Shown here: positions 1 through 64,000 of the stretch, piece after piece | How the letters are laid out: every line of letters begins with the position of its first letter | Numbering within the stretch: position 1 is the stretch's first letter | Origin: Cupriavidus malaysiensis | Lineage (GTDB): Bacteria; Pseudomonadota; Gammaproteobacteria; Burkholderiales; Burkholderiaceae | Assembly: GCF_001854325.1 (NCBI RefSeq) | Contig: NZ_CP017756.1 | Span: 62,001 to 126,000 of the forward strand | DNA: 64,000 nt | Direction: 5' to 3' | Translations under genes and position numbers: made by a program | Notes under the pieces: generated by a model | What the model was told of the DNA's origin: nothing | The model's input: only the letters and a program-made list of their open reading frames with translations | Database searches by the model: none

Positions 1-309
1 TTGCAGCGCAGATTCCCGTGGAAACCAGGGCTGCACGAACCCGCTCCCGTTCCCACCTCTCGCATATGCCAGGACCGCCGTGCCTAGCGGCAGCCAGTTC
101 GCCGACACGCGGAGTTCGCGGTACTCGCCGCCCCCATCGGTGTTGAATGCATCGATCATCGCGTCCATGCAGCCCTTCATCGCCTCCACCTCAGCCCACA
201 GTTCACGGGCCCTATCTTCGCTCGCTCTTGCGCGTGCTGCCTGCGTACGGCACGCCGCGCCGAGGACCACACAGGTGACGATCGCTATTCCCAACAACAC
301 CCCCATCAT
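1..309 (-). CDS. Hypothetical membrane-anchored protein, partial (runs off left edge)
   Basis: An open minus-strand frame starts at tandem ATGs (307-309 and 304-306) behind a strong GGAGGT Shine-Dalgarno at 314-319. It stays open for all 103 codons to the window edge, so the C-terminus is missing. The first 20 residues are one hydrophobic segment ending GAAC, either a membrane anchor or a poor lipobox. A charged, probably helical stretch (residues about 21-45) follows. No family was recognised. It lies 61 bp downstream of the 371-1066 gene on the same strand and could be co-transcribed with it. Confidence 0.6.
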   Translation of the reverse strand, partial: MMGVLLGIAIVTCVVLGAACRTQAARARASEDRARELWAEVEAMKGCMDAMIDAFNTDGGGEYRELRVSANWLPLGTAVLAYARGGNGSGFVQPWFPRESALQ

Positions 310-370
310 TCTGACCTCCTCCATAAGTTAGACCCCGCCGCGCTGGACCCGCCGGCGCACCCAATGCCCC

Positions 371-1066
371 TCACGCCTTCGTCGGCTGGGTCCGCGCCCG
401 TCTGCCCTTTGTCGTCGGATGCAACTTGCCCCGCGTCCGGCCGACCCGGGAAATACCCGGCCGCGTTCCCAGTGTCTCCGTTGCATCGACTGGCAAGGCC
501 TCATCGGCAGCCCTGAGTTGTGCCCGGTGCGCCCTCTGCATCTCGGCTCGCCTTGCTACCAAGGCAGGCACGATCAGCGTGACGCGCGCATCCTTGGCCA
601 TCCGGGTCTTCTCCGATATCCCGACAATCAACTTGGCCTTCTGACGAAGGTTGTCGACGACCCGGAGCAGGTTCTCCCGGATTTCCATCATCCGCTGAAT
701 CTCCCGGACCATGGCCTTTACGTCGTCTTCGACTCCACCGAAAGGCCCGAAAGTCTTCACCTGCCGCAGGACGTCCTGACGCTTGAGGCGCTTGTACAGC
801 AACTTGCCACCTTTCGACTTGTACCACTGCACAAACTGCGGGTGGCGACCACTCCCGTCGCCGCGCGATCGTTTGAGGAATCGCACGGACGTTTTGCCGG
901 CCGTCGAGGGTTGCAATAGCTCTAGTGCGTAGACGTGTGACGCCAGCGTACAGTCAAGTTCGTACACTGCCTTGTACACACTCTCCACTGCACTCTGCAC
1001 AAGCAACTGTTCACTGTGCAATGGTGTCGGTGCGTATCGGATGGATCCGAGCAGCCCTTTCGGCAT
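371..1066 (-). CDS. Hypothetical basic plasmid protein
   Basis: This 231-residue protein starts at an ATG preceded by AAGGA 5 nt upstream. It has no signal peptide or membrane segment. The C-terminal quarter is very rich in Arg, Lys and Thr, and the middle (about 115-150) is Lys/Glu/Arg-rich and may form a coiled coil, so nucleic-acid binding is plausible but only inferred. It is divergent from the parM-like gene across a 186-bp intergenic region. A role in the partition locus is possible; no family was recognised. Confidence 0.6.
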   Translation of the reverse strand: MPKGLLGSIRYAPTPLHSEQLLVQSAVESVYKAVYELDCTLASHVYALELLQPSTAGKTSVRFLKRSRGDGSGRHPQFVQWYKSKGGKLLYKRLKRQDVLRQVKTFGPFGGVEDDVKAMVREIQRMMEIRENLLRVVDNLRQKAKLIVGISEKTRMAKDARVTLIVPALVARRAEMQRAHRAQLRAADEALPVDATETLGTRPGISRVGRTRGKLHPTTKGRRARTQPTKA

Positions 1067-1252
1067 GGTTGTCCTTGCTTATTATGATTCCATCATCCTA
1101 CCCATTACCCACGTAAACTGCAAAGCGATACATGCACACTAGCATGTATTCTCTCTTGTCAGTATGCTGTGCCTTGTGTACTGTTCACCGTGACCGGGTG
1201 ACGGTGCCTCTGCTCTGTCACCTTCACTCAATCACCGAGGAATGGGGCGAGA
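1067..1252. promoter_or_regulatory. Divergent intergenic region upstream of parM-like gene, candidate parC/promoter
   Basis: This 186-bp gap separates the minus-strand 231-residue gene from the parM-like gene. It holds a perfect inverted repeat at 1129-1148 (arms TACATGC and GCATGTA, spacer ACACTA). In ParMRC systems the ParR-bound centromere and operator lies just upstream of parM, so this is the natural place for it. No obvious family of tandem 11-bp parC repeats is visible, so the centromere role is inference. Confidence 0.35.
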
Positions 1253-2284
1253 ATGATGCAGCAGACCTACATTGGGATCGACATCGGGCGGTCCTCCACC
1301 AAGCTTGTTGCTGCCTGGGATCACGACGGCAGCATTCAGCGCAAGAACCTGATATTCCCGTCGGCGGTATCTCCGGCCATCGAAATCACCGATGCGACAA
1401 CGGCGCAGCACGCACGCTCGGATATCGTCGCGGTCGGGGAGAGGACTTTCTTCATCGGCAAGACGGCTTTGCTACAGGGGAAAGACGAGATGACCGGTGG
1501 ACTGCGGGACGACTGGGCCGCGCGCCCGGAGCACATGGCCCTTTTCCTCGGGAGCTTGCACAAGCTACGCCTCGGCGGCGTGCCCCGCGTCGACACCGCG
1601 ATCCTGGTGCTGGGATTGCCGGCCAAGCACTACGCTTCCCAGCACAAGCAGTTGGCGAAGCAGTTGTCGGCGCAGGCGCCAGGTTGCACGGTGCGTCTGC
1701 GCCCCCAACCGCTCGGCCCGCTGATGCGCGCCCTCTTCCTCGACGACGGCCGGGAGAACCCCGAGATCGACCCCGACAACGAACGCTGGGCCGTGATCGA
1801 AATCGGTCAGTACACGACGGACTTCGCTTTGCTCGAGCACGGGCAGGTCATCGAAACTGCCTCCGACTCCGGCCCAGGCATGCGCCTGGCCGCCGAGCAG
1901 CTCATTCGCGAGCTGCAGAATCACCGCGGAATCTCGATCGACCTGCCCGAGGCGACCGAGATTCTCGAGAAGAAGGTCGTTCGTCATTTCGGCGAATCGA
2001 TCAACGTCGAGCCGCTCGTGCTCGAAGCTGTGCGGCCGCTTGCCAATGTCGTAGCGCAGAAAGCCGAGCAGTTGTTCGGCCAATCCGTTCGAAAGCTCAA
2101 CGGTATTCTCGTTGCCGGGGGCGGTGCATCACTCATTCAACCCCATCTTGCGGCGCAGTGGCGGCATGCCCGCCTCGTCGAGGATCCCCGATTCGCCGTC
2201 GCGGAGGGATTCTGCCGGTTTGCAATCGCGTACCACCGCAGTCAAGCGGCGGTCAACGTCGGGCAGGGTTCGAAGGTGGCGTGA
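1253..2284 (+). CDS. parM: ParM/StbA-like actin-fold plasmid segregation ATPase
   Basis: The 343-residue protein has the actin/Hsp70 signature motifs of ParM and Alp filament proteins: phosphate-1 loop GIDIGRSS (8-15), phosphate-2 loop IEIGQYTTDF (182-191) and adenosine motif GILVAGGGAS (284-293). Such ATPases polymerise and push sister plasmids apart through a ParR-centromere complex. Two ATGs lie in tandem (1253, 1256). The stop overlaps the next start in TGATG, showing tight coupling to the ParR-like gene. Length fits the family. The exact subfamily (StbA, AlfA or Alp) cannot be settled by eye. Confidence 0.85.
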   Translation: MMQQTYIGIDIGRSSTKLVAAWDHDGSIQRKNLIFPSAVSPAIEITDATTAQHARSDIVAVGERTFFIGKTALLQGKDEMTGGLRDDWAARPEHMALFLGSLHKLRLGGVPRVDTAILVLGLPAKHYASQHKQLAKQLSAQAPGCTVRLRPQPLGPLMRALFLDDGRENPEIDPDNERWAVIEIGQYTTDFALLEHGQVIETASDSGPGMRLAAEQLIRELQNHRGISIDLPEATEILEKKVVRHFGESINVEPLVLEAVRPLANVVAQKAEQLFGQSVRKLNGILVAGGGASLIQPHLAAQWRHARLVEDPRFAVAEGFCRFAIAYHRSQAAVNVGQGSKVA

Positions 2285-2724
2285 TGGCCAATTGGATCCG
2301 AGATACCACGCCTCCCGAGCGCCGTCGGCTCGTGGTCAGCTACAAAACAGGGGATCCGACGGTCGCTGCGCTAGAGCAGTTCATCCTACGGCTGCCTCAC
2401 GGCCAGCAGAACAAGTACCTGCTCGAAGCGCTCAAGCGCGGCGCGTCCGAGTTGCTACAGCAGTCGGTGCCGGCCGTGCCAGCTCAACACCCCCTGCCGA
2501 TTCCTCCAATCTCGCCACCCTCTTCAACTACACCAAGCACTACGGCGTCGGTGCCGGCCCAGGCTTCAGCTAGCGCGCCAGCCCCGCCGACCGTGATCAC
2601 CGACCCGGCGCAAAAGGCGCTGCCACGTCCGATTGGCCAGGTGCCCGGAAGCGCAACGGTCGAGACACGGCAACGTCTCAGCCGGACCGCGAACACCCTC
2701 CTGAACCTCGACGACGAATCTTAA
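2284..2724 (+). CDS. parR: ParR/StbB-like partition adaptor
   Basis: The gene begins at the ATG overlapping the parM-like stop (TGATG) and encodes 146 residues. Residues about 14-55 (strand RLVVSYKT followed by two helices ending LLEALKRGASELL) look like the ribbon-helix-helix DNA-binding fold of ParR/StbB. The rest is a long Pro/Ser/Ala-rich tail, probably disordered, with a C-terminal patch that could contact the actin filament. Position directly behind the ATPase is the usual parM-parR order. A longer in-frame opening upstream of 2284 overlaps parM and is not used. Confidence 0.7.
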   Translation: MANWIRDTTPPERRRLVVSYKTGDPTVAALEQFILRLPHGQQNKYLLEALKRGASELLQQSVPAVPAQHPLPIPPISPPSSTTPSTTASVPAQASASAPAPPTVITDPAQKALPRPIGQVPGSATVETRQRLSRTANTLLNLDDES

Positions 2725-2742
2725 GATTGGACCCAACTCATC

Positions 2743-3750
2743 ATGACACCGGATCCCTTGAAAGCCACCGAAGCCGATGCCGCCCAAGGCGTCGCGGTGC
2801 CAACTTCTGACATGCAACACACGATGGCGAGTGCTGTCATCGGCGACCTGCTCAAGGAGCGCAGGACCGAGCGGCGCTGGCGTCTTGTGCGGCGCGTCGG
2901 CATCGCCTTGGCATTTCTCATGGGCTTGACTCACTACGTGATCTTCTATTCCCGTGTGTATGGGTTCAGCTTCGAGCCGCGGCAGGCGACGGTGGCCGTG
3001 ATCCATATCGAGGGCAGCATCATGCAGACATCGCTCGCGTCAGCTGACAAGATCATTCCGGCGCTCAAGCGCGCCTTCGAAGCCGACCAGGTAAAAGCCG
3101 TGATCCTCGCAATTGATTCGCCGGGCGGCGCGCCGGTCGAGGCCGAGCGGATCACCTACCTCATCGATGACCTGAAGAAGCGCCACAAGAAGCCGGTACA
3201 CGCGGTGATCCAGAACATGGGGGCGAGCGCTGCGTACATGATCGCGCTGCACGCCGACAAGATCTATGCCGGACGCTACAGCATCGTCGGCTCAATCGGC
3301 GCGGTCATGAGCACCTGGGATGTGCACCGCGCCCTCGCACGCTTTGACGTCTACCAGAAGGTCTACGCCAGCGGCCCTCTCAAGGCGATGGCGAACCCCT
3401 TCGTCGAGAGCTCGCCGGCGGCCGAGAAGAAGGCTCAGGACCTGATCGACATCATGGGAGGCCGTTTCCTCGACGAGCTGCGTCGCACGCGCGCCGGCCA
3501 TCTGAAGGACCTGGCCGAGTACGGTACCGGTGAGGTCTGGGACGGTGCAGCCGCGAAGGACCTCGGGCTGGTGGACGAGATAGGGACCGTCGAGAGCGTG
3601 GCCTCCACGTTCGGAGATGTGGATGTGCGGGACTATGGGCCGAAGTCTGCAAGCCTGCGACTCTTCGGCACGTCCGCATCGGAGTGGCTGCAAGACGCGC
3701 TCGTGCGCAGTGCTCAGCAGCTACTCAGCGACCAGCCGGCCGTTCGCTGA
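2743..3750 (+). CDS. S49-family (SppA-like) membrane serine peptidase
   Basis: The 335-residue protein has one transmembrane helix (about 51-69) followed by an S49 peptidase/ClpP-crotonase fold. Visible motifs are the AIDSPGG oxyanion region (123-129), the serine-nucleophile segment NMGASAAYMIA with Ser162, GSIGAV (183-188), and Lys214 in SGPLKAMANPF as the likely catalytic lysine. Only the single-domain (about 36 kDa) form is present. SppA enzymes clip signal peptides and small membrane proteins. It starts 18 bp behind parR and is probably in the same operon, an unusual partner for a partition pair. Confidence 0.85.
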   Translation: MTPDPLKATEADAAQGVAVPTSDMQHTMASAVIGDLLKERRTERRWRLVRRVGIALAFLMGLTHYVIFYSRVYGFSFEPRQATVAVIHIEGSIMQTSLASADKIIPALKRAFEADQVKAVILAIDSPGGAPVEAERITYLIDDLKKRHKKPVHAVIQNMGASAAYMIALHADKIYAGRYSIVGSIGAVMSTWDVHRALARFDVYQKVYASGPLKAMANPFVESSPAAEKKAQDLIDIMGGRFLDELRRTRAGHLKDLAEYGTGEVWDGAAAKDLGLVDEIGTVESVASTFGDVDVRDYGPKSASLRLFGTSASEWLQDALVRSAQQLLSDQPAVR

Positions 3751-3773
3751 TCCATCCAGCCTGGAGATCGACC

Positions 3774-4046
3774 GTGCCCAAGCGTCGATCCTCCCCTATC
3801 CCCTCCCAGTCGCGGGCGCAGGCTCAGCTGCGCCCGCGGTGGGAACGGGCATACCTTCAGCACGTCCTCTGGACTGCCAACGGCAAACAAGCGCTTGGCA
3901 AGGTCGTACTCGTGAATGGGCAACGCAGAAACGGGTACGCCTGGTCCGCCGCCGGTGTTTCCGGCCACTCTTTCGACCTCCGCACGGCCAAGCAGTATGT
4001 TGAAGCCGCCGTCGTCTACGGTGCAAAGCAACTATCGCTGTTCTGA
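3774..4046 (+). CDS. Hypothetical small protein
   Basis: A GTG start at 3774 is chosen because CTGGAG lies 7 nt upstream and the residues before it overlap the peptidase gene. The product has 90 residues: a basic, disordered N-terminus, then a compact part (about 33-90) with the pattern W-x-A-x-G-x-G-H-S-F-D-L-R. It follows the peptidase by 23 bp and probably ends that operon. No family was recognised. Confidence 0.55.
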   Translation: MPKRRSSPIPSQSRAQAQLRPRWERAYLQHVLWTANGKQALGKVVLVNGQRRNGYAWSAAGVSGHSFDLRTAKQYVEAAVVYGAKQLSLF

Positions 4047-4202
4047 AAGGCAAGCGTCCTTAGCGTTGTCATTTCGCGCGCTTCTATTACTTCCCGTGTG
4101 TTTTTTGTTATCGTGTGCTCATGGCAGCCAAGTGGAAATGAATGGGTGTAGACACATTCCTTCTTTTGGCGGCAGTTGTATCTGTCGTTTCTAACGACGA
4201 TC

Positions 4203-4251
4203 CACTGGATTTGCTGGGGAGTAAATCCAGTGCCTCGCTGGGGAGCGAGAT
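4203..4251 (+). promoter_or_regulatory. Two adjacent perfect hairpins with GGGG loops in a 5' leader
   Basis: Two inverted repeats lie back to back upstream of the 4295 gene. The first has arms CACTGGATTT and AAATCCAGTG (4203-4232) and closes further through G-U, C-G and U-A pairs onto a GGGG loop. The second is CTCGCT-GGGG-AGCGAG (4236-4251). Neither is followed by a T-run, so they are not obvious terminators. GGA in hairpin loops is the usual CsrA/RsmA recognition feature, so a translational control leader is possible. Confidence 0.4.
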
Positions 4252-4294
4252 CCTTGAAGAAGCGTTGTCCGAAGTTTCCGCATGAGGTCGCAAT

Positions 4295-4534
4295 ATGTCC
4301 GTCAGTCTCACCATGGGTATGAGTTATCTGCCCCATCCTTCCGTTTCCACGCCCGCTTTTATTGCAGCAGCCGCCACAGCGATCGGTGATAATCCGAAGA
4401 TCGCCATGGATATCGCACTGGCAGCCACGGACCATTTACTCAACCGAGCACCTGTCAGCGACGAGGTCTTGCGCGCCGCCATGGCACTGCTGGTCAGCGA
4501 GGCGACGCAGGCCCGCGACGACGCTGAGGTCTGA
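4295..4534 (+). CDS. Hypothetical small protein
   Basis: An ATG-started frame of 79 residues with GAGG 8 nt upstream. The product is Ala-rich and mostly helical, with no Cys and no membrane segment. It lies 44 bp after the paired hairpins at 4203-4251. An antisense frame overlaps it, and the choice of strand rests mainly on the ribosome-binding site and the short distance to the hairpins. No family was recognised. Confidence 0.45.
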   Translation: MSVSLTMGMSYLPHPSVSTPAFIAAAATAIGDNPKIAMDIALAATDHLLNRAPVSDEVLRAAMALLVSEATQARDDAEV

Positions 4535-4540
4535 TCGCGG

Positions 4541-4705
4541 GTGAACGGCCAGCCCCGTCTGGCCGTGACACCTGCAGACCTGGCGAACGCGAGACGAAGT
4601 TTCGTAGCCAGGTCCCAATTCGCCGTTTCGAACTCTCCTCCCGCGCGTAAGCGCGGCACGACCTCCACAGGTAACGCCAATGTGTGGGGTCTCTGGATCA
4701 GCTAG
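4541..4705 (+). CDS. Possible small protein (54 residues)
   Basis: A GTG-initiated frame begins 6 bp after the previous stop and runs 54 codons to TAG at 4703. GAGGT sits about 10 nt before the GTG. The product is basic and Ser/Ala/Arg-rich. Its tight spacing suggests it could be translated with the 4295 gene, but composition gives little support. Confidence 0.25.
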   Translation: MNGQPRLAVTPADLANARRSFVARSQFAVSNSPPARKRGTTSTGNANVWGLWIS

Positions 4706-4976
4706 ATCCAGACCGGTTGGCCTTGCATATCAATCTGGACTCAAGAACTGCACCATGTATCCGGATAACGCCGCTTCGACCGGTATCTCGCACATCGCCT
4801 TCTCGTAGGTGGTGATTTCCGCGGCAGGCCGGCAGCGCCGGGTGGGCCTTCAATTCTCTAGGTCGCGCTAGCGTAATTTTCCGTAACGGCGATACAACGC
4901 ATTCCGGCTTATCTTAATGAATGCGAAGCGGGTATGATCCGTACTCCTGCGTACATCGATTGAACGGAGTAGAACC
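4706..4976. other. Gene-free stretch upstream of hns
   Basis: No convincing gene is visible. The last 120 bp are locally A+T-rich and should hold the promoter of the H-NS-family gene. A minus-strand fragment around 4735-4830 reads like the end of a protein but has no start codon and follows a stop. Confidence 0.4.
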
Positions 4977-5279
4977 ATGGCGACATATAGGGAGCTGCTG
5001 GCTCAGCGCAATGCACTGGATGAACAGATGGCAGAAGCGCGCCAGGCGGAAGTGGGCGCAGCGATCGGGCAGATCCGCGAATTGATGACGCAGTATGAAC
5101 TGACGGTCGATGACCTCGCGCCTCGGCGCCGCGGTCGACCAAAGGGTGCAGCTGCTGAGAAGTCCACGGTGGCGCCGAAGTACCTCGATCCGAAGACGGG
5201 CGCTACCTGGTCTGGACGAGGTCGGGCGCCTGCTTGGATCGCAGGGAAGAAACGGGACCGTTTTCTCATCGCCGAGTGA
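4977..5279 (+). CDS. H-NS-family nucleoid protein
   Basis: The 100-residue protein has the N-terminal coiled-coil oligomerisation part (about 5-45), a basic hook-like linker RRRGRPKG (about 50-57) and the typical beta-proteobacterial H-NS C-terminal DNA-binding block YLDPKTGATWSGRGRAPAW. H-NS proteins bind A+T-rich DNA and silence transferred genes; plasmid copies limit the fitness cost of carriage. Start ATG has ACGGAG upstream. The gene stands alone and converges on rep. Confidence 0.9.
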   Translation: MATYRELLAQRNALDEQMAEARQAEVGAAIGQIRELMTQYELTVDDLAPRRRGRPKGAAAEKSTVAPKYLDPKTGATWSGRGRAPAWIAGKKRDRFLIAE

Positions 5280-5386
5280 CACAGTTGGCGCAGATGGGCT
5301 GCCGGTTGGGGTAAAGGCGATTCGACGACGGTGCGGGGTGAACACTCGATCGGACCAGCCCGCCTCTGGCGCTGCGTGGAGTGTTC

Positions 5387-6691
5387 CTACACCTGCCCGG
5401 AAAGGATGAATCTCAGCAGATCGTCCGCGCTGGGCTCGCCCCATGTCTCAAGCGCCAACCACTGATAGAACGCTGCCTGTGCGGCCTTGGACGGCTTCTT
5501 GCCTGTAACCACACGCTGGCTCGGCACGGTGCACTGATCGTTGTAGCGCCCGATCGCGGCTGTTTGCTCCTCAGGGTCCAACTCCCCAAAATAGCCCTGC
5601 ACTTCGTTGATCCGCGCCGCCACATACTGGTCTTTCGCTTCCGCGGGCGTTCTCGCGGAAACAGGCCTTGAGACTCGTGGGGCTTCCTCGGGCGGCTCCT
5701 CAGCCTCCCTCCCCTTCGCCCAGTTCTCCGTGACAGCCTTGCGAAAATAGGCGGCGACGTTGTCGACCGCCGGGGCGTTCTTCTTGCCCAGCCTCGCCTT
5801 CGTATACGCCACAGCTTGGCGTACACGCTCGGCTCCAAACGAGCGGACAGCTTTCCGCGCCTCTGACAGCGGCACGCCAAGCTTGACCACGCTCTGGATC
5901 AGCTCGAAATCTTCTTCGTCCGGCTTCTCGGCGGCTTCCTTCCGTGCGATCCGAAATTGCAGTTCCGCAACTGTTCGCCCAACCTTGTGCTCGATCAACT
6001 CGATTGTATGGTCGGAAACCGTATTGATTTCGGCGATACACGGTAGCAGAACCGCCCGCTTGAAGATCTTGTACTCCTTGTACTTCGTTTCCCCTTCCTC
6101 CCTTCCCAGGATGAGGTTACGAAAAACCGTGAGAGGGATCTTTGCAGTGATACCGATCCGCTCGTAACGGACAGTGTTTTCCCAAAGCGCAAGTGCGTGT
6201 GCCCGGCGGAAGAGCTTGGCGATGCGCATGTCGATCATCGCGTACCGCTCAGGATTCAACAGTTCTTCGCAGATCTGTGGGGCAAAGGAGTACGAGAGGA
6301 TCGCCCCTGTGATTTTTGCCCCCGCGACCAGAGTCGAGCCTGTCCAGGTCGCGGTTCCATCGCTGTTCAGTTGATCCCAGTCCACCACGGTACGCATCAG
6401 AGACTTTGCCGTCTCCTTGATATAGCCGGTGTCCTTCGTCGTCAGACTGAGCTCGGCCATCATCTCGGGGATGGATATCTGGAACGTGTTCGCTCCATCA
6501 TTGCGCTCGAGTCGGTGCTCTATCGCATTCTTGATCAGCGAGTTGAACAGCCGGCGCTGTTGCAAGGTTAGAGCGCCGCCGACCGGCGACACGTGGATTG
6601 CCTGAACAGCCTTCTTGAATGGCTCTGGGACCTCGACCTGTTGAAACAGCGCGATCTGGGTATTCTTCGGTGCGGCACTGCCTTTGGCCAT
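5387..6691 (-). CDS. rep: Plasmid replication initiator, Rep_3 superfamily
   Basis: A 434-residue initiator from the ATG at 6691 (a GTG at 6742 would add 17 residues but lies inside an iteron-like sequence). Residues about 20-240 show the RepA/RepB winged-helix pair of Rep_3 proteins, including LTLQQRRLFNSLIKNA, the segment ALALWENTVRYERIG and the second wing around KYKEYKIFKRAVLLPCIAEIN. The C-terminal 190 residues are an extension with a hydrophilic linker. It binds iterons and opens the origin. The iteron field lies directly upstream of its start, so autoregulation is likely. Confidence 0.88.
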   Translation of the reverse strand: MAKGSAAPKNTQIALFQQVEVPEPFKKAVQAIHVSPVGGALTLQQRRLFNSLIKNAIEHRLERNDGANTFQISIPEMMAELSLTTKDTGYIKETAKSLMRTVVDWDQLNSDGTATWTGSTLVAGAKITGAILSYSFAPQICEELLNPERYAMIDMRIAKLFRRAHALALWENTVRYERIGITAKIPLTVFRNLILGREEGETKYKEYKIFKRAVLLPCIAEINTVSDHTIELIEHKVGRTVAELQFRIARKEAAEKPDEEDFELIQSVVKLGVPLSEARKAVRSFGAERVRQAVAYTKARLGKKNAPAVDNVAAYFRKAVTENWAKGREAEEPPEEAPRVSRPVSARTPAEAKDQYVAARINEVQGYFGELDPEEQTAAIGRYNDQCTVPSQRVVTGKKPSKAAQAAFYQWLALETWGEPSADDLLRFILSGQV

Positions 6692-6737
6692 GGTGTCGTC
6701 GGTACGCTCGGATTGGTGAAATCTTAGGGTGATGACG

Positions 6738-7604
6738 TTCACCTATCAAGGGGAACTTCGCACCCAGCTGATACTTGGGTCCTGCTCGTTCTCTATACAA
6801 ATCAGCTATTTAGGGCATCGACTGGATGTGAAGTCAGAGTATCTGAACCCCAAACCTTTTCACCTTCGCCACCCAGAAGCCCCAACAGCGTTCACCTTGT
6901 CGCCACTGCAGCCCGCCGTAGGTGAAGCCATTTGGGTAGCTACAGCGCTGACCACCACATTTTGTTATTTACTAGGCACTTTTCAGCAAGACACATCCCG
7001 GATGGCGTTCGACGCAGATGCGCTCGCCCCAATTCTTTTCACCTTGCGGAGCTCGCGGCCGCGCGTGGCGAAGGCAAGGCCAGGTGCCAATGGTGTTCAG
7101 GCCCCAAAGTCCTTCACCTTTCGATCGCCTCAAATCCGTTCACCTTTGCGTTGGCGGCTTGCCTGTACGTCGGAGCAAGACAATCTTCACCCCAAACTTC
7201 TTCACCTTTGACATCCCCCAAAGGTGTTCACCTTTAGCGAGCCTGCTGGTGCAATCGGGCAGAGAGCTACTCCACAGAGCTCTTCCAGACCTGGAATCCC
7301 ATAGGCCGCACCCCAAAACAATTCACCTTTAAGGCCTAGATCGACGGTCCTCAACGGACTTCACCTATACCCCATATCCACAACCGTGTGGACCCAACGG
7401 TTTACACCAATGCCCCATATCCACAGCCCCCTCGCCCCAACCGTTTTCACCTTGCCCCCAGCGGGTTTCACCTTGGGGCGAGAAACTGCTTTAAAAACAA
7501 TGGGTTATGGATGCTAAAGGTATACTTAAAGGGTTTACAGTGTTAACCAAACACTTAAAGGGGCTAGTGTCCTCTCGGACAGCCCCAATTCCGTTCACCT
7601 ATGC
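6738..7604. repeat. oriV: Replication origin iterons (TTCACCT type)
   Basis: About 13 directly repeated sites with core TTCACCTT, most preceded 4-6 bp earlier by CCCCAA. Approximate core positions: 6740 (TTCACCTAT), 6859, 6890, 7038, 7113, 7139, 7200, 7227, 7321, 7360 (TTCACCTAT), 7444, 7468 and 7594 (TTCACCTAT). A weaker TTTACACC copy is near 7401, and an inverted AGGTGAAG at 6920. The field begins in the rep leader and ends in an A+T-rich segment (about 7490-7570). This is the classic layout of an iteron-controlled origin. Confidence 0.85.
7374..7425 (+). other. Pair of DnaA-box-like sites
   Basis: ATATCCACA occurs at 7374-7382 and 7417-7425, one mismatch from the DnaA box TTATCCACA, each inside the same CCCCATATCCACA context. 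They lie within the iteron field and about 65-115 bp before the A+T-rich stretch where unwinding would be expected. Confidence 0.6.
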
Positions 7605-7768
7605 AGTGAAACTGTCTGAACAGTGGAACGAGGACATAGCAAATGCTTACTTATCAGGCATGCACCTGACGCAAGGGAACCTTGGTTCGCGTTGTCCGGA
7701 TGACGAGTCTTCACGGGGAGGCAAAGGAAGTGCAAAGTGCGTGCCTTTTGCCTAGCCCGTGCGTGACT

Positions 7769-7807
7769 GCCTAGCCAGGTCTCGTTGTTAACGAGATCCT
7801 GCTAGGC
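7769..7807. terminator. Imperfect stem-loop between oriV and par operon
   Basis: Outer arms GCCTAGC and GCTAGGC and inner arms TCTCGTT and AACGAGA close on a GTT loop. It lies just beyond the stop of the minus-strand parA operon (7842) and could end that transcript before it enters the origin. There is no strong T-run, so termination is uncertain. Confidence 0.45.
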
Positions 7808-7841
7808 CATCTTCACAGGTGGTGCTACGGCGCAGCTACGG

Positions 7842-8204
7842 TCACGCACCGTGCTGAGCTGCCAGGGCCCTTACCGCAAGCTCAAAGGTCTCCGCAGACG
7901 ATAGCCCGAGCTTGTCCGCCAGGTCTCGAAAAGTTTCGATCGTCTGTTCGGTGGCCTTGATGTTGAACTGCTTATTGCGGCCGGTAATGTAGGTGCGGCG
8001 CTTTCGTATCGGGGCGGAGTCTGCTGCTGATGTTCGGGCGGGTGCCGTCAGCTTGCTCGGATCCCGGCTCACAAAGCCGTTTTCCTTTGCCGCCGCTGCG
8101 ACAGCAGATCTGTCGGGGCGGTTGCTCCTCTCGCGAGGGGTCTCCTCCTGAAAGTCTTCCAGGACCGCGGCCAGAGGATTGGCCCGTTGGGTGGGAGCGG
8201 TCAT
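7842..8204 (-). CDS. Ribbon-helix-helix partition partner of ParA (ParG-like)
   Basis: A 120-residue protein with a disordered polar N-terminus and a C-terminal ribbon-helix-helix-like module (about 66-115: NKQFNIKATEQTIETFRDLA, then LSSAETFELAVRALAA). This is the size and plan of small centromere-binding proteins such as ParG. Its ATG overlaps the parA stop in ATGA. By family logic it binds the neighbouring A/B boxes, represses the par promoter and stimulates the ATPase. It could also be called a stability determinant; it is not a classic HTH ParB. Confidence 0.7.
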   Translation of the reverse strand: MTAPTQRANPLAAVLEDFQEETPRERSNRPDRSAVAAAAKENGFVSRDPSKLTAPARTSAADSAPIRKRRTYITGRNKQFNIKATEQTIETFRDLADKLGLSSAETFELAVRALAAQHGA

Positions 8205-8923
8205 TGTGCGGCCTCTTGGGTTGTTTCTTGGGTGACTTCTTGGAAGCCCTTCTTCAGTACCTCCAGGACCTCTGCGGCGAAGGTGTTTGCGTTGTCGAGC
8301 GCCTTGTCCAGGTTCGACACCTCGGCCTTGGTGAGCTTCGACAGTGTGCGGCGGTACGAGAACATCGCTTTAAAGGCCGCACGTTCTTTCAGTTCCGTAT
8401 TGAAGACAGGGATGCCTGCGTCGGCGAATGTTTTGCGGATGTAGGTGGTGTCTCGGCTTTGGATGGCCACTGCGGTGCGAGTGAACAACACACCAAATCG
8501 AAGCTTGAAGCCGGGGTTGTGCCGTTGGGCGACTCGCTCCTGCGCGCGAATGAGTTTGAACGCCCGCCCGGCTTGCTCGGCGTCGAGTTGCGAACCCTGA
8601 GTCGGGACGACCACGAAGTCCGCTGCGCTGATCGCGTGCGCGACGATCGTGGCGGCGGTGCCCTCGAGGTCGACGATGACGAAGTTAGAGTGCTGTCGAG
8701 CTTCGTCGATACGGTCATCGATGTCATCTTCGGTGACGTCCGAGATCACCGTCATTGTCTCGGGTGCCCCACCGTCTTGAGCCCAAGTCTTGACTGGATG
8801 GTTCGGGTCCGCATCAATGAACGCGACGCGCTGGCCGAGCTCAGCGATTTGCGTCGCCAGTATCAGCGACGATGTTGTCTTCCCTGCCCCACCCTTCGGG
8901 CTCACAAACGCGATTACCGGCAT
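8201..8923 (-). CDS. parA: ParA-family partition ATPase
   Basis: A 240-residue Walker-type ATPase from the ATG at 8923, preferred over the one at 8944 because AGGAG lies 6 nt before it. It has the deviant Walker A KGGAGKTT (10-17) with signature lysine, VAFIDADPNHP, and VIVDLEGTA. There is no N-terminal HTH, so it is of the short type Ib class, which pairs with small RHH proteins and relies on them for autoregulation. Palindromes of the A-box family start 48 bp upstream. Confidence 0.9.
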   Translation of the reverse strand: MPVIAFVSPKGGAGKTTSSLILATQIAELGQRVAFIDADPNHPVKTWAQDGGAPETMTVISDVTEDDIDDRIDEARQHSNFVIVDLEGTAATIVAHAISAADFVVVPTQGSQLDAEQAGRAFKLIRAQERVAQRHNPGFKLRFGVLFTRTAVAIQSRDTTYIRKTFADAGIPVFNTELKERAAFKAMFSYRRTLSKLTKAEVSNLDKALDNANTFAAEVLEVLKKGFQEVTQETTQEAAQ

Positions 8924-8970
8924 GAAGGCTCCTAGTGAATTCAATCGTGGCGGCGCCCGCCAACTTGAGG

Positions 8971-9058
8971 ATACTAGATAGCTATCTAGTATCCGATTAG
9001 TATCATTCTAATCGGATACCAATCGGATATCAATGGATATCTGATAGCTATCCGATTG
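8971..9058. promoter_or_regulatory. parA operator: cluster of palindromes
   Basis: A perfect 22-bp palindrome centred on AGATAGCTATCT spans 8971-8992. A second inverted repeat overlaps it (arms ATCCGATTAG and CTAATCGGAT, 8991-9017). GGATATC and GATAGCTATCCGAT motifs follow to 9058. The cluster sits between parA and the long array and probably contains the parA promoter, with the same DNA-binding protein acting as repressor here and centromere binder in the array. Confidence 0.7.
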
Positions 9059-9136
9059 TGTCGCGTCGAAGGTTGGCGACGCACCGCTGACCTTTGGCTA
9101 TCCAGTCGAGCGAGTTGACGTCGCAGGTTCCAGAAT

Positions 9137-11176
9137 CGCTAGCCGATAGATAGCCGATAGATAGCCGATGGAATCTCCCTGCGCACGTTGGTGCCCCATC
9201 ACCCTTCGCTGGCGCACCACCGTCATTGGATAGCTATCAGGTATCCGATGACGGTGGTGACCAGGGACGCTCGCGAACAGTTGCCGGGGGACCCCGTAAA
9301 GGCTAGCCGTTGGATAGCCAATTGAGTCATTGACCAGGTTGGGACCTCCATCGATCTCACTGGCTCTAGTCGAAATGGATAGCTATCGGATAGCCGATGC
9401 TGGTGGCGGCCAGGACCTTAGCGAACAGATGTCGTGGCCCCCTTGAAGGCTAGCCGTTGGATAGCTATTCGAGTCGTCGAGTCGTTGACCTGGACGGGCC
9501 CCGCCGCCATCGACCTCAGGCGGTTCAAACAAAATGGATAGCTATCCGATAGCTGAAGACGGTGGTAACCAGGACGCCGGTGAACAGCTGTCGGGAATCC
9601 CACGAAGGCTAGCCGTTAGATAGCCAATTGGGTCGTTGACCAAGCTGGGACCCGCTATCACTCCAGACGCTTCAGACCCAATGGATAGCTATCCGATATC
9701 TGATGGTGGCGGCGAGCGGGAGGCGGGCGGCCGTCGAGGTTCCCACAAAGGCTAGCCGATAGATAGCCGATGGAAACTCACTATGCAGGTTCGTGACACG
9801 CCCCGATCTCTAGCGCCCAATTCGAAATGGATAGCTATCGGATAGCTGATGGTCGCGGCGACTGGGTCACAGGCGAGCAGCCGTCGAGGACCCCGTAAAA
9901 GTTAGCTGATAGATAGCCGATTCAAGGTCGGCGCCCAGCTTGACGACGCCGCGCCCAGTTCTGGCGACCTAGACGAGTTAGATAGCTATCCGATAGCCGA
10001 TGATGGCAGTGACCAGGTCACGGGCGTGCGGTCGAGGGAGATCTCGTAGAGGCTAGCCGATAGATAGCCGATTCAGGCTCGCGGCCCCGGCTGGCGACGC
10101 ATCGTCGACTTCCGGCCACCCTGCGGAGATGGATAGCTATCCGATAGCCGATGAAGGCAGAGGCCGGGCAACTGGCGCGCGGCCGAGGGAGATCCCATAG
10201 AGGCTAGCCGATGGATAGCCGATTCGAGCTCGGTGGCCAGCCTGATAACGCCCCGCCCGGTTTTGGCGACCTAGCCGAACTAGATAGCTATCCGATAGCC
10301 GATGTTGGTTGTGAGCAGGTCACTGGCGCGCGGCCGGGAGAGATCCCACAGAGGCTAGCCGATGCAAGCTCGCCACTCAAGCTGACGACGCCCCGCCTAC
10401 CTCTGGTGACTCGGCAGAGCTGGATAGCTATCCGATAGCCGATGTTGGTTGTGAGCAAGTCACTGGCGCGCGGCCGGGAGAGATCCCACAGAGGCTAGCC
10501 GATGGATAGCCGGTGCAAGCTCGCCACTCAAGCTGACGGCTCGCCACTCAGGCTGACGACGCCTCGCCTACCTCCGGTGACTCAGCTGAGCTGGATAGCT
10601 ATCCGATAGCCGGTGTTGGTTGTGACCAGGTCACTGGCGCGCGGCCGGGAGAGATCCCACAGAGGCTAGCCGATGGCTAGCCGGTTCAAGCTCGCTACCG
10701 AGTCTGGTAGCGCACCTACAATGTCTGGCGATCTGGCCGAGCTAGATAGTAGCTATCCGATAGCCGATGAGGCAGGCGAGCAAGGCACGGGGTAATGTTG
10801 ACGCGTGCGTTGAGGCATTGAGACTGGCCGGCTTGCCGATTCCATGGCCCCGCCTACTTCTGGTGACTCGGCAGAGCTGGATAGCTATCCGATAGCCGAT
10901 GTTGGTTGTGACCAGGTCACTGCCGTGCAGCCGGGAGAGGTCCCATAGAGGCTAGCCGATAAATAGCCGATGCAAGCTCGCTACTCAGGCTGACGACGCC
11001 TCGCCTACCTCCGGTGACTCAGCTGAGCTGGATAGCTATCCGATAGCCGGTGTTGGTTGTGACCGGGTCACTGCCGTGCAGCGGGGAGAGGTCCCATAGA
11101 GGCTAGCCGATAAATAGCCGATGCTGACCTGATCGCCGCTATCGTCGGATAGCTGGCTATCGGATAGCTATCCAAT
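9137..11176. repeat. Long A/B box array, probable partition centromere (parS)
   Basis: Two motif types alternate. A boxes (GGATAGCTATCCGATAGCC) start at 9228, 9377, 9536, 9683, 9829, 9980, 10131, 10282, 10422, 10593, 10744, 10879 and 11030. B boxes (GGCTAGCCGATAGATAGCC) start at about 9137, 9301, 9448, 9607, 9750, 9900, 10051, 10202, 10353, 10493, 10664, 10950 and 11101. A-to-B start spacing is 71 bp in ten pairs (73 and 67 in two others), and the whole period is about 151 bp. The rightmost units are nearly identical over most of their length while the left ones have diverged. It lies next to parA and its RHH gene. Confidence 0.8.
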
Positions 11177-11781
11177 TGCGAGCGGCCGTCGGTGTTGCGA
11201 CAAGAGCGTCCGGTCTGCACTGGGTAGCGTCACATCTCCTCGCGGGGCATTTGGCTCTGGAGGTACAGATCCAAGCTATCTCCATCGGACGGGCCTTGCT
11301 CCCGCGGGGAGCAAGGATATGGGGCGAGTCGCCGAATGCTACAACCAAGGTGGAGGGAAAGGCTTTCGAGCAAGGGACGAAGAGGAGGGCAAGATGGTCT
11401 TGCAATGCTCGTTCAGGGCCATTTTCCCAATCACGCCGCCACGCCCCAACTGCCTGATTTACAACAGGAATAAGCAGATCGCATGCCGGGCAAGCCATTT
11501 TCGGCACCAGAAATCGAATGTAAATTATTTTGGTCCTACTTCCGTCAGCGCCGGGCGTCCGCCTCGCCTTTTGCGCAGCTTAACGCTGCGGCACGGTGCG
11601 CTACCGGTGGCTGCCAGGCATTCCAGCATGGAAATAGTATCGGCTAGCTATCGGATATCCTCTAGCTAGCCTGCCGTTGAGCGTGCAGGTGCGCCAGCGG
11701 TATCATTCCGGGGTCGCCGGCGCTGAGACCATAGTCTCGAGAAGAGATGCCCACAGGGGAGGGCGGGCTTGGCTACCGCCC
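11177..11781. other. Gene-free stretch with one stray box pair
   Basis: No convincing gene; open frames on both strands are mutually overlapping and lack ribosome-binding sites. At about 11640-11672 there is an isolated box-like pair (GCTAGCTATCGGATATCC followed by CTAGCTAGCC), related to the array upstream. Confidence 0.4.
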
Positions 11782-12549
11782 TCAGCCAAGGTTCCATGAG
11801 CCGCCTCGGTACTGGTAGGTGCCGTTGACGACACCAACCAGCCACGAGGATACCGTCGCAGTCTTGAGGCCACCGAACAGCACCATTTGCCCTTGCTCGG
11901 GGTCCAGCATCGCGATCGGTAACTCGGCCAGCGTTCCGGTGCCGATGGCGGCATCGGGAAACACATCGCCGAAGTCGCGATTCAAAAGCAGGCGCGCAGT
12001 CGCTTTGCTGAGAGTGCGGAAGATCTCCTTGCGGACCAACCAATAGCACTCTACGGACGAGGCCGAGTACCGCTCCTGGAGGCGGGTGAAGTCGCGAAGG
12101 TGCAGTGTTGCAACTCGATCACGATCGTGCGCCCGGGGGACAAAGAATAGAACGTCGGCATCCCACCTCTCGCCGCCAGGAGTCCTTCCCGGAACCTCAT
12201 CGCGCCCCTCAATGCCCATGCTGGCCAAGCCGGCCAGAACGGACGTTCTCCCGGCCTTGTGCGATTTCGTGTCGGGCGCTGCGGCGCAATCGTCCGACAG
12301 CTGTGCAAAGAAAGACAAGTCGCTGATGCTGGTCTTGAGCACCGCAGGCGCGTTGCAGCATGACATCACGAAGTCGCCGGGCTGCGCGGCCCGCTTCAAT
12401 GCCTCCCGCGCGGAACTGAGAAATGTAGGAGGGCTGACGGATGCTATGGCATGGAGGTATCCCCAAATGAGAACGGCTAGGCTGACCCTGCCAGGTCGCA
12501 GTAGTACGGAGCAGCGGGCATGGAATCCGCAAACTTCGCGCGTGCCCAA
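11782..12549 (-). CDS. Hypothetical protein downstream of KAP NTPase
   Basis: A frame of up to 255 residues from a TTG at 12549; the first ATG is at 12366 (194 residues), so the start is uncertain. The sequence has no recognised domain. A segment DADVLFFVPRAHDRDRVATLHL and a hydrophobic C-terminal part (GQMVLFGGLKTATVSSWLVG) suggest a compact soluble fold. It is on the same strand as the KAP NTPase but separated by 238 bp that contain array-type boxes (12618-12682), so it may have its own promoter controlled through them. Confidence 0.45.
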   Translation of the reverse strand: MGTREVCGFHARCSVLLRPGRVSLAVLIWGYLHAIASVSPPTFLSSAREALKRAAQPGDFVMSCCNAPAVLKTSISDLSFFAQLSDDCAAAPDTKSHKAGRTSVLAGLASMGIEGRDEVPGRTPGGERWDADVLFFVPRAHDRDRVATLHLRDFTRLQERYSASSVECYWLVRKEIFRTLSKATARLLLNRDFGDVFPDAAIGTGTLAELPIAMLDPEQGQMVLFGGLKTATVSSWLVGVVNGTYQYRGGSWNLG

Positions 12550-12617
12550 GAGGCGCGTTCTTCGGCGGGGGAGTTGCGGGTGACTTCGGACTGCTCGCCA
12601 AAGCTGATTCGGTATTT

Positions 12618-12682
12618 AGATCGGATATCTACTGGATATCCGATAGCTATCCGATAACCAATAGATATCCAATAGATCGCTG
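12618..12682. promoter_or_regulatory. Isolated cluster of A-box-like palindromes
   Basis: GGATATC, GGATATCCGATAGCTATCC and GATATCC motifs crowd into 65 bp, resembling the parA operator rather than the spaced array. The cluster lies between the KAP NTPase stop and the 12549 gene on the minus strand, in promoter position for the latter. Confidence 0.6.
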
Positions 12683-12787
12683 ACGAATTCTCAGCGATGA
12701 ACTGCGGTGCTCTGGCTGCCCTTAGAGGGCCGGGGAGAGTCGCCCTGGTACTGCTGCATTGCAGTCGACCGCTGTCTACCTCTGGGG

Positions 12788-14518
12788 CTAGGCTCCAATT
12801 CCGCCCTCGGCCAAAAGCGCTGGAACTTTGCTCTCTGCGAACAACGTTCGCAACAACCGTCCGAAACGGTTCTCTTTCTCGACTCTGACGATGCGCCGGC
12901 ATGCTTCCAAGAAATTCATCCCAGCCTGGCCAAAGTTTTTCTCGTACATTTCGTGCTGTTCGAGAATGTCCAAACTTTTGAGTACGAAAAACTTGAAATC
13001 ACGACCTTTCAACGTGCGCATCGCAGTCTCGAAATCGTCGATCGTAGCCGCTCTCATCGCCGCTTCTTCCCGATGGCCCCATCCGTCGTTCTCAAGAAGG
13101 TGCTTGACGGCATCGACGACGGTCGCACTGTGAATTCGAGCATCGCGCGCATTGTCGATTGCTGCCTTAAGTTTTGGGTGTAGCGGCTGACGGAACGGTG
13201 ATTCCCCAAATTCGGCCTTGTCGGCGATGGTCGCGAAGTGAGCCAACCAACCATCAATCAAAGCTTCTTCAAGTTTGGCACCACCAGGTAGATCGGCCAT
13301 TTGTTTTCCGAGCGCCGTGACAGTGTAGGCGTCAAGGTCGCCGACTCTGGCGATGAGCTTGGCCGCATCAGCTACGAGATCGTTGTCGCAGTCTGTGACG
13401 TCCCAAATGAAACGTTCAAAGAATGCGTGCGCGAGATTTCTAGATTCGGTGCGATTCTCATTGCGTTGGTAGCCTTGGACGATGGTCTCAATCGCCTTTG
13501 CGTCATGCTTTCCGTCGCAAACGAAGGCAACAACCAGTTCTTCAAATTCATCCGAAGAATTGATCCCTAGCTTTGACAGCAGAACTTTCCATGCGGCCGG
13601 CGTTGAGCCCTCGGCTTTCTCCTTTGACGCATCGCCTTCCTGCCCGAGGTAGCGCCTCACAAAGTCGCTAGAACCTCGGTTGTAGCCTGCGACATACTCC
13701 AGAGTCGGCCCGTCCTTGATGGCTTTATTTGCGAGAGCAGAAATGAGCACAATCGAGGGAACAGTTCGTGCCTGTATCGCGAGAGGCATGTCCCCAGTGG
13801 CACCGAGGAGCCGAACCACAAGACGGTAAGCCTGACGGATGACCCGGATATTGGTGATCCCGCACGCGTCCATCGCAGCCCTGGCCGTCGCGCGGTAAGG
13901 GCTTTCCAAGTTCGGAACCGCGATGTCAAACGCCTCCCCAGGTGTCGGCGTGAAACGAAGTTCTTCTTCGACCACCTTCTCTCGGAACGCCGCCCAGAGC
14001 GCGCTGTCGGTAGGTGCGGAGAGCTGGTCCGAGTTGAGAATCAAGAGGAATCGCGTACCAAAATTCTGAGAGTATTCGTCGACGAAGCCCAGGACCTCGT
14101 CAACTGACAACGAGGCGTGCTTGCGCTCGATGTCATCGATGACTACGAATCGGTTACGCAAGGCAACAGGAACTGCTACCAGCGCAAGCTCGTCGAGCGC
14201 CGAAAACCCCTCGTGGACCTTCCTCAAGGCGTCGACGCTGACCTTCCAAGTCTTCATCAGACCTTCGGTCAACGAGCTGCTGTCACCGCCTACTGGGAGC
14301 GCGCTTTGGACCACCTTGAGCTTGAGCTGATTGATATCTTTCAAGCCAAAGAGGGACACGTAGCGCGCGCCTTCGACGATCGGGTCCTGCGACTCTTTGC
14401 GAATCTCGTTCCAGAGGTGGGTTTTGCCGGTGCCCCATGCGCCTGTCAGCGCGATGACTTTTAGGTCGGCGTTGTCGATGAGCGAGATCAACTGCGTTTT
14501 AGATTGTTCGATCGTCAT
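12788..14518 (-). CDS. KAP-family P-loop NTPase
   Basis: From the ATG at 14518 the protein has 576 residues (an upstream GTG/ATG at 14581 would add 21). Walker A is GAWGTGKT (26-33) and Walker B is RFVVIDDIER (123-132), the DD-x-ER form typical of KAP/STAND-like NTPases. The C-terminal half is helical with no recognised effector. Such NTPases are often found in phage-defence or abortive-infection loci; whether this one acts with the 11782 gene is unknown. No membrane insertion segment typical of eukaryotic KAPs is seen. Confidence 0.75.
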   Translation of the reverse strand: MTIEQSKTQLISLIDNADLKVIALTGAWGTGKTHLWNEIRKESQDPIVEGARYVSLFGLKDINQLKLKVVQSALPVGGDSSSLTEGLMKTWKVSVDALRKVHEGFSALDELALVAVPVALRNRFVVIDDIERKHASLSVDEVLGFVDEYSQNFGTRFLLILNSDQLSAPTDSALWAAFREKVVEEELRFTPTPGEAFDIAVPNLESPYRATARAAMDACGITNIRVIRQAYRLVVRLLGATGDMPLAIQARTVPSIVLISALANKAIKDGPTLEYVAGYNRGSSDFVRRYLGQEGDASKEKAEGSTPAAWKVLLSKLGINSSDEFEELVVAFVCDGKHDAKAIETIVQGYQRNENRTESRNLAHAFFERFIWDVTDCDNDLVADAAKLIARVGDLDAYTVTALGKQMADLPGGAKLEEALIDGWLAHFATIADKAEFGESPFRQPLHPKLKAAIDNARDARIHSATVVDAVKHLLENDGWGHREEAAMRAATIDDFETAMRTLKGRDFKFFVLKSLDILEQHEMYEKNFGQAGMNFLEACRRIVRVEKENRFGRLLRTLFAESKVPALLAEGGIGA

Positions 14519-14724
14519 TTGCTTTATTCGGTGCTGAATCCAGCAGGCGGTCCCGCCAGTACGACGTTTGGGTTGCATCACTGGCGCACCCGACCAGCCA
14601 GCTCCTGTGAAGATTGTTCGAGATTCGAGGAGAACGCGTCGCCATATCGCAATTCTAAGTCAGCACCGGGCCACCGCGAGTTTATGGGCCGCTCCGAAGC
14701 AGCCGTTCTCGACCGGCAGCAAAT

Positions 14725-14891
14725 GGCCGTTCTCTGCCCTTGGTCGGGCCTGGCTCCAGCTTCCAGTGACAAATTTATTTCGCGGCCCGCAAACGCTTAT
14801 CCAGTAAGGGTCTGGAGCGGAATCGACGGAGATCACCTGACGTGTTGACAGATTTACTGTCGCAACGGTGACACATTCATTTCGGTCTACG
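14725..14891. repeat. 167-bp repeat, copy 1
   Basis: This block matches 22997-23163 with only about two differences. It contains spaced TGACAG/ACTGTC/GTGACAC motifs that resemble the multiple end repeats of IS21-type elements, and a similar TTGACAGATTT motif recurs near 20522. It abuts a truncated copy of the lipoprotein gene at 14893. It is probably the end of a lost insertion sequence or a small non-autonomous element. Confidence 0.7.
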
Positions 14892-14892
14892 A

Positions 14893-15363
14893 CAGGTACC
14901 ACAGTTCGGGCCCATCGGATCACTAAACCTCGACAACCGGATCTTTGACGACAACCTGCTGAAAGTTGCCTTCAACGCGAATGGAGCACCGAGCCAGCTT
15001 GCGTTTCAGTCCAAGGCGCAAGCCGCCAATGCAGCTGCCGCCATGAGCGACGTCAGTCAGTCGTATCTGGGATTTGCCAAAGCGCGACAGCAGGATCGCC
15101 TCGACACAGCGAACGCCCAGATTGCCTACGACAAGAGTCGCGCTGCTGCCGATGCGTCCGTCGCAGCCGATAACCTCAAGGCTCTGGCGGATGTGCAGCG
15201 AAGAGTCGCGCTTGCCACGGGTACTGCATCTGCAGACGCGACTCAGCTTGAGTCGCTGGGTAACCAAAAGGCCATGCTTGAGACACAGCTAGAGATCATC
15301 AAGTTGCAGAAGCAAATCAACGACGCGAAGGCATTGCTCGGCGCAAGCACGGTACCGCAGTAG
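14893..15363 (+). pseudogene. Truncated duplicate of the 23292 lipoprotein gene (C-terminal 156 residues)
   Basis: The frame is open and aligns without gaps to the last 156 codons of the 23292-25019 gene (24550-25019), with scattered substitutions such as SFAK to GFAK and VQQ to VPQ. The upstream 1.25 kb of that gene is missing and replaced by the 167-bp repeat. The fragment lacks a signal peptide; an internal ATG at 15043 could give a 106-residue coiled-coil product, but expression is doubtful. Confidence 0.85.
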
Positions 15364-15559
15364 TGGCCTTTTTGCCGTGGTACCAGTGTGGCCGGCCAAG
15401 CAGTGGAAGGATTATCGGACGGACGTTCACTACACCGGGTTGACGCGTCGACCGCGCCAGTCTAGATTGCCCGTTCTGGCAGCAGATGCACAGCGGCTCA
15501 TTGGACGTCTGGATCCGAATGTGAGGCGAAAAAGGATCCGAATCGAAGGAGGGAGTGCA

Positions 15560-16768
15560 ATGGGGAGTCTTCTGTTGTTGATTGGCAGTCTCAAACCGCA
15601 CGAAGCTGCGCTGGTTGGTGCCTGCTTTGCGGCCTTGGTCGGCGCAGTCTCAACCGTTCTGTCCGGTGTTCTGCGCGACTTTCTCGCTAAGTCCTGGTCT
15701 GACAAGAGAGACCATCAAGAATCGGCCAAAGAAGTCTTTCGAGGCTACGCTGAGCCGCTTGCGTCAGCCACGACTGCCCTCTATTGGCGGCTCAATGAGA
15801 TGGTCAGCGGCAATGGAAGAGCATCATTTCTTACAGCCAAGGAGCCGAGAAATGAGTTTGATCAGTACAAACTGCTGAGTACATATTTCCGTCTAGCCGC
15901 AGTCCTCGGATGGCTTCGAGCCCTTCGCCGTGAGCTGTCATTCTTAAGAGCCTATGGTCATAGGCGCATAGGTGAGCTTGACGCGGCGCTGGACGCTTTT
16001 GAGAAATCCTTGGCGGATGGCCACGAGGTTGAGGTCCTGCGCTTGCGTGGACTACAGGAGCTTTGGGGCATTCCGCTGATCAACGACGCCCGCGCGGAGG
16101 AGCGCTCGGCCGTAGCCGTCGAGGACCGCATCGAGCGCGCCCTGCACGGCAAGGTCGCAACGCGGGCCGCTGACCTTGAAAGCGCTGCTCAGTTAGAACT
16201 CTGCCGGGAGTTGGCCGACCTCATCGCGGAGAAGTCCGGCTGCAAGACGATTCAAACTGTTGTGCTGAAAGAGACGCAAGCGAGATCCATATGCCAAATC
16301 GACATTCGACAGGCGTGGCTCTATCGGGATTGGCAGACGGCGATAGGCGACATGATGATCCGGGAGACCAAGGCGTCAAACCGGAACTTCGAGGTCATAG
16401 GATATGGTGACTTTGAGGAGATGCTGCTGGCGCCCACAAAGACGCAATATCGCTCGCTTAGTCGTATTGCCGCGTTGTTCCATGACGTCGATCTTGAGCG
16501 CAAAGACTTGTACGACGCGCGTCCTGTGGCCCTTCATAAACTGCTGGGCGCCACCGCAGCTTTGATCGTTGCTCTGGCCGACACGCGCATTGGCAAAAAC
16601 ACAGTGGATGCGACGACGGCAAAAAGGGCGCGATTGACTCATGCCGGCCATGCCGGGATCAAGCCCGGAACTATTCGTAGCTGGCGCACACGCTGGCTAC
16701 CCCTGGTCGCGACGATAGCAACCAGAGTACCTGCGAAGTCACCTGCTCACCATCCCCTGCAAGAATAG
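15560..16768 (+). CDS. Hypothetical membrane-anchored protein
   Basis: The ATG at 15560 follows GAAGGAGGG by 6 nt, so longer upstream frames are rejected. The 402-residue product starts with a hydrophobic double segment (about 3-40: LLLLIGSLK, then ALVGACFAALVGAVSTVLSG) and continues as a mostly helical cytoplasmic domain with a second weak hydrophobic stretch near 330-345. No family was recognised. It stands alone between the truncated lipoprotein copy and the broken protease. Confidence 0.6.
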   Translation: MGSLLLLIGSLKPHEAALVGACFAALVGAVSTVLSGVLRDFLAKSWSDKRDHQESAKEVFRGYAEPLASATTALYWRLNEMVSGNGRASFLTAKEPRNEFDQYKLLSTYFRLAAVLGWLRALRRELSFLRAYGHRRIGELDAALDAFEKSLADGHEVEVLRLRGLQELWGIPLINDARAEERSAVAVEDRIERALHGKVATRAADLESAAQLELCRELADLIAEKSGCKTIQTVVLKETQARSICQIDIRQAWLYRDWQTAIGDMMIRETKASNRNFEVIGYGDFEEMLLAPTKTQYRSLSRIAALFHDVDLERKDLYDARPVALHKLLGATAALIVALADTRIGKNTVDATTAKRARLTHAGHAGIKPGTIRSWRTRWLPLVATIATRVPAKSPAHHPLQE

Positions 16769-17021
16769 TCAACCGCGCTTGAGGCCCCCTCCCAAGCCGT
16801 AAAGCGAACTAACTATGTGACTACCCTTGCCGTGACCTGATGCGGCCTGCTAGGAATCGAGGCAAATCGGCTATAGGCCCGTGATCACGGAGCCTGGTGC
16901 CTACCAGTTCCGTGCCACGGTGGTCAACAAGCATTCAGGCCCTGCGCGACCCTGGCAATGGTCACAATGCTCGCCGCACTGCATACTGTGGCACTCAAGC
17001 GATGCGTGTATGAGGACGAGA

Positions 17022-17832
17022 ATGACCAAGGAAGAGTGGGAGAACCACTGCGCCAGCGTGACGAACCAGATGGCGTCGTACGTGGCGCCATTCGTAACAC
17101 CGATCAGCATGTCCGAAGAGCAAGGCTCCGGCATTGCATGGGGTAGTGGTGGCTATCTCGATGCGAACGAAGGCACCTGGCTGATTACGGCAAGCCATGT
17201 TTTCGAGGACGTTCCCACGGGAGGGCGTCTTGCACATCTGCCGGTGCCAGGGGCGAGTACGTCGGAGTCGCCAACGCGCCGGAACTAGCGCCGTGGCCCG
17301 TCGACGCGGCAGCAGTTAAAGTGCCTTCAATTCCTGATCACTCAAGCCAGAAACCGGTCCCCAATGAACAGGTTCTAGATCGCTATTCCGCAGTGAGTGG
17401 CGAGCTTCTTTTTTGGATTGGATTTCCTGGATACAGACTAGACCGACGGGACCCGGTCGTTCCGGGAAAGCGTCGAGCAACGCTGTTTGGCGAGTTGCAT
17501 ACCACAGGCCTTCCTATGCTCTCACAGGCTCTACAAGGCCAAGAGTTGCAACATTCTAAGTTCGATAGTCAAACGCACATTGCAATCCACTATCCGAGCA
17601 CTGCGAAGAAGATGGCGGGGGGGATGACGTTCCTCTTCCGCAGCCAAAGGGAATGAGTGGTAGCTTTCTATGGAACACCCGCTTCGTCGAGAAATACCAA
17701 GCAGGGCTGCCTTGGACGCCAAGTGATTCTAAGGTGTGCGGAGTGGTGTGGGCCGCCTTAGACAGTCCGGAGGTGATCTTAGCCAGTAGAATTGAATTCG
17801 TGCGCCAGAGGCTCGCACCTGCGTTCATCTAG
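17022..17832 (+). pseudogene. Trypsin-like serine protease broken by two frameshifts
   Basis: Three frames join into one protease-like protein. Frame 1 from the ATG at 17022 carries the His motif LITASHVFED. Near 17250 the sense continues in a second frame (EYVGVANAPELAPWPVD). After a run of seven Gs (17617-17623) it continues in a third frame with the nucleophile motif PLPQPKGMSGSFLW, ending at TAG 17830-17832. The order His...GMSGS is that of S1-type proteases. Either the gene is dead or one or both shifts are sequencing errors; the G-run is a classic error site. Confidence 0.7.
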
Positions 17833-17893
17833 AGTTCGTCTCTCACCAAGGTATTCCGCGGTGCCAAGGAGGCGGGTTAGCCGAGATTAACTG

Positions 17894-17943
17894 TTATCTC
17901 TGTACACACGCGTCGCGCGGGCCGAGGACCGTTTCTGACCCGT
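17894..17943 (+). repeat. 50-bp direct repeat, copy 1 (half of the inverted repeat at 20788)
   Basis: The segment beginning TTATCTCTGTACACACGCG matches 20806-20855 with one mismatch. At 20 kb the match starts exactly at the inner edge of the right arm of a perfect inverted repeat; here the left arm and spacer differ. The 2.9 kb between the copies holds the GNAT, HAD and HU-like genes. Confidence 0.7.
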
Positions 17944-18203
17944 CTCGGCCATCTGGATCGCCAACAAGCGGTCGGTCTGAGTAGTACGCGTGCTTGTTAC
18001 CTTGGGCCAGCCCTGTTCGCCATTTTTCGCAGGCTAGAAGTAAGCAACCGGTGAAGCCATCTTGATTGTCCGGCGACTCCCACTGGCCATCAAAATTTAC
18101 GTGAGCGCTCCTTTGATGACGCCTCTTGTCAACGCTAGGTTCTGATGTCCGGGTGCCAGCCAAGTTAGAATGTCTCGCATCCTGAGATACATCCGGATCC
18201 CTT

Positions 18204-18710
18204 ATGCTGATTGAGCGTGCGAGCGTCAATGACGCGAATGATGTTGCTGCAGTCTTGCAGGAGGCCGCGCTGTGGCTTGCCGACACCGGCCGACCGCTGT
18301 GGACATCTTCAGAAGTAGGCTTTGAGCGTACGTTTCGGGATACAGAGGCTGGACGTTTTTTTGTCGCACGCGATGGCGGCACGATCGCTGGTGTGATGCG
18401 ATTTGAACTGGAAGACCCAAGTTTCTGGCCAGAGATCGAGGCGGGAACTTCGACCTTTGTGCATAAATTGGCGGTTCGTCGTGCATGGGCAAAGAAGGGC
18501 ATTTCCACTGGCCTGCTCCAGTTCGCACAGCGGCGCACGCGCGAACTGGAACGACAGTACCTCCGGCTCGACTGTGCCGCAGACAGAGCAAAGTTGCGCT
18601 CGGTCTATGAGCGCTTTGGCTTTGCACTGCACAGCCTCGTCCAAAAGGGCTCCTGGTCCTTTGCTCGCTATGAGCTTGCGACACTACCAACTGAGTCGCC
18701 GCAATCCTAG
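18204..18710 (+). CDS. GNAT-family N-acetyltransferase
   Basis: A 168-residue GNAT fold: the N-terminal IERASVNDANDVAAVLQEA, the central strand GTIAGVMRFELED, the strand VHKLAVRRAWAKKGISTGLL in place of the acetyl-CoA loop (Q/R-x-x-G-x-G/A region, here RAWAKKGIS), and YLRLDCAADRAKLRSVYERFGF typical of the C-terminal half. The enzyme would transfer an acetyl group from acetyl-CoA to an unknown amine. It stands alone; overlapping antisense frames are not supported. Confidence 0.85.
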   Translation: MLIERASVNDANDVAAVLQEAALWLADTGRPLWTSSEVGFERTFRDTEAGRFFVARDGGTIAGVMRFELEDPSFWPEIEAGTSTFVHKLAVRRAWAKKGISTGLLQFAQRRTRELERQYLRLDCAADRAKLRSVYERFGFALHSLVQKGSWSFARYELATLPTESPQS

Positions 18711-18819
18711 CAACGAGCGAGGCTGGGCACCATAGGAGCTACATGAACACGTCTTTCGGATGTGAGCAGTGGAAGAATTCGCCCTCGAGCTGCACATACA
18801 ATTGCTTACTGCCATCGCA

Positions 18820-19336
18820 TTACAGACTTTGTAGAAGATCTGGAAGCGATACAAGGCTTTCTATGGCATGGGTAGGCGTCGCGAAACACGCGGAGCTTGA
18901 CTGGACCAGCGCCCACGGACCTCGGCGTAGGAATATGGGGATCATGCCTGCGCGCTGCGCAGGCTCGACGTCGCTATCAAGCCTGTCGCCCACGTATGCG
19001 ATCTCAGACGGGGCGAGCCCATTGGTCTCGGCAACGATGCGTTCAAAAAAGCGGGCATCTGGCTTTTCAACACCCCATGATGCGGAGGAGGCGACGATAT
19101 CGGCAGGCACGCCAAGCGAGCGAAGCGCCTGTTCAATTTCAATTGGGTTGATTACCGGCTATGCCCACGACCATACCGGCTTCCCGCAATTGTTTGAGGC
19201 AAGGAACTACGTCCGGGTAAATATCGCCCGCGGTAACCGAATAGACGTTCTCGACTGACTCACGCTCACGACGCAAAGTGACAAAGTCTACGTCTGGTCG
19301 CACAACTTCGAACACTTTCCTGTGTGTTGGCTGCAA
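18820..19336 (-). pseudogene. HAD-superfamily hydrolase, truncated and frameshifted
   Basis: The upstream frame (19336-19139) carries MVVGIAGNQP (HAD motif II) and the downstream frame (to 18820) carries WGVEKPDARFF (motif III Lys) and YVGDRLDSDVEPAQRAGM (motif IV). They are out of register by a frameshift near 19142. The nucleophile motif DxDxT is absent because the N-terminus is missing. The gene is therefore non-functional as it stands. Confidence 0.75.
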
Positions 19337-19533
19337 AACTATTGGACGAGCATTCGGCCGTTACCGCGGCGCGTCGCTCACTTGTCGGGCGTAACGCTGG
19401 CAGGCAAAGTTGGGGCGTTCTGAGCTTGCTTCGGACGGTAGAGTCCAAGATCCTCGAAAAGCCGCCGATAACCCGGATGCACGATTGATAAAGCCGCGGT
19501 CTCGTGAGAGGTCCGGGGCTTTTTCCATTCTTC

Positions 19534-19611
19534 GCCTCGGCATCGCGGCCGGCCGTGCGAGTTCTGCCGTCGGCCTCGGCATCGCGGCCGGCCGTGCGAG
19601 TTCTGCCGTCG
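19534..19611. repeat. Two tandem 39-bp copies
   Basis: A 39-bp unit beginning GCCTCGGCATCGCGGCC is repeated head to tail at 19534-19572 and 19573-19611. It lies between a terminator-like hairpin (about 19492-19525, ending GGGGCTTTTT) and the HU-like gene. The 19337-19630 interval holds no convincing gene. Confidence 0.7.
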
Positions 19612-19630
19612 TGCGGCCGCGCTTGGAGCG

Positions 19631-20068
19631 TTACAGCGCAGCATCCTTCAGCTTCTTCATCGGGCGCACTTTGACCTTTACGGTCGCGGGCTTGGCCGGG
19701 AACCAGCGCTCTTCGCCTGTGAAGGGATCCTTGCCGAAGCGCTTCTTCGTGGCGGCCACCTGCTGGGCGGTGACCTTCAGCAACCCAGGCAGGGTGAACT
19801 GGCCGGCGCCCTTCTTGTGGATGGCGCTGAGAATGGTGTTCTCCAAGTGGGCCAGGACGGTCTTGACGGTCTTAGCATCCAGCTCCGTCGCCGTGACCAG
19901 GTGGGCCGCCAGACTGGCCTTGGTGAAGGTGTCCTTCAGCGGCTTCACGACTGGTGCAGCCGCCGCCTTCTTCGCCGCCGCCGGGCTCTTGGCGGGAGCG
20001 GCCTTCTTGACCGGGGTTGCCTTCTTCGCAGGAGCGGCCTTCTTTGCAGCGGTTGTTTTCGTTGCCAT
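19631..20068 (-). CDS. HU-family DNA-binding protein with Lys/Ala-rich tail
   Basis: The 145-residue protein begins at the ATG at 20068 with about 45 residues of repeated AAKKAAPAKK-type sequence, like eukaryotic H1 tails, followed by an HU/IHF-like domain (about 48-140: TKASLAAHLVTATELDAKTV, then TLPGLLKVTAQQVAA and RFGKDPFTGEERWFPAKPAT). Lys/Ala-rich HU variants occur in Bordetella and Burkholderia relatives. It would bind and compact DNA. It lies downstream of a recombinase fragment on the same strand. Confidence 0.85.
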   Translation of the reverse strand: MATKTTAAKKAAPAKKATPVKKAAPAKSPAAAKKAAAAPVVKPLKDTFTKASLAAHLVTATELDAKTVKTVLAHLENTILSAIHKKGAGQFTLPGLLKVTAQQVAATKKRFGKDPFTGEERWFPAKPATVKVKVRPMKKLKDAAL

Positions 20069-20165
20069 GTGTCTGGTGGTCCTTGAGTTAATGGAGCACG
20101 TCAGGGACGTGCTGGCGGCCAGCATAGCAAAGCGCTGCGGGCTTGAGGAGAGGCGGGGGCCCGAG

Positions 20166-20396
20166 CTAGCTAGCGCCAGGCGGCGAGTTGAGGCCGGCTT
20201 CGGCGGAAGTCGTCGCAGCAAGTCGGTCCACGATGCGATTGCTGGCCAGCCCGAGAAGGCGGCTCAGGTCATCGCGGTCGTGGCCGGCCAGCAACGCGCG
20301 CCGCGCGAACGTGTTGCGAAGAATCCGCGGGCTCATGTCTGGTGTGAAAACGCCAATGGCGCTCAGGGCCGCCCGCACAATCCGGCCGAAGGTCAT
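20166..20396 (-). pseudogene. C-terminal fragment of a tyrosine recombinase
   Basis: The 76-residue fragment contains SPRILRNTFARRALLAGHDR and LSRLLGLASNRIVDRL, which align by eye with the H-x-L-R-H-T-F-A...LLGHSS region of integrases, but with both His replaced and no C-terminal Tyr context. The upstream part is missing and an ISNCY fragment begins 8 bp before it. Degenerate and probably inactive. Assignment is tentative. Confidence 0.4.
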
Positions 20397-20403
20397 CTGT
20401 GAA

Positions 20404-20461
20404 GCGCCAGCGGCAGATCAACCGGCTGGACCTAGAGGGGCGATCAAAGGCACGCCCCTGC
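20404..20461 (+). mobile_element. 58-bp remnant of an ISNCY transposase end
   Basis: This stretch matches the last codons of the ISNCY transposase genes (compare 58743-58805: ATCAACCGGCTGGACCT, then GGGCGATCAAAGGCACGCCC) with a few changes. Nothing else of the element remains here. Confidence 0.75.
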
Positions 20462-20787
20462 GAGTGCCGTAGAGCGCATTGAATTTGTCACCACCCTTGC
20501 CGCGACGTGACGCGGCTCAGCGTCGCTGGGTTGACAGATTTGCTTCCACTCGAAACGCAATGAAAGTGTCAACTCGCCGCAGTCCGCATTAATTGTGTCA
20601 ATTCGCCTCGCACAGGTCGGATCGTGTCCGTAAGTCGTTGATTGCGTGGATGGTTACCTGCCAGCTACGGTGCGGGGTCGCCCCTCGCGTTCCTGCGAGG
20701 TCCACGATGGGCCGGAGCAAGCCGCCCGACGCCACCAGGCACAGATCAGCGTATTCTCGCGACAACGAGTTTGGTACCGAAAAGACG

Positions 20788-20817
20788 GTACAGAGATAAT
20801 GTCCGTTATCTCTGTAC
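20788..20817. repeat. Perfect inverted repeat with dif-like layout
   Basis: Arms GTACAGAGATAA and TTATCTCTGTAC flank the 6-bp spacer TGTCCG. An 11-12 bp arm pair around a 6-bp centre with ATAA/TTAT inner ends is the architecture of tyrosine-recombinase (XerCD dif-like) sites. The right arm and the next 38 bp are repeated at 17894. A tyrosine recombinase fragment lies 0.4 kb away. A short minus-strand frame (20598-20855) overlaps the site but shows nothing recognisable. Confidence 0.55.
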
Positions 20818-21126
20818 ACACGCGTCGCGCGGGCCGAGGACCGTTTCCGACCCATTGGAGACAGACGGTTACCAGCAGCGAGCGACCCCTATATGCCGAT
20901 GTGGGGACGCTCACTTCCTGACGATGGTTGCAGGCGGGATCTGATTACAGGGTCACTCTCGTATCGTTCGCGGGATTGGGGGGGCGCCGGCAACACTTCG
21001 ATCCGTGCACGCCACCCTCCATCGGTTGGGTTCTGGATTTACCATCTCAGAGCTTGTGACACTGATAACCTCGGGGCTGCCAGTTCGGCAACGCCGAAGA
21101 CTCCAACTAGATGCGACCCTCTGGAA

Positions 21127-22044
21127 ATGAAAAAGCTCTTGATAACTCTGCTGTGCTGCTGTGTTGTAACTGCTCCAATGGCGCAACCGCAGTCGGGGCA
21201 AAGACTAGATGAATCCGGCGTAGTTCGAACCGCGCACGTGTACCACGTCATGGCCCGCGATAGGTCGGCAGCAGACAGCTTTCTGCGCGAGATCTTGGCT
21301 GCGCCACCCGCTGGCCGCTTGGAAGCCCTAAAGGTGGTAGCAAGGAAGGCTACTATCGACGAAGCCAGCAAGAAATCTGGCGGTGATCTGGGCACCTTAA
21401 CTGAAGGTGAGATCGATCGAACATTCGAAACTGCCGTATTTGGCGCCACTCCTGGAAAGGTTGTGGGACCCTTCCGATCAAAATTCGGGTGGCACGTCGT
21501 GTACGTGTCCGAATTTGGCCAGCGGTCTGTAGGCGATATCTGCCGGACATCGCTAGAGCAAGCTGCGAAGTCGGCGTCGGATGGGGATAGGGCGGGAATT
21601 GCGTTGGCATCGAAGCCTATTGATCCGACTAGATTTCCGGAACAGGTCCAGCGAATTTTGGGTGGAGGTTGGCGTGGCCCGCTAATGGACACTGCACGGA
21701 ATCTAGTCTATTTGCGAAACGATCCAGCACCGCAACTCGCGCCCAGCAATCTACGGTTCGTGACCAAACACACTGAGTTCGCTTCCGGCTATTTGGAAGC
21801 TTCAGCTATGCCAATGGCATGCGCGCGCTCTGCTCAAGAGAAATGGGCCGTCGATTGCGGTGCGAAGTTGATCGGCTACGTTTCGCTCTACGAATTCGAG
21901 GGCCGAGCGGGGGCTGGCAAGCGTGTTACTCAGATCTCCATCGAGCCATCGAGAATCGACTTGCGGCCCATTGCGCCAGGTTCAATCGCTGTGCAGTATT
22001 ACGAGCTTGCGTGCACCCCGGCACGCACCAGATCCCCAGTGTAG
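21127..22044 (+). CDS. Secreted parvulin-like peptidyl-prolyl isomerase
   Basis: From the ATG at 21127 the 305-residue protein has a signal peptide (1-19, ending APMAQ) and a PPIC/rotamase domain (about 36-125) with the typical late segment GDLGTLTEGEIDRTFETAVF...GKVVGPFRSKFGWHVVYVSE. Parvulins assist folding of exported proteins. The C-terminal 180 residues are not recognised and contain four Cys. Residues upstream of 21127 in the same frame lack a ribosome-binding site and are ignored. Confidence 0.8.
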   Translation: MKKLLITLLCCCVVTAPMAQPQSGQRLDESGVVRTAHVYHVMARDRSAADSFLREILAAPPAGRLEALKVVARKATIDEASKKSGGDLGTLTEGEIDRTFETAVFGATPGKVVGPFRSKFGWHVVYVSEFGQRSVGDICRTSLEQAAKSASDGDRAGIALASKPIDPTRFPEQVQRILGGGWRGPLMDTARNLVYLRNDPAPQLAPSNLRFVTKHTEFASGYLEASAMPMACARSAQEKWAVDCGAKLIGYVSLYEFEGRAGAGKRVTQISIEPSRIDLRPIAPGSIAVQYYELACTPARTRSPV

Positions 22045-22244
22045 TGACCGGGTTGATGTTCGCAGGTGGTGCGTGCAAGAGGGCCCAGCCCCGCGGTCAC
22101 GGTGCTGGACTCACTGAGCCTATGGCAGCTTCTTGTGCTGATCCAGTCTTTGTCCGATCCCATCCGACCGACCGAAACTGGCCGGTCCCGGACGGCGACC
22201 CGTCGTCCTGGCGAAAACTATTCAGTTGACCGCAGGCCCGTCAG

Positions 22245-22826
22245 CTACGACGCCGGGTTGTGCGGAATCGCGGGGCATTCGTCAAGAACGCGGCCAAGTT
22301 CGACCCTAAGACCGTTCGCCTGGGCCCCAGCCAATTCCACGCCGCGGTTGACGAGATTGCGGGCCGTCACAAAGTACCCGAGCGCTGCGGCCCCCCGCGC
22401 GAGATGAAGGGCCGCACGTGCTTTTGTCGTTCCCGAGTCGAACTTCCGTAGCAAGTCATCAGGGCCGTCGATCGCTAGTGCACCCCTCAAGGTCTGTGCA
22501 TTTCCGAAGAACTCGGCCTGCACCGAACGGATCTTTGCCTCTAGTTGCACAAACTGTTCATCAGACATTTGCCAAGGCCAATCATCGCCAACCCTCCGTC
22601 GTAGCATGCACTCGTACTCCTTCAACTTCGATAAGTCCGCATTTCCCTCGGCCGGAATGAAAACGGCTTGCGCCCCGAGGTTGACGTAGAACTTATCTCC
22701 CCACCTGCTACCCTGAAAGTTGATGAGGAAAACGAAATCCCCTTCCTGCTTCCGAAAGTTCTGGCCAGAGCCCTGGAAGCCGAGCGTACGAAGGCTCGGT
22801 GCTATCTTCTTTAAGACCTCTTTCAC
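22245..22826 (-). CDS. DUF4304-type protein
   Basis: The 193-residue protein opens with a domain resembling DUF4304: LRTLGFQGSGQNFRKQEGDF, then FLINFQGSRWGDKFYVNLGA. Function is unknown; such proteins are common in polymorphic and accessory loci. The C-terminal third is helical and Ala-rich. It is isolated, converging on the PPIase gene. A family assignment by eye is reasonable but not proven. Confidence 0.7.
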   Translation of the reverse strand: MKEVLKKIAPSLRTLGFQGSGQNFRKQEGDFVFLINFQGSRWGDKFYVNLGAQAVFIPAEGNADLSKLKEYECMLRRRVGDDWPWQMSDEQFVQLEAKIRSVQAEFFGNAQTLRGALAIDGPDDLLRKFDSGTTKARAALHLARGAAALGYFVTARNLVNRGVELAGAQANGLRVELGRVLDECPAIPHNPAS

Positions 22827-22996
22827 AACACCTCCATTGAACTAACGTCCGATTCCGGGCGAAACATGAGCAGCCACTGGTCGAATCGCCCGAAGGGCCG
22901 AATCAATCCATTTCCGCGGCGAATTCTCCATGATACGCACGTGTTCCAATGACCGGTCTCAACCCAATGCTACGCTGTGGCCAAGTGACTGCTTTT

Positions 22997-23163
22997 GGCC
23001 GTTGTCTGCCCTTGGTCGGGCCTGGCTCCAGCTTCCAGTGACAAATTTGTTTCGCGGCCCGCAAACGCTTATCCAGTAAGGGTCTGGAGCGGAATCGACG
23101 GAGATCACCTGACGTGTTGACAGATTTACTGTCGCAACGGTGACACATTCATTTCGGTCTACG
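22997..23163. repeat. 167-bp repeat, copy 2
   Basis: Nearly identical to 14725-14891. Here it lies 128 bp upstream of the full-length lipoprotein gene, whereas copy 1 is fused directly to the 3' part of that gene. The near identity contrasts with the more diverged gene fragments next to it. Confidence 0.75.
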
Positions 23164-23291
23164 CGAGTGCGAGCTTCCGACCCTCCCCTCCCTCCTTCGT
23201 GGGGGCGCCGACTTGATGGAATCGCTGCGACCATCGCGCGAAGAGCGCCGAGGTCGAACTAGAACCGATCACAAACAGAGAAGGGGGGAAT

Positions 23292-25019
23292 ATGCGCCTG
23301 ACCGCTACAGTAGTCGCCTGTTTCGGAATAATTGGACTCACAGGATGCAGCACACACCTAACGAGCACGCCGGTCGGAAAGTCGAGTGACATTGCCGCTC
23401 CAGGGCTTCTCTACCGCCTTCCCCAGAAGCAGTTTGACGTCTATGTCACGTATGAGATGAAAAGCTGCGTTCTGGCTTCATCCGGCGGGGCGAAGTTAAA
23501 TGCCAATGTCACAGCGAAGGTTGTTGAGGCAATCATCGGTGACGACACGCAAACGTATCGCCTGGACTACGGGCAACTGAACGCCAGGACCAAGGTGACG
23601 GATTTTCAGATTCAAGTTTCAGAGTCGGGATTGCTCACCGCATTCAACACGAACGTGACGGACCAGAGTGGGCAAATTATCAAAGATGTTGGTACAACCG
23701 TCGCGAATGTCGCTCGGGCGTTTGTTTTTCCTGAGGTCTCACTCGCGGCAACAGCGCTAGGGCCGTCGGCCAACACCATGACCTCCGGCACAACACCCAT
23801 GTCGGAACAGCGTGTCAACAGGGAGAGGGTCCGTGGGGGTAAGAGCACGCCAGCAGAGGAGCCCAAGACCATATGCTCCGAGTTTGACAAGGCAAAAAAT
23901 GCGCTTGCCGTGGCGAATAAGTCCGTCATAACGGCTAAGGACAATGACAAGAAGCGTGCAGCGGCCAAAGCTGACCTGGCCGACCTGGAGCTGAAGCAGA
24001 AGCAGTTGCAGAGTGACCAAGAGTTCTACAAGAAGTATGGCACCAAGGCGCAACTCGATGCAGCCATTGCCGAGCTCAACGCTGTGACCGATGCGGCGAA
24101 GGATTCGTCTAGCAAGCTTTCAGCGCTTGGTGAATCGACGCTGGATGAAGCAGCGAAAACACTATCCGATGCACAGGCCAAACTGACCTTCGAGGAAAAG
24201 TACGAGTACATTCCGAAAGTCGGTGATAGACCTGACGACCACCAACCGGCGCTGAGCAGCGTGGCCAAGCTTCTCCCCGACACCTTGAGCTTGCAAGTGT
24301 GTTCCGCGCAAGTCCCCGGGAAGCCGAACGGGACCAGTACAACTGCGGATTGTCTTGTTCTGCCGCGTGTCGGACTTTTGGTGGTGCCGACCGGAGCAAG
24401 CGGCGGCGCAACGACGGCAGCGACAGCAACGTGGAGCGCGTCACAGGCAAGCTACGGACTCATGTACCGCCTCCCGGCCACGGGAAAGCTGCGTGTCACG
24501 CTGAAACAGGAGGAGGGGAGCGAAGTCGTCCTGGTGGAGAAGATGACCCAGGTACCACAGTTCGGGCCCATCGGATCACTGAACCTGGACAACGAGATCT
24601 TTGACGACAACCTTCTGAAAGTTGCTTTCAACGCGAATGGAGCACCGAGCCAGCTTGCGTTTCAGTCCAAAGCACAAGCCGCCAATGCTGCAGCCGCCAT
24701 GAGCGACGTCAGTCAGTCGTATCTGAGTTTTGCCAAAGCACGACAGCAGGATCGCCTCGACACAGCGAACGCCCAGATTGCCTACGACAAGAGCCGCGCC
24801 GCCGCCGATGCTTCCGTGGCAGCGGATAGCCTCAAGGCCCTGGCGGACGTGCAGCGTCGAGTCGCACTTGCTACAGGTACGGCGTCTGCAGACGCGACGC
24901 AACTTGAATCGCTCAGCAACCAAAAGTCGATGCTTGAGGCGCAGCTCCAGATCATCAAACTGCAGAAGCAAATCAACGATGCGAAGGCGTCGCTTGGCGC
25001 GAGCACGGTGCAGCAATAG
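23292..25019 (+). CDS. Large hypothetical lipoprotein
   Basis: A 575-residue protein with a lipoprotein signal (lipobox LTGC, Cys19) behind GAAGGGGGG. The envelope part (20-180) is rich in beta strands; residues about 195-300 and 455-575 are long Ala/Lys/Gln helices, probably coiled coils, ending in KLQKQINDAKASLGAS. Three Cys besides Cys19 are visible. No family was recognised. A stem-loop terminator follows at 25044. A truncated duplicate lies at 14893-15363. Likely an outer-membrane or periplasmic structural protein, by inference only. Confidence 0.75.
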   Translation: MRLTATVVACFGIIGLTGCSTHLTSTPVGKSSDIAAPGLLYRLPQKQFDVYVTYEMKSCVLASSGGAKLNANVTAKVVEAIIGDDTQTYRLDYGQLNARTKVTDFQIQVSESGLLTAFNTNVTDQSGQIIKDVGTTVANVARAFVFPEVSLAATALGPSANTMTSGTTPMSEQRVNRERVRGGKSTPAEEPKTICSEFDKAKNALAVANKSVITAKDNDKKRAAAKADLADLELKQKQLQSDQEFYKKYGTKAQLDAAIAELNAVTDAAKDSSSKLSALGESTLDEAAKTLSDAQAKLTFEEKYEYIPKVGDRPDDHQPALSSVAKLLPDTLSLQVCSAQVPGKPNGTSTTADCLVLPRVGLLVVPTGASGGATTAATATWSASQASYGLMYRLPATGKLRVTLKQEEGSEVVLVEKMTQVPQFGPIGSLNLDNEIFDDNLLKVAFNANGAPSQLAFQSKAQAANAAAAMSDVSQSYLSFAKARQQDRLDTANAQIAYDKSRAAADASVAADSLKALADVQRRVALATGTASADATQLESLSNQKSMLEAQLQIIKLQKQINDAKASLGASTVQQ

Positions 25020-25043
25020 TAGGCCGACCGAACAAGAGTCTTC

Positions 25044-25070
25044 CGCAGCCAGCAGCTTCCGCTGGCTGCG
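25044..25070 (+). terminator. Stem-loop terminator after lipoprotein gene
   Basis: A perfect 10-bp stem (CGCAGCCAGC / GCTGGCTGCG) with a 7-nt loop, 24 bp after the stop. A T-rich tract follows 17 bp later rather than immediately, so it may need help or act mainly in mRNA stability. Confidence 0.6.
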
Positions 25071-25208
25071 ATAGTCATTCACCTCTTTTTCTGTGCTCGG
25101 CGGGCCATTGGGCTTTGTCGCAGTATCTCGCGGCTCCGCTCAAGGCGAAGCTCACATTGGCGATACTACTGCCACCTTTTTCAGTCAGAAAAAATCAGGC
25201 GCGGGAAT

Positions 25209-25610
25209 TTATGACGCGACAGCGCGGCATTTCATCTGGGCAGCATATGAGTGCGCGACGCGCCGAATCTTCGACGTCCAACCGGCCCACCGCGCGATTC
25301 TCGGGTGGTCAAACGTCGCACTCGTCCAGCGTAGGTCGCGACCAGCTCGCACCTCTACGAACAGCTCGTCTTCGAGGTCCGACAGGCACGCCGCGATCAC
25401 TGCCTCGGCCACTGGCATCGGATCGGTTTCGTACGGCCCGGAACGAACGTGAAATTGCAGCGGCTGTTTGGGCACCAGCGCCACCGTTCGCCTTGCATCG
25501 AGGAACGCCATGGCAATCGCGGTCCGGCGCTCGAACATCAAGTCGATCACGACATCTTTGTAATGCTTGCCGTGTCGCGTGCGAAAAGTCACTTCAAGGG
25601 ATTCAAACAT
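25209..25610 (-). CDS. Hypothetical protein
   Basis: A 133-residue ATG-started frame with a balanced, soluble-protein composition (ESLEVTFRTRHGKHYKDVVI, then a C-terminal basic part). No motif was recognised and the ribosome-binding site is weak. It lies alone between the lipoprotein terminator and the integrase region. Confidence 0.5.
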   Translation of the reverse strand: MFESLEVTFRTRHGKHYKDVVIDLMFERRTAIAMAFLDARRTVALVPKQPLQFHVRSGPYETDPMPVAEAVIAACLSDLEDELFVEVRAGRDLRWTSATFDHPRIARWAGWTSKIRRVAHSYAAQMKCRAVAS

Positions 25611-26112
25611 AGATCGGGCTCACAAGAGATTAAAACCCCCAAGAGAAAACTCTAGGGACTTTCGGTGGTGACTCGGAACCTCGAACTGCGCGGCCGCACC
25701 AGGGCACGACGGGTAAGCGGGCAACGGCGCGAAGATTACGCGTCCGGCAGGGGCGGAAACACCCGCGCACCAGCCCGAACGGCGCGCGGGAACAGCATTG
25801 TAGCCGCTGTCGGATACGGATTGCAGGGGCGTATCTAGCACGCAACGTCGGTCTGACTATATAGCGGTCTACGACTGCGACAGACGGGCCATCGTTGCGG
25901 CACACGTGGGCTCCTTGTTGGAACTTGAAGGCAAAGTCGCGTTGAGCCCTGAGACCGACGTGCGGTGGCGTCTGCAAGTGAACAGGATATCCATTGGCTA
26001 TCCGATAGCTATCGGATAACCTTGCCGGCGAACCATTTCCATTGAGGGGCGGATTGGTGATGCGCTTGGCGCTCGTCGGCCAAGATGGCAAAGAGGGCAA
26101 GAGTGCTGTAGC
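25611..26112. other. Gene-free stretch with an isolated A-box palindrome
   Basis: No convincing gene is seen. At 25985-26021 a GGATATCC motif is followed by a perfect 20-bp palindrome (half-site TATCCGATAG, 25999-26018) of the same family as the array at 9-11 kb. It sits 92 bp downstream of the recombinase stop. Confidence 0.6.
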
Positions 26113-27348
26113 TCAGGCTTTGCGCCCCCAGCCGATCTGGTGACGCTCCTGCGTGGCCGCGTGCCGCGCGTCGTCCTCGCTGTGCAGGTAGGCGCTGGTG
26201 GTGGCGATGGAGGCATGGCCGAAGTTGTCGCGCACGAAGCGCAGGTCGACCTGCTGGTCCGTCATGTGCGAACCGGCGGTGTGGCGCAGCCAGTGCGCCG
26301 ATGCGCTCGCCAGCACCGCCGCCTGGGCTTCCCATTGCGGGCCGCGCGCGCGCATCCGCTCCGCCGCCATGGCGAAGACCTCCTTGAGGATCAGGTGCAG
26401 GGCGCCGCGCGACAAGGCCTTGTCGCGCCCGATCACCGGCAGTACCAGGGGCCGCTCTTCGCCGAACTGCGGCATGGCCGGCAGCTCATGGGCGCGGCGA
26501 TAGCGCGCCAGTTCGGCGACCAGCTCATCGGTGGCCGGCACCAGGCGCGTCTTGCGTCCCTTGCCCACCACCTCCAGCCACCAGCGCTCCACCCCCAGCG
26601 CATCGCGCCGGCAGAAGAAGGCACCCATGGTGGTGTCCAGCACTTCGGCCGCACGCAGGCCGCCTAGATAGAGCAGGGTGCAGAGCCAGCGGCAGCGGGC
26701 GGCATGCAGCCGTTCGCGCGCCGAGGCCTCGGCGCCCGTGCCGGGCATGGCCTCGATGGCTTCCTTGACCGCATCCCACATGGCATGGCTCAGGTAGCGG
26801 GTCACGCGCGGCGGCGTCTGGCTGCGGCGCCGGCGCGCCAGCGACAGCGGATTGCCAGCCAGGTAGCCGGCCTCGGTCAGCCAGGCGAACAAGGCGTTCA
26901 GGATCACCATGGCCTGCCGTGCGCTGGCCGGCGACAACGGTCCGGCAAAAGGCCGCCAGCCCGGATGGCTGCGCGCCAGCTTCTTGCCCGGCGGCATCAC
27001 CCAGCGCGCCGCCGGCTGGGGGTCGGCGAGAAAGCGTTGATACAGCAACAGGTCCTCGTGCGTCAGCGAGGAAAGCGGCTTGCCGCGCTGCTGCACGGCC
27101 CACAGCAGCAGGCGCTCGACGTCGCGCCGATAGGTCTGCAAGGTCGCCTGGCTGTCGGCGTAGCGCGCCAGCCAGGCGGTGATGGCCGCCACGTCGTTCT
27201 GCGCGGCGATCTGCGCGCCCCCAGCCTCGGCGCGGTTGGTGCCAGCCTCGCCGGAAAGCTCGGGCGTGAGTTGTAGTCGTTCGAGCGGCGTGGCCGGCAG
27301 CGTCGCAAGCTGCGTCGAGGTGGGGGCGGGCAGGGAGGTCGGATCCAT
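26113..27348 (-). CDS. Tyrosine recombinase / site-specific integrase
   Basis: The 411-residue protein has a SAM-like core-binding domain (about 55-165) and a catalytic domain with LYLGGLRAAEVLDT (Arg I), the H-x-x-R box HWLRHTAGSH, and FGHASIATTSAYLHSED (second His and Tyr nucleophile). All key residues are present, so it should be active. It is divergent from kfrA across 160 bp. A paired integrase-kfrA arrangement is common on Burkholderiales plasmids, where it may resolve multimers. Confidence 0.9.
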   Translation of the reverse strand: MDPTSLPAPTSTQLATLPATPLERLQLTPELSGEAGTNRAEAGGAQIAAQNDVAAITAWLARYADSQATLQTYRRDVERLLLWAVQQRGKPLSSLTHEDLLLYQRFLADPQPAARWVMPPGKKLARSHPGWRPFAGPLSPASARQAMVILNALFAWLTEAGYLAGNPLSLARRRRSQTPPRVTRYLSHAMWDAVKEAIEAMPGTGAEASARERLHAARCRWLCTLLYLGGLRAAEVLDTTMGAFFCRRDALGVERWWLEVVGKGRKTRLVPATDELVAELARYRRAHELPAMPQFGEERPLVLPVIGRDKALSRGALHLILKEVFAMAAERMRARGPQWEAQAAVLASASAHWLRHTAGSHMTDQQVDLRFVRDNFGHASIATTSAYLHSEDDARHAATQERHQIGWGRKA

Positions 27349-27404
27349 GGGCGTTTCGCGGTTGGACGCAAGACGGGGCCGTCGCGACGGCCGATGTTCA
27401 ATTA

Positions 27405-27468
27405 TAGACAGAATACTGTTTATGTCTAAAGATTTGCATGAATGATACGTAATTAAACGTATTACGTA
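27405..27468. promoter_or_regulatory. Integrase-kfrA intergenic operators
   Basis: A perfect inverted repeat (arms TACGTAAT and ATTACGTA, 7-bp spacer TAAACGT) spans 27446-27468. AGACA...TGTCT arms lie near 27407-27427. The region is A+T-rich compared with its flanks and must hold both divergent promoters. KfrA proteins repress their own promoter, so the repeat is a candidate KfrA operator. Confidence 0.5.
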
Positions 27469-27508
27469 GTAATCTCAACAGAATCCAAGCACCCACCACC
27501 AGGAAACC

Positions 27509-28552
27509 ATGACCGCTACCGCCGAATTGCCCCACCTGGACGCGGCCTTGCAAGCCGATGTCGCCGCCCTGCGGTCACACGTCACCGAAACGCGCGCGCT
27601 GTACAAGGAGGTCTGCGGCCTGCTGTTCTTCCGCTATGGCATCACGCCAACCGCCAACAAGCTCTACGGGCTGGTGCGCAAGGGCAGCATGGGCACGCCG
27701 ACCGAGGTGCTGGCGCAGTTCTGGCAGGCATTGCGCGAGAAGACGCGCGTGAAGATCGATCACCCGGACCTGCCGGAGGCGCTCAAGCAGATCGCGGCCG
27801 AGGCGGTGCAGACCATCTGGCAGTCGGCCAACGAAGCCGCGGCGGCCGAGCTGGCCGCCTTGCGCGCCGAGACCCGCCTGCAGGCCGAGGACGCCCGGGC
27901 CGAGCGCGATTTGGCGAAGGCGGCGAGGGCCGCCGCGGAGGAGGAAACCGCTGCCGTGTGCGCGGCGCTGGAGCGGGCAAGGCTCGCCGAATCCGCGCGC
28001 CAGGACGAGCTGGAGGCGGAAAAGCAGGCCCATGCGGCCAGCCGCGCCCGCCACGAGTCCGCGCAGCAGCAGATCGCTGCGCTCGAGCGTCAACTGCTGG
28101 AATTGCGCACGCAGTTCTCACAAGAACTGGAGCAGATGCGTGAGCAGGTCCGGCTCGCCCAGGAGCGCGCGAGCGCGAGCGAACGGCGCGCGCTGCGCGA
28201 GATCGACCAGGAACGCGGTGTCCGCCAGGCCGCCGAGAAGGCGGCGGCCGACCTGCGGGGCGAGCTAGCGGCGCAACAGGGCAGGGCGCAGCAGGCAGCG
28301 CTGGAAGCCGCCGAAGACCGCGCCGCGCTGCAGGCCGAACGCGACGCAGCGGCCAAGGAGGCCGGCGCCTGGAAACAGGCGTGCGCCGAGGCGGAAGCCG
28401 CGCGGCAGGCGCTGCACGTCGAACTGGACGAAGCACGGTGGCGGGCGGAGCGCGAGCGGGCCGAGGCCGTGGCCGCGCGCCGGCTGGCGGCGGGACCCAG
28501 GCGCCCGCCTGCGGTCAAGCGCACCAAGTTCAAGCCTGGCACGATCATCTAG
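27509..28552 (+). CDS. kfrA: KfrA-like plasmid DNA-binding coiled-coil protein
   Basis: A 347-residue protein with an N-terminal HTH-like domain (about 12-100, including LLFFRYGITPTANKLYGLVR) that matches the KfrA plasmid DNA-binding domain, followed by about 220 residues of uninterrupted Ala/Glu/Arg/Gln coiled coil and a basic tail. KfrA proteins bind DNA, autoregulate and help plasmid stability. A fragment of its 3' end recurs at 32153. Confidence 0.85.
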   Translation: MTATAELPHLDAALQADVAALRSHVTETRALYKEVCGLLFFRYGITPTANKLYGLVRKGSMGTPTEVLAQFWQALREKTRVKIDHPDLPEALKQIAAEAVQTIWQSANEAAAAELAALRAETRLQAEDARAERDLAKAARAAAEEETAAVCAALERARLAESARQDELEAEKQAHAASRARHESAQQQIAALERQLLELRTQFSQELEQMREQVRLAQERASASERRALREIDQERGVRQAAEKAAADLRGELAAQQGRAQQAALEAAEDRAALQAERDAAAKEAGAWKQACAEAEAARQALHVELDEARWRAERERAEAVAARRLAAGPRRPPAVKRTKFKPGTII

Positions 28553-28792
28553 CTGCCGGCGTGCCAACCGGCTTGGGAACCGCCAGCAGGATCTCCAGCG
28601 GCGTGAGCTGCCGCTGTCGATTTCCGATCCAAATTACCTGCCTAGTGCGGATGTGGCGGATTCTTTGCGTATCCCGGCCCCCTCTCAACTCGTGCTGCAT
28701 ATGCAACGTGTTCTCATCTCGGGGCCCACTCCTCGGTTCACGCTGTCGCAAATCGCTCAGGCGTGACGTAACACAGCGATGACCCGAAACTC

Positions 28793-31477
28793 TCACTTGA
28801 TCCCGTAGATCCTGGCACGCCGGGTGAAGGCCTCGCGTGCCCCCTCCAGGATCTTGCATGCGGCATCCCGGGCATTGGCATCGTCGATCGAGCCACGAGC
28901 CACAATCTTGCTGTGATCACTGTTGCTCTTGAAGACGATCAGTTGTTCGGCATCACCGAGGACAGCAATATTCGCGTTGTGCGTGACGATGATGACCTGC
29001 CTTCGTTCTTTCGCACGACGAAGGACTGGCACAAAAGTGTGGAAGATGAATTCACTGTCCAGGTTATCCTCCGGCTGATCGATGATCAGCGGGCGCTTGC
29101 TGTCCGACGATAGGATCAGTGCGAGCAAAACCGATTGCTGCTGACCAAGCGAGAGCTGGGAAAAATCGCGCTGCACATATCGGACGTTCACCCCCTCCCC
29201 GACGCGTCGTGTCACGGTCAACCTCGGCAGGTCGTCGACATGGCATTGTTCAAGCGCCGCACGAATCGACGGTTCGCTGAGCCTCTCCAGAATTTCTCTG
29301 GCATCAGCATTCGAAAACGGCTGAACATCGTCTTCGATTCTGATTGACGTCAGTGGCGCAGTTTGGGATCTCGCAATCGCGCCGATCAGTCCTGGTACGG
29401 TCAGCTTTTCGACAATGACACGTGCCTTGTAGTGATTTACCGTTCGCCAGCTCAACGCAGATGCGATGATGCCAACCGCCTCTTCGGAAAATCCGCTTTC
29501 CACGTATTGCAATTTCACTTGCAAGTCCGAGAGCACCTCCGCGAGCGCGCGCGATGCCTTGATCGCATAGGCCTGTCGCAGTGCCGCAACCGTTTTGCGT
29601 GCCTGCCACCGCTTCTCAAGGATTGTCCCATACTCGCTACGCAGAGCCTTCAAGTACGGCTCCCACGTTTTGAGGTCTGTTAGCAGTTTCTGCTGCTTCG
29701 TTTCTTCAGCCGTCAGCTTCGTGACGTGCGACATATCTAGCTTGACGCCTTGCGCCTCCAGCGCGACCCGCTTTGCCTCAATCTCTTCGCGAATCGGACG
29801 CTCGTTGGTCATCCATCTGGTAATCGATGACGTCGTCGTGGCGTTGAGTTTCGTATACGCTGCCCCGATGGTGGCCTGCGCCTGCTTTACCGCTGCAGCA
29901 AATTCGTCCAGCGCTAAGACGATCTCTGCCGCCTCGTTACGTCCTGTGACGACGTCACCGGCATCGACAATCGACCGAAGGGCTGCTCCCGTCTCGGCGA
30001 GCGACGCGTCCTCGACCAATTCCTTCAGATCCCCCAGTTTCTCCTTCAGTTGTTCCCGCTTTGCCTTTTCGATTGCCAGGCTGCGTTGCAGCTTGATCAC
30101 TTCAGCGCCCTTTGCGGCCTCGAACAATTTCAACTGCTGCTGCACCACGGTCAATGAACGCTGCGTCTGCGGGACGGCTGCGACGTTCTTCTCTGCCTCC
30201 ACAATCTTGTTACGCTGCGTCTCGAGGTCGCCCCGGAACAGATGCTCCTCCCCGATTGCGTCGTGAACGCCTGTAAAGGTATCAAGGTACTTCATAAGCG
30301 CGAGCGGATCACCCTTCGCCTGCTCGCGAACGCGGGCCGCTTCGCCTTGTCCAAAACAGTCGAGTCCGAATTCGATCGGCCCATCGAGTGGATCATCGAG
30401 ATTTGTCAAATTTTCGCCGATTGCTCTCGACAACGAGTGCTGCTGGCCGGCCTCATCCTGCCAAAACAGGTGCAACTGATGTGGCCATACCTCTGAGTCG
30501 ACGACCTCTGCACCGGATTCGCTGCCTGTCAGGCAGCGCACAGCCTCAAACGTTGTGGATTTCCCGGTTCCACGACCGCCAATAATGCAGTTCAGGTTGC
30601 GGCTGAAATGAATGGTCTGCCCTGTCAGAAAGCCGCCGCCGATCTTCATCCCCAGAATGAACGGCGTCGCGGCCGGTACCTCATCTTCCAGGCGTATCCG
30701 GGAGTCCCCCTCTTCCAGTGCATGGCGCAAACCATCAAACGAAGGGGTCGCCATCTTGTAGCGGGTGAGTTTGCGATCCTGACTGGCGTTGCGGCCAAGA
30801 GCATTCACCGTGTGAGAGTCGGAACTAAGGATGCGCGCCAGATACTGGCGCTCGCCCAGACCCAACCGTTCAATACGCTGCCTACCAATATTCGCACGCA
30901 CCTGATCAGGGTCATCCGGCGCATATCGCACCGGAGACGCCGAACTGCTGAGTTCGATCCCGAGCAAGGCGTCGTGACAGATGATGTCCGTCTTGTGGGG
31001 TGAGCCACCAGGATAGTTAGTTTCCAACCCGTTACCGCCGTCAACGTGAGCGAGAACACAAAAGCCGCCCAAGCCCCGCGCTATATCAAGACATGCGTGC
31101 ATCGAATTACGGCAACGACTGTTGGGAAGTCCGCGATCGGCGAGATCAAGGCGGCCGTGAAACTGGGTTAGCGCTGCCACTGAAGGGAAATAACAGAGCA
31201 AATGTCCTTCGGGTGTGGATAGCTCGACGGCAGGAATAACGAGAACGCCAACGGCGTTCCCTGCCGTCACCGCTGCCTGGACATTCCCGATCTCGTTGTG
31301 GTCGGCAATCGCGATGATTCGCAGGTTCTCCTGCACCGCCGTATCAACGATGGCCTGAGGCGTCATGGCCTTGTCAGTGACATCGTGGGACGTTGGATAG
31401 GAATGGATATGGAGGTCGCCCCGGTAAAAATGCGCGCCGTCAGACTCCACAAGACATTCTTGCAATTTCTCTGCCAT
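28793..31477 (-). CDS. PHP-domain/SMC-like ATPase (Ppl/TrlF-type)
   Basis: From the ATG at 31477 (AAGGGA upstream) the protein has 894 residues. An N-terminal PHP phosphoesterase domain has GDLHIHSYPTSHD (20-32), IADHNEIGN (57-65) and PAVELSTPEGH. An SMC/RecF-like ATPase follows: Walker A GGRGTGKST (300-308), a central coiled coil (about 430-640), signature LSLGQQQ (775-781), Walker B LIIDQPEDNLD (797-807) and H-loop VTHNAN (831-836). Fusions of this layout have been reported as single-gene anti-phage systems (Ppl) and as TrlF-family ATPases. It stands alone as one transcription unit. Confidence 0.85.
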   Translation of the reverse strand: MAEKLQECLVESDGAHFYRGDLHIHSYPTSHDVTDKAMTPQAIVDTAVQENLRIIAIADHNEIGNVQAAVTAGNAVGVLVIPAVELSTPEGHLLCYFPSVAALTQFHGRLDLADRGLPNSRCRNSMHACLDIARGLGGFCVLAHVDGGNGLETNYPGGSPHKTDIICHDALLGIELSSSASPVRYAPDDPDQVRANIGRQRIERLGLGERQYLARILSSDSHTVNALGRNASQDRKLTRYKMATPSFDGLRHALEEGDSRIRLEDEVPAATPFILGMKIGGGFLTGQTIHFSRNLNCIIGGRGTGKSTTFEAVRCLTGSESGAEVVDSEVWPHQLHLFWQDEAGQQHSLSRAIGENLTNLDDPLDGPIEFGLDCFGQGEAARVREQAKGDPLALMKYLDTFTGVHDAIGEEHLFRGDLETQRNKIVEAEKNVAAVPQTQRSLTVVQQQLKLFEAAKGAEVIKLQRSLAIEKAKREQLKEKLGDLKELVEDASLAETGAALRSIVDAGDVVTGRNEAAEIVLALDEFAAAVKQAQATIGAAYTKLNATTTSSITRWMTNERPIREEIEAKRVALEAQGVKLDMSHVTKLTAEETKQQKLLTDLKTWEPYLKALRSEYGTILEKRWQARKTVAALRQAYAIKASRALAEVLSDLQVKLQYVESGFSEEAVGIIASALSWRTVNHYKARVIVEKLTVPGLIGAIARSQTAPLTSIRIEDDVQPFSNADAREILERLSEPSIRAALEQCHVDDLPRLTVTRRVGEGVNVRYVQRDFSQLSLGQQQSVLLALILSSDSKRPLIIDQPEDNLDSEFIFHTFVPVLRRAKERRQVIIVTHNANIAVLGDAEQLIVFKSNSDHSKIVARGSIDDANARDAACKILEGAREAFTRRARIYGIK

Positions 31478-31836
31478 GTTGATTTCCCTTATATGCGGCA
31501 TCGACAGCCCCGTTCTGCGCCGATTGCCTCCATAGTATCGCGCCTGGGTGCGATACTTGCGAGCTGTCTATACCCTGCGCTGGGCAGCGGGCGCGCGAAT
31601 TTTGCAGGCTGACGCGTGCGGCGATACCCGCTTTCGGACTGCTTTAGCCGTTTGAATGTCCGGCCGGCGCTTCCGGCGGATGAGTCATGATGGCCGGACT
31701 CCGCCACTGGTCGGCACCTGGGGCGGGGTCGTGTAAGCTCTGGCTTGCGTGACGGTTCCGCCCTGAGTCGAGTGCGCGACCGACGCGTTACCCACCTGAC
31801 GAAAGCCACAACCCGCCGGAATCCGGACCACCAACC

Positions 31837-32028
31837 ATGAACAGCAGACAACGCCGCTCGGCCTGCCGGGCGAGCCTGTACAAGCCCGGCACCAGTTGGG
31901 TATTTCGCGGCAAGCGCCTGACCGTTACCCATGTCGTGAGCCCGACCGAGGTGCGCGTGGAATGGCAAGACGGGGCCCGTACCTACGTCTCCACCCGAGT
32001 GCTTGACGCTAGCGGCCAGCGCGCGTGA
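31837..32028 (+). CDS. Hypothetical small protein
   Basis: A 63-residue ATG-started frame with a basic N-terminus and a small beta-rich core (SWVFRGKRLTVTHVVSPTEV, then VEWQDGARTYVSTRVL), the look of a small SH3-like or Tudor-like barrel. No clear Shine-Dalgarno. The preceding 31502-31836 interval holds no gene. Confidence 0.5.
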   Translation: MNSRQRRSACRASLYKPGTSWVFRGKRLTVTHVVSPTEVRVEWQDGARTYVSTRVLDASGQRA

Positions 32029-32152
32029 CGGATTCAGGCAACGACATTAAGAGCCGCTTCTCGCCGATCTCCACCTTCCGTCGGGGGCCGGCAGGAACCT
32101 GGTCCACCTGCAGCAGCTTGCTAGAGATTTACTCCGCAGCTCGCGAACGCCC

Positions 32153-32254
32153 AAGGAGGCCGGCGCCTGGAAACAGGCCTGCGCCTTGCCGAAACGTCGC
32201 GTTCGGCCTGCAGCGCGGTGCGGACTTCCGCAGTTTCAAGCCTGAGGCGATAAA
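32153..32254 (+). pseudogene. Remnant of a kfrA 3' end
   Basis: The first 26 bp (AAGGAGGCCGGCGCCTGG onward) are identical to 28356-28381 inside kfrA, and the rest ends in TTCAAGCCTG like the kfrA tail. The intervening part has drifted out of frame. It marks a deletion-riddled duplicate of the kfrA end. The rest of 32029-32423 shows no gene. Confidence 0.65.
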
Positions 32255-32423
32255 GTAGCGCATGTCGGACGAGGCCACTGAGCTTCCGCTACCCTAATCC
32301 TGGTCTGACGGCTGCAGATCCCCTCTCGCCCCGCACGTTCTAGCTCGCCGGCGTGGCGCGGATACGCAGCGCTTCAGACCTTTCCTGTTTCTCTGCACAC
32401 CAAAGATCAGTGAGCGACACGCC

Positions 32424-33389
32424 ATGTGCTATTCCGCATTGGTGCGAACCGAGCACCGGAAGTTCGAGAGAGAATTCGGCGTCCAGGTGAGCCTGCGCCA
32501 GTACTATGAGATGTTCTGGCGGGCAGCAGAACACTCCAACTGGCTGCGCATTCCGAAAGCAATGCGGGAGGAGTTCGCTTCACCGGCGTCAGAGGAGGAG
32601 CAGTTGATCGCTCAGTTGATCGTCAAGGCCAATGCCGACCAGGCTCGTATCTTTGAGGCTGAACTGTTCCAACAGAAGACCCGCTTGACCACTGCCGAAC
32701 GTGCATTGGCGGAGAAACCGACAAAGAAGGCGGAGAGCGATCGTCGGATCTCAACGGACAAGATCGCCAGGGCGCAACGCAATCTCACCGACCTGCAGCG
32801 TACCGAACTACTGCCCAGGGACGCTCGGATATTCCCTGGCCACTTCGCACCGGTGATCATCGAACGGGATGGCCAGCGACACCTTGTCCCGATGCGCTAT
32901 CAGTGTCGCCTCCCTGGCTGGACCGGGGCGGACGAAAGGAAGAGGCCCGGAACGTACAATGCCCGCCGTGACAACCTTCGCAACGCCTGGCGCAACCTCT
33001 ATGGGTATCAGCACGGGGTGATGGTGGCGACTGGCTTCTACGAGAACGTGGCGCGGCACAGGGCCGAACACCGCGAACTGGCCCCCGGCGAGCCGGAGGG
33101 CAATGTCGTCTTGGAGTTCAAGCCAGAGCCCGAGCAGGACATGCTGGTTGCGTGCCTATGGTCGTACACGAAGGACGAAGAAGGGGAGGGGGGATTCTTC
33201 TCGTTTGCCGCGATTACCGATGAGCCTCCTCCGGAGGTATCGGCCGCGGGTCACGATCGCTGCATCGTGCCGATCAAACGGGAACACCTCGACGCCTGGT
33301 TGCGCCCCGATCCGACTGATTTCAATGCGATTGGTGCGATCTTGGACGATCGCGCTCCCATGTACTTTGGGCACCGCCTCGCCGCATAA
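32424..33389 (+). CDS. SRAP/HMCES-family abasic-site protein with coiled-coil insert
   Basis: The 321-residue protein has the hallmark N-terminal MCYS with catalytic Cys2, TYNARRDNL with Asn179, GFYEN with Glu207 and HDRC with His277. This family (YedK/HMCES) forms a thiazolidine crosslink with abasic sites in single-stranded DNA and is often linked to the SOS response. Unusually, about 90 charged helical residues (about 40-130) are inserted between Cys2 and the core, so it is longer than the usual 220-240 residues. Confidence 0.85.
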   Translation: MCYSALVRTEHRKFEREFGVQVSLRQYYEMFWRAAEHSNWLRIPKAMREEFASPASEEEQLIAQLIVKANADQARIFEAELFQQKTRLTTAERALAEKPTKKAESDRRISTDKIARAQRNLTDLQRTELLPRDARIFPGHFAPVIIERDGQRHLVPMRYQCRLPGWTGADERKRPGTYNARRDNLRNAWRNLYGYQHGVMVATGFYENVARHRAEHRELAPGEPEGNVVLEFKPEPEQDMLVACLWSYTKDEEGEGGFFSFAAITDEPPPEVSAAGHDRCIVPIKREHLDAWLRPDPTDFNAIGAILDDRAPMYFGHRLAA

Positions 33390-33415
33390 GAACCTGTGCG
33401 CCGTGAGCTGACGAC

Positions 33416-33820
33416 TCAGAAGAGGGCCTTCAGGTGGTGACGCTGCGCGATGAGGCGCAAGAGTTCAAGGAAGCTAGTGTTGAAGCGATACCGGATGAAC
33501 TTGGAATCAGTGACGAAGGTTATGGACTCCAGGGGCACCACCTGGATCTCGATCGTATCGTCGCCCGGTGGACGAAGCGTTCCGCGGAGCGTCGCGAGCT
33601 GACTGACCGCCCCTTTGATCGCATGCTGTTGCCGAAGATGCTCCCTCGTGGACGAAGCGATCGCTGTGGGAGACAGTGATGAAAGGAAGTCTCTTTTGGT
33701 GATGAGCGCCTCGTGACCTTCCTGTGCCACCGGATTGCTGGCCAACAAATGCTCCAACATCGACACATCCCGGGAACCCAGTTTCAATTCCTCGGCGGCA
33801 AAGCGCAATGCTGTGGTCAT
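33416..33820 (-). CDS. Hypothetical protein
   Basis: A 134-residue protein from the ATG at 33820 (GGAGG upstream; the longer frame to 33871 is not needed). No signal peptide; it reads as a small alpha/beta protein (LGSRDVSMLEHLLASNPVAQ, then EIQVVPLESITFVTD). It is the last gene of the long minus-strand run and converges on the SRAP gene. No family was recognised. Confidence 0.6.
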   Translation of the reverse strand: MTTALRFAAEELKLGSRDVSMLEHLLASNPVAQEGHEALITKRDFLSSLSPTAIASSTREHLRQQHAIKGAVSQLATLRGTLRPPGDDTIEIQVVPLESITFVTDSKFIRYRFNTSFLELLRLIAQRHHLKALF

Positions 33821-33929
33821 CACGCCTCCTCCAGCGCAGCGAAATGGGGCGTCATCCCCTCCATATCCCAATCATCGGCCCATCCGCAACGATTGCTTGG
33901 ATAGTGCTAAGTCTGCCGGTGGACACTGG

Positions 33930-33959
33930 CCTTGCCGATAATAACAGTTATCGGCAAGG
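33930..33959. repeat. Second perfect inverted repeat with dif-like layout
   Basis: Arms CCTTGCCGATAA and TTATCGGCAAGG flank the 6-bp spacer TAACAG. The geometry and inner GATAA/TTATC ends equal those of the repeat at 20788 although the outer arm sequences differ. The right half (CAGTTATCGGCAAGGAC) recurs at 34693. Confidence 0.6.
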
Positions 33960-33970
33960 ACCACGGTATC

Positions 33971-33993
33971 AAAAAAAGGCGCCTCGCCGGCGG
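33971..33993 (-). terminator. Terminator of the 34005-34244 gene
   Basis: On the minus strand a short G+C-rich stem (GGCG-AGG-CGCC) is followed by seven Ts (33977-33971), 12 bp after the stop. Confidence 0.55.
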
Positions 33994-34004
33994 CCCGTTA
34001 CCGA

Positions 34005-34244
34005 TTAGCGCCGACGATTCAAGGCCGAAATGGCCTGCGTGGCACTGGCGTGCGTGTCAATGGCTTGGGCAAAGGGCATCTCCAGATCCCCCGGCACGTG
34101 GATGTGCCAGCCATCCGCCTCGGGTTGGGCCAGCGACATCAGGTGTCGGTAGCGCCGAGCATCCTCGCGAAAGCTGTCGAGCAAAGTTGCCAGCGTCTCG
34201 GCCCGCGCCTTCCAATCCGCCTTATCCCAGCTGCTGTCGTCCAT
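34005..34244 (-). CDS. Hypothetical small protein
   Basis: A 79-residue, acidic-to-neutral helical protein (KARAETLATLLDSFREDARR, then GWHIHVPGDLE). It is one of three consecutive small genes each followed by its own terminator. No family was recognised. Confidence 0.6.
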   Translation of the reverse strand: MDDSSWDKADWKARAETLATLLDSFREDARRYRHLMSLAQPEADGWHIHVPGDLEMPFAQAIDTHASATQAISALNRRR

Positions 34245-34355
34245 CGGTCCAGTCTCTAGTCACGGCGGCCGGCCGGTGTGGGGCGCGCGGGGCGCCTGGT
34301 GCCCGTTGAGGGGCGTTGTCTAGTGAGACTGTCCTCGCTAAGGCGGCGGCCGACG

Positions 34356-34379
34356 AAAACGCCGCCCGTGGGCGGCGTT
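34356..34379 (-). terminator. Rho-independent terminator of the 34409-34600 gene
   Basis: A perfect 10-bp stem (AACGCCGCCC / GGGCGGCGTT) with a 2-nt loop; read on the minus strand it ends in TTTTC, 30 bp after the stop. Confidence 0.8.
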
Positions 34380-34408
34380 GAGCAGCGCACTAGCCCGGTA
34401 CGCTCAGT

Positions 34409-34600
34409 TTAGTACGAGGGATTCTTCGGCTCACCCTCGCCGCACCATGCGAGCGAATAGGTAGTGATCGGATAGCCCTGCTCATCCTTCCCCGACGCCG
34501 TGTTAATCAGCGTCCAGCCCAGCTTGAGAAACCGGTTCGCCTCATTGGCGTTCGGGCGGTCAATTACTTCTTTCGCTTTCGTCAGGTCCACGGCCGTCAT
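34409..34600 (-). CDS. Hypothetical small protein
   Basis: A 63-residue protein from the ATG at 34600 with CAGGAG 10 nt upstream. It contains EANRFLKLGWTLINTASGKD and YPITTYSLAW, a small alpha/beta unit seen in many uncharacterised plasmid proteins. It is followed by a strong terminator and preceded by the repeat half-site at 34690. Confidence 0.65.
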   Translation of the reverse strand: MTAVDLTKAKEVIDRPNANEANRFLKLGWTLINTASGKDEQGYPITTYSLAWCGEGEPKNPSY

Positions 34601-34689
34601 GCGCTCAAATCTCCTGGGTGATGGCCAACATTGGCCGGAGACATAGATGGCGGCCGCCTCGCTGAGTTTCAAGAGGCGTTTTCTGGCAA

Positions 34690-34712
34690 AGCCAGTTATC
34701 GGCAAGGACGCG
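34690..34712. repeat. Half-copy of the 33930 inverted repeat
   Basis: CAGTTATCGGCAAGGAC (34693-34709) equals the right half of the inverted repeat at 33930-33959, without a matching left arm. The two copies bracket the two small genes at 34005 and 34409. Confidence 0.6.
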
Positions 34713-34719
34713 GCCGACC

Positions 34720-34741
34720 AAAAGCCGCCCGCAGGCGGCTT
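34720..34741 (-). terminator. Rho-independent terminator of the 34757-34981 gene
   Basis: Stem AAGCCGCC / GGCGGCTT with a CGCA loop (34722-34741); on the minus strand it runs into TTTTGG. It and the terminator at 34356 share the following block GTCGGCCGC. Confidence 0.8.
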
Positions 34742-34756
34742 GGGCCGAGCAGGGGG

Positions 34757-34981
34757 TCAGCTTTCCCACTCGTCGCCGTCTAGCGTCTCGAGGGCATCGG
34801 CCTTGGCCGCGTCTTCGGTCGCAAAGCCCGGATTCACCGCGCCCACAGGCTTGCCCTGGTCGACCAAGCACCATTGCCAGGTTGATCCGTTCATGGCCAC
34901 GTCGACGGTGGCGAACCAGGGAATCGAGAAGCCGGGGCGGTCAACTTTGGGCTCGCGACCGAGTAGGGTGTGATGGGTCAT
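34757..34981 (-). CDS. Hypothetical small protein
   Basis: A 74-residue protein from the ATG at 34981 (AGGAG upstream; a longer frame to 35278 is rejected). It contains FSIPWFATVDVAMNGSTWQW and ATEDAAKADALETLDGDEW, a small acidic alpha/beta protein. It has its own terminator. Confidence 0.6.
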   Translation of the reverse strand: MTHHTLLGREPKVDRPGFSIPWFATVDVAMNGSTWQWCLVDQGKPVGAVNPGFATEDAAKADALETLDGDEWES

Positions 34982-35343
34982 GGGAAATCTATTCTCCTTC
35001 GGCTGCCGGCCGGTGCGGGGCGCAGGGTGCGCCGAGTTGTCTGTGGGCGCCGTACCAAGACTCAAGGCCGCGCGTGGCCCTTGGGCATGGCGGCGAGCAC
35101 GGCGGCAAAGCTCTCCGGCTTGGGGGAGGCGCCGTAGCAGCGCGTGGCACGCCGCACGTCCACCTTCACCTAGTGCGAGCGATGCCGGCGCGGGCGGCGG
35201 GCCGCCTGCCGCAGCGGACCGTCGAGGGGGAGCGATCGAAGACGAAGACCGTCCCGCCGTGTGCTTCAACCTGTGCAACCATGAGTTTAGCGGGTGGCAT
35301 TAGTATGCCAAGTTGCCAATACTGCGTGCAGGCGCAACTCTCC
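34982..35343. other. No convincing gene
   Basis: A G+C-rich stretch. A 35-codon minus-strand piece around 35070-35175 (GTG start after a stop, containing SPKPESFAAVLAAMP) reads like real coding sequence but is too short to judge; it may be a gene remnant. Confidence 0.3.
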
Positions 35344-35616
35344 CTAATGCCTCAAGACTTGGACGAACCGGATTGCCGCTATCAGCAGTAGCATCAGCGC
35401 GACGCTCAGGAGGCGCTCCTCGCGCGTCATGGTGACAGCGTGCTCGAGCGACGATTGTCGGTTCGCCCGACGCAGTTCGATCAGTAGTGCGAGCAATGCC
35501 AACGCACCGCAGGCAATTGCGATCGCGAGCCGTCCCGTGTGATATGCGTAGGCCGATACGGCTACGGCGAGCCAACAGAACAGCTTCAATCCCCACCGAT
35601 TCATATGAGCTTTCAT
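35344..35616 (-). CDS. Small membrane protein
   Basis: A 90-residue protein with two adjacent hydrophobic helices (about 9-26 and 28-47) and a third at 69-85, so two or three membrane passes. Its start overlaps the stop of the HhH-glycosylase-like gene by 4 bp (ATGA), showing translational coupling. No family was recognised. Confidence 0.65.
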   Translation of the reverse strand: MKAHMNRWGLKLFCWLAVAVSAYAYHTGRLAIAIACGALALLALLIELRRANRQSSLEHAVTMTREERLLSVALMLLLIAAIRFVQVLRH

Positions 35617-36191
35617 GTAGATTTCCGGTACCGATTCGCTTCCTGCGAGAGCAAAATGCCAAGGTTGCAGGCGCGCCAGATTACGTAGTCGACGGTCGCA
35701 ACGCGGTCACCGCTCGAACGCGACAATTCCGCGCAGAGCTGGTCGACAGAGAGACCATAGACGTCAGCCACTCTCTGCAAGTGCCGGTCTGGCTTCGCTA
35801 CGTCTACCCCGAGATTCTTGGCAAGGTGAAACTTGGTGATCTCGCCGATCCAGGGGAGGGCGCCGAGGAAGGTGAGTTTGTCCTCTGCCGCAAGATAGGC
35901 ATCGAGCCATGCTTTGCGTCCACGCCAACCCCGGTCGATCGCACCGGCCTTGCCGGGGTGCCCAAAGACACTTTTCGCGGACGCTCCGACGACCAGGGCC
36001 TCCATGACGCGGCTGTAGATGGCGCGGGCGATCTGCGCTTTCATTCCAGAGTTGCAGATCACGAAGACATACTCCCGCCCGAAGACGTCAGCATCCGTCA
36101 CTGGGTGCAATGACTCCGACCAGTCAATATCGCATTGAAAGCCGCGCGCAATCACGTCTGCTCGCAAGGTCTGGTACAGATCTGGACTCAT
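35613..36191 (-). CDS. HhH-GPD-like DNA glycosylase family protein
   Basis: A 192-residue protein whose second half carries a helix-hairpin-helix element and following helix: LGALPWIGEITKFHLAKNLG (109-128), then VAKPDRHLQRVA (131-142) with Asp135 in the position of the catalytic Asp of HhH-GPD glycosylases. HhH-GPD enzymes remove damaged bases. No Fe-S cysteines are seen. It could instead be a structural homologue without activity. Coupled to the downstream membrane protein. Confidence 0.65.
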   Translation of the reverse strand: MSPDLYQTLRADVIARGFQCDIDWSESLHPVTDADVFGREYVFVICNSGMKAQIARAIYSRVMEALVVGASAKSVFGHPGKAGAIDRGWRGRKAWLDAYLAAEDKLTFLGALPWIGEITKFHLAKNLGVDVAKPDRHLQRVADVYGLSVDQLCAELSRSSGDRVATVDYVIWRACNLGILLSQEANRYRKST

Positions 36192-36378
36192 GGAAACTCA
36201 CAGGGCCGAGAGGAGGGTGCTTCGCGTAGGGGCCCTTCAAAGAAGACCCCAATCCTCCCGCGAGGCGTTGCTCGATACTGTAGTCAAATGGCAGCGTATA
36301 AATTCACGGGAAGGCCCGTTCTCGTCGCGCAGAGGCAATCGGGCTTGTGAGCGCGGCGTGGCGGCCCGCGGCAAAGTG

Positions 36379-36633
36379 CTACCTCGACTGCAGACGCCGA
36401 TCGCGAAGGCAGGTACCGATGCCTGCTGCGATGGCCCGGGCGATCACAGTCCGATTCTGGCCGTCGGAGACCAAGCTATCCTCGTCAGGATTGACGATGA
36501 CGGCGGCTTCTACCAGGACCGCCGGTTGGGTGGCAGTCTTGAGGACCACCAGATCGTCGAACCAATAGACTCCCGACGCGCGTCGGCGAGTGGCCTGTTT
36601 TCCCCCTAAATGGGCGCGTGATGCAATGACGGG
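36379..36633 (-). pseudogene. C-terminal fragment of an N-acetylmuramoyl-L-alanine amidase
   Basis: The frame reads WFDDLVVLKTATQPAVLVEA, then NPDEDSLVSDGQNRTVIARAIAAGI, which matches the end of Amidase_3 (the catalytic Glu in PAVLVE and the closing AxAIAxGI helix). The zinc-binding N-terminal part is missing. It is a remnant of a peptidoglycan hydrolase. The rest of 36192-36689 shows no gene. Confidence 0.6.
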
Positions 36634-36689
36634 ATGCGGCCAATGGCCAGTAGCATTGCGTAGCGCCTGCTGAACTCCAGGGGGAAGTG

Positions 36690-37067
36690 TCAGCTGCCCT
36701 TCAGGCCGCCGGTCCAGGTGGCCTTCACCATCTTTCCGTCGCGGTATGTGCAACGGAACGCGACCGGCAGGGGCCCGCCAATCATGCCCGGCTGCAACAC
36801 CAGATTGGCCGTTACATCGACGATCATGTCATTTCCCGATGTGTTGACGCGGGTCGTGATGTCGGTCGCCTCAGTGACCGGCGAGTGCTTCAGCATGTTC
36901 TCGGCGCACCGGCGAGCGGTACCTGATTCCGTGAAGGCTGCATCGAGCTCGATCACGCGGTGCATAGGATCGCTGAGCGTGAGATGGGTAGGCGGGGCCG
37001 ACGCGCAACCGCTGCAAAGCGTGGCAATGCCAAACAGCGAAGAAGCATGCTTGATGTAGGAGTGCAT
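36690..37067 (-). CDS. Small lipoprotein
   Basis: From the ATG at 37067 the 125-residue protein has a lipoprotein signal with lipobox CSGC (Cys at about 20). The mature part has two further Cys (in RRCAEN and RCTYRD) that could form a disulfide, and a beta-rich end (MIVDVTANLVL). It starts 4 bp after the stop of the HNH gene and is probably in its operon. Confidence 0.65.
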   Translation of the reverse strand: MHSYIKHASSLFGIATLCSGCASAPPTHLTLSDPMHRVIELDAAFTESGTARRCAENMLKHSPVTEATDITTRVNTSGNDMIVDVTANLVLQPGMIGGPLPVAFRCTYRDGKMVKATWTGGLKGS

Positions 37068-37071
37068 TCGA

Positions 37072-37968
37072 TCAGAATCCAGAATGAAAGACGTGCTTGA
37101 GATGATACTCAAGGTACGCGGCTTCCTGGGCGCTTGGCTGGCGGCGTAGGGCTGCTGGTAGCCCGAGCGCCGACTGATCGTCCCCCGCTAGCCTGGGCGA
37201 GACTTTCATCTCACCTGTCTCCGGATGAAATGCGACGAGACCTTGATCAAACAGCCGATCGAGTGTGGCCACCAGCGGGAGCCCATTGCACGGATCGAGC
37301 CGCTCCTCGTCGGTGCTCGTGCGCCACGGCTTGGCGTGGCTGGCGATGAGCACAGCGTCGATGCCAACTCCCGTGACGGCGCAACGGCCTTGCCACCGCG
37401 CCAGCATCCGGCATCGGAATGCCCCTTGTCCCAATCTGGCGTCGACGAGGGCCTCCCGCTGTGTCTCGGGAATCGAGGCGCGTTCTGCGAGCTCCTGCAG
37501 ATCGTGGTCAAGTTGGCCATAGCTGTCGCCTGCGTGGAGATGCTCTCCACGCTCGCGCAGCAGCTGAAGAAGGTGTTCCGCCGCTTGAGTGTCTTTGACA
37601 CGCGAGCGAGTGCTTAGAGGATGCCCCAGCTGCGCTTCGTGCAACTCGATGGCCAGGTCGACGTCGCGAATAACATACCGCCATGCGACTCCGCGCTCGT
37701 GGCGGTGAACTGAGAACGAGCCGTCGAGAAAATGGGGGTGCAATACGTAGGTAGATTCGGCAAGCACCTCACCGGCACCGACGTAGCCTTTCCCGCTGAC
37801 GTATGCGAAAAGCCAGTCGCCTGCTTTCACGGCATGAAGAGCGCGATCTCCTTTGTCGCCGCGGACTCCCTCGAACCCGGCCGTGACGACACCGCGCCGG
37901 ATATTCTCACGCCACCACTCATTCCGGTGTTCCGGGACGTTGCCAATGTTGAACCGATGAAAGGCCAT
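37072..37968 (-). CDS. EVE-like/HNH endonuclease, candidate modification-dependent nuclease
   Basis: A 298-residue protein. Residues 1-110 (HRFNIGNVPEHRNEWWRENI, AVKAGDWLFAYVSGKGYVGA) resemble an EVE/PUA-like modified-base-binding domain. Residues about 190-262 carry an HNH_2-type nuclease core: RCAVTG (Cys196), LIASHAKPW (His211), CNGLPL (Asn228) and ATLDRLFDQGLVAF. EVE plus HNH is the plan of type IV restriction enzymes that cut modified DNA, so a defence role is likely. A small lipoprotein gene follows 4 bp later. Confidence 0.75.
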   Translation of the reverse strand: MAFHRFNIGNVPEHRNEWWRENIRRGVVTAGFEGVRGDKGDRALHAVKAGDWLFAYVSGKGYVGAGEVLAESTYVLHPHFLDGSFSVHRHERGVAWRYVIRDVDLAIELHEAQLGHPLSTRSRVKDTQAAEHLLQLLRERGEHLHAGDSYGQLDHDLQELAERASIPETQREALVDARLGQGAFRCRMLARWQGRCAVTGVGIDAVLIASHAKPWRTSTDEERLDPCNGLPLVATLDRLFDQGLVAFHPETGEMKVSPRLAGDDQSALGLPAALRRQPSAQEAAYLEYHLKHVFHSGF

Positions 37969-38169
37969 TCTGGATCTCCCGTGGGTGGCACTTCGGCGCA
38001 GAGCTATTCGTTGAGCGGTCCTTCAGCAAGAGTAGCCGAGAGACCAGGATATGTCTCTCTAAAGAGACACGGCTACAGGCCTTGACGATGGGCCCGTGTC
38101 GATGCCACGTTACCGCGAGTTGCCAGGCGACGTCCGCGGCCGGTAGTGGTCCTGGCGTTGAAAAGGCAT

Positions 38170-38823
38170 TCAGTAGGGCGCGGCTGCTTCGGCCCATTGA
38201 TGGTGGATCTGATTCCACATCGCGGGGTTCGGGCCCCTAACCAGCGGGCTTGGGTGCGCCGAATGGAAAAGCCGCAGAGGCTTCGTCGTCAGGATCGCTT
38301 CTGCGCGCTGCGCCTTCCTCCCAACGAGGACAACCGTTCTGAGTGCAGGCAGGAGTTCGAGAAGCCGGTGCAACTCTTGAAGGCCCGCCTTCACTTCGCC
38401 GGCGGCGATGGCGCGCGTGCGGTTCCAGCCTGGCACTGTGTTCCAGAGAACGGTGCGCCGGCGGTCAATATTGGCTTTTCCCATATGCTCGAAGATCGCG
38501 TGAGCAGTGGGATCATTGTTGTCGCGCGAGATGAAGCCGGAACCTTTGTTCTCGGGGGAAGTCTTGGGGCCTGGCTTCTCGAGAAGAAAGAGCAGATCTG
38601 CTTCGATTCCTCCGTCGAGCGGGTCGAAGTCTGGGAACTCCCAGTCGGGGTGCCGCGCCCGTAGCTCGGCGACATACGCGGTGAGCGGAGCGATGTGGTG
38701 AGCATGCAGCAGCTGCCGTCGCGCCTCGACCATGTTTGAGTCCGCTAGCGCTCGTGCGGTGAGGGGGAAGACTTGGCCACCGACGGGATGGACCATTGCT
38801 TGTGTTTGAGTGCCGATGGACAT
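38170..38823 (-). CDS. Uracil-DNA glycosylase superfamily protein
   Basis: The ATG at 38823 is chosen over 38835 because AAGGA precedes it. The 217-residue protein has UDG-fold signatures: LLFLLEKPGPKTSP (motif 1), VLWNTVPGWN, VVLVGRKAQRAEAI and the late HSAHPSPLV (motif 2). Motif 1 lacks the Asp/Asn of canonical UDGs, so it may be a family-4/5-like or non-catalytic member. It is close to an HhH glycosylase-like gene. Confidence 0.7.
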   Translation of the reverse strand: MSIGTQTQAMVHPVGGQVFPLTARALADSNMVEARRQLLHAHHIAPLTAYVAELRARHPDWEFPDFDPLDGGIEADLLFLLEKPGPKTSPENKGSGFISRDNNDPTAHAIFEHMGKANIDRRRTVLWNTVPGWNRTRAIAAGEVKAGLQELHRLLELLPALRTVVLVGRKAQRAEAILTTKPLRLFHSAHPSPLVRGPNPAMWNQIHHQWAEAAAPY

Positions 38824-38903
38824 GATTTCCTTCATAGACTCCCGCCGGCCGAGAGCAAGCTGCGGTGTGGGAGGAGGTCAGAGTACAGACTTCCACGGCG
38901 TAC

Positions 38904-39005
38904 TCACGGGCGCTTTGCTCCCGCGGTTGCACCTCGTTTGGCCTGTTCGAGGGTATCGAATTTGCCGAGGATTGTCTCGCCGCGCCATAGGAGGAATTTC
39001 GACAC
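38904..39005 (-). CDS. Possible 33-residue protein
   Basis: A GTG-started frame reading SKFLLWRGETILGKFDTLEQ to a Lys/Ala-rich end. The pattern GETILGKFDTLEQAKRGA resembles small plasmid proteins with a single beta-hairpin-helix. No Shine-Dalgarno was identified. Confidence 0.3.
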   Translation of the reverse strand: MSKFLLWRGETILGKFDTLEQAKRGATAGAKRP

Positions 39006-39050
39006 ACCTTTGAGGACATACCTGCCGATCCTCAGCCCAGAAGTATGCGA

Positions 39051-39695
39051 TCATCCGTACGTACTCTCTTCCTTCCAGTCCCCCGGGTCGGTTTTGACTT
39101 CCATCGCCGAATCCTCCAGAGAATCAGAACGCGTTGGTATGGTAGTGCACCTCGGGTACGCAGCCGGCAATCGTCCTTGCGTGCAGTTCGAGAATGCAGT
39201 GAGTCGCAAACGTGTCGGCGGTCTCCCAGTCCAGAGAGGACGCGGCAGCGTCAGCGTAAATACCAGCCCACCGAATAGTGTCATCTTGGACATCCGAAGG
39301 GTCATTGGAGGCAGCTCAGGACCCTGGTAGCGTTGCAGGTCGATGGAAACCTGCTCGTCGCGTGCGATTGAGGAAATGCTCTGCATATCCTTTGCTGTCG
39401 AGGCTTTTCCACGCGGCGTGTACTTGAGCTCAAGGAAGCCACTGGCCTCCCGTGTGTTGCAGATGACGATGTTCGGGCGAATCAACTTCCGATCCCTCAA
39501 CAGAATCGTTGGCTCGACGAAGATGCGTCGTTTGACTCGCGCTTCTCTGAACACCTCATGCAGATTCGCAACGAGCAAAGCCTGGAGGCTACGCTCGGAG
39601 TTGATATGCCCGCTGCAGTAGTCCTTCTCGACGGCACGCACCCACGCCTCAAGCAGGTGGCGGCCCAACTTCGCACGCTTGATCAGGTTGCTCAA
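39051..39695 (-). CDS. PD-(D/E)XK-like nuclease family protein
   Basis: The TTG start at 39695 overlaps the upstream stop in TTGA. The 214-residue protein shows a restriction-nuclease-like core: Glu34 in INSERSLQALL, RPNIVICN (73-80) and FLELKY with Glu89-x-Lys91. The usual acidic residue before the central strand is Asn75, so metal binding may be altered or lost. It is coupled to the DEDD exonuclease-like gene; a joint nucleic-acid role is inferred. Confidence 0.55.
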   Translation of the reverse strand: MSNLIKRAKLGRHLLEAWVRAVEKDYCSGHINSERSLQALLVANLHEVFREARVKRRIFVEPTILLRDRKLIRPNIVICNTREASGFLELKYTPRGKASTAKDMQSISSIARDEQVSIDLQRYQGPELPPMTLRMSKMTLFGGLVFTLTLPRPLWTGRPPTRLRLTAFSNCTQGRLPAAYPRCTTIPTRSDSLEDSAMEVKTDPGDWKEESTYG

Positions 39696-40237
39696 GTTCT
39701 CTTAACTAGGGTGCCTTGCTTCCATCTCTTCCACAGCTCGGCAGTCCTGTAGCAGTCATTCCAGTTGTCCAGTTCGTACTTGTCCGGAATTGGCTCGGGA
39801 GGGGAGGGGGGAAGCGGTCCGCAGAAGTGCTCGTATGTTGCCCGTAGGTTGTGGCCGTAGATCGGAATCGTGCCGGGGTCACATGGCCAGCGAATGCTGG
39901 AGGTGATAAGTCGCATGTCATCGTGCGTTGCTTTGAGGACGTGACTGTCCTGGTCGAGACCGAGCAACTCATAAAGTCTTGGGAGATCGCAGTCTGTCCC
40001 GTTGAAACTGACAATGGTCCCAGTTGCATCGAGAACACGTCTTGCTCCGGCAGCCTGATCGCCGTCACGGTAGGCGATGTACGAGCCGGTGAGCACGTTC
40101 ATGACCCCCACAATGGTCGTGCCCCAGTCGACGGCAATAATCTCGTGCATTTCGCTCCGCGACGGCAGTTTTCGGGCTCGAATCTCCGGGTAGACCTTCG
40201 CGACGTGCGCAGCTTGCTCCGATGTCAGTGCTTCCAT
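39692..40237 (-). CDS. RNase H-like DEDD exonuclease family protein
   Basis: From the ATG at 40237 (AGGGA upstream) the protein has 181 residues and the motif order of DEDD 3'-5' exonucleases of the YprB/PolB-like type: IIAVDW (Asp37), VSFNGTDCDLPRL (Asp84), HDDMRL (Asp106/107) and WNDCYRTAELWKRW (Asp161). The second acidic residue of motif I is not obvious. It is translationally coupled to the PD-(D/E)XK-like gene. Confidence 0.65.
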   Translation of the reverse strand: MEALTSEQAAHVAKVYPEIRARKLPSRSEMHEIIAVDWGTTIVGVMNVLTGSYIAYRDGDQAAGARRVLDATGTIVSFNGTDCDLPRLYELLGLDQDSHVLKATHDDMRLITSSIRWPCDPGTIPIYGHNLRATYEHFCGPLPPSPPEPIPDKYELDNWNDCYRTAELWKRWKQGTLVKRT

Positions 40238-40248
40238 TTGATTCCCTG

Positions 40249-40473
40249 TCAAAGAGGGCACTTTAGGACTGCCGCGGGATACCGTGCGCGAAGCAAGAGA
40301 TCCGGAGTTGGCGCTAGAACCTCCGACATGAACTGAAGCTCCACGCAGGCGTCCACACCGAATTCTCGTGCGGCCCGCTCGAAAGCGGCCGTCGCCAGCG
40401 GCAATTGCGATCTGTCACCGGCAGCCAAGTTTCGAATAGCTGTCCGCTCGACGTCGGAAAGGATCGCGATCAT
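40249..40473 (-). CDS. Hypothetical small protein
   Basis: A 74-residue helical protein from the ATG at 40473 (LSDVERTAIRNLAAGDRSQL, then REFGVDACVELQFMSEVLAP). It lies 11 bp upstream of the DEDD gene and is probably co-transcribed. No family was recognised. Confidence 0.5.
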   Translation of the reverse strand: MIAILSDVERTAIRNLAAGDRSQLPLATAAFERAAREFGVDACVELQFMSEVLAPTPDLLLRARYPAAVLKCPL

Positions 40474-40521
40474 GGTTAGTCTCTCGTCGCAAGGTGCCAA
40501 TGCTGACACCAGTTCTTGTCT

Positions 40522-40779
40522 TCAGAAGATGATCGTGTCTGCCGGGATATCGATGCCGTAGTGATCGCGAATCCTTGCACGGAACGTGTGCCATTCAGCT
40601 TCACCCGCTGGTCGGTGTGTGCAGAAAAGGCACTGGCCGGCGCCAGCCCGTTGGTCATCGACGGTGCGGTGAACGTCAATCCCGAATCGCTTGCTGAACC
40701 TCCCGATGCACGAGCCATCGTTTGCCGTGACCCAGACCGTGTCTCGCAGTGAGGACACTTCAATGAGGTAGGGCTTCAT
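40522..40779 (-). CDS. Hypothetical small protein with C-x-x-C
   Basis: An 85-residue protein with CLFC and a following His (CLFCTHRPAGEAEWHTFRAR), ending HYGIDIPADTIIF. A mononuclear metal site is possible. The pattern is one I associate with unannotated proteins of mobile elements. Confidence 0.6.
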   Translation of the reverse strand: MKPYLIEVSSLRDTVWVTANDGSCIGRFSKRFGIDVHRTVDDQRAGAGQCLFCTHRPAGEAEWHTFRARIRDHYGIDIPADTIIF

Positions 40780-40881
40780 CAGAAATTTCGCTCATCTCGA
40801 TACCTCGAATGTTCAACATGGCAGCTCGCCATTGCCGCCGAGAGGCTACGATATCCGCCGTTCCGCAACTCGCGGTGCTTC

Positions 40882-41979
40882 TCAGAAACCGTAGGGCAGA
40901 TCGCGCCAGCGCCGCAGCACCCGATAGTTGTTCTCTGGCAGTACGATCAAGCCTTGCTCTGCGGCTTCGAGGATTCGTTCGAGGTGTCCATCCTTGACCA
41001 GGTTGCCATGAAGCCCGTAAAAGTACCAGGCAAACGGCATTCCGATGCGACGATCAAACTGATTCAATCGACCAAACAGCCCATAGGCATCGAGCCGATG
41101 GGTGTCCTTCACCGCGGCGACCTTCTGGTTGTGACCCCACCCCGGCACGAAGGAAATCCAACGGACTGCTTTCGGATCTGTCCAGTCTGAAGTTTGGAAA
41201 ATCCAGCGCGTGCAGATACGTTCGCCGGACTGCCCAGCACTGGATTCTGTCCAGTCGTCAAAGAAGCGCCGTTCGCGCGAGATATGTTGATCGTAGCCGG
41301 GCGTGAACTCGCGTACCGATCGCACCGACTCCGAACCTGTAGAGGTGTCCGTGACCCGTAGGAGACGGTCGCCGTCGCGGCGATGGCGATCGGAAAACAG
41401 CGACTCAACGAGTGCGGTGAAGACCCGCATGTCGATCGCGCGTCCAAGCCGATAGCGAGGAGTACCGAGATCCCGCCGCTCAAGGCGCTCCTCAAAGCCT
41501 GAGTCGGGGTGGCCATTGCGTAGGTCGTCAATGGTCGGGCGCCCCCAGTCTGTTGCTTGTCGGGCAAACAGCTCGCGAGCGATAAACTCCTGTTCTTCCC
41601 AGACTTCGAGTTGTACGAAATTGTCCTGGTCGCCGCCGCGGTCATGGGAAAAGTAATGCAGCACGGGCTGCACTTCAGTCAGCAGATACCCCTTGGTCCG
41701 ATTGGCCGTACAGACAGCCTCAGCGTTGCCGCCGTGCTCGGCGAGTTGCTGCTCAACCCAAGCACGGTAGTCGGAAGCGATCTCAATGCCGTCCGCTGTT
41801 ACCAGGCGCGCCGGCCGTGCGGACCAAGTATCGCGTGTGGTGACGTAACGCGCGTCGCGAAAATCTGTGCGCGTGGCAAAGGCGGTTAGCAGCGCAACGT
41901 GCTTCAGCGTCACCGGCGTCGTCGCGACGACTGTCGCAAGCACGTCAGTTTGAAGGTCATACTCTCGGCGCATTTCCAT
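40882..41979 (-). CDS. Hypothetical protein, 365 residues
   Basis: A large soluble protein with many Trp and charged residues and no signal peptide or membrane segment. Notable parts are LQTDVLATVVATTPVTLKHV at the N-terminus, a central EVWEEQEFIARELFA and SFVPGWGHNQKVAAVKDTHR. No family was recognised. It follows the 58-residue gene at 41998 by 18 bp. Coding quality is good over its whole length. Confidence 0.65.
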   Translation of the reverse strand: MEMRREYDLQTDVLATVVATTPVTLKHVALLTAFATRTDFRDARYVTTRDTWSARPARLVTADGIEIASDYRAWVEQQLAEHGGNAEAVCTANRTKGYLLTEVQPVLHYFSHDRGGDQDNFVQLEVWEEQEFIARELFARQATDWGRPTIDDLRNGHPDSGFEERLERRDLGTPRYRLGRAIDMRVFTALVESLFSDRHRRDGDRLLRVTDTSTGSESVRSVREFTPGYDQHISRERRFFDDWTESSAGQSGERICTRWIFQTSDWTDPKAVRWISFVPGWGHNQKVAAVKDTHRLDAYGLFGRLNQFDRRIGMPFAWYFYGLHGNLVKDGHLERILEAAEQGLIVLPENNYRVLRRWRDLPYGF

Positions 41980-41997
41980 CTTCCGTCTCGCTGCACT

Positions 41998-42174
41998 TCA
42001 TTCGTGGTCCTCCAAGTCGGCCAGCGATGTGGCCAACGTATCGGCGGCATCAGCATGCAACCCTGCAGTTGGGTCGTCCAACTCGATACCGGACGGTAGC
42101 CGCCGAGACTCGGCCGCGACTCGAAGTAGGTTGATTGCGAGGCGCAACGCATCCGCTGTCGCCATTAGGGGCAT
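41998..42174 (-). CDS. Hypothetical 58-residue protein
   Basis: A short ATG-started frame (second ATG at 42165) reading MATADALRLAINLLRVAAES, then an acidic end ADAADTLATSLADLEDHE. It is helical and acidic, with clear amino-acid periodicity. It fills the gap between the HEPN-CBS gene and the 365-residue gene and is likely co-transcribed with both. Confidence 0.5.
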   Translation of the reverse strand: MPLMATADALRLAINLLRVAAESRRLPSGIELDDPTAGLHADAADTLATSLADLEDHE

Positions 42175-42209
42175 GTGTTTCCCGGTTTCAAGTCACCAAG
42201 TACGCTTGG

Positions 42210-42980
42210 CTACATGAGCTCAAACGGCGAAAGCACGCCAGCGAGGCCGCCGTGGCCGTCGTCAACGAGCCACAACGTAGGCTTACCTACGTCGGCCGCA
42301 TTGAGCAATACTTCGACGTTATCGTGAGGGGTAACGACCTGTGCGTTCACCAGTTCGAGCGGACGTTCGTCAAGTCTAGCTGCCTCTTGGATCGACCTAG
42401 CGAGCACGGCTTTTCTCTCACCGTTTCGATGAAGGAATTTTGCCATTGATGCTTCGGGAACCAGCTTCCACCCATCAAGATTGACAGGGAGGAACGAGAA
42501 CGAATGCATGAGCATGAGCTGCCTAGCGTACGCGACAGGTTGCCATGGTTGAACGATAATCGGAGAGCGGACCATATAATCTTCGACCTTCGTCCGCGGA
42601 TGTTGCTGCTCTACCATCAGGGCCTCCTCCAATCCTATGCATAACTCAATCGCTGCTGTCGTTGCGTGACGGGCGTATACACCCGAGTGCATTGCATCGT
42701 TGCGAGCGGCCTGCGCGGTCCTATATAGTGCACCAAACCGAGAGAATAGCTGAGGAAATATACCTGGCATTTCACTCAAGACCACAGACTGTTCGGCAAG
42801 TACCTTGACAGGGTCGAAATATGAACCCAGCGTGCCTTCTTTTCGGGAGAGGCGAAGTCCGATTGCTTCTACCGTGAAACAAATCTCGCCAAACGCCTCG
42901 GCGTCTGCCAATGCTGCGTACCTCGCTGTCCGAAGACGGTCTCTGTAGTGAAGGCGCTCAGGCCATTGAAGCGTGTCCAT
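42210..42980 (-). CDS. HEPN-like/CBS-pair fusion protein
   Basis: A 256-residue protein. The N-terminal half (1-125) is all helical and contains AARNDAMHSGVYA, where R93-x4-H98 fits the RNase motif of HEPN domains. The C-terminal half (about 128-256) has two CBS-like repeats: VEDYMVRSPIIVQPWQPVAY...FSFLPV and LELVNAQVVTPHDNVEVLLN...LWLVDDGHGGLAGVLSP. CBS pairs bind adenosyl nucleotides, so a nucleotide-gated RNase is a reasonable inference. It lies 110 bp downstream of an ADP-ribosyltransferase-like gene on the same strand. Confidence 0.6.
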   Translation of the reverse strand: MDTLQWPERLHYRDRLRTARYAALADAEAFGEICFTVEAIGLRLSRKEGTLGSYFDPVKVLAEQSVVLSEMPGIFPQLFSRFGALYRTAQAARNDAMHSGVYARHATTAAIELCIGLEEALMVEQQHPRTKVEDYMVRSPIIVQPWQPVAYARQLMLMHSFSFLPVNLDGWKLVPEASMAKFLHRNGERKAVLARSIQEAARLDERPLELVNAQVVTPHDNVEVLLNAADVGKPTLWLVDDGHGGLAGVLSPFELM

Positions 42981-43090
42981 CTAAGTTCTTCCGATGCACT
43001 TGATCAAGTGTTTTTGAGAGTATTCCGTGATCAAAGGGCAGAAATATCTCATACTGGATGGGCGTGGCTCTTGGCTCGCCGTGCTTCTGG

Positions 43091-43567
43091 TCAATCCTCC
43101 GGCGTGCAAGGTATTTTCTTGACGACAATCCCTGGCGGAAGATCTCCGCAATCCGTGGCTCTCAGGCTTACCTCCATTTCGTCTGGGAAGTAGGCGTTAT
43201 TGACTTCTCTTTGAGTGACACCGTGGACTGCAAGGAGAGTCTCATCTACAACATAGATGAAGCCATTTGTTCGCTCGCCATCAATCGTCCTTGTCGCGTA
43301 CCAGAGTGCCTTCTCCCGAGATCGGGTGAACGAGAGAAAACAGTTATCGTTCAGTCCAGATTGGATGTGTTGAGATCTTACTGCGTTTTCGTCGGAGGGG
43401 TAGCGCGTTATGGAACCATCGCGGGGAATTCCATTTCCCCCTTGCGTGATTAACAACTTCGAATCACCGCGAGTCATGCTAACCGCACTAAGCCTGCCCT
43501 TTGGCTGCAACCGTCCCTCATTGGCTCGATCGAGCGCGTCGCAGACACCACGATACAACTGTCCCAT
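43091..43567 (-). CDS. ADP-ribosyltransferase-like protein (R-S-E type)
   Basis: A 158-residue protein starting at an ATG with AGAGG upstream. The three ART elements appear in order: LYRGV with Arg6, LSFTRS (78-83) as the S-T-S strand, and PDEMEV with Glu130-x-Glu132. GFIYVVDETLL and GDLPPGIVVKKIP are typical core strands of the fold. Such enzymes transfer ADP-ribose from NAD+ to protein or nucleic acid. It precedes the HEPN-CBS gene. It could be a divergent, non-enzymatic member. Confidence 0.6.
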   Translation of the reverse strand: MGQLYRGVCDALDRANEGRLQPKGRLSAVSMTRGDSKLLITQGGNGIPRDGSITRYPSDENAVRSQHIQSGLNDNCFLSFTRSREKALWYATRTIDGERTNGFIYVVDETLLAVHGVTQREVNNAYFPDEMEVSLRATDCGDLPPGIVVKKIPCTPED

Positions 43568-43663
43568 GTTTGCCTCTACTTTTTCGCACGTCGATTTCCG
43601 TTGTCTCTTCCGGGAGGTTTGCCCGTCCGGTAACAGCCCGGTATGGGGCGCTCACGCGGAGAA

Positions 43664-43885
43664 TCAGAATGCCGAAGGCGCGGCACCGACGCGGCGCAGC
43701 ATCGCATGTGCTTCGTCCAGGCCGAACATCGAACGGGCAGGCTGGGGCGCGCCGCGACCGATCGCGACGGAAATGGCCGTGTTGTATGCCGCGATGCGTT
43801 CGCGAAGTAGTGCTTGCAGGCCGGCGACCAGAATCAACCTGTCAGCTTCCTCAAGGAGCGATTGCAAATCGAGTTTGTTTTCCAT
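43664..43885 (-). CDS. Hypothetical small helical protein
   Basis: A 73-residue protein from the ATG at 43885 (MENKLDLQSLLEEADRLILV). Leu/Ala-rich helices suggest a small helical bundle. It is 97 bp upstream of the ART-like gene and might be an accessory or antitoxin-like partner; no family was recognised. Confidence 0.5.
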   Translation of the reverse strand: MENKLDLQSLLEEADRLILVAGLQALLRERIAAYNTAISVAIGRGAPQPARSMFGLDEAHAMLRRVGAAPSAF

Positions 43886-44059
43886 GGGTGTCCTAACAAT
43901 CATGAGACATCGTGATTTGGCTCGGATACACCTCGGTCACGAGTTGATGCATTGCGGTAATTATGGGCCGCAATGACCCGGCCCATTTGGGTATGTGCTC
44001 ATTTGAGGCGACTATCGGGTGGGCCACTGTCGTTACCATGGGCGAGGCACGAGTTTGTC

Positions 44060-44479
44060 CTAGTCCGTCCTCTTGCGAGTCACAAGGCCGGTTACTCGAG
44101 CAAGTCTTTCGTACGCGGCTCGCATGTCTTGGCTGATGTTGACGCCACTCTCAAGGGCCGACACTAGACCACCGACGAGACGGTGGCGGGCCTGCTCAAG
44201 CGGTATCTCGAGATAGCGTTCGTCTCCGTCCCACACATAGAGCCGGCCGTACTGATCGACGTTCACGTACTCGCGTGTGAGGTCATGCTTGTACAGGTAC
44301 ACTTCGATCCGTTCGGCACCAACAAGTGCGGGAACGATCTCCATGAACATGAAGTTTGCACGGAAAACGGGTGCTACGACTAACTCGAGTGGCGCCCAGA
44401 CACCGCCTCTAGTGAATGCGGAGTCCCCCCAGTTCGCTGGGTCGCTTGCATCGCCAAGAAGGTAGTTCGTGTGTTTCAT
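44060..44479 (-). CDS. Hypothetical protein
   Basis: A 139-residue protein overlapping the upstream gene by 4 bp (ATGA). It reads as an alpha/beta protein (ERIEVYLYKHDLTREYVNVD, then YLEIPLEQARHRLVGGLVSA). It is the last gene of a three-gene unit with the 44476 and HEPN-like 44912 genes. No family was recognised. Confidence 0.6.
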   Translation of the reverse strand: MKHTNYLLGDASDPANWGDSAFTRGGVWAPLELVVAPVFRANFMFMEIVPALVGAERIEVYLYKHDLTREYVNVDQYGRLYVWDGDERYLEIPLEQARHRLVGGLVSALESGVNISQDMRAAYERLARVTGLVTRKRTD

Positions 44480-44871
44480 TGGACGAGCTTACCCATTCTT
44501 GAAGCGCGGGTCACCAAGAAGCCCGGATCGCTATGCTCGCGGCGCGCTTCGGCAGCATCCGCCTCTGTTTCGAATGTTCCAGCATCGGCCAAGTTCGGCT
44601 GGTACCTAACGTCGCCTCCTGGTGTGAACAAGTACTCATTTCCAGTGCGCGCAGTCCCGCCTCTCGGCGTGCCAGCCGAACAGAGAGCGTCCAACATCCT
44701 CGGATCCTGCGTGACAGGTACCACGTGGGGCGGAAAGCGCCGTACCACGTTCTGTAGGTGCGCCGCGAAGGGACTCCCAGCGTTGTCGTCATTAGCGAGA
44801 ACAGGCGGCGCTGGCGGGACACTCTTCTTAGTGAACATGGCGCTACGTCGATCGGAATCATTCAACTGCAT
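44476..44871 (-). CDS. Hypothetical protein
   Basis: A 131-residue protein from the ATG at 44871 (GAAGG upstream). It is polar, Pro/Gly/Arg-rich and probably partly disordered, with a hydrophobic middle (QNVVRRFPPHVVPVTQDPRM). It is coupled to the 44060 gene and sits 40 bp after the HEPN-like gene. Confidence 0.55.
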   Translation of the reverse strand: MQLNDSDRRSAMFTKKSVPPAPPVLANDDNAGSPFAAHLQNVVRRFPPHVVPVTQDPRMLDALCSAGTPRGGTARTGNEYLFTPGGDVRYQPNLADAGTFETEADAAEARREHSDPGFLVTRASRMGKLVQ

Positions 44872-44911
44872 TTTGCCTTCCCTAACGTTTTCGTTAAGTG
44901 CAGACGTCAAC

Positions 44912-45556
44912 TTACGTCAGGCCATCATCGGAGAAAACCCAACCGACGAATCCCAGGAGCGATATCGCCTGCAGGGAGAATATTTCACTTCCATAGTCCA
45001 GTTGCCTCCCATGAAGAACGCCATGCCTGCTCAGATAGCCCGCCTTCGGCTTGGCCATCGGATGGTTTTCAAGCAACGCCGAGAGGAACGCCAATTCATG
45101 CCGTTGCACGCCGGCATTGTCAATCCAAGGAGCAATCTCAGGACGAGGTCCACGAACGTTGAATATCGACTTTCTTGTCTCGCCCAATCCGATTCCTTCG
45201 GCTGTCGCTAGCGATAGTGGGATGGAAGCGAGATAGCGCCCCTCTCTATGAAGTGCAAATACTTCCTGAAGGATATGACTACGGTCTGAATAATCCTGAG
45301 CCATGCGATCACTGATTTCCGCAAGCAACTCCCGGGTCGCTTCGGTCATCACTGCATTTAGCCTGTTCACATCGTCACGGCACTCCTCGATGTCCACAAT
45401 GACTCCGATGGGGGTCTCCGGCTGAACGAACCAATTGTGTGCAGAAGCACGCCGAATCGCCCGCTCATGGCCGGCTGTGAAGGATGGCCAACCTTGGCCT
45501 CCGGTCAGAATCCGCTCGGTTTCGGGCTGTACCCGGTGCAGGGGCTTGGTAGCCAT
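44912..45556 (-). CDS. HEPN-like C-terminal domain protein
   Basis: A 214-residue helical protein. The C-terminal part GYLSRHGVLHGRQLDYGSEI, then FSLQAISLLGFVGWVF has R177-x4-H182 followed by G and Y, the pattern of HEPN-type domains found in abortive-infection and toxin proteins. The N-terminal 150 residues are not recognised. It heads a tight three-gene minus-strand unit. RNase activity is inference only. Confidence 0.5.
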   Translation of the reverse strand: MATKPLHRVQPETERILTGGQGWPSFTAGHERAIRRASAHNWFVQPETPIGVIVDIEECRDDVNRLNAVMTEATRELLAEISDRMAQDYSDRSHILQEVFALHREGRYLASIPLSLATAEGIGLGETRKSIFNVRGPRPEIAPWIDNAGVQRHELAFLSALLENHPMAKPKAGYLSRHGVLHGRQLDYGSEIFSLQAISLLGFVGWVFSDDGLT

Positions 45557-45595
45557 CGTGGTGATTCTCCGATTGGTGCAAGGATGATCCGTTGC

Positions 45596-46096
45596 CTATT
45601 GGAGCAGTTCGGACGCCCGGAGTGCGCCGATTGCTCCGAGGTACATCAGGACTTCTCGAATTGCCAATATTGTACGGTCGGTGGCCTCGGCACCCTTTGT
45701 GCTGACAATACGCCAAACGACCTTTCCAACGACAAAGGCCAACAGAAAGGTCAGAAAGCCTGGCTGGACTACTTCGGGAAGCAGTGCGTACAAAACCCCT
45801 AACACGAGGCCATCTCGAATTCCGTCCGTCAGATCATCCACTGGTGGCGGGAACAGACCGAACGAGGCAACGGACGGTTGGCCTGGCGAGGTCGGAAGGT
45901 ATGAGGGACGAGATTGGTTTTCACTTTGCCCCAATGCCGGCCACCGTTGCACCAAGATGGGCCCGATCACACTTTGCCAGAGCGACCCGCTGAGGAACGG
46001 GAACAACACTGACAAAACCACTCGCCACAGGGCATAGACACCGCCGCAATATATGGCGCTGCGCAACAGCTCCACTCGGCTCACCAAGTCTGCCAT
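45596..46096 (-). CDS. Hypothetical membrane protein
   Basis: A 166-residue protein from the ATG at 46096 with two or three hydrophobic segments (about 16-45, 105-125 and 128-140). The middle is Pro/Ser-rich. No family was recognised. It lies between the HEPN-like unit and the M50 protease gene. Confidence 0.55.
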   Translation of the reverse strand: MADLVSRVELLRSAIYCGGVYALWRVVLSVLFPFLSGSLWQSVIGPILVQRWPALGQSENQSRPSYLPTSPGQPSVASFGLFPPPVDDLTDGIRDGLVLGVLYALLPEVVQPGFLTFLLAFVVGKVVWRIVSTKGAEATDRTILAIREVLMYLGAIGALRASELLQ

Positions 46097-46237
46097 GCTT
46101 CTCCTCGTCATTCAGAACATATTCGGGAGGGGATGCCCGCTCGCGCATCGCCTGCACCCTGGCGTAGCCGCTGCAGCTCACCCTGGAATCGCGTCCGTAA
46201 CGCCTTTTCTTGTCGCTTCTCAACGGGTTCCCCCGGA

Positions 46238-46711
46238 TCATCCTTGGGAAAAATGATCTCGGACAATTCCAAAAATCGCCTTGCCGTCGGGATAGTGAGG
46301 GAGCAGGTTTTGGACTCCCGGCACTGCCCAGAGTACGAAGAGCCAAATATCTAGCCCCCACGACAGCCATCCATGAGGATGAAAATCAAAGAACACTACC
46401 GCGACGATGATACTGGCAGCTGGCCCTGCCGCGTACGCGATTACAGCTTGCCACGGCTTGCTTGGCGGGAGTACCTCGATATGCGCAGAGGTTGCGTAGA
46501 GTCCGATTTGTATCGGAAAGCGGCTTCGGCGAAAAAAATGCACTGATGGCCCAGTCCCAATTCTCAAAGCGGTCGCCCGTTGTCCGAAAACGAGGCCGGC
46601 AACCAAATGTCCCAGTTCATGGACGAGGAGGTGGATATGTGCTCCAAAGCACAAGGAAACGGTCCGTTCGAAAACGCTCATGACCTGGTCAAAGACTCGA
46701 CGGATTCCCAT
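46238..46711 (-). CDS. M50-family (site-2-protease-like) membrane metalloprotease
   Basis: A 157-residue protein from the ATG at 46711 (AGGAGT upstream). It has the zinc motif HELGH (31-35) in a hydrophobic helix, the glycine-rich GPAAS (96-100) and NLLPHYPDGKA (135-145), the Asp-containing third motif of M50 enzymes. Residues outside these are membrane segments. Such proteases cut within membranes, often releasing regulators. It is among the shortest forms of the family. Confidence 0.8.
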   Translation of the reverse strand: MGIRRVFDQVMSVFERTVSLCFGAHIHLLVHELGHLVAGLVFGQRATALRIGTGPSVHFFRRSRFPIQIGLYATSAHIEVLPPSKPWQAVIAYAAGPAASIIVAVVFFDFHPHGWLSWGLDIWLFVLWAVPGVQNLLPHYPDGKAIFGIVRDHFSQG

Positions 46712-46718
46712 CGGAGGG

Positions 46719-47114
46719 TTACTCCTTTTGATTACTTTCGCCTGCCGCGCACGATGCGCGGAGTTTCTCGAGAACCTGCTCATAGGCATCGTGCAGCGGA
46801 GGCCAATCGTCTTGAGGCGTGAGGGCGGCTGGATGCAGCCGGCCAGTTGCAACTGCCAACCGTACGCTTGGGTGGCGATGTCCGACCCTGGCGAGCCAGC
46901 CAGCGCACGCGAACTCCGCCCCCAACTTCGACTGATGACATGCGAAGATGCTCGCTCCGAAATCCGGCCCCATGCCTCGGTCGTCGGGGCAGGTAGCTGC
47001 CAGGCTCTCCGCAAGGCCGATGTCGAAGTTGGGAATATCGCCGGCCATGGAGTCACACCGCCAAGGGCAGGAACCACAGGGTCTCGCCAGCTGGCTCATG
47101 CTGCAGGATGTCAT
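46719..47114 (-). CDS. DUF6283-like Cys-rich protein
   Basis: A 131-residue protein from the ATG at 47114. RPCGSCPWRCD, a later ATCPD and FACHQSKLGAEFACAGWLAR give the Cys pattern (CxxCPW...C...CH...C) of the DUF6283 family, probably a metal-binding fold of unknown role. It ends 7 bp before the M50 protease gene and is likely co-transcribed with it. Confidence 0.65.
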   Translation of the reverse strand: MTSCSMSQLARPCGSCPWRCDSMAGDIPNFDIGLAESLAATCPDDRGMGPDFGASIFACHQSKLGAEFACAGWLARVGHRHPSVRLAVATGRLHPAALTPQDDWPPLHDAYEQVLEKLRASCAAGESNQKE

Positions 47115-47128
47115 CGATGTCCTATTCG

Positions 47129-47320
47129 TTATGTTGGTGCGCGGCCCGTCAGCCCGCGATAGCGCGTCGCGAGGTCGTCTGCGTCGCGACGCAGATCGTC
47201 GCGCTGACCGTCGTAGGCTTCCGTCCGGCGGCCATAGTCAATGGCATTGATCTGGTCACGCTTCGCACACCACAGTCCAAAGACGCTGTCGGCATCATTC
47301 CCATCGTCAGAAGTGGTCAT
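47129..47320 (-). CDS. Hypothetical small protein
   Basis: A 63-residue hydrophilic protein, very rich in Asp and Arg (GQRDDLRRDADDLATRYRGL). Its start overlaps the end of the 47307 gene by 14 bp, suggesting coupling. No family was recognised. Confidence 0.55.
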   Translation of the reverse strand: MTTSDDGNDADSVFGLWCAKRDQINAIDYGRRTEAYDGQRDDLRRDADDLATRYRGLTGRAPT

Positions 47321-47555
47321 CGCGGCTATCCGTGGTCACTTGAACTGAGGGGGGGACCAATGCTTTGCCAGCCTCGGTTACGGTCCAGTCGTTGCCAGCC
47401 TCGCTCTCCTGCTTGTCCAGCCAGCCCTTCTTTGTCATGCTGGCCAAGGTGGACCCTGTCGCACCCATCATGGTCGCCTCATAGAAATCGATCTTGCCAT
47501 GAAGAGCTGCGAACACAAGTACGGCCTCCTGCTTGTCGGTGAGGTTGGTAGACAT
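47307..47555 (-). CDS. Small winged-helix-like protein
   Basis: An 82-residue protein with CAGGAG upstream. The plan LTDKQEAVLVFAALHGKIDF, a helix MMGATGSTLASMTKKGWLDK and the wing DWTVTEAGKALV resembles a single MarR/ArsR-like winged helix. It may regulate the neighbouring genes. Confidence 0.6.
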   Translation of the reverse strand: MSTNLTDKQEAVLVFAALHGKIDFYEATMMGATGSTLASMTKKGWLDKQESEAGNDWTVTEAGKALVPPSVQVTTDSRDDHF

Positions 47556-47591
47556 GGTGCCTTCTCCTGGGCGGCGTTGCCGAATAATTCT

Positions 47592-47939
47592 TCAGTTGCC
47601 CATGCGCGGTAGGGCTGGCCACGCGGCCGCAGTAGGCGAGCCCTCGTCGGCTTTTGCTGCAACAGCCTCGGTAATCGCGCGCCTCACGTGCCCTGCGCGC
47701 TTCCCTTCGTCGTTAGGGTGAAGCACGAAGGCCTCGGCGAGGATCTTCGTGACATCGATGCCAGGGACGATGATGGCTAGACGAAACACTTCCGCGTCGC
47801 TGTCGAGCGGGTTCCATGGCTTCTGGACACCGAAAAGAAGCAGCGCACGCTTGTCGTCGGCAAGCCGCACTACCTCGTACCCGACCGCGATTGCGGCCTT
47901 TCGCATCAGAGTGCGGTCCGTCGAAATTGCATCATCCAT
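47592..47939 (-). CDS. Hypothetical protein
   Basis: A 115-residue protein from the ATG at 47939 (other starts lie at 47981 and 48038). Alpha/beta composition with VGYEVVRLADDKRALLLFGV and LAIIVPGIDVTKILAEAFV. It is the first gene of the long minus-strand run. No family was recognised. Confidence 0.55.
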   Translation of the reverse strand: MDDAISTDRTLMRKAAIAVGYEVVRLADDKRALLLFGVQKPWNPLDSDAEVFRLAIIVPGIDVTKILAEAFVLHPNDEGKRAGHVRRAITEAVAAKADEGSPTAAAWPALPRMGN

Positions 47940-48317
47940 TTGCTGGTCCTCTGTCCAGGCATTATTTCGGCCAGTTTGCATTCGGAGCGAGTACCGTCCG
48001 GTACCGCGGTTCCGGTGTCTGCCGATGGGTGGCTGCACGCGTCCTGCTCGCGGTCTGCGTTACCGCACGGATTACCGAGTGCTGCTGAACGATCGATAGC
48101 GGTATGGTCTTGCGGGATGCCATTGTGTCCTCACTGGTTGCGCCTTACTCGCTTGGGTTGCCGCGGACGTCGATAGTCGTCAATATTATGGTGTCACCAT
48201 GACATCGATTTTGGCTGCTCCAGTGGGGTACGCAAGTATAATTTTTTAAGGAGGGACTCGCCCCTTTGGCTGGCCCACGCTGATTGTAAGCGTCTGAGGG
48301 GGGCAGTCGACTGGCAC
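47940..48317. other. Gene-free stretch, probable promoter region of the 33-48 kb run
   Basis: No convincing gene. It separates the dnaE2 stop from the first gene of the minus-strand accessory run, so a promoter for the run is expected here. A short palindrome ATGGTGTCACCAT lies at 48189-48201 and an A/T-rich patch (ATAATTTTTTAAGG) at about 48238-48251. Confidence 0.35.
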
Positions 48318-51300
48318 TCAACAGAAGTCGCGGCTCACCGTGACCAGGTTACCCATCAGGTGGGAAAGGTCCTCGACGCGTTGGGCGATCAGGTGCCTCA
48401 CCTCGCCCTCGCGTTGCCACTGCCCGTAGACCCCAAGCATGGCGGCGCCCAGGATCTCCTTGCGAAAGCGCTCGAACACGTCGGGCCAGATGATCACATT
48501 GACGACCCCGGCTTCGTCCTCTAAGGACAGGAAGACGACCCCGTTCGCCGTGCCCGGGCGCTGGCGCACCGTCACAATGCCGGCGGCGCGCGCGGTCTGG
48601 CGCGACTGGTAGCCAGCCAGAACGTCGGCTGGCACGAAGCGCCGCGCGGCCAGCAGCGGCCGGAGCAGGGCAAGCGGGTGGCGGCGCAGCGTCAACCCCA
48701 TCGCGCGGTAGTCCCCCGCGATCTCCTCGCCTTCCGTGGGAGGCGCCAGGGCGGCAGCTTCCTCCTTCACGTCGGCCGGGCGCAGCAGATCCTTGTCGGG
48801 CACGGCCGCGGCGGCCTGCCACAGCGCCTGCCGCCGCCCGCCGGTGAGCGATGCCAGGGCATTGCCGCCGGCGAGTACCTGCAGGTCGTGACGGTCGAGG
48901 CCAGCACGCCGGGCCAGGTCTGCCGCGCCGGAGAAGGGCCGGATCGCGCGCGCGTCCTCGATGCGCTGAGCGGCCTCGCGGCGCATGCCCCGCAACAGCG
49001 ACAGGCCAAGGCGCACCGCCGGCGCCGCGCCGTCGGCTGGCCGCTCGAGTGCGGAATCCCAGCCGCTTGTGGCCACGTCGGCGGCCAGCACCGTGACCCC
49101 ATGCCGCTTGGCGTCCTGCACCAACTGTGAAGGCGTGTAGAAGCCCATCGGCTGACTGTTGAGCAGCGCGCACAGGAAAGCAGCCGGCTCATGGCACTTC
49201 AGCCAAGCCGAGGCGTAGACCAGGAGGGCGAAGCTGGCCGCGTGGCTCTCCGGGAAGCCGTACTCGCCGAAGCCCTGGATCTGCCGGAAGATACTTTCGG
49301 CGAACTCGAGATCGTAGCCGCGGGCCAGCATGCCGGTGACGATGCGCTCGTGATACTTGCCCAGGCCCCCCTTGCGCTTCCACGCCGCCATGGCGCGACG
49401 CAGCTGGTCGGCCTCGCCGGCGGAGAAGCCGGCCGCCAACATAGCCACCTGCATGACCTGTTCCTGGAAGATCGGCACGCCGAGCGTGCGCGAGAGCGCC
49501 TTCTCCATGTCCGGGCTGGGGTAGGACACCGGCTCAAAGCCCTGCCGGCGGCGCAGGTAGGGGTGCACCATGCCGCCCTGTACCGGGCCTGGCCGCACGA
49601 TCGCCACCTCGATCACCAGGTCGTAGAACGTGCGCGGCCGCAGGCGGGGTAGCATCGACATCTGCGCGCGCGACTCCACCTGGAACACGCCCATGCTGTC
49701 CGCGCGGCACAACATGTCGTAGGTCGCCGGGTCTTCGGGCGGGATGTCTTGCAGCTCGAAGGCCTCGCCGCGCTGCTCGGCCACCAGGTCGAGCGCCCGG
49801 TGGATGGCCGACAGCATGCCCAGGGCCAGCACGTCGACCTTGAGCAGGCCGAGTGCGTCGAGGTCGTCCTTGTCCCACTGAATCACGCTGCGGTCCGCCA
49901 TCGCGGCATTCTCGATCGGTACCAGGCGCGACAGCTTGTCCTTGGCGAAGACCAAGCCTCCCGAATGCTGCGACAGGTGGCGAGGAAAACCGAGCAGCTG
50001 CGTGGCCATGCTGGCCCAGCGCTGCGTGAGTTCCGCTTCCGTGTCGAGCCCGCACTCGGCGAAGCGCCGCATCAGGTCGGCCTTGCCATCGAACCAGTGC
50101 TGCGCCTTGGCGACCAGGTCAACGATCGCTGGGTCCACGCCCAGGGCCTTGCCGGATTCGCGCAGCGCGCCGCGCGGCCGGTAGGTGGACACCGCGGCGG
50201 TTAGTGCTGCGCGATCGCGCCCGTATTTGCGATACAGGTACTGGATCACCTCCTCGCGCCGCTGGTGCTCGAAATCGACGTCGATATCCGGCGGCTCGCC
50301 GCGTTCCTTTGAGATGAAACGTTCGAACAGTAGGTTGCCGCGGGCGGGATCGACCTCGGTGATGCCCAGGCAGTAGCAGACTGCTGAGTTGGCGGCCGAT
50401 CCCCGGCCCTGGCACAGGATGCCCTGTGAGCGCGCGAACTTGACGCAATCGTAGACCGTGAGAAAGTAGGGCTCGTACCGAAGATCCGCGATCAGCGCCA
50501 GCTCGTGCTCCAGTTGCTGCTGGACGGCCAGAGGGATGCCTTGAGGGAACCGGCGGTGGGCGCCCACGTAGGCCTCGTCGCGAAGGTAGTCGGTGGGCGA
50601 GCGGCCGTCCGGTACCAGTTCCTCGGGATACTCGTAGCGCAACTCGTCCAGCGAGAAATTGCACAGATTGGCGATATGGACCGACTCGGTCAGCAGCCGA
50701 TGCGGGTAGAGGTTGGCGAGGCGCAACCGCGAGCGCAGGTGCTGCTCGGCATTCGGCGTCAGGTCGTAGCCGCACTGCGCGATCGGCCGCCCTAAGCGGA
50801 TGGCACCCAGCACATCCAGCAGCGGCTTGCGCGAGCGCACGTGCATGAGCACGTTGCCGGCCGCCACCAGGCGCAGGCGATGGCGGGCCGCAGCCGCCTC
50901 GACGCCGGCGCGGTGGATGTCGTCGAGCGGGCGGTAGAGCAGGTGGAGCGCCATCCAGGCGCGACCGGCAAAGGTCGCCGAGATCCAGACGGCCTGTGCG
51001 TCCAACTGGTCGGCCGGCGCGCAGTAATCGGGCGTGAACAGTACCAGGCAGTCTGGCAGGCCGCGCAAGTGGGAGTAAGGCGCCTCGGGCGCGGCCAGGT
51101 CCCGCATGGTCAGATGGTAGCTGCCCTTGGCGGCCCGGGTGCGCGCCAGCGTGATGAGTTCGCACAGGTTGCCGTAGCCGGCGCGGTTGCGCGCGAGCGC
51201 GACGAAGGAGAGGGCTGGGCTACCGTCGGCATTCTTGAGACGGAAGCTGGCGCCGACCACCAGCTTCAGGCCGTGCTGCTTGGCGACCGTATGGGCGCGC

Positions 51301-51473
51301 ACGATGCCGGCCAGCGAGCATTCGTCGGTGATCGCGAGCGCTTGATAGCCCAGCGCCACGGCGCGCTCCGCCAGCTCTTCCGCCCGCGAGGCGCCGTGCA
51401 GGAAGGAAAAGTTCGAGAGGCAGTGCAGCTCGGCGTAGTCGGGTAGGCCGACGCCGGAAGGTTGGGGCAGCAT
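48318..51473 (-). CDS. dnaE2: Error-prone DNA polymerase DnaE2 (ImuC)
   Basis: A 1051-residue C-family polymerase. An N-terminal PHP domain opens with YAELHCLSNFSFLHGASRAE; the polymerase core contains PDIDVDFEH (about 393-401), and an OB-fold lies near the C-terminus (GVVFLSLEDEAGVVNVIIWP). The length and the absence of the replicative tau-binding tail fit DnaE2. With ImuA and ImuB it forms the damage-inducible translesion mutasome. It starts 9 bp after imuB in the same operon. Confidence 0.95.
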   Translation of the reverse strand: MLPQPSGVGLPDYAELHCLSNFSFLHGASRAEELAERAVALGYQALAITDECSLAGIVRAHTVAKQHGLKLVVGASFRLKNADGSPALSFVALARNRAGYGNLCELITLARTRAAKGSYHLTMRDLAAPEAPYSHLRGLPDCLVLFTPDYCAPADQLDAQAVWISATFAGRAWMALHLLYRPLDDIHRAGVEAAAARHRLRLVAAGNVLMHVRSRKPLLDVLGAIRLGRPIAQCGYDLTPNAEQHLRSRLRLANLYPHRLLTESVHIANLCNFSLDELRYEYPEELVPDGRSPTDYLRDEAYVGAHRRFPQGIPLAVQQQLEHELALIADLRYEPYFLTVYDCVKFARSQGILCQGRGSAANSAVCYCLGITEVDPARGNLLFERFISKERGEPPDIDVDFEHQRREEVIQYLYRKYGRDRAALTAAVSTYRPRGALRESGKALGVDPAIVDLVAKAQHWFDGKADLMRRFAECGLDTEAELTQRWASMATQLLGFPRHLSQHSGGLVFAKDKLSRLVPIENAAMADRSVIQWDKDDLDALGLLKVDVLALGMLSAIHRALDLVAEQRGEAFELQDIPPEDPATYDMLCRADSMGVFQVESRAQMSMLPRLRPRTFYDLVIEVAIVRPGPVQGGMVHPYLRRRQGFEPVSYPSPDMEKALSRTLGVPIFQEQVMQVAMLAAGFSAGEADQLRRAMAAWKRKGGLGKYHERIVTGMLARGYDLEFAESIFRQIQGFGEYGFPESHAASFALLVYASAWLKCHEPAAFLCALLNSQPMGFYTPSQLVQDAKRHGVTVLAADVATSGWDSALERPADGAAPAVRLGLSLLRGMRREAAQRIEDARAIRPFSGAADLARRAGLDRHDLQVLAGGNALASLTGGRRQALWQAAAAVPDKDLLRPADVKEEAAALAPPTEGEEIAGDYRAMGLTLRRHPLALLRPLLAARRFVPADVLAGYQSRQTARAAGIVTVRQRPGTANGVVFLSLEDEAGVVNVIIWPDVFERFRKEILGAAMLGVYGQWQREGEVRHLIAQRVEDLSHLMGNLVTVSRDFC

Positions 51474-51482
51474 GGCGACGCC

Positions 51483-52946
51483 TCAGCCAAAGAGCCCGTG
51501 CAAGTACCAGTGCGCGGCGTCGCCCTCGCGGCTGCCCATGCGCTCCTGGAACACCCAGTAACAGGTGTGGTCCTGGCCCTCGGCAACGTAGTAGTCCCGC
51601 GTCACCACCTCGCCGGCCCACCAGCCGGCCTCGATGCGTTCGGGCGGGGAGACCATGCGCAGCGGCGAGCCGTAGTACGGGCGGTGGTCGCGCTCCAGCA
51701 ACGGAATCGGCTTATCGAGCAGCCAAGCCGGGCGGGGCAATGCCGGCGCAGGCCCGCCCGCGGCCACCTTGGTGCCGGCGGGCACCCAGGTGTTGGCAAC
51801 CTCGGGCCGGTAGTCTGCCTGCAGGGCGGGCTGCAGCACGCGCTCGGCGCCCAGCCGCGCGGTGAGCAGCTCCAACAGCCGGGCATGGTCCTCGGGCGTT
51901 CCGCCTGGCTCCGGGAACAAGCTTTCGCTCGGCGGCGCCAGCGGTTGCGTGTCGACGGCGGCCAGGTGGACCGCAATCATCGGCGCGTCGACAGCCAGCC
52001 GCGCGAGGCGCTCGCGCAGCAGGCGGTTCAGGTGAGCGGCGTGCCAACTCGGCTCGGCCAGCGCTACCTCGACCACGGTCGGCGGGATGGCCTCGCGGCC
52101 GCGCTCGTGCTGCAGCGACACGGCGAAGCGGGTCACGGCCAGGTGCCGCGCGGTGAGCCATCCCACCAGCTGCTCGATCAGGCCGCCGGCGTAGGCGAGG
52201 GTAGCCTCGGCGTGTTCGATGCGGTCGGGCAGTTCCACGCGCGCGGCGAACGTTGGCGGGGCCTCCAGCCAGTCGAATACCTCGGCGGCCTCGCCCAGGG
52301 CGCGGTCCAAAGCCTCATTGATCGCCGCGCCGCAGCGGCGCTGCAGGCCGGCGCGCGGCAGGCGGCGCAGGTCGCCCAGCGTGCGGCAGCCCAGACCGTC
52401 CAGCCAGTCGGCGTGCGGCCGTGCCGCCGGCAGCACCGCGGCGGGAAGGGTTGCCAACTGGCGGCCGAGACCGGCCGGCTTGAGCGCGACGCCGCCGCCG
52501 GCGCGCGCGAGCAGCCAAGCGCCTTGCGCCGTCGGTGCGCAGCCAACCGCCACCGTGTACCCGAGCGCTTCGGCCGTGGCACGCATGCGCGCGCGCAGCC
52601 GGCGCGCACCGCCGAACAGCCGCAGGCTGGCCGACACGTCGACCAGAACGGCATCTTCCTCAGCCTCGACCACGGATGGCGAGAACTGGAGCAGGGCGAG
52701 CGCGAAGGCGCGAAGGCCTTCCGCCTCGCGTGTGGGTGCCCGTTCGAGGAGCACGGTCTGAGGGGCGATGGTCTGCACGCCGCCGCGGCGCATCTGCGCC
52801 CGCACGCCGGCGGCGGCAGCCAGCGCGGAGGCCAGATGGACCCGGTCCTTGTCGAGGACCGCGACGGCCAGCTCAGTGGACCAGCGTGGCCGGAAGACTT
52901 CCAGGCACAGGCGCGGTAGGCGCAGGCAGATCCAAAGGCGATACAT
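51483..52946 (-). CDS. imuB: ImuB, Y-family polymerase-like mutasome protein
   Basis: A 487-residue protein starting MYRLWICLRLPRLCLEVF, typical of ImuB. The Y-family core is recognisable (VDVSASLRLFGGARRLRARM, VAVGCAPTAQGAWLLARAGG, HhH LDGLGCRTLGDLRRLPRAGL) and the C-terminal block GWWAGEVVTRDYYVAEGQD is characteristic. ImuB proteins lack polymerase catalysis and bridge DnaE2 and the clamp. The start lies 74 bp inside imuA, a long overlap. Confidence 0.9.
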   Translation of the reverse strand: MYRLWICLRLPRLCLEVFRPRWSTELAVAVLDKDRVHLASALAAAAGVRAQMRRGGVQTIAPQTVLLERAPTREAEGLRAFALALLQFSPSVVEAEEDAVLVDVSASLRLFGGARRLRARMRATAEALGYTVAVGCAPTAQGAWLLARAGGGVALKPAGLGRQLATLPAAVLPAARPHADWLDGLGCRTLGDLRRLPRAGLQRRCGAAINEALDRALGEAAEVFDWLEAPPTFAARVELPDRIEHAEATLAYAGGLIEQLVGWLTARHLAVTRFAVSLQHERGREAIPPTVVEVALAEPSWHAAHLNRLLRERLARLAVDAPMIAVHLAAVDTQPLAPPSESLFPEPGGTPEDHARLLELLTARLGAERVLQPALQADYRPEVANTWVPAGTKVAAGGPAPALPRPAWLLDKPIPLLERDHRPYYGSPLRMVSPPERIEAGWWAGEVVTRDYYVAEGQDHTCYWVFQERMGSREGDAAHWYLHGLFG

Positions 52947-53577
52947 GGCGGCGAAGCAGGATGGGCGAGGGTTCCAGCGGTACCAAGACAGGCTTGTCCT
53001 GCTGCGGCCCGCGCCGCTTGAAAAAGGTCAGCTCGGCGCCTCCGGCAGCCGGCGCTATGCCGATGCGTAGCGGCGCGGGCGATGCGTCGCGCGCACAGGT
53101 GGCCGGCCGCATCAGGTAGAACAGCGTATCGCCAGCTTGGGCGGCCAGATTGAGACGGCGCAGCGCATCGTTGCGCAGGTGCTGCGACCAGAACAGCAGG
53201 GCGCCGCACGTGCCGGCGCGCAGAATCTGCTCGGCGGACCAAAGAGCGTCGGCGGTGCGCTCGCTGCGCAGCCACAGCAACTGAGCCGGCGGCAGTCCCC
53301 AGTTGGCCAGGGCCAGCCCCTGGGGCGCGTGGGGCGGGTCCAGAAGTACGATCGGGCGCGGAGCCAGGCTGGCCAGCGCTGGGCGCAACAGGCGCAACTC
53401 ACCCACGCCCGCCTGGCGCACCAGCAATTCCACCAGCGTGCCCGTCGGCCAGCCCCCGCCCGGCAACTCGCCGGCCAACGCGGCGTAGCCCGTGGGTACG
53501 GTGCGGCCGGCTGCCCGCGCCAACTGTGATGCGAGCCAGAGGCATGGATGGATGGTTTCGGGGGCGGGCGCGGTCAT
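52873..53577 (-). CDS. imuA: ImuA, SulA/RecA-like mutasome protein
   Basis: From the ATG at 53577 the protein has 234 residues. It shows the ImuA pattern: GYAALAGELPGGGWPTGTLV (RecA-like L-P-G-G-G-W-P), LLRPALASLAPRPIVLLDPP, and LWSAEQILRAGTCGALLFWS. ImuA is needed for ImuB-DnaE2 mutagenesis. It is the first gene of the cassette, with two LexA boxes 25-65 bp upstream. The C-terminus extends into the imuB reading frame region. Confidence 0.9.
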   Translation of the reverse strand: MTAPAPETIHPCLWLASQLARAAGRTVPTGYAALAGELPGGGWPTGTLVELLVRQAGVGELRLLRPALASLAPRPIVLLDPPHAPQGLALANWGLPPAQLLWLRSERTADALWSAEQILRAGTCGALLFWSQHLRNDALRRLNLAAQAGDTLFYLMRPATCARDASPAPLRIGIAPAAGGAELTFFKRRGPQQDKPVLVPLEPSPILLRRHVSPLDLPAPTAPVPGSLPATLVH

Positions 53578-53601
53578 GGCGGGTTCCTGCCAAACACGAT
53601 A

Positions 53602-53642
53602 CTGTATGAATATACAGTCCATTGTACTGTTTATTTATACAG
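53602..53642. promoter_or_regulatory. Two LexA boxes between imuA and a divergent gene
   Basis: CTGTATGAATATACAG (53602-53617) and CTGTTTATTTATACAG (53627-53642) both fit CTGT-N8-ACAG, the LexA operator of beta/gamma-proteobacteria, and lie 25 bp apart centre to centre. They sit 25 bp upstream of imuA and 70 bp upstream of the plus-strand 53713 gene, so both genes are predicted to be SOS-induced. Confidence 0.88.
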
Positions 53643-53712
53643 CAATCGAGCCAATTGCCACTCCGACCAGCTCGGTGCATAGTGCTCCACACCACGACGG
53701 AAGCCAACCGAC

Positions 53713-54423
53713 ATGAACGATACGAACGACTCCCGCCTGCGCGTCGCGCTGCAGGCCGGCTCTATCCCAATGCGCCGGGCCCCTCTGCTAGGCCCGGACT
53801 TCCTCGGCGCCGACGACGCCGAGCGCTACGCGATCTACACGGAGCCACAGGATGCGCCAGGCAGGGCCGAACTCCTGGCGACGCTGCGCGCCAAGCTGGC
53901 CAGAGACGCGACGACGCTGCCTTGGACCGGCGAGCCGATGCTTGGCGAAACTCTGGAGGATGAAGATTGGTCGGTTGGCGTGGCAGAAGAAGTCAGCCTG
54001 TCGAGCGACGATCTGGACGAGGTGGTTGGCCAGATCGTCAACTACCGGCTCATCCTGACGCGCGATCTGGATCCGATTGGCTTCTGCACGTTCGCGATCA
54101 ACCTCGACGACTATGGGGCGCTGTTCGCGACGCTGTGTGAAGCGTGGATCGAGGGGCCGTACCGGGATGCCGGGCTGGGACTCGGCTTCATGCAGCAAAT
54201 GGCGGACGCGATCTACGCCGCGGTCGCTGAATTGGACGATCGGCTCGCCGGCGGACCGGCGCTCGAGCTCGATATCGCGATCGGTCGAGAGCTTTCGACC
54301 GGTACCGTCGAATCCCTACTGCAGGCTTGCCTTGAGATCCTTGGGGAGCGGTTCCAATCGCCAGAACTGTCTGGCGCACCGCGGCTTAGCAGTATTCGAC
54401 TGGGATCGCTTGCTATCAACTAG
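53713..54423 (+). CDS. Hypothetical protein, predicted SOS-regulated
   Basis: A 236-residue acidic protein with no signal peptide. Segments such as VSLSSDDLDEVVGQIVNYRL and FMQQMADAIYAAVAELDDRL suggest a helical alpha/beta fold. It is divergent from imuA across the two LexA boxes, so a damage-response role is plausible. No family was recognised. A weak inverted repeat (TTGGTT / AACCAA) follows at 54463-54482. Confidence 0.7.
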   Translation: MNDTNDSRLRVALQAGSIPMRRAPLLGPDFLGADDAERYAIYTEPQDAPGRAELLATLRAKLARDATTLPWTGEPMLGETLEDEDWSVGVAEEVSLSSDDLDEVVGQIVNYRLILTRDLDPIGFCTFAINLDDYGALFATLCEAWIEGPYRDAGLGLGFMQQMADAIYAAVAELDDRLAGGPALELDIAIGRELSTGTVESLLQACLEILGERFQSPELSGAPRLSSIRLGSLAIN

Positions 54424-54519
54424 GACCCGCTAGTTCGTCTCGACAGGTTCGCTAGAATAGATTTGGTTGCGTTCGAAACCAATTTACCATAAAAACTCTT
54501 ATGCGCGAAACGAATGTTA

Positions 54520-56065
54520 CGGCCAAATAGTATTGTCGTACTTGGGCCAATTAGAACTGTCGCAGTGCTTGCCAGTCCTGGCAAGCTGGCGGCTTTCCGT
54601 CCGTCCGAGACTGGAGGCCGCCATGGGCAAGCCCGAGATTCTGACCGTGACGATGCGCGAACTGGACCGACTCAAGGTGATACAGGCCGTGGTGGAGCAC
54701 GGCCTGGCGGTCTGGCGCGCCGCCGAGAAGCTGGGCTTGTCGCGCCGGCAGGTGGAGCGCTTGGCGCAGCGGTACCGGGCGGATGGGCCGAGCGGCCTCG
54801 CTTCGCGCAAGCGCGGCCGCCCCGGCAACCGCCAGTTGCCGCCTGGCCTGGAGTCTCGCGTGTGCGGACTGATCCGTGACAGCTACGCCGACTTCGGCCC
54901 AACGCTGGCCGCCGAGAAACTGCGGGAGCGTCATGGCATCGACCTGGCCAAGGAAACGGTGCGCCGGATCATGGTCGACGCGGGCTTCTGGGTGCCGCGC
55001 AGGCAGCGCCCGCCCAAGGTCCACCAGCCGCGCAATCGGCGGGCGTGCCTGGGCCAGCTGGTCCAGATCGACGGCAGCGACCACCACTGGTTCGAAGACC
55101 GCGCGCCGGCGTGCACGCTGCTGGTCTATGTCGACGACGCCACCGGCCGGCTGATGCAGCTGCTGTTCGTGCCGACCGAGTCGACCCCCGCCTATTTCAC
55201 CGCCACCCGGGCCTATCTCGAGCGGCACGGCAAGCCGCAGGCGTTCTATTCGGACAAGTTCAGCGTGTTCCGGGTCAGCGCTAAGGCCAACGCCGAAGGC
55301 CGAGGCTATACGCAGTTCGGACGGGCGTTGTTCGAGCTGAATATCGACATCCTGTGCGCCAATTGCAGCCAGGCCAAGGGCCGCGTCGAACGGATGCACG
55401 GCACGCTGCAGGACCGCCTGGTCAAGGAGCTGCGGTTGCGCGGCATCAGCTCGATGGACGCCGCCAACGCCTATGCGCCGACGTTTATCGCGGACTTCAA
55501 CGCGCGCTTTGCCAAGGTGCCAAAGAGCGATTTCAACGCGCACCGGCCGCTGCGTGGCGACGAGGATCTGGAACGAATCTTCAGCTGGCGCGAGTGGCGC
55601 AAGGTGTCGGCCAGCCTCACGCTGCAATACGACAAGGTGATGTACCTGCTGGAGGACCGGCCCGAGCACCGCCGCCTGATCCATCGCTACATCGAAGTGG
55701 CCGACTATCCGGACGGGCACGTGGAACTGTGGGCCGATGGCGCTGCCCTGCCCTACACCACCTACCACCGGCTCTCGGAGATCGACCAGGGCGCCATCGT
55801 GGAAAACAAGCGGCTGGGGCACGTGCTGGATATCGCCGCCCAGGTACAAGCGCTGCGCGACGACCGGCATCAGGCCGGCCCGTCGCGGACGCTGCAGGGC
55901 GAGCCACCACGGCCGCAGCACCCGCCGGGGCACGTAAAGCGTCAGCGGCTGATCAATCGGATCGACCTGGAGCGGGCGATCAAGGGTACGCCCCGGCCCT
56001 AGTTGGCCGCTTGCTGCCCGATAGCGGACGCCGGGCCCGCCCGATGCTGAAGGGCGGCTACCGAC
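54520..56065 (+). mobile_element. ISNCY-type insertion sequence, copy 1
   Basis: Boundaries are approximate. The left end carries ATTGTCGTACTTGGGCC and AACTGTCGCAG motifs about 20 bp apart upstream of the transposase; the right end after the stop carries GATAGCGGACGCCGGGC and GAAGGGCGGCTACC. The right 1.1 kb is nearly identical to copy 2 at 57.3-58.9 kb while the left 0.4 kb is clearly diverged. No target-site duplication could be fixed. Confidence 0.75.
54623..56002 (+). CDS. ISNCY-family transposase
   Basis: The ATG at 54623 (CTGGAGG upstream) gives 459 residues. An HTH (VWRAAEKLGLSRRQVERLAQ, 30-49) precedes an RNase H-like DDE domain with LVQIDGSDHHWF (Asp150/153), FYSDKFSVF (Asp211) and QAKGRVER (Glu256). 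The C-terminal region is the long form of the IS1202/ISNCY group. All catalytic residues are intact, so the enzyme is probably active. Confidence 0.88.
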   Translation: MGKPEILTVTMRELDRLKVIQAVVEHGLAVWRAAEKLGLSRRQVERLAQRYRADGPSGLASRKRGRPGNRQLPPGLESRVCGLIRDSYADFGPTLAAEKLRERHGIDLAKETVRRIMVDAGFWVPRRQRPPKVHQPRNRRACLGQLVQIDGSDHHWFEDRAPACTLLVYVDDATGRLMQLLFVPTESTPAYFTATRAYLERHGKPQAFYSDKFSVFRVSAKANAEGRGYTQFGRALFELNIDILCANCSQAKGRVERMHGTLQDRLVKELRLRGISSMDAANAYAPTFIADFNARFAKVPKSDFNAHRPLRGDEDLERIFSWREWRKVSASLTLQYDKVMYLLEDRPEHRRLIHRYIEVADYPDGHVELWADGAALPYTTYHRLSEIDQGAIVENKRLGHVLDIAAQVQALRDDRHQAGPSRTLQGEPPRPQHPPGHVKRQRLINRIDLERAIKGTPRP

Positions 56066-56160
56066 CCTAAGCATTCATTGGGCAACCTGGTAGTGGTGAC
56101 CGCCACCGAACCCTTAGCGGTCAGTCGTCCTTGCTGGAAGCAGACATTCCATGCGTCGGA

Positions 56161-56496
56161 TTAAATCACCCGAGGAACCCCAGGAGTTCGAGTTGCGCGG
56201 GTCTCTCCCGCGATCAGGCTGTCGAGCATTCCGTCGAACTCTCGGGCCAATTTAAGGTGTTGGCGCACGGAAGGCAGATACTCCGCTCGACTTGTTATGG
56301 CACTTACGGTCGACCGGAGGGTGCGCAGAATCTGCTTTGACACGCAGTATTCATGCTGAAGTCCCTCACCCTTCTGCCATAGATATTCCTTGAGGGCATC
56401 AAATGCTGAGGGATCGAAACTGTCGGCCGTGAGAAGCTTGCCGACAGAGCGATCCACCAACTCATCCAGTTTGATATCAAAATCGTTTTCCGACAT
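56161..56496 (-). CDS. Hypothetical protein
   Basis: A 111-residue helical, acidic protein (DFDIKLDELVDRSVGKLLTA, then a long helix LRTLRSTVSAITSRAEYLPS). It lies between the two ISNCY copies, upstream of nothing on its strand. No family was recognised. Confidence 0.55.
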   Translation of the reverse strand: MSENDFDIKLDELVDRSVGKLLTADSFDPSAFDALKEYLWQKGEGLQHEYCVSKQILRTLRSTVSAITSRAEYLPSVRQHLKLAREFDGMLDSLIAGETRATRTPGVPRVI

Positions 56497-56586
56497 AAGC
56501 GTCCTTCGGTTCCTGCGTCGCTAATGCGTCGCATATCAGCGGAGGAGTATAGCGATTGTCCAGCGGTGACTGTCCCCGATTGGCCG

Positions 56587-56781
56587 TCAGTCGCCATCTA
56601 AAGGGGCCGTCCAACTTGGTCGAAGTCCGCGCGAATGCTCGTCGCGCACCTTCTCCAGCGATGCCTTGTCACCCATCTCCGCTTCAATTTCTCCGATGCA
56701 TCCCCAACAATCGCCACCGCAGTCCACGGACAATGGATCGTCGCCTCGATTCAGTTCACGCGCGCAAATCTGGCATCTCAT
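56587..56781 (-). CDS. Small zinc-ribbon-like protein
   Basis: A 64-residue protein from the ATG at 56781. MRCQICARELNRGDDPLSVD and CGGDCWGCIGE give two C-x-x-C pairs, a probable zinc knuckle, followed by an acidic helix. Function unknown. The 56782-57186 stretch beyond it shows no convincing gene. Confidence 0.6.
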   Translation of the reverse strand: MRCQICARELNRGDDPLSVDCGGDCWGCIGEIEAEMGDKASLEKVRDEHSRGLRPSWTAPLDGD

Positions 56782-57186
56782 TGTCAAACTCCGAGGATAG
56801 ATGTAATTCCGATATTGGCTACATTCTGCCTTCATTAGACTGTTCGCCTCGAGCGCCTAATGAAAGCCTGAAGGTCCATGGACATCACTGCGGCAATCAG
56901 TTCAGTAATGTTGGTATGCCGCCCGGAAGGGGCGGCTGCGGCGAACGCTTCTCAGGATTGTGTGCAATCAGGGCCCTCATGTCGAGTGCCGGCTTCTGGC
57001 CGAACCCGGTCGGCAGCCGCCTGGTCGCCACCGATCGGAGCCAAGCGTCCCTGACCGGTCTGGCCGAGGCGCGACACCTTGCGGAGCGCGTCCGCGCGAT
57101 AGCCCCGGCTTGAGCGCGCGGCCCCGCAGCCCCCCCCCGCCAGCACGCGGTCAGTTGAACTGAGCCCACCGCGCGGCCACCACCCC

Positions 57187-57330
57187 ACCTGGCGCGGGTC
57201 TCCGTCGCGTCAGGCCAGCCTCACCGAGCAACCCAGCCAAAGCCCGCCAAGCCCGCACAAACCGCACGCCCGTGCCGACATTTGAATGTAGCCAGCCACG
57301 CGACAACTGAGAACCGCCTGGACAACGAAT
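57187..57330. repeat. 140-bp module, copy 1
   Basis: The segment ending CGCCCGTGCCGACATTTGAA...GAACCGCCTGGACAACGAA recurs at 59548-59740 and 61141-61330. In all three places it immediately precedes the left end of an ISNCY element or of a remnant of one. Confidence 0.7.
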
Positions 57331-57334
57331 GTTG

Positions 57335-58875
57335 GGCATTTTTTCTAATGTCGTACTTGGGATGAATTCAAATGTCGTACCCCAGGATTGTGCGAAGCTA
57401 GCCACCTTTGTGGCCAGCCAGGGGCACGAGCATGGGCCGACCCGAGACGATCACCATGAGCATGCGGGAGCTGGATCGGTGCAAGGTCATCGAGGCCGTC
57501 GTGCAGGACGGCCTGATGGTCTGGCGCGCCGCCGAGAAGCTGGGGATCTCCAAGCGCCAGGTCGAGCGACTGGTGCAACGCTACCGGCAGGACGGCCCGC
57601 GCGGCCTCGTATCGCGCAAATGGGGCCAACCTGGCCATCGCCAGTTGCCGCTCGGCCTGGAGTCGCGCGTGCGCGGTTTGATCCGCGACAGCTACGCGGA
57701 TTTCGGTCCGACGCTGGCGGCCGAGAAGCTGCGCGAGCGCCACGGCATCGACCTAGCCAAGGAAACGGTGCGCCGGATCATGGTCGACGCGGGCTTCTGG
57801 GTGCCGCGCAGGCAGCGCCCGCCCAAGGTCCACCAGCCGCGCAACCGGCGGGCGTGCCTGGGCGAGCTGGTCCAGATCGACGGCAGCGATCACCGCTGGT
57901 TTGAGGGCCGCGCGCCGGCCTGTACGCTGCTGGTGTACGTCGACGACGCCACCGGCCGGCTGATGCAGCTGCTGTTCGTGCCGACCGAGTCGACCCCCGC
58001 CTATTTCACCGCCACCCGGGCCTACCTCGAGCGGCACGGCAAGCCACAGGCGTTCTATTCGGACAAGTTCAGCGTGTTCCGGGTCAACACCAAGGCGAAT
58101 GCCGAAGGCTGCGGCTACACGCAGTTCGGGCGCGCGTTGTTCGAGCTGAATATCGACAGCCTCTGTGCCAATTCCAGCCAGGCCAAGGGCCGCGTCGAAC
58201 GGATGAACGGCACGCTGCAGGACCGCCTGGTCAAGGAGCTACGGTTGCGCGGCATCAGCTCGATGGACGCCGCCAACGCCTATGCGCCGACGTTCATCGC
58301 GGACTTCAACGCGCGCTTTGCCAAGGAGCCAAAGAGCGATTTCAACGCGCACCGGCCGCTGCGTGGCGACGAGGATCTGGAACGAATCTTCAGCTGGCGC
58401 GAGTGGCGCAAGGTGTCGGCTAGCCTCACGCTGCAATACGACAAGGTGATGTACCTGCTGGAGGACCGCCCCGAGCACCGCCGCCTGATCCACCGCTACA
58501 TCGAGGTGGCCGACTATCCGGACGGGCACGTGGAGCTGTGGGCCGACGGCGCTGCCCTGCCCTACACCACCTACCACCGGCTCTCGGAGATCGACCAGGG
58601 CGCCATCGTGGAGAACAAGCGGCTGGGGCACGTGCTGGATATCGCCGCCCAGGTACAAGCGCTGCGCGACGACCGGCATCAGGCCGGCCCGTCGCGGACG
58701 CTGGCCGGCGAGCCACCGCGGCCGCAGCACCCGCCGGGGCACGTGAAGCGTCAGCGGTTGATCAACCGGCTGGACCTGGAGCGGGCGATCAAAGGCACGC
58801 CCCGGCCCTAATTGGCCGCTTGCTGCCCGATAGCGGACGCCGGGCCCGCCCGATGCCGAAGGGCGGCTACTGCCC
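57335..58875 (+). mobile_element. ISNCY-type insertion sequence, copy 2
   Basis: Approximate boundaries. The left end has AATGTCGTAC twice (about 57348 and 57371), the right end the same post-stop sequence as copy 1. The element is complete as far as can be seen. Confidence 0.75.
57432..58811 (+). CDS. ISNCY-family transposase
   Basis: 459 residues from the ATG at 57432. From about residue 82 it is nearly identical to the copy-1 enzyme, including the DDE residues (IDGSDHRW, YSDKFSVF, QAKGRVER); the N-terminal 80 residues, including the HTH, differ at many positions (for example MGRPETITMSMRELDRCKVI). The end-recognition domain has therefore diverged while the catalytic part has not. Confidence 0.88.
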   Translation: MGRPETITMSMRELDRCKVIEAVVQDGLMVWRAAEKLGISKRQVERLVQRYRQDGPRGLVSRKWGQPGHRQLPLGLESRVRGLIRDSYADFGPTLAAEKLRERHGIDLAKETVRRIMVDAGFWVPRRQRPPKVHQPRNRRACLGELVQIDGSDHRWFEGRAPACTLLVYVDDATGRLMQLLFVPTESTPAYFTATRAYLERHGKPQAFYSDKFSVFRVNTKANAEGCGYTQFGRALFELNIDSLCANSSQAKGRVERMNGTLQDRLVKELRLRGISSMDAANAYAPTFIADFNARFAKEPKSDFNAHRPLRGDEDLERIFSWREWRKVSASLTLQYDKVMYLLEDRPEHRRLIHRYIEVADYPDGHVELWADGAALPYTTYHRLSEIDQGAIVENKRLGHVLDIAAQVQALRDDRHQAGPSRTLAGEPPRPQHPPGHVKRQRLINRLDLERAIKGTPRP

Positions 58876-59144
58876 CCCTTGTCACCGAGAGACCTCGGCC
58901 GCGATGAATGCTATCGGTAGAGGGCTGCTCAGTCGCGACACGGCCATATGTGCGATGTCCGACATGCAGGCAATTGCTTTGGGCTTCGGGGTGTGGCACG
59001 GTAAGACGCTGAACTGACCTGATGGTCAGGGGGCTCAGTACAGATTGGGGGGGGGAATGAATAAACATGTATTGGTGCTGAGCAACACACGGCCGCGAAA
59101 ATACGAACGGTCAAAGGAAAATCGATCAATACCAAGAGGACTCC

Positions 59145-59432
59145 ATGTCGCCGCGACGTAAGTTCTACATCATCTTCTTTGGGTTCTGGATCGCGTGGTT
59201 GACCTGCGGCTACCTTGCTGGCGCCCGGAAAATCGGTGTGATGGTACCGGTTATGCTCATCCTCATGATCGCGTTCGCTATATGGAATGCGATCTTCCGG
59301 TGTCCAAGATGCGGAACACCTTATCTATATTTCTTCGTGGGTCCTTTCGTGGCTCCAAGGTGGATGCCCAAGGCGTGCAAGAAATGTAGCTGGCCATCAA
59401 GTAAGTGCTATTGCAAGAACGATCACCCATGA
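59145..59432 (+). CDS. Small membrane protein with Cys-rich tail
   Basis: A 95-residue protein with two membrane helices (about 7-26 and 30-49), then RCPRCGTPYLYF and ACKKCSWPSSKCYC, i.e. two C-x-x-C pairs and a terminal C-x-C. A zinc ribbon facing the cytoplasm is likely. The ATG follows ACCAAGAGGA. No family was recognised. Confidence 0.7.
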   Translation: MSPRRKFYIIFFGFWIAWLTCGYLAGARKIGVMVPVMLILMIAFAIWNAIFRCPRCGTPYLYFFVGPFVAPRWMPKACKKCSWPSSKCYCKNDHP

Positions 59433-59547
59433 AAGATCGCGTGGCGATACGAATGCGAAAAGGACCCTGGCTGCCCGCTCTCGGCCGGGCCAAGACGAGC
59501 AGTCAGGTCGGTGAAGGCCCGTTGTTGGGGCCTGGCCACGCTCTACC

Positions 59548-59740
59548 CTGCTCGCAACTCAGCCGTCTCCGGCCAGCCCCACCGCCCCACCGAAAACTCG
59601 CCAAAGCCTCCAAGCCCGCACAAACCGCACGCCCGTGCCGACATTTGAATATAGCCAGCCACACGACACCTGAGAACCGCCTGGACAACGAACGGATGTA
59701 GGAGCAACGCGGTAATGTCCGGTTCTAGCAAAGCTGAAAT
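59548..59740. repeat. 140-bp module, copy 2, with IS left end
   Basis: Starts CTCAGCCGTCTCCGGCC and runs through GAACCGCCTGGACAACGAA into two AATGTCCG motifs (about 59713 and 59734). These are laid out like the paired AATGTCGTAC motifs of the complete ISNCY copy 2. Confidence 0.65.
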
Positions 59741-59905
59741 GTCCGCTTGAACGCCGAACCATGCTATCCAGCCTGCCCGGTTGGATGCAATGGAGACGCC
59801 AAGCGATGGCTAGATCTGAGGTCATTTCGGTAAGCATGCGCGAGCTAGACAGGCTCAAGACCGTCCAGGCGGTCGAAGACGGCGAATTGCGGCCCGGTAA
59901 TCTGG
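59711..59905 (+). pseudogene. 5' remnant of an ISNCY-type transposase
   Basis: After the AATGTCCG pair an ATG at 59806 starts MARSEVISVSMRELDRLKTV, clearly the N-terminus of an ISNCY transposase, but the frame breaks off within about 35 codons. It belongs to a relative of, not a copy of, the two complete elements. Confidence 0.75.
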
Positions 59906-60023
59906 CGCGGACTTGCGCCACGCATCAGCCTAGTATGCCGAGAAATTGGCGTATCGCGCGAAAAAGGCTCCGTGTTCGGACGCCTTTCATGGTTGGGGTG
60001 CCGCGGCAACGCGACAAGCTGGT

Positions 60024-60944
60024 TCATGGGCAGTAGTACGGGTTGGTCGAAGCGCCTGCTCGCTGATTGGGCCCATAGACGGTGCCCGCGGAACACTGGA
60101 TTGTCTTGCTGGCCCCGGGACCATATAGGCGCTCTCCGTATGTGCATATGTCGGTGTTACGGCATTCGAGGTGTTTGTACTCTTCGCCCTCAAAACGCCA
60201 AGATACCCGCAGTCGATCAGCTTGCACCTTCTTGTCAGGCTCGTCGCACGAATAGGCTCGGATCTCCGCATACTGCTCGCTGTAGTAATAGTAATTGTTC
60301 GTGTGGGATCTCGCTTTCGCGCAAAGACGGTCTTCGCCCGGCGCCTTTGGCCACACGATGGGGAGCGCACCGTACTGAAATGTCAAATCCTGAAAAACGA
60401 TGCCACGGTAGCCGAGTTCAGCCTTCTTCTTTCCCCACCATCCTTTGACTGCTTTGCAGGCACATTCCCCTGCGAGGGCGTCGGTCAGGCAGTAGTCCGG
60501 AGGCGCTCCAGATTTCAGAAACCGAGGGTCAACCATGCACCAACGGTAGCCTTTTGGTGCGGGGCCTACGGTAGGCGCGTCAGCCGGGTAGTCGACACCT
60601 TGGACCGGCGGCCGATCCAGTTTTGGGATGTCGGCGGCCACTTGCCCTTTTGAGGGCTTCATCATCGAGAAGCCTGGCGCGGCCTCGCAGGTGCATGACC
60701 CTGCGGTCGCCTTTGTAGGGCAAAAACTCTGTGGATCGCCGGGCAACGCGATGTCAACCACGCACCATTTGTAGCCAGCTGGGAGGGATGACCGTGCTGG
60801 GATAGGCGGCATTCCAGGTGCTGGCGTTCCCGGGCTCGGTGCCTGAATTGAGCCTGGCGAGGGGGGTGGTAGGGAATCGACTGCGTTGGATGTCGAAGCA
60901 AAAGCCAGCATCGACAAAAGCCCGACCGCGAATCGCCGCAGCAT
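60024..60944 (-). CDS. Secreted Cys-rich repeat protein
   Basis: From the ATG at 60944 (GGAGGA upstream) the 306-residue protein has a signal peptide (about 1-21, ending SNA) and a Pro-rich linker. Two related Cys-rich repeats follow: GYKWCVVD...FCPTKATAGSCTCEAAPGF and GYRWCMVD...YCLTDALAGECACKAVKGW. The last 100 residues hold seven more Cys. No family was recognised. It is one of three exported proteins in a row on this strand. Confidence 0.7.
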   Translation of the reverse strand: MLRRFAVGLLSMLAFASTSNAVDSLPPPSPGSIQAPSPGTPAPGMPPIPARSSLPAGYKWCVVDIALPGDPQSFCPTKATAGSCTCEAAPGFSMMKPSKGQVAADIPKLDRPPVQGVDYPADAPTVGPAPKGYRWCMVDPRFLKSGAPPDYCLTDALAGECACKAVKGWWGKKKAELGYRGIVFQDLTFQYGALPIVWPKAPGEDRLCAKARSHTNNYYYYSEQYAEIRAYSCDEPDKKVQADRLRVSWRFEGEEYKHLECRNTDICTYGERLYGPGASKTIQCSAGTVYGPNQRAGASTNPYYCP

Positions 60945-61140
60945 TCTGTTCCTCCCCCGAAAATCGTTTGAGCTAACGCCGCGCTTGGCCAACCCATAAA
61001 GCTTAGGGGACGGAGTTACGGAAGCCCACCATCCACTAGAGGGATAGGCCGCCAGACCTCCTAAACTCCACACCGAAGGCACGCGGACAGGCTGGCTTGG
61101 CCGGTGGCGACCGAGCCGCCCCACCGTGCGCGGGACTCGG

Positions 61141-61400
61141 CCGTCTCCGGCCAGCCCCACCGCCCCACCAAAGCCCCGCCAAAGCCTCCCACCCCGTACA
61201 AGTCAAACGCCCGTGCCGACGACTGAATGTGACTGGTGCCCCGACGCTTCAAAACCGCCTGGACATTCAGTCTAGGAGCAACGCCGTAATGTCCGGTTCC
61301 AGCAAAGCTGAAATGTCCGCTTGAACGTCGAATCATGCTTTCCAGCGCGCCACGTCAGATGCTATGGAGAAGCCGCGCTTTGGAGGCGCGGGGAAGGTTG
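61141..61400. repeat. 140-bp module, copy 3, with IS left-end remnant
   Basis: Contains the module with more changes (GACGACTGAATGTG instead of GACATTTGAATGTAG) followed by the two AATGTCCG motifs (about 61287 and 61308) and a short tail ATGGAGAAGCCGCGC. The transposase gene itself is gone. Confidence 0.65.
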
Positions 61401-61461
61401 ACACAGTGCCGGTGCGTGCGCTTTGGCATCTGATAATTGCGGCCGGATTGTGCCCGCTATC

Positions 61462-62268
61462 TCAATTGTCCTCGCTGCAGTCGGCCACCCAGTCCATATT
61501 TTCTCCCACTCCTGGGCGGCACGTGATCTGTTCACATTCTTGCTGAGATCTTCCGTATTGATCTGTGCACGCAGTCACGCACTTTTCAATTCTCTTTTCT
61601 AGGCAGGTGTTTCGTGTGCTAACGTGGTTGCCACCCGCATTTCTATGACCGAATGTGAAATTGACTATGGCCGCATACGTACCGATCATCTCATTGGGAG
61701 ACAAATCACGCACGCTGCCTATTGCCGGGTCAATAGCTCGCATACGTATCACCTGCAGACCGAAAGGTGTTGGGCGCGACCACACGTCGGTAACGACCAT
61801 TGCGTGATTGAGGTCGCCGTAATAGACGGGCCGATTTTCTTTTAGCGCATTGTGAATGCCAAGATTATCAAGGCTGTGGCTGGTGGAAGTGTAGTTGTCG
61901 GTAGACCGCTCCACAGACAAACTAACAGTTCGTCCTGACCCATAGATGTAGGTCTGATTTAGCGCTTGACTCACTTCGCTGGCGCTCCCTAATTTTGGTA
62001 CGCCTGTTGTCTCTTGGATGACTTGGTCTTCGTCATTGAATGGAACGCCAACGTATCGCAAGAGGTTCACCACACTTGCAGCCCAGCAAGTTTCGAAGGT
62101 TTTCTGTCTAACGAATGGCAGATTTGCGTTAGTCGCTTCCGCCCATGCGTGGCAGATCTGGCCGGCAGAATCGAAGCCGCATTCTTCAGCCGCAGTGACT
62201 GGGTTGATGACTATAAGAAATGTATATAGAAATCTTATAATGAAACTCCGTCGGATATCATCTATCAT
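61462..62268 (-). CDS. Secreted papain-like cysteine protease family protein
   Basis: A 268-residue protein with GGAGTTGCG before its ATG and a signal peptide ending PVTAA. The catalytic pattern is visible: VRQKTFETCWAASVVNLL (Gln55, Cys61), LNHAMVVTDV (His155) and AIDP (Asp180). This resembles papain-like peptidases of the AvrRpt2/C70 or C39-like type. A Cys-rich tail (five Cys in the last 45 residues) is unusual. It lies between two other exported Cys-rich proteins. Confidence 0.7.
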   Translation of the reverse strand: MIDDIRRSFIIRFLYTFLIVINPVTAAEECGFDSAGQICHAWAEATNANLPFVRQKTFETCWAASVVNLLRYVGVPFNDEDQVIQETTGVPKLGSASEVSQALNQTYIYGSGRTVSLSVERSTDNYTSTSHSLDNLGIHNALKENRPVYYGDLNHAMVVTDVWSRPTPFGLQVIRMRAIDPAIGSVRDLSPNEMIGTYAAIVNFTFGHRNAGGNHVSTRNTCLEKRIEKCVTACTDQYGRSQQECEQITCRPGVGENMDWVADCSEDN

Positions 62269-62309
62269 CGCAACTCCATTTTATAAATTTTAATATTGAA
62301 GGTGCGGCG

Positions 62310-62648
62310 CTACTGAGCAACAGCTATTCCCGGGCGAATACCGATCACGCATTGTTCGCCGATTCGAACTGGCTTTACGTCTTCACGGCCGCATAAGTTG
62401 TAGATCTTCCCATTGGCGATGCCTTGGCACATGAGTGTATATCCAGATGGAATTGGGACCCCTGGACATGAATATGCACACGCGTTGTGAACACAATGTT
62501 GTCCCGTCGATCGATCGCAATCGCTATTTGATCGACAACTATCACCCTCCAAGGAGCCCGCACCTGGATTGCTGAGGTCTTGCGCATAAGCGGAAGTCAA
62601 GAAGCCGGCAGCGGATAGTGCAAGGCCAAGTGCGAATTGTTTCAACAT
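62310..62648 (-). CDS. Secreted small Cys-rich protein
   Basis: From the ATG at 62648 (GGAGGG upstream) the 112-residue protein has a signal peptide (1-22, ending AYAQ) and eight Cys in the mature part, beginning DSCRSNSDCDRSTGQHC, a spacing reminiscent of EB/Dickkopf-like disulfide domains of eukaryotes. No enzyme motif. It starts 379 bp upstream of the papain-like gene and 41 bp separate their ends, so co-expression is likely. The 62649-62958 stretch above it holds no gene. Confidence 0.65.
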   Translation of the reverse strand: MLKQFALGLALSAAGFLTSAYAQDLSNPGAGSLEGDSCRSNSDCDRSTGQHCVHNACAYSCPGVPIPSGYTLMCQGIANGKIYNLCGREDVKPVRIGEQCVIGIRPGIAVAQ

Positions 62649-62958
62649 TGGACCCTCCATCGACGGGTTCTGCCTCACGGGAATATTTAAGACTCTTGTC
62701 CGACGGACTTCAAGGTGCATATTCATTTCTGTGCGACGGCAGGACACCTGCTGTTGATCTGGACGCATTGCGTTATTGACGAAGAGCGTGCAGCAGGCAA
62801 AGCGGGCCGAGCTGGCGATGTGTGTGCGGCCAAGTGTCCGAAGGGAAGGCAACTTCGCGACTGCAGTGAGTAATACGTGATACGTAAGGCATTACATTGA
62901 CTACCCGCGAGAGCGGAAGTACCCTCTCGCCATACAGATCTCCGTCGGCGGGGGTGAA

Positions 62959-63306
62959 ATGGCCTGGCATTGCGATCACTGTGGTATGCCCAACAGGGTG
63001 GGAAGAAGGGACTGCTTCAAATGCGGAACCGTGCGCGTCATGCCGCGGAAACTGCATACGATCGGTCAATGGATCAACGACCACCTGGCGTCGCACGGAT
63101 TCCGTGCAGAGGTGACGCGAAACCGTTGTGGCCGCGAGGGCGCGGCGGTGCAGCGGGACGGCAATCGCCTGGTGGTCTATCGGAACAGTGAGTTACTTCT
63201 CGACCACGATGCTGCGGCCACGTATCGGGGCAACGCCGACGTCGAGCAGTGGCTGCAGTCCCAACTCGTCTCGCTGCAGATCCAGCCTCGCCACCTTGCG
63301 GCATAG
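62959..63306 (+). CDS. Zinc-finger (RanBP2-like) small protein
   Basis: A 115-residue protein beginning MAWHCDHCGMPNRVGRRDCF, i.e. W-x-C-x2-C-x9-C-x2-C, the RanBP2-type zinc ribbon plan. The rest is an alpha/beta part (RLVVYRNSELLLDHDAAATY). Function unknown. It precedes the KfrA-like gene by 2 bp and is probably co-transcribed. Confidence 0.7.
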   Translation: MAWHCDHCGMPNRVGRRDCFKCGTVRVMPRKLHTIGQWINDHLASHGFRAEVTRNRCGREGAAVQRDGNRLVVYRNSELLLDHDAAATYRGNADVEQWLQSQLVSLQIQPRHLAA

Positions 63307-63308
63307 GT

Positions 63309-64000
63309 ATGGCGACCAGGACAACGCTCAACGACCAGCAGTCCGCGACCATTCGCAATGCTGTCGAGCGCGCACGGGAGGACGGTGCGACGCGCAAGGA
63401 CCTCAGCCATCTCGTCGCACGCTTGCTTCAGGGGTACAGGGTGTACCCGTCGGTGCAGAAGGTCCTCCATTTCACGCAGCGCGGAAGCCTGGGAGATATC
63501 GGGAAGGATCTGGCCGAGTTCCGCGAGCAATTGGAAGACGCATCCGCGCTTTCCGGCGACCTTTCCGAGGCCTTTCCGCCGGAGCTGACCCGGGTGGTCG
63601 GCCAGTGTTTCAAAAGTATCTTTTCGCACGTCAGCGAGCACGTGGAGGCCTCGATCGCCCAGGAGCGTGCCGATCTCGAGAAGGCGCGGGCCCGGGCTTC
63701 GGAAGACATGTCGCGTGCACGCGCTATTGCCGATGCGGCTGAGAGAACGGTCGAACACGTGGAGGCAGAGATCGGCCGCCTCAGGGCTATGCTTGAGGAT
63801 TCCGCGGCGACAGCTTCAACGCTGTCGAAGACCATCTCCGAGCTGCAGTCCACGCTCGCCTACATGCGTGATGAGTTGACGCGGGCGGAGGCTCGAGCCG
63901 CGGCGCAGCGCCAAGTCTGGGCCGCGACACTGTCCGCGGCCGCGAGCGCGATGCCCACGATCACTCGTGTCAATGCGCTGTACGCCAGCGCGGTGGTGGT
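63309..64000 (+). CDS. Second KfrA-like DNA-binding protein, partial (runs off right edge)
   Basis: An ATG at 63309 opens a frame that stays open for 230 codons to the window edge. Residues about 10-95 (DQQSATIRNAVERAREDGAT, LLQGYRVYPSVQKVLHFTQR) resemble the KfrA/plasmid replication-region DNA-binding domain, and from about 115 it becomes Ala/Glu/Arg-rich coiled coil. It is clearly distinct from the KfrA at 27509. The C-terminus is outside the window. Confidence 0.7.
   Translation, partial: MATRTTLNDQQSATIRNAVERAREDGATRKDLSHLVARLLQGYRVYPSVQKVLHFTQRGSLGDIGKDLAEFREQLEDASALSGDLSEAFPPELTRVVGQCFKSIFSHVSEHVEASIAQERADLEKARARASEDMSRARAIADAAERTVEHVEAEIGRLRAMLEDSAATASTLSKTISELQSTLAYMRDELTRAEARAAAQRQVWAATLSAAASAMPTITRVNALYASAVV

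What the first reader, a model, noticed from the sequence alone, without database searches (positions are those of the whole stretch)
42210..43567. Candidate two-gene ADP-ribosyltransferase + HEPN-CBS system
Seen: a 158-residue protein with the full R-S-E series of ARTs (YRG, SFT, ExE as E130-M-E132) followed on the same strand by a 256-residue protein with an R-x4-H motif (RNDAMH, R93/H98) in an all-helical N-terminus and two CBS-like repeats at the C-terminus. Known: HEPN domains are often RNases in toxins and defence, CBS pairs sense adenosyl nucleotides, ARTs use NAD+. Inference: an NAD+- or nucleotide-sensing RNase switch, with the 73-residue protein at 43664 as a possible third part. I know of no described system with this pair.
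Basis: partly seen in the sequence, partly recalled or inferred. Interest (0 to 1): 0.8.

Follow-up and report, generated by a model that had tools for sequence, protein, structure and literature searches.

The report
Nucleotide-gated antiviral RNA-cutting protein
A bacterial plasmid gene encodes a protein predicted to join an RNA-cutting (HEPN) domain to a nucleotide-sensing (CBS) pair, likely an anti-phage defence protein like the recently reported DS-11 but with its two parts in the opposite order, while the ADP-ribosyltransferase gene beside it is probably only a chance neighbour.

The parts
42210..42980 (-). HEPN-CBS protein, 256 aa: predicted HEPN RNase domain (res 1-125) followed by a CBS pair (res 130-256)
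42606..42980 (-). predicted HEPN domain, residues 1-125, main helices 6-25, 27-45, 82-94, 100-121
   Evidence: secondary structure of the model; hhalign to DUF4145 HEPN prob 40, P 2.9e-4, reversed control prob 0.3
42687..42704 (-). R-x4-H motif RNDAMH (R93-N94-D95-A96-M97-H98)
   Evidence: R93, N94, H98 in 57 of 57 aligned sequences, D95 in 56 of 57
42213..42593 (-). CBS pair, residues 130-256, with G248-V-L-S-P-F-E254 near its end
43091..43567 (-). NarE-family ADP-ribosyltransferase, 158 aa, no extra domain; probably not part of the HEPN-CBS function
   Evidence: Pfam NarE 71.6 bits; PDB 2kxi E 1.2e-20; Foldseek 2kxi 1.5e-6 on a model of mean pLDDT 64
43664..43903 (-). 79-aa ORF (73 aa from the second Met); relative of the C-terminal part of a 189-aa protein upstream of HEPN-CBS in Cupriavidus plasmids
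   Evidence: tblastn 54-55% identity in L002, L003, L009 only, among the loci searched; no Pfam hit

Best explanation
The 256-aa protein is likely a self-contained, nucleotide-gated RNase that would act in anti-phage defence, with a predicted N-terminal HEPN nuclease domain joined to a C-terminal CBS pair, and the adjacent NarE-type ADP-ribosyltransferase is probably an unrelated accessory gene. Proposed working: the CBS pairs of two copies would stack into a dimer and bind an adenine nucleotide (identity unknown); a change in that ligand during infection would bring two HEPN domains together so that the paired R93-N94-x3-H98 sites cut RNA and stop phage production. Shown here: the ORFs, the invariant motif, the modelled helices with the motif at the end of helix 3, the CBS-pair fold of the model, the lack of co-occurrence with the ART in the loci held, and the reversed order of motif and CBS relative to four DS-11 family members. 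Inferred: the HEPN fold itself, dimerisation, ligand, RNase activity, defence.
Against: Pfam, PADLOC and PHROGs give no HEPN or defence call for the window protein; hhalign to three other HEPN families is not significant (HepT prob 0.3, RiboL-PSP 3.0, Abi_C 0.5), and in the DUF4145 consensus aligned here the motif Arg is replaced by Gly (GN-x-A-x-H); hmmsearch of the N-terminal profile against PDB sequences found no HEPN chain. The fold list was filled by CBS chains, so the N-terminal fold was barely tested. The motif-to-motif alignment with DS-11 is weak by itself (prob 15.9 to 32.0 over about 20 columns). The defence neighbourhood was read from a selection of neighbours without a control set. 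DS-11's NCBIfam cut-off is missed by far (13.1 bits against 260). No activity was measured.
Confidence: 0.57

Rival explanations
1. The ART and the HEPN-CBS protein form one two-gene system: the ART would consume NAD+ or make an ADP-ribose product that the CBS pair reads to switch on the RNase.
For: Same strand, 110 bp apart, both intact; ARTs in operons with HEPN genes are listed for another HEPN family (pEK499_p136-like, Table 1 of PMC3710099, passage); no terminator-like site between them.
Against: 0 of 37 other HEPN-CBS loci hold the ART; 0 of 6 other ART places hold HEPN-CBS; in two 299-genome family searches ART is in 3 and HEPN-CBS in 5 genomes, sharing only this one.
Confidence: 0.04
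2. The HEPN-CBS protein is a nucleotide-sensing RNase that tunes RNA stability in stress or metabolism, not phage defence.
For: This was the 2013 proposal for HEPN-CBS fusions (PMC3710099, passage); CBS pairs often report cell energy (recalled).
Against: Patchy distribution (5 of 299 family genomes), 13 plasmid records with a match, and restriction or abortive-infection genes beside several copies fit an accessory defence gene better; DS-11 is defensive.
Confidence: 0.22
3. The HEPN-CBS protein is the toxin of a toxin-antitoxin pair, held in check by a small neighbour such as the 73-aa protein.
For: A relative of the 73-aa protein lies upstream in 3 Cupriavidus loci.
Against: No relative of the small neighbour was found in the other 34 of 37 loci and no other neighbour recurs widely.
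Confidence: 0.07
4. The N-terminal domain is not a nuclease; the invariant R-N-D-x-M-H serves binding or dimer contacts in a CBS-regulated scaffold.
For: Only modest profile similarity to HEPN families; the one Pfam HEPN-clan match among 57 members is at E 0.14.
Against: Motif conservation, its helix position, and the near-identical motif in the DS-11 family, where HEPN catalytic residues are needed for defence.
Confidence: 0.1

Closest known systems
DS-11 (NCBIfam NF053863, 'CBS domain-containing anti-phage protein'; DefensePredictor, PMC13092281)
   Same: One protein with a CBS pair and a HEPN domain; near-identical motif (RNDVMH or RNEIMH against RNDAMH) with a Phe 11 residues before the Arg; the CBS parts align (hhalign prob 94.9). 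That this motif is DS-11's HEPN catalytic site is inferred; the passages read do not give its position.
   Different: Order is reversed: in four members over the cut-off (L173-L176) CBS comes first and the motif starts at residues 315-325; here the motif is at 93-98 and CBS follows. 349-362 aa as called here against 256. Score of the window protein 13.1 bits against a cut-off of 260.
HEPN-CBS and HEPN-CBS-HD fusions noted by Anantharaman et al. 2013 (PMC3710099)
   Same: HEPN domain fused to CBS, proposed to respond to nucleotides (passage).
   Different: The example named there is from Pelobacter; its sequence and domain order were not compared here, and the passage reports no experiment.
NarE (PF21641; N. 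meningitidis ADP-ribosyltransferase, PDB 2kxi)
   Same: The window ART matches over almost its whole length; R-S-ExE residues and two Cys that align with Cys of NarE (C76, C140) are kept. That these Cys bind iron in NarE is recalled; only a reference title calling NarE 'iron-containing' was seen.
   Different: 33% identical in the Foldseek alignment; on a Burkholderiales plasmid, with a second distant copy on the chromosome; its target is unknown.

Membership tests
HEPN superfamily (features as in PMC3710099) | R-x4-6-H motif with a polar residue after R | tested here: met
   R93-N94-D-A-M-H98; R, N and H in 57 of 57 aligned sequences
[quoted passage not shown]
   DSSP of the pLDDT 94 model: main helices 6-25, 27-45, 82-94, 100-121, with shorter helices within 51-74 between; secondary structure only, packing not compared
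HEPN superfamily (features as in PMC3710099) | conserved acidic residue in helix 2 (present in many families) | tested here: met
   E38 in 57 of 57, within helix 27-45
HEPN superfamily (features as in PMC3710099) | profile or fold similarity to established HEPN families | tested here: inconclusive
   hhalign DUF4145 prob 40; HepT, RiboL-PSP, Abi_C not significant; fold list filled by CBS chains
HEPN superfamily (features as in PMC3710099) | RNase activity | not testable with these tools
   needs protein
CBS pair (Bateman module) | CBS-pair fold | tested here: met
CBS pair (Bateman module) | adenine nucleotide binding | not testable with these tools
   positions 251 (S 54, T 3 of 57) and 254 (E 49, D 8 of 57) are kept; that this site can bind ribose is recalled
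DS-11 (NF053863) | score over the curated cut-off of 260 bits | tested here: not met
   13.1 bits
DS-11 (NF053863) | CBS pair followed by HEPN | tested here: not met
   reverse order in the window protein; order read from 4 of 4 members fetched
DS-11 (NF053863) | anti-phage activity needing HEPN catalytic and CBS ligand residues | not testable with these tools
   published for DS-11 only
NarE ADP-ribosyltransferase (PF21641) | score over Pfam's gathering cut-off (27 bits) | tested here: met
   71.6 bits, residues 4-135
NarE ADP-ribosyltransferase (PF21641) | R-S-ExE catalytic residues | tested here: met
   R6 9/9, S79 10/10, E130 and E132 9/9 of aligned sequences holding the column
NarE ADP-ribosyltransferase (PF21641) | transferase activity | not testable with these tools
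   needs protein
Two-gene ART + HEPN-CBS system | adjacent co-occurrence in other genomes | tested here: not met
   0 of 37 and 0 of 6; 1 shared genome, its own, in two searches of 299

The most novel reading that the evidence does not exclude
Bacteria have built nucleotide-gated HEPN RNase immunity in two opposite architectures: DS-11 (CBS then HEPN), and this undescribed HEPN-then-CBS family of Burkholderiales, Pseudomonas and Deinococcus, so that reading an adenine-nucleotide alarm by a CBS pair is a recurrent, possibly convergent, way of sensing phage.
Probability: 0.4. Interest if true: 0.65.

Novelty: new variant of a known kind. Interest (0 to 1): 0.45.

Why it matters
DS-11 left open which adenine derivative its CBS pair reads. 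A second family with the same two parts in the opposite order (at least the 120 relatives listed, less the window's own call, and 12 from a search with a Deinococcus member) gives an independent set for finding that ligand and for testing whether the coupling depends on domain order. Among 57 members scanned, Pfam gave no HEPN call over cut-off and NCBIfam no DS-11 call near its cut-off in the tables seen, and PADLOC (2023, older than DS-11) gave none for the 3 members scanned, so genome surveys are likely to miss this family.

Tried and rejected
Rejected: the two-gene ART + HEPN-CBS system. Rejected as a general third part: the 73-aa ORF (3 of 37 loci).

Led nowhere: PHROGs and PADLOC on the window proteins; viral-contig scans with both proteins (173 and 3 pattern matches, no relative confirmed); genome-contig scan with the ART (49 stretches, none confirmed); PDB sequence search with the N-terminal profile (nine chains at E up to 10, best 0.029, mitofusin 1; none named HEPN); VIA-align, in which no HEPN chain is listed among the 50 rows because CBS chains fill the list; hhalign against HepT, RiboL-PSP and Abi_C; an NCBIfam DS-11 search of 274 class genomes, which found 0 over the cut-off although 259 rang weakly, the matches listed falling mainly on the CBS part of the model. 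The ART model is poor (mean pLDDT 64.1, residues 24-74 under 50), so the ART call rests on sequence.

Limits and rows dropped. Of the 706 hits only the best 120 were listed; the others were not seen and may include proteins that share only the CBS part. Alignment A2 has 57 sequences: the window protein, 45 of those 120 (clustered below 72% identity, 225-300 aa) and 11 of the 12 hits of the Deinococcus search (P0137, 209 aa, left out). The 10 ART hits come from a word-based search with 31 candidates; more distant NarE-type genes exist. HEPN comparison sets: DUF4145 12 of 12 loci, HepT 22 of 30, Hpt 29 of 30, RiboL-PSP 7 of 9, Abi_C 8 of 9; the rest were partial, interrupted or too near contig ends, and the scripts assumed 1.5-kb flanks. 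8 of 13 plasmid records with a HEPN-CBS match were fetched. The 37 loci are not all independent: L026 and L045 look like one locus fetched twice, and L002/L003/L009, L039/L040 and L049/L050 are close sets. L024-L027 and the ART loci L010 and L017 have only 1.5-kb flanks, and several others stop at contig ends, so 'none' means none in the DNA held. L017 is a weak ART match (E 9.1e-4 over 55 residues). Neighbours were checked by Pfam for 20 proteins chosen from 17 loci and a few more in L002 and L006, and by annotation for 7 plasmid records.

Full report
What is there. The contig looks like a plasmid: an actin-like partition protein (1253-2284), a Rep_3 initiator (5387-6742) and a KfrA-type protein (27509-28552). 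The two ORFs of the finding are present, on the minus strand, and 110 bp apart. Their G+C (ART 0.522, HEPN-CBS 0.545) is below the window's 0.605, which fits acquired genes.

The 158-aa protein. Pfam assigns it to NarE (PF21641, 71.6 bits, cut-off 27). The only strong solved relative is NarE itself (2kxi, E 1.2e-20), and Foldseek ranks 2kxi first and cholera toxin A1 second on a weak model. R6, S79 and E130-x-E132 are kept in every aligned sequence that holds the column, and C76 (10 of 10) and C140 (8 of 9) align with two Cys of NarE. It has no extra domain. Close relatives are few: the word-based protein search returned 10, one of them the window protein itself, and the Pfam model rings in 4 of 399 order-level genomes, this one included. 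The own chromosome holds a second, distant NarE-type frame (C1:1909427-1909729). What such a protein modifies is unknown.

Is the N-terminus a HEPN domain? The 2013 survey describes HEPN by an R-x4-6-H motif with a polar residue after the Arg, at the end of helix 3, with an insert between helices 2 and 3 and in many families an acidic residue in helix 2 (PMC3710099, passages read). The window protein meets each of these on model and alignment. Profile comparison is suggestive rather than decisive: hhalign joins RNDAMH and helix 4 to DUF4145 HEPN domains (prob 40, P 2.9e-4), against 0.3 for the reversed profile and 0.6 for the Hpt control, but the DUF4145 consensus aligned here has Gly in place of the motif Arg, three other HEPN families are not significant, and Pfam gives one DUF4145 match, at E 0.14, among 57 members. 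I take HEPN as likely.

Not a pair. I tested co-occurrence from both sides. None of 37 other HEPN-CBS loci (8 from plasmid records, 4 from genome searches, 25 from the species-level contigs; not all independent) contains the ART at tblastn E up to 1e-3, and none of 6 other ART places contains HEPN-CBS. In two 299-genome searches of the family, 3 genomes have the ART and 5 have HEPN-CBS; only this genome has both. Apart from HEPN-CBS itself, no protein cluster recurs widely around it: the next reaches 5 of 42 gene sets, 4 of them HEPN-CBS loci. In two annotated Cupriavidus plasmids, two short genes stand between a relative of the 73-aa ORF and HEPN-CBS, where the window has the ART, which fits a swapped accessory gene.

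Stand-alone defence gene. HEPN-CBS copies sit beside an HsdS gene that abuts or overlaps it (L047), an annotated HsdR overlapping by 13 bp (L008), AbiH (L034), a convergent MmeI (L043), and, some 5-8 kb away, a GajA-like ATPase and Shedu (L002, L003). Other neighbours checked had no defence call, such as ProQ (L035), a Sel1-trypsin protein (L041), a diguanylate cyclase (L049) and methyladenine glycosylase (L048). The window's own plasmid carries a PHP-AAA protein matching Ppl (28793-31501, 3.4e-31). These neighbours were read from a selection, without a control, so I treat them as a lead.

Comparison with known systems. NCBIfam's DS11_antiphage model rings weakly in 49 of 57 family members, best E 9.4e-6; in the window protein and in the 6 of 7 other members listed singly in which it rang the match stays in the CBS part. 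DS-11 is a one-protein CBS+HEPN anti-phage system; mutating HEPN catalytic residues or CBS Y157, predicted to touch the adenine of ATP, abolishes defence, and the ligand is unknown (PMC13092281, passages read). I fetched four members over the cut-off (4 of 339 phylum genomes; 0 of 274 class genomes). All four carry the CBS pair first and RNDVMH (three) or RNEIMH (one) starting at residues 315-325. The window family has RNDAMH at 93-98 and CBS after it. hhalign aligns the CBS parts (prob 94.9) and, separately, the motif helix (prob 15.9 with the whole profile, 32.0 with the N-terminus alone, 20 columns), with the same Phe-x10-Arg spacing. So it works like DS-11 by anatomy but fails DS-11's cut-off and domain order. 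A search for the phrases HEPN-CBS, CBS-HEPN, HEPN and CBS, CBS and HEPN found only the DS-11 paper; no description of the reversed family appeared in that listing or in those.

Verdict. Observation confirmed; two-gene system not supported; the HEPN-CBS protein is likely a nucleotide-gated RNase defence protein of a new architecture.

Noticed in passing
G000:C1:1909427-1909729 (L014, L021): A second NarE-family frame on another contig of the genome (C1, 4.38 Mb; E 1.9e-14), without HEPN-CBS beside it.
   Followed up: partly
window 28793-31501 (-): PHP-AAA/SMC protein, 902 aa, matching PADLOC Ppl at 3.4e-31: a probable anti-phage gene on the same plasmid.
   Followed up: no
window 12788-14581 (-): KAP-type P-loop protein matching PADLOC candidate PDC-S49 at 7.8e-21.
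   Followed up: no
window 48318-52946 (-): Plasmid-borne DNA polymerase III alpha-type gene next to an ImpB/MucB-type gene; the B. glumae plasmid L004 has a similar annotated error-prone polymerase close to its own HEPN-CBS copies.
   Followed up: partly
L004 7992-8768 and 12244-13023: B. glumae plasmid p86s5p carries two HEPN-CBS genes about 4 kb apart, 68% and 65% identical to the window protein.
   Followed up: no
window 42213-42632 (-): The protein database seems to hold this gene as a 140-aa call (P0082) that begins at residue 117 and so loses the predicted HEPN domain; the full 256-aa frame is open and conserved.
   Followed up: yes
L018 10226-11048: In the one close ART relative read (probably Pandoraea captiosa), an 89-aa ORF starts 10 bp after the ART gene; it has not been tested as an immunity gene.
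   Followed up: no
window 38170-38835 (-): Uracil-DNA-glycosylase superfamily protein, 41.6 bits.
   Followed up: no
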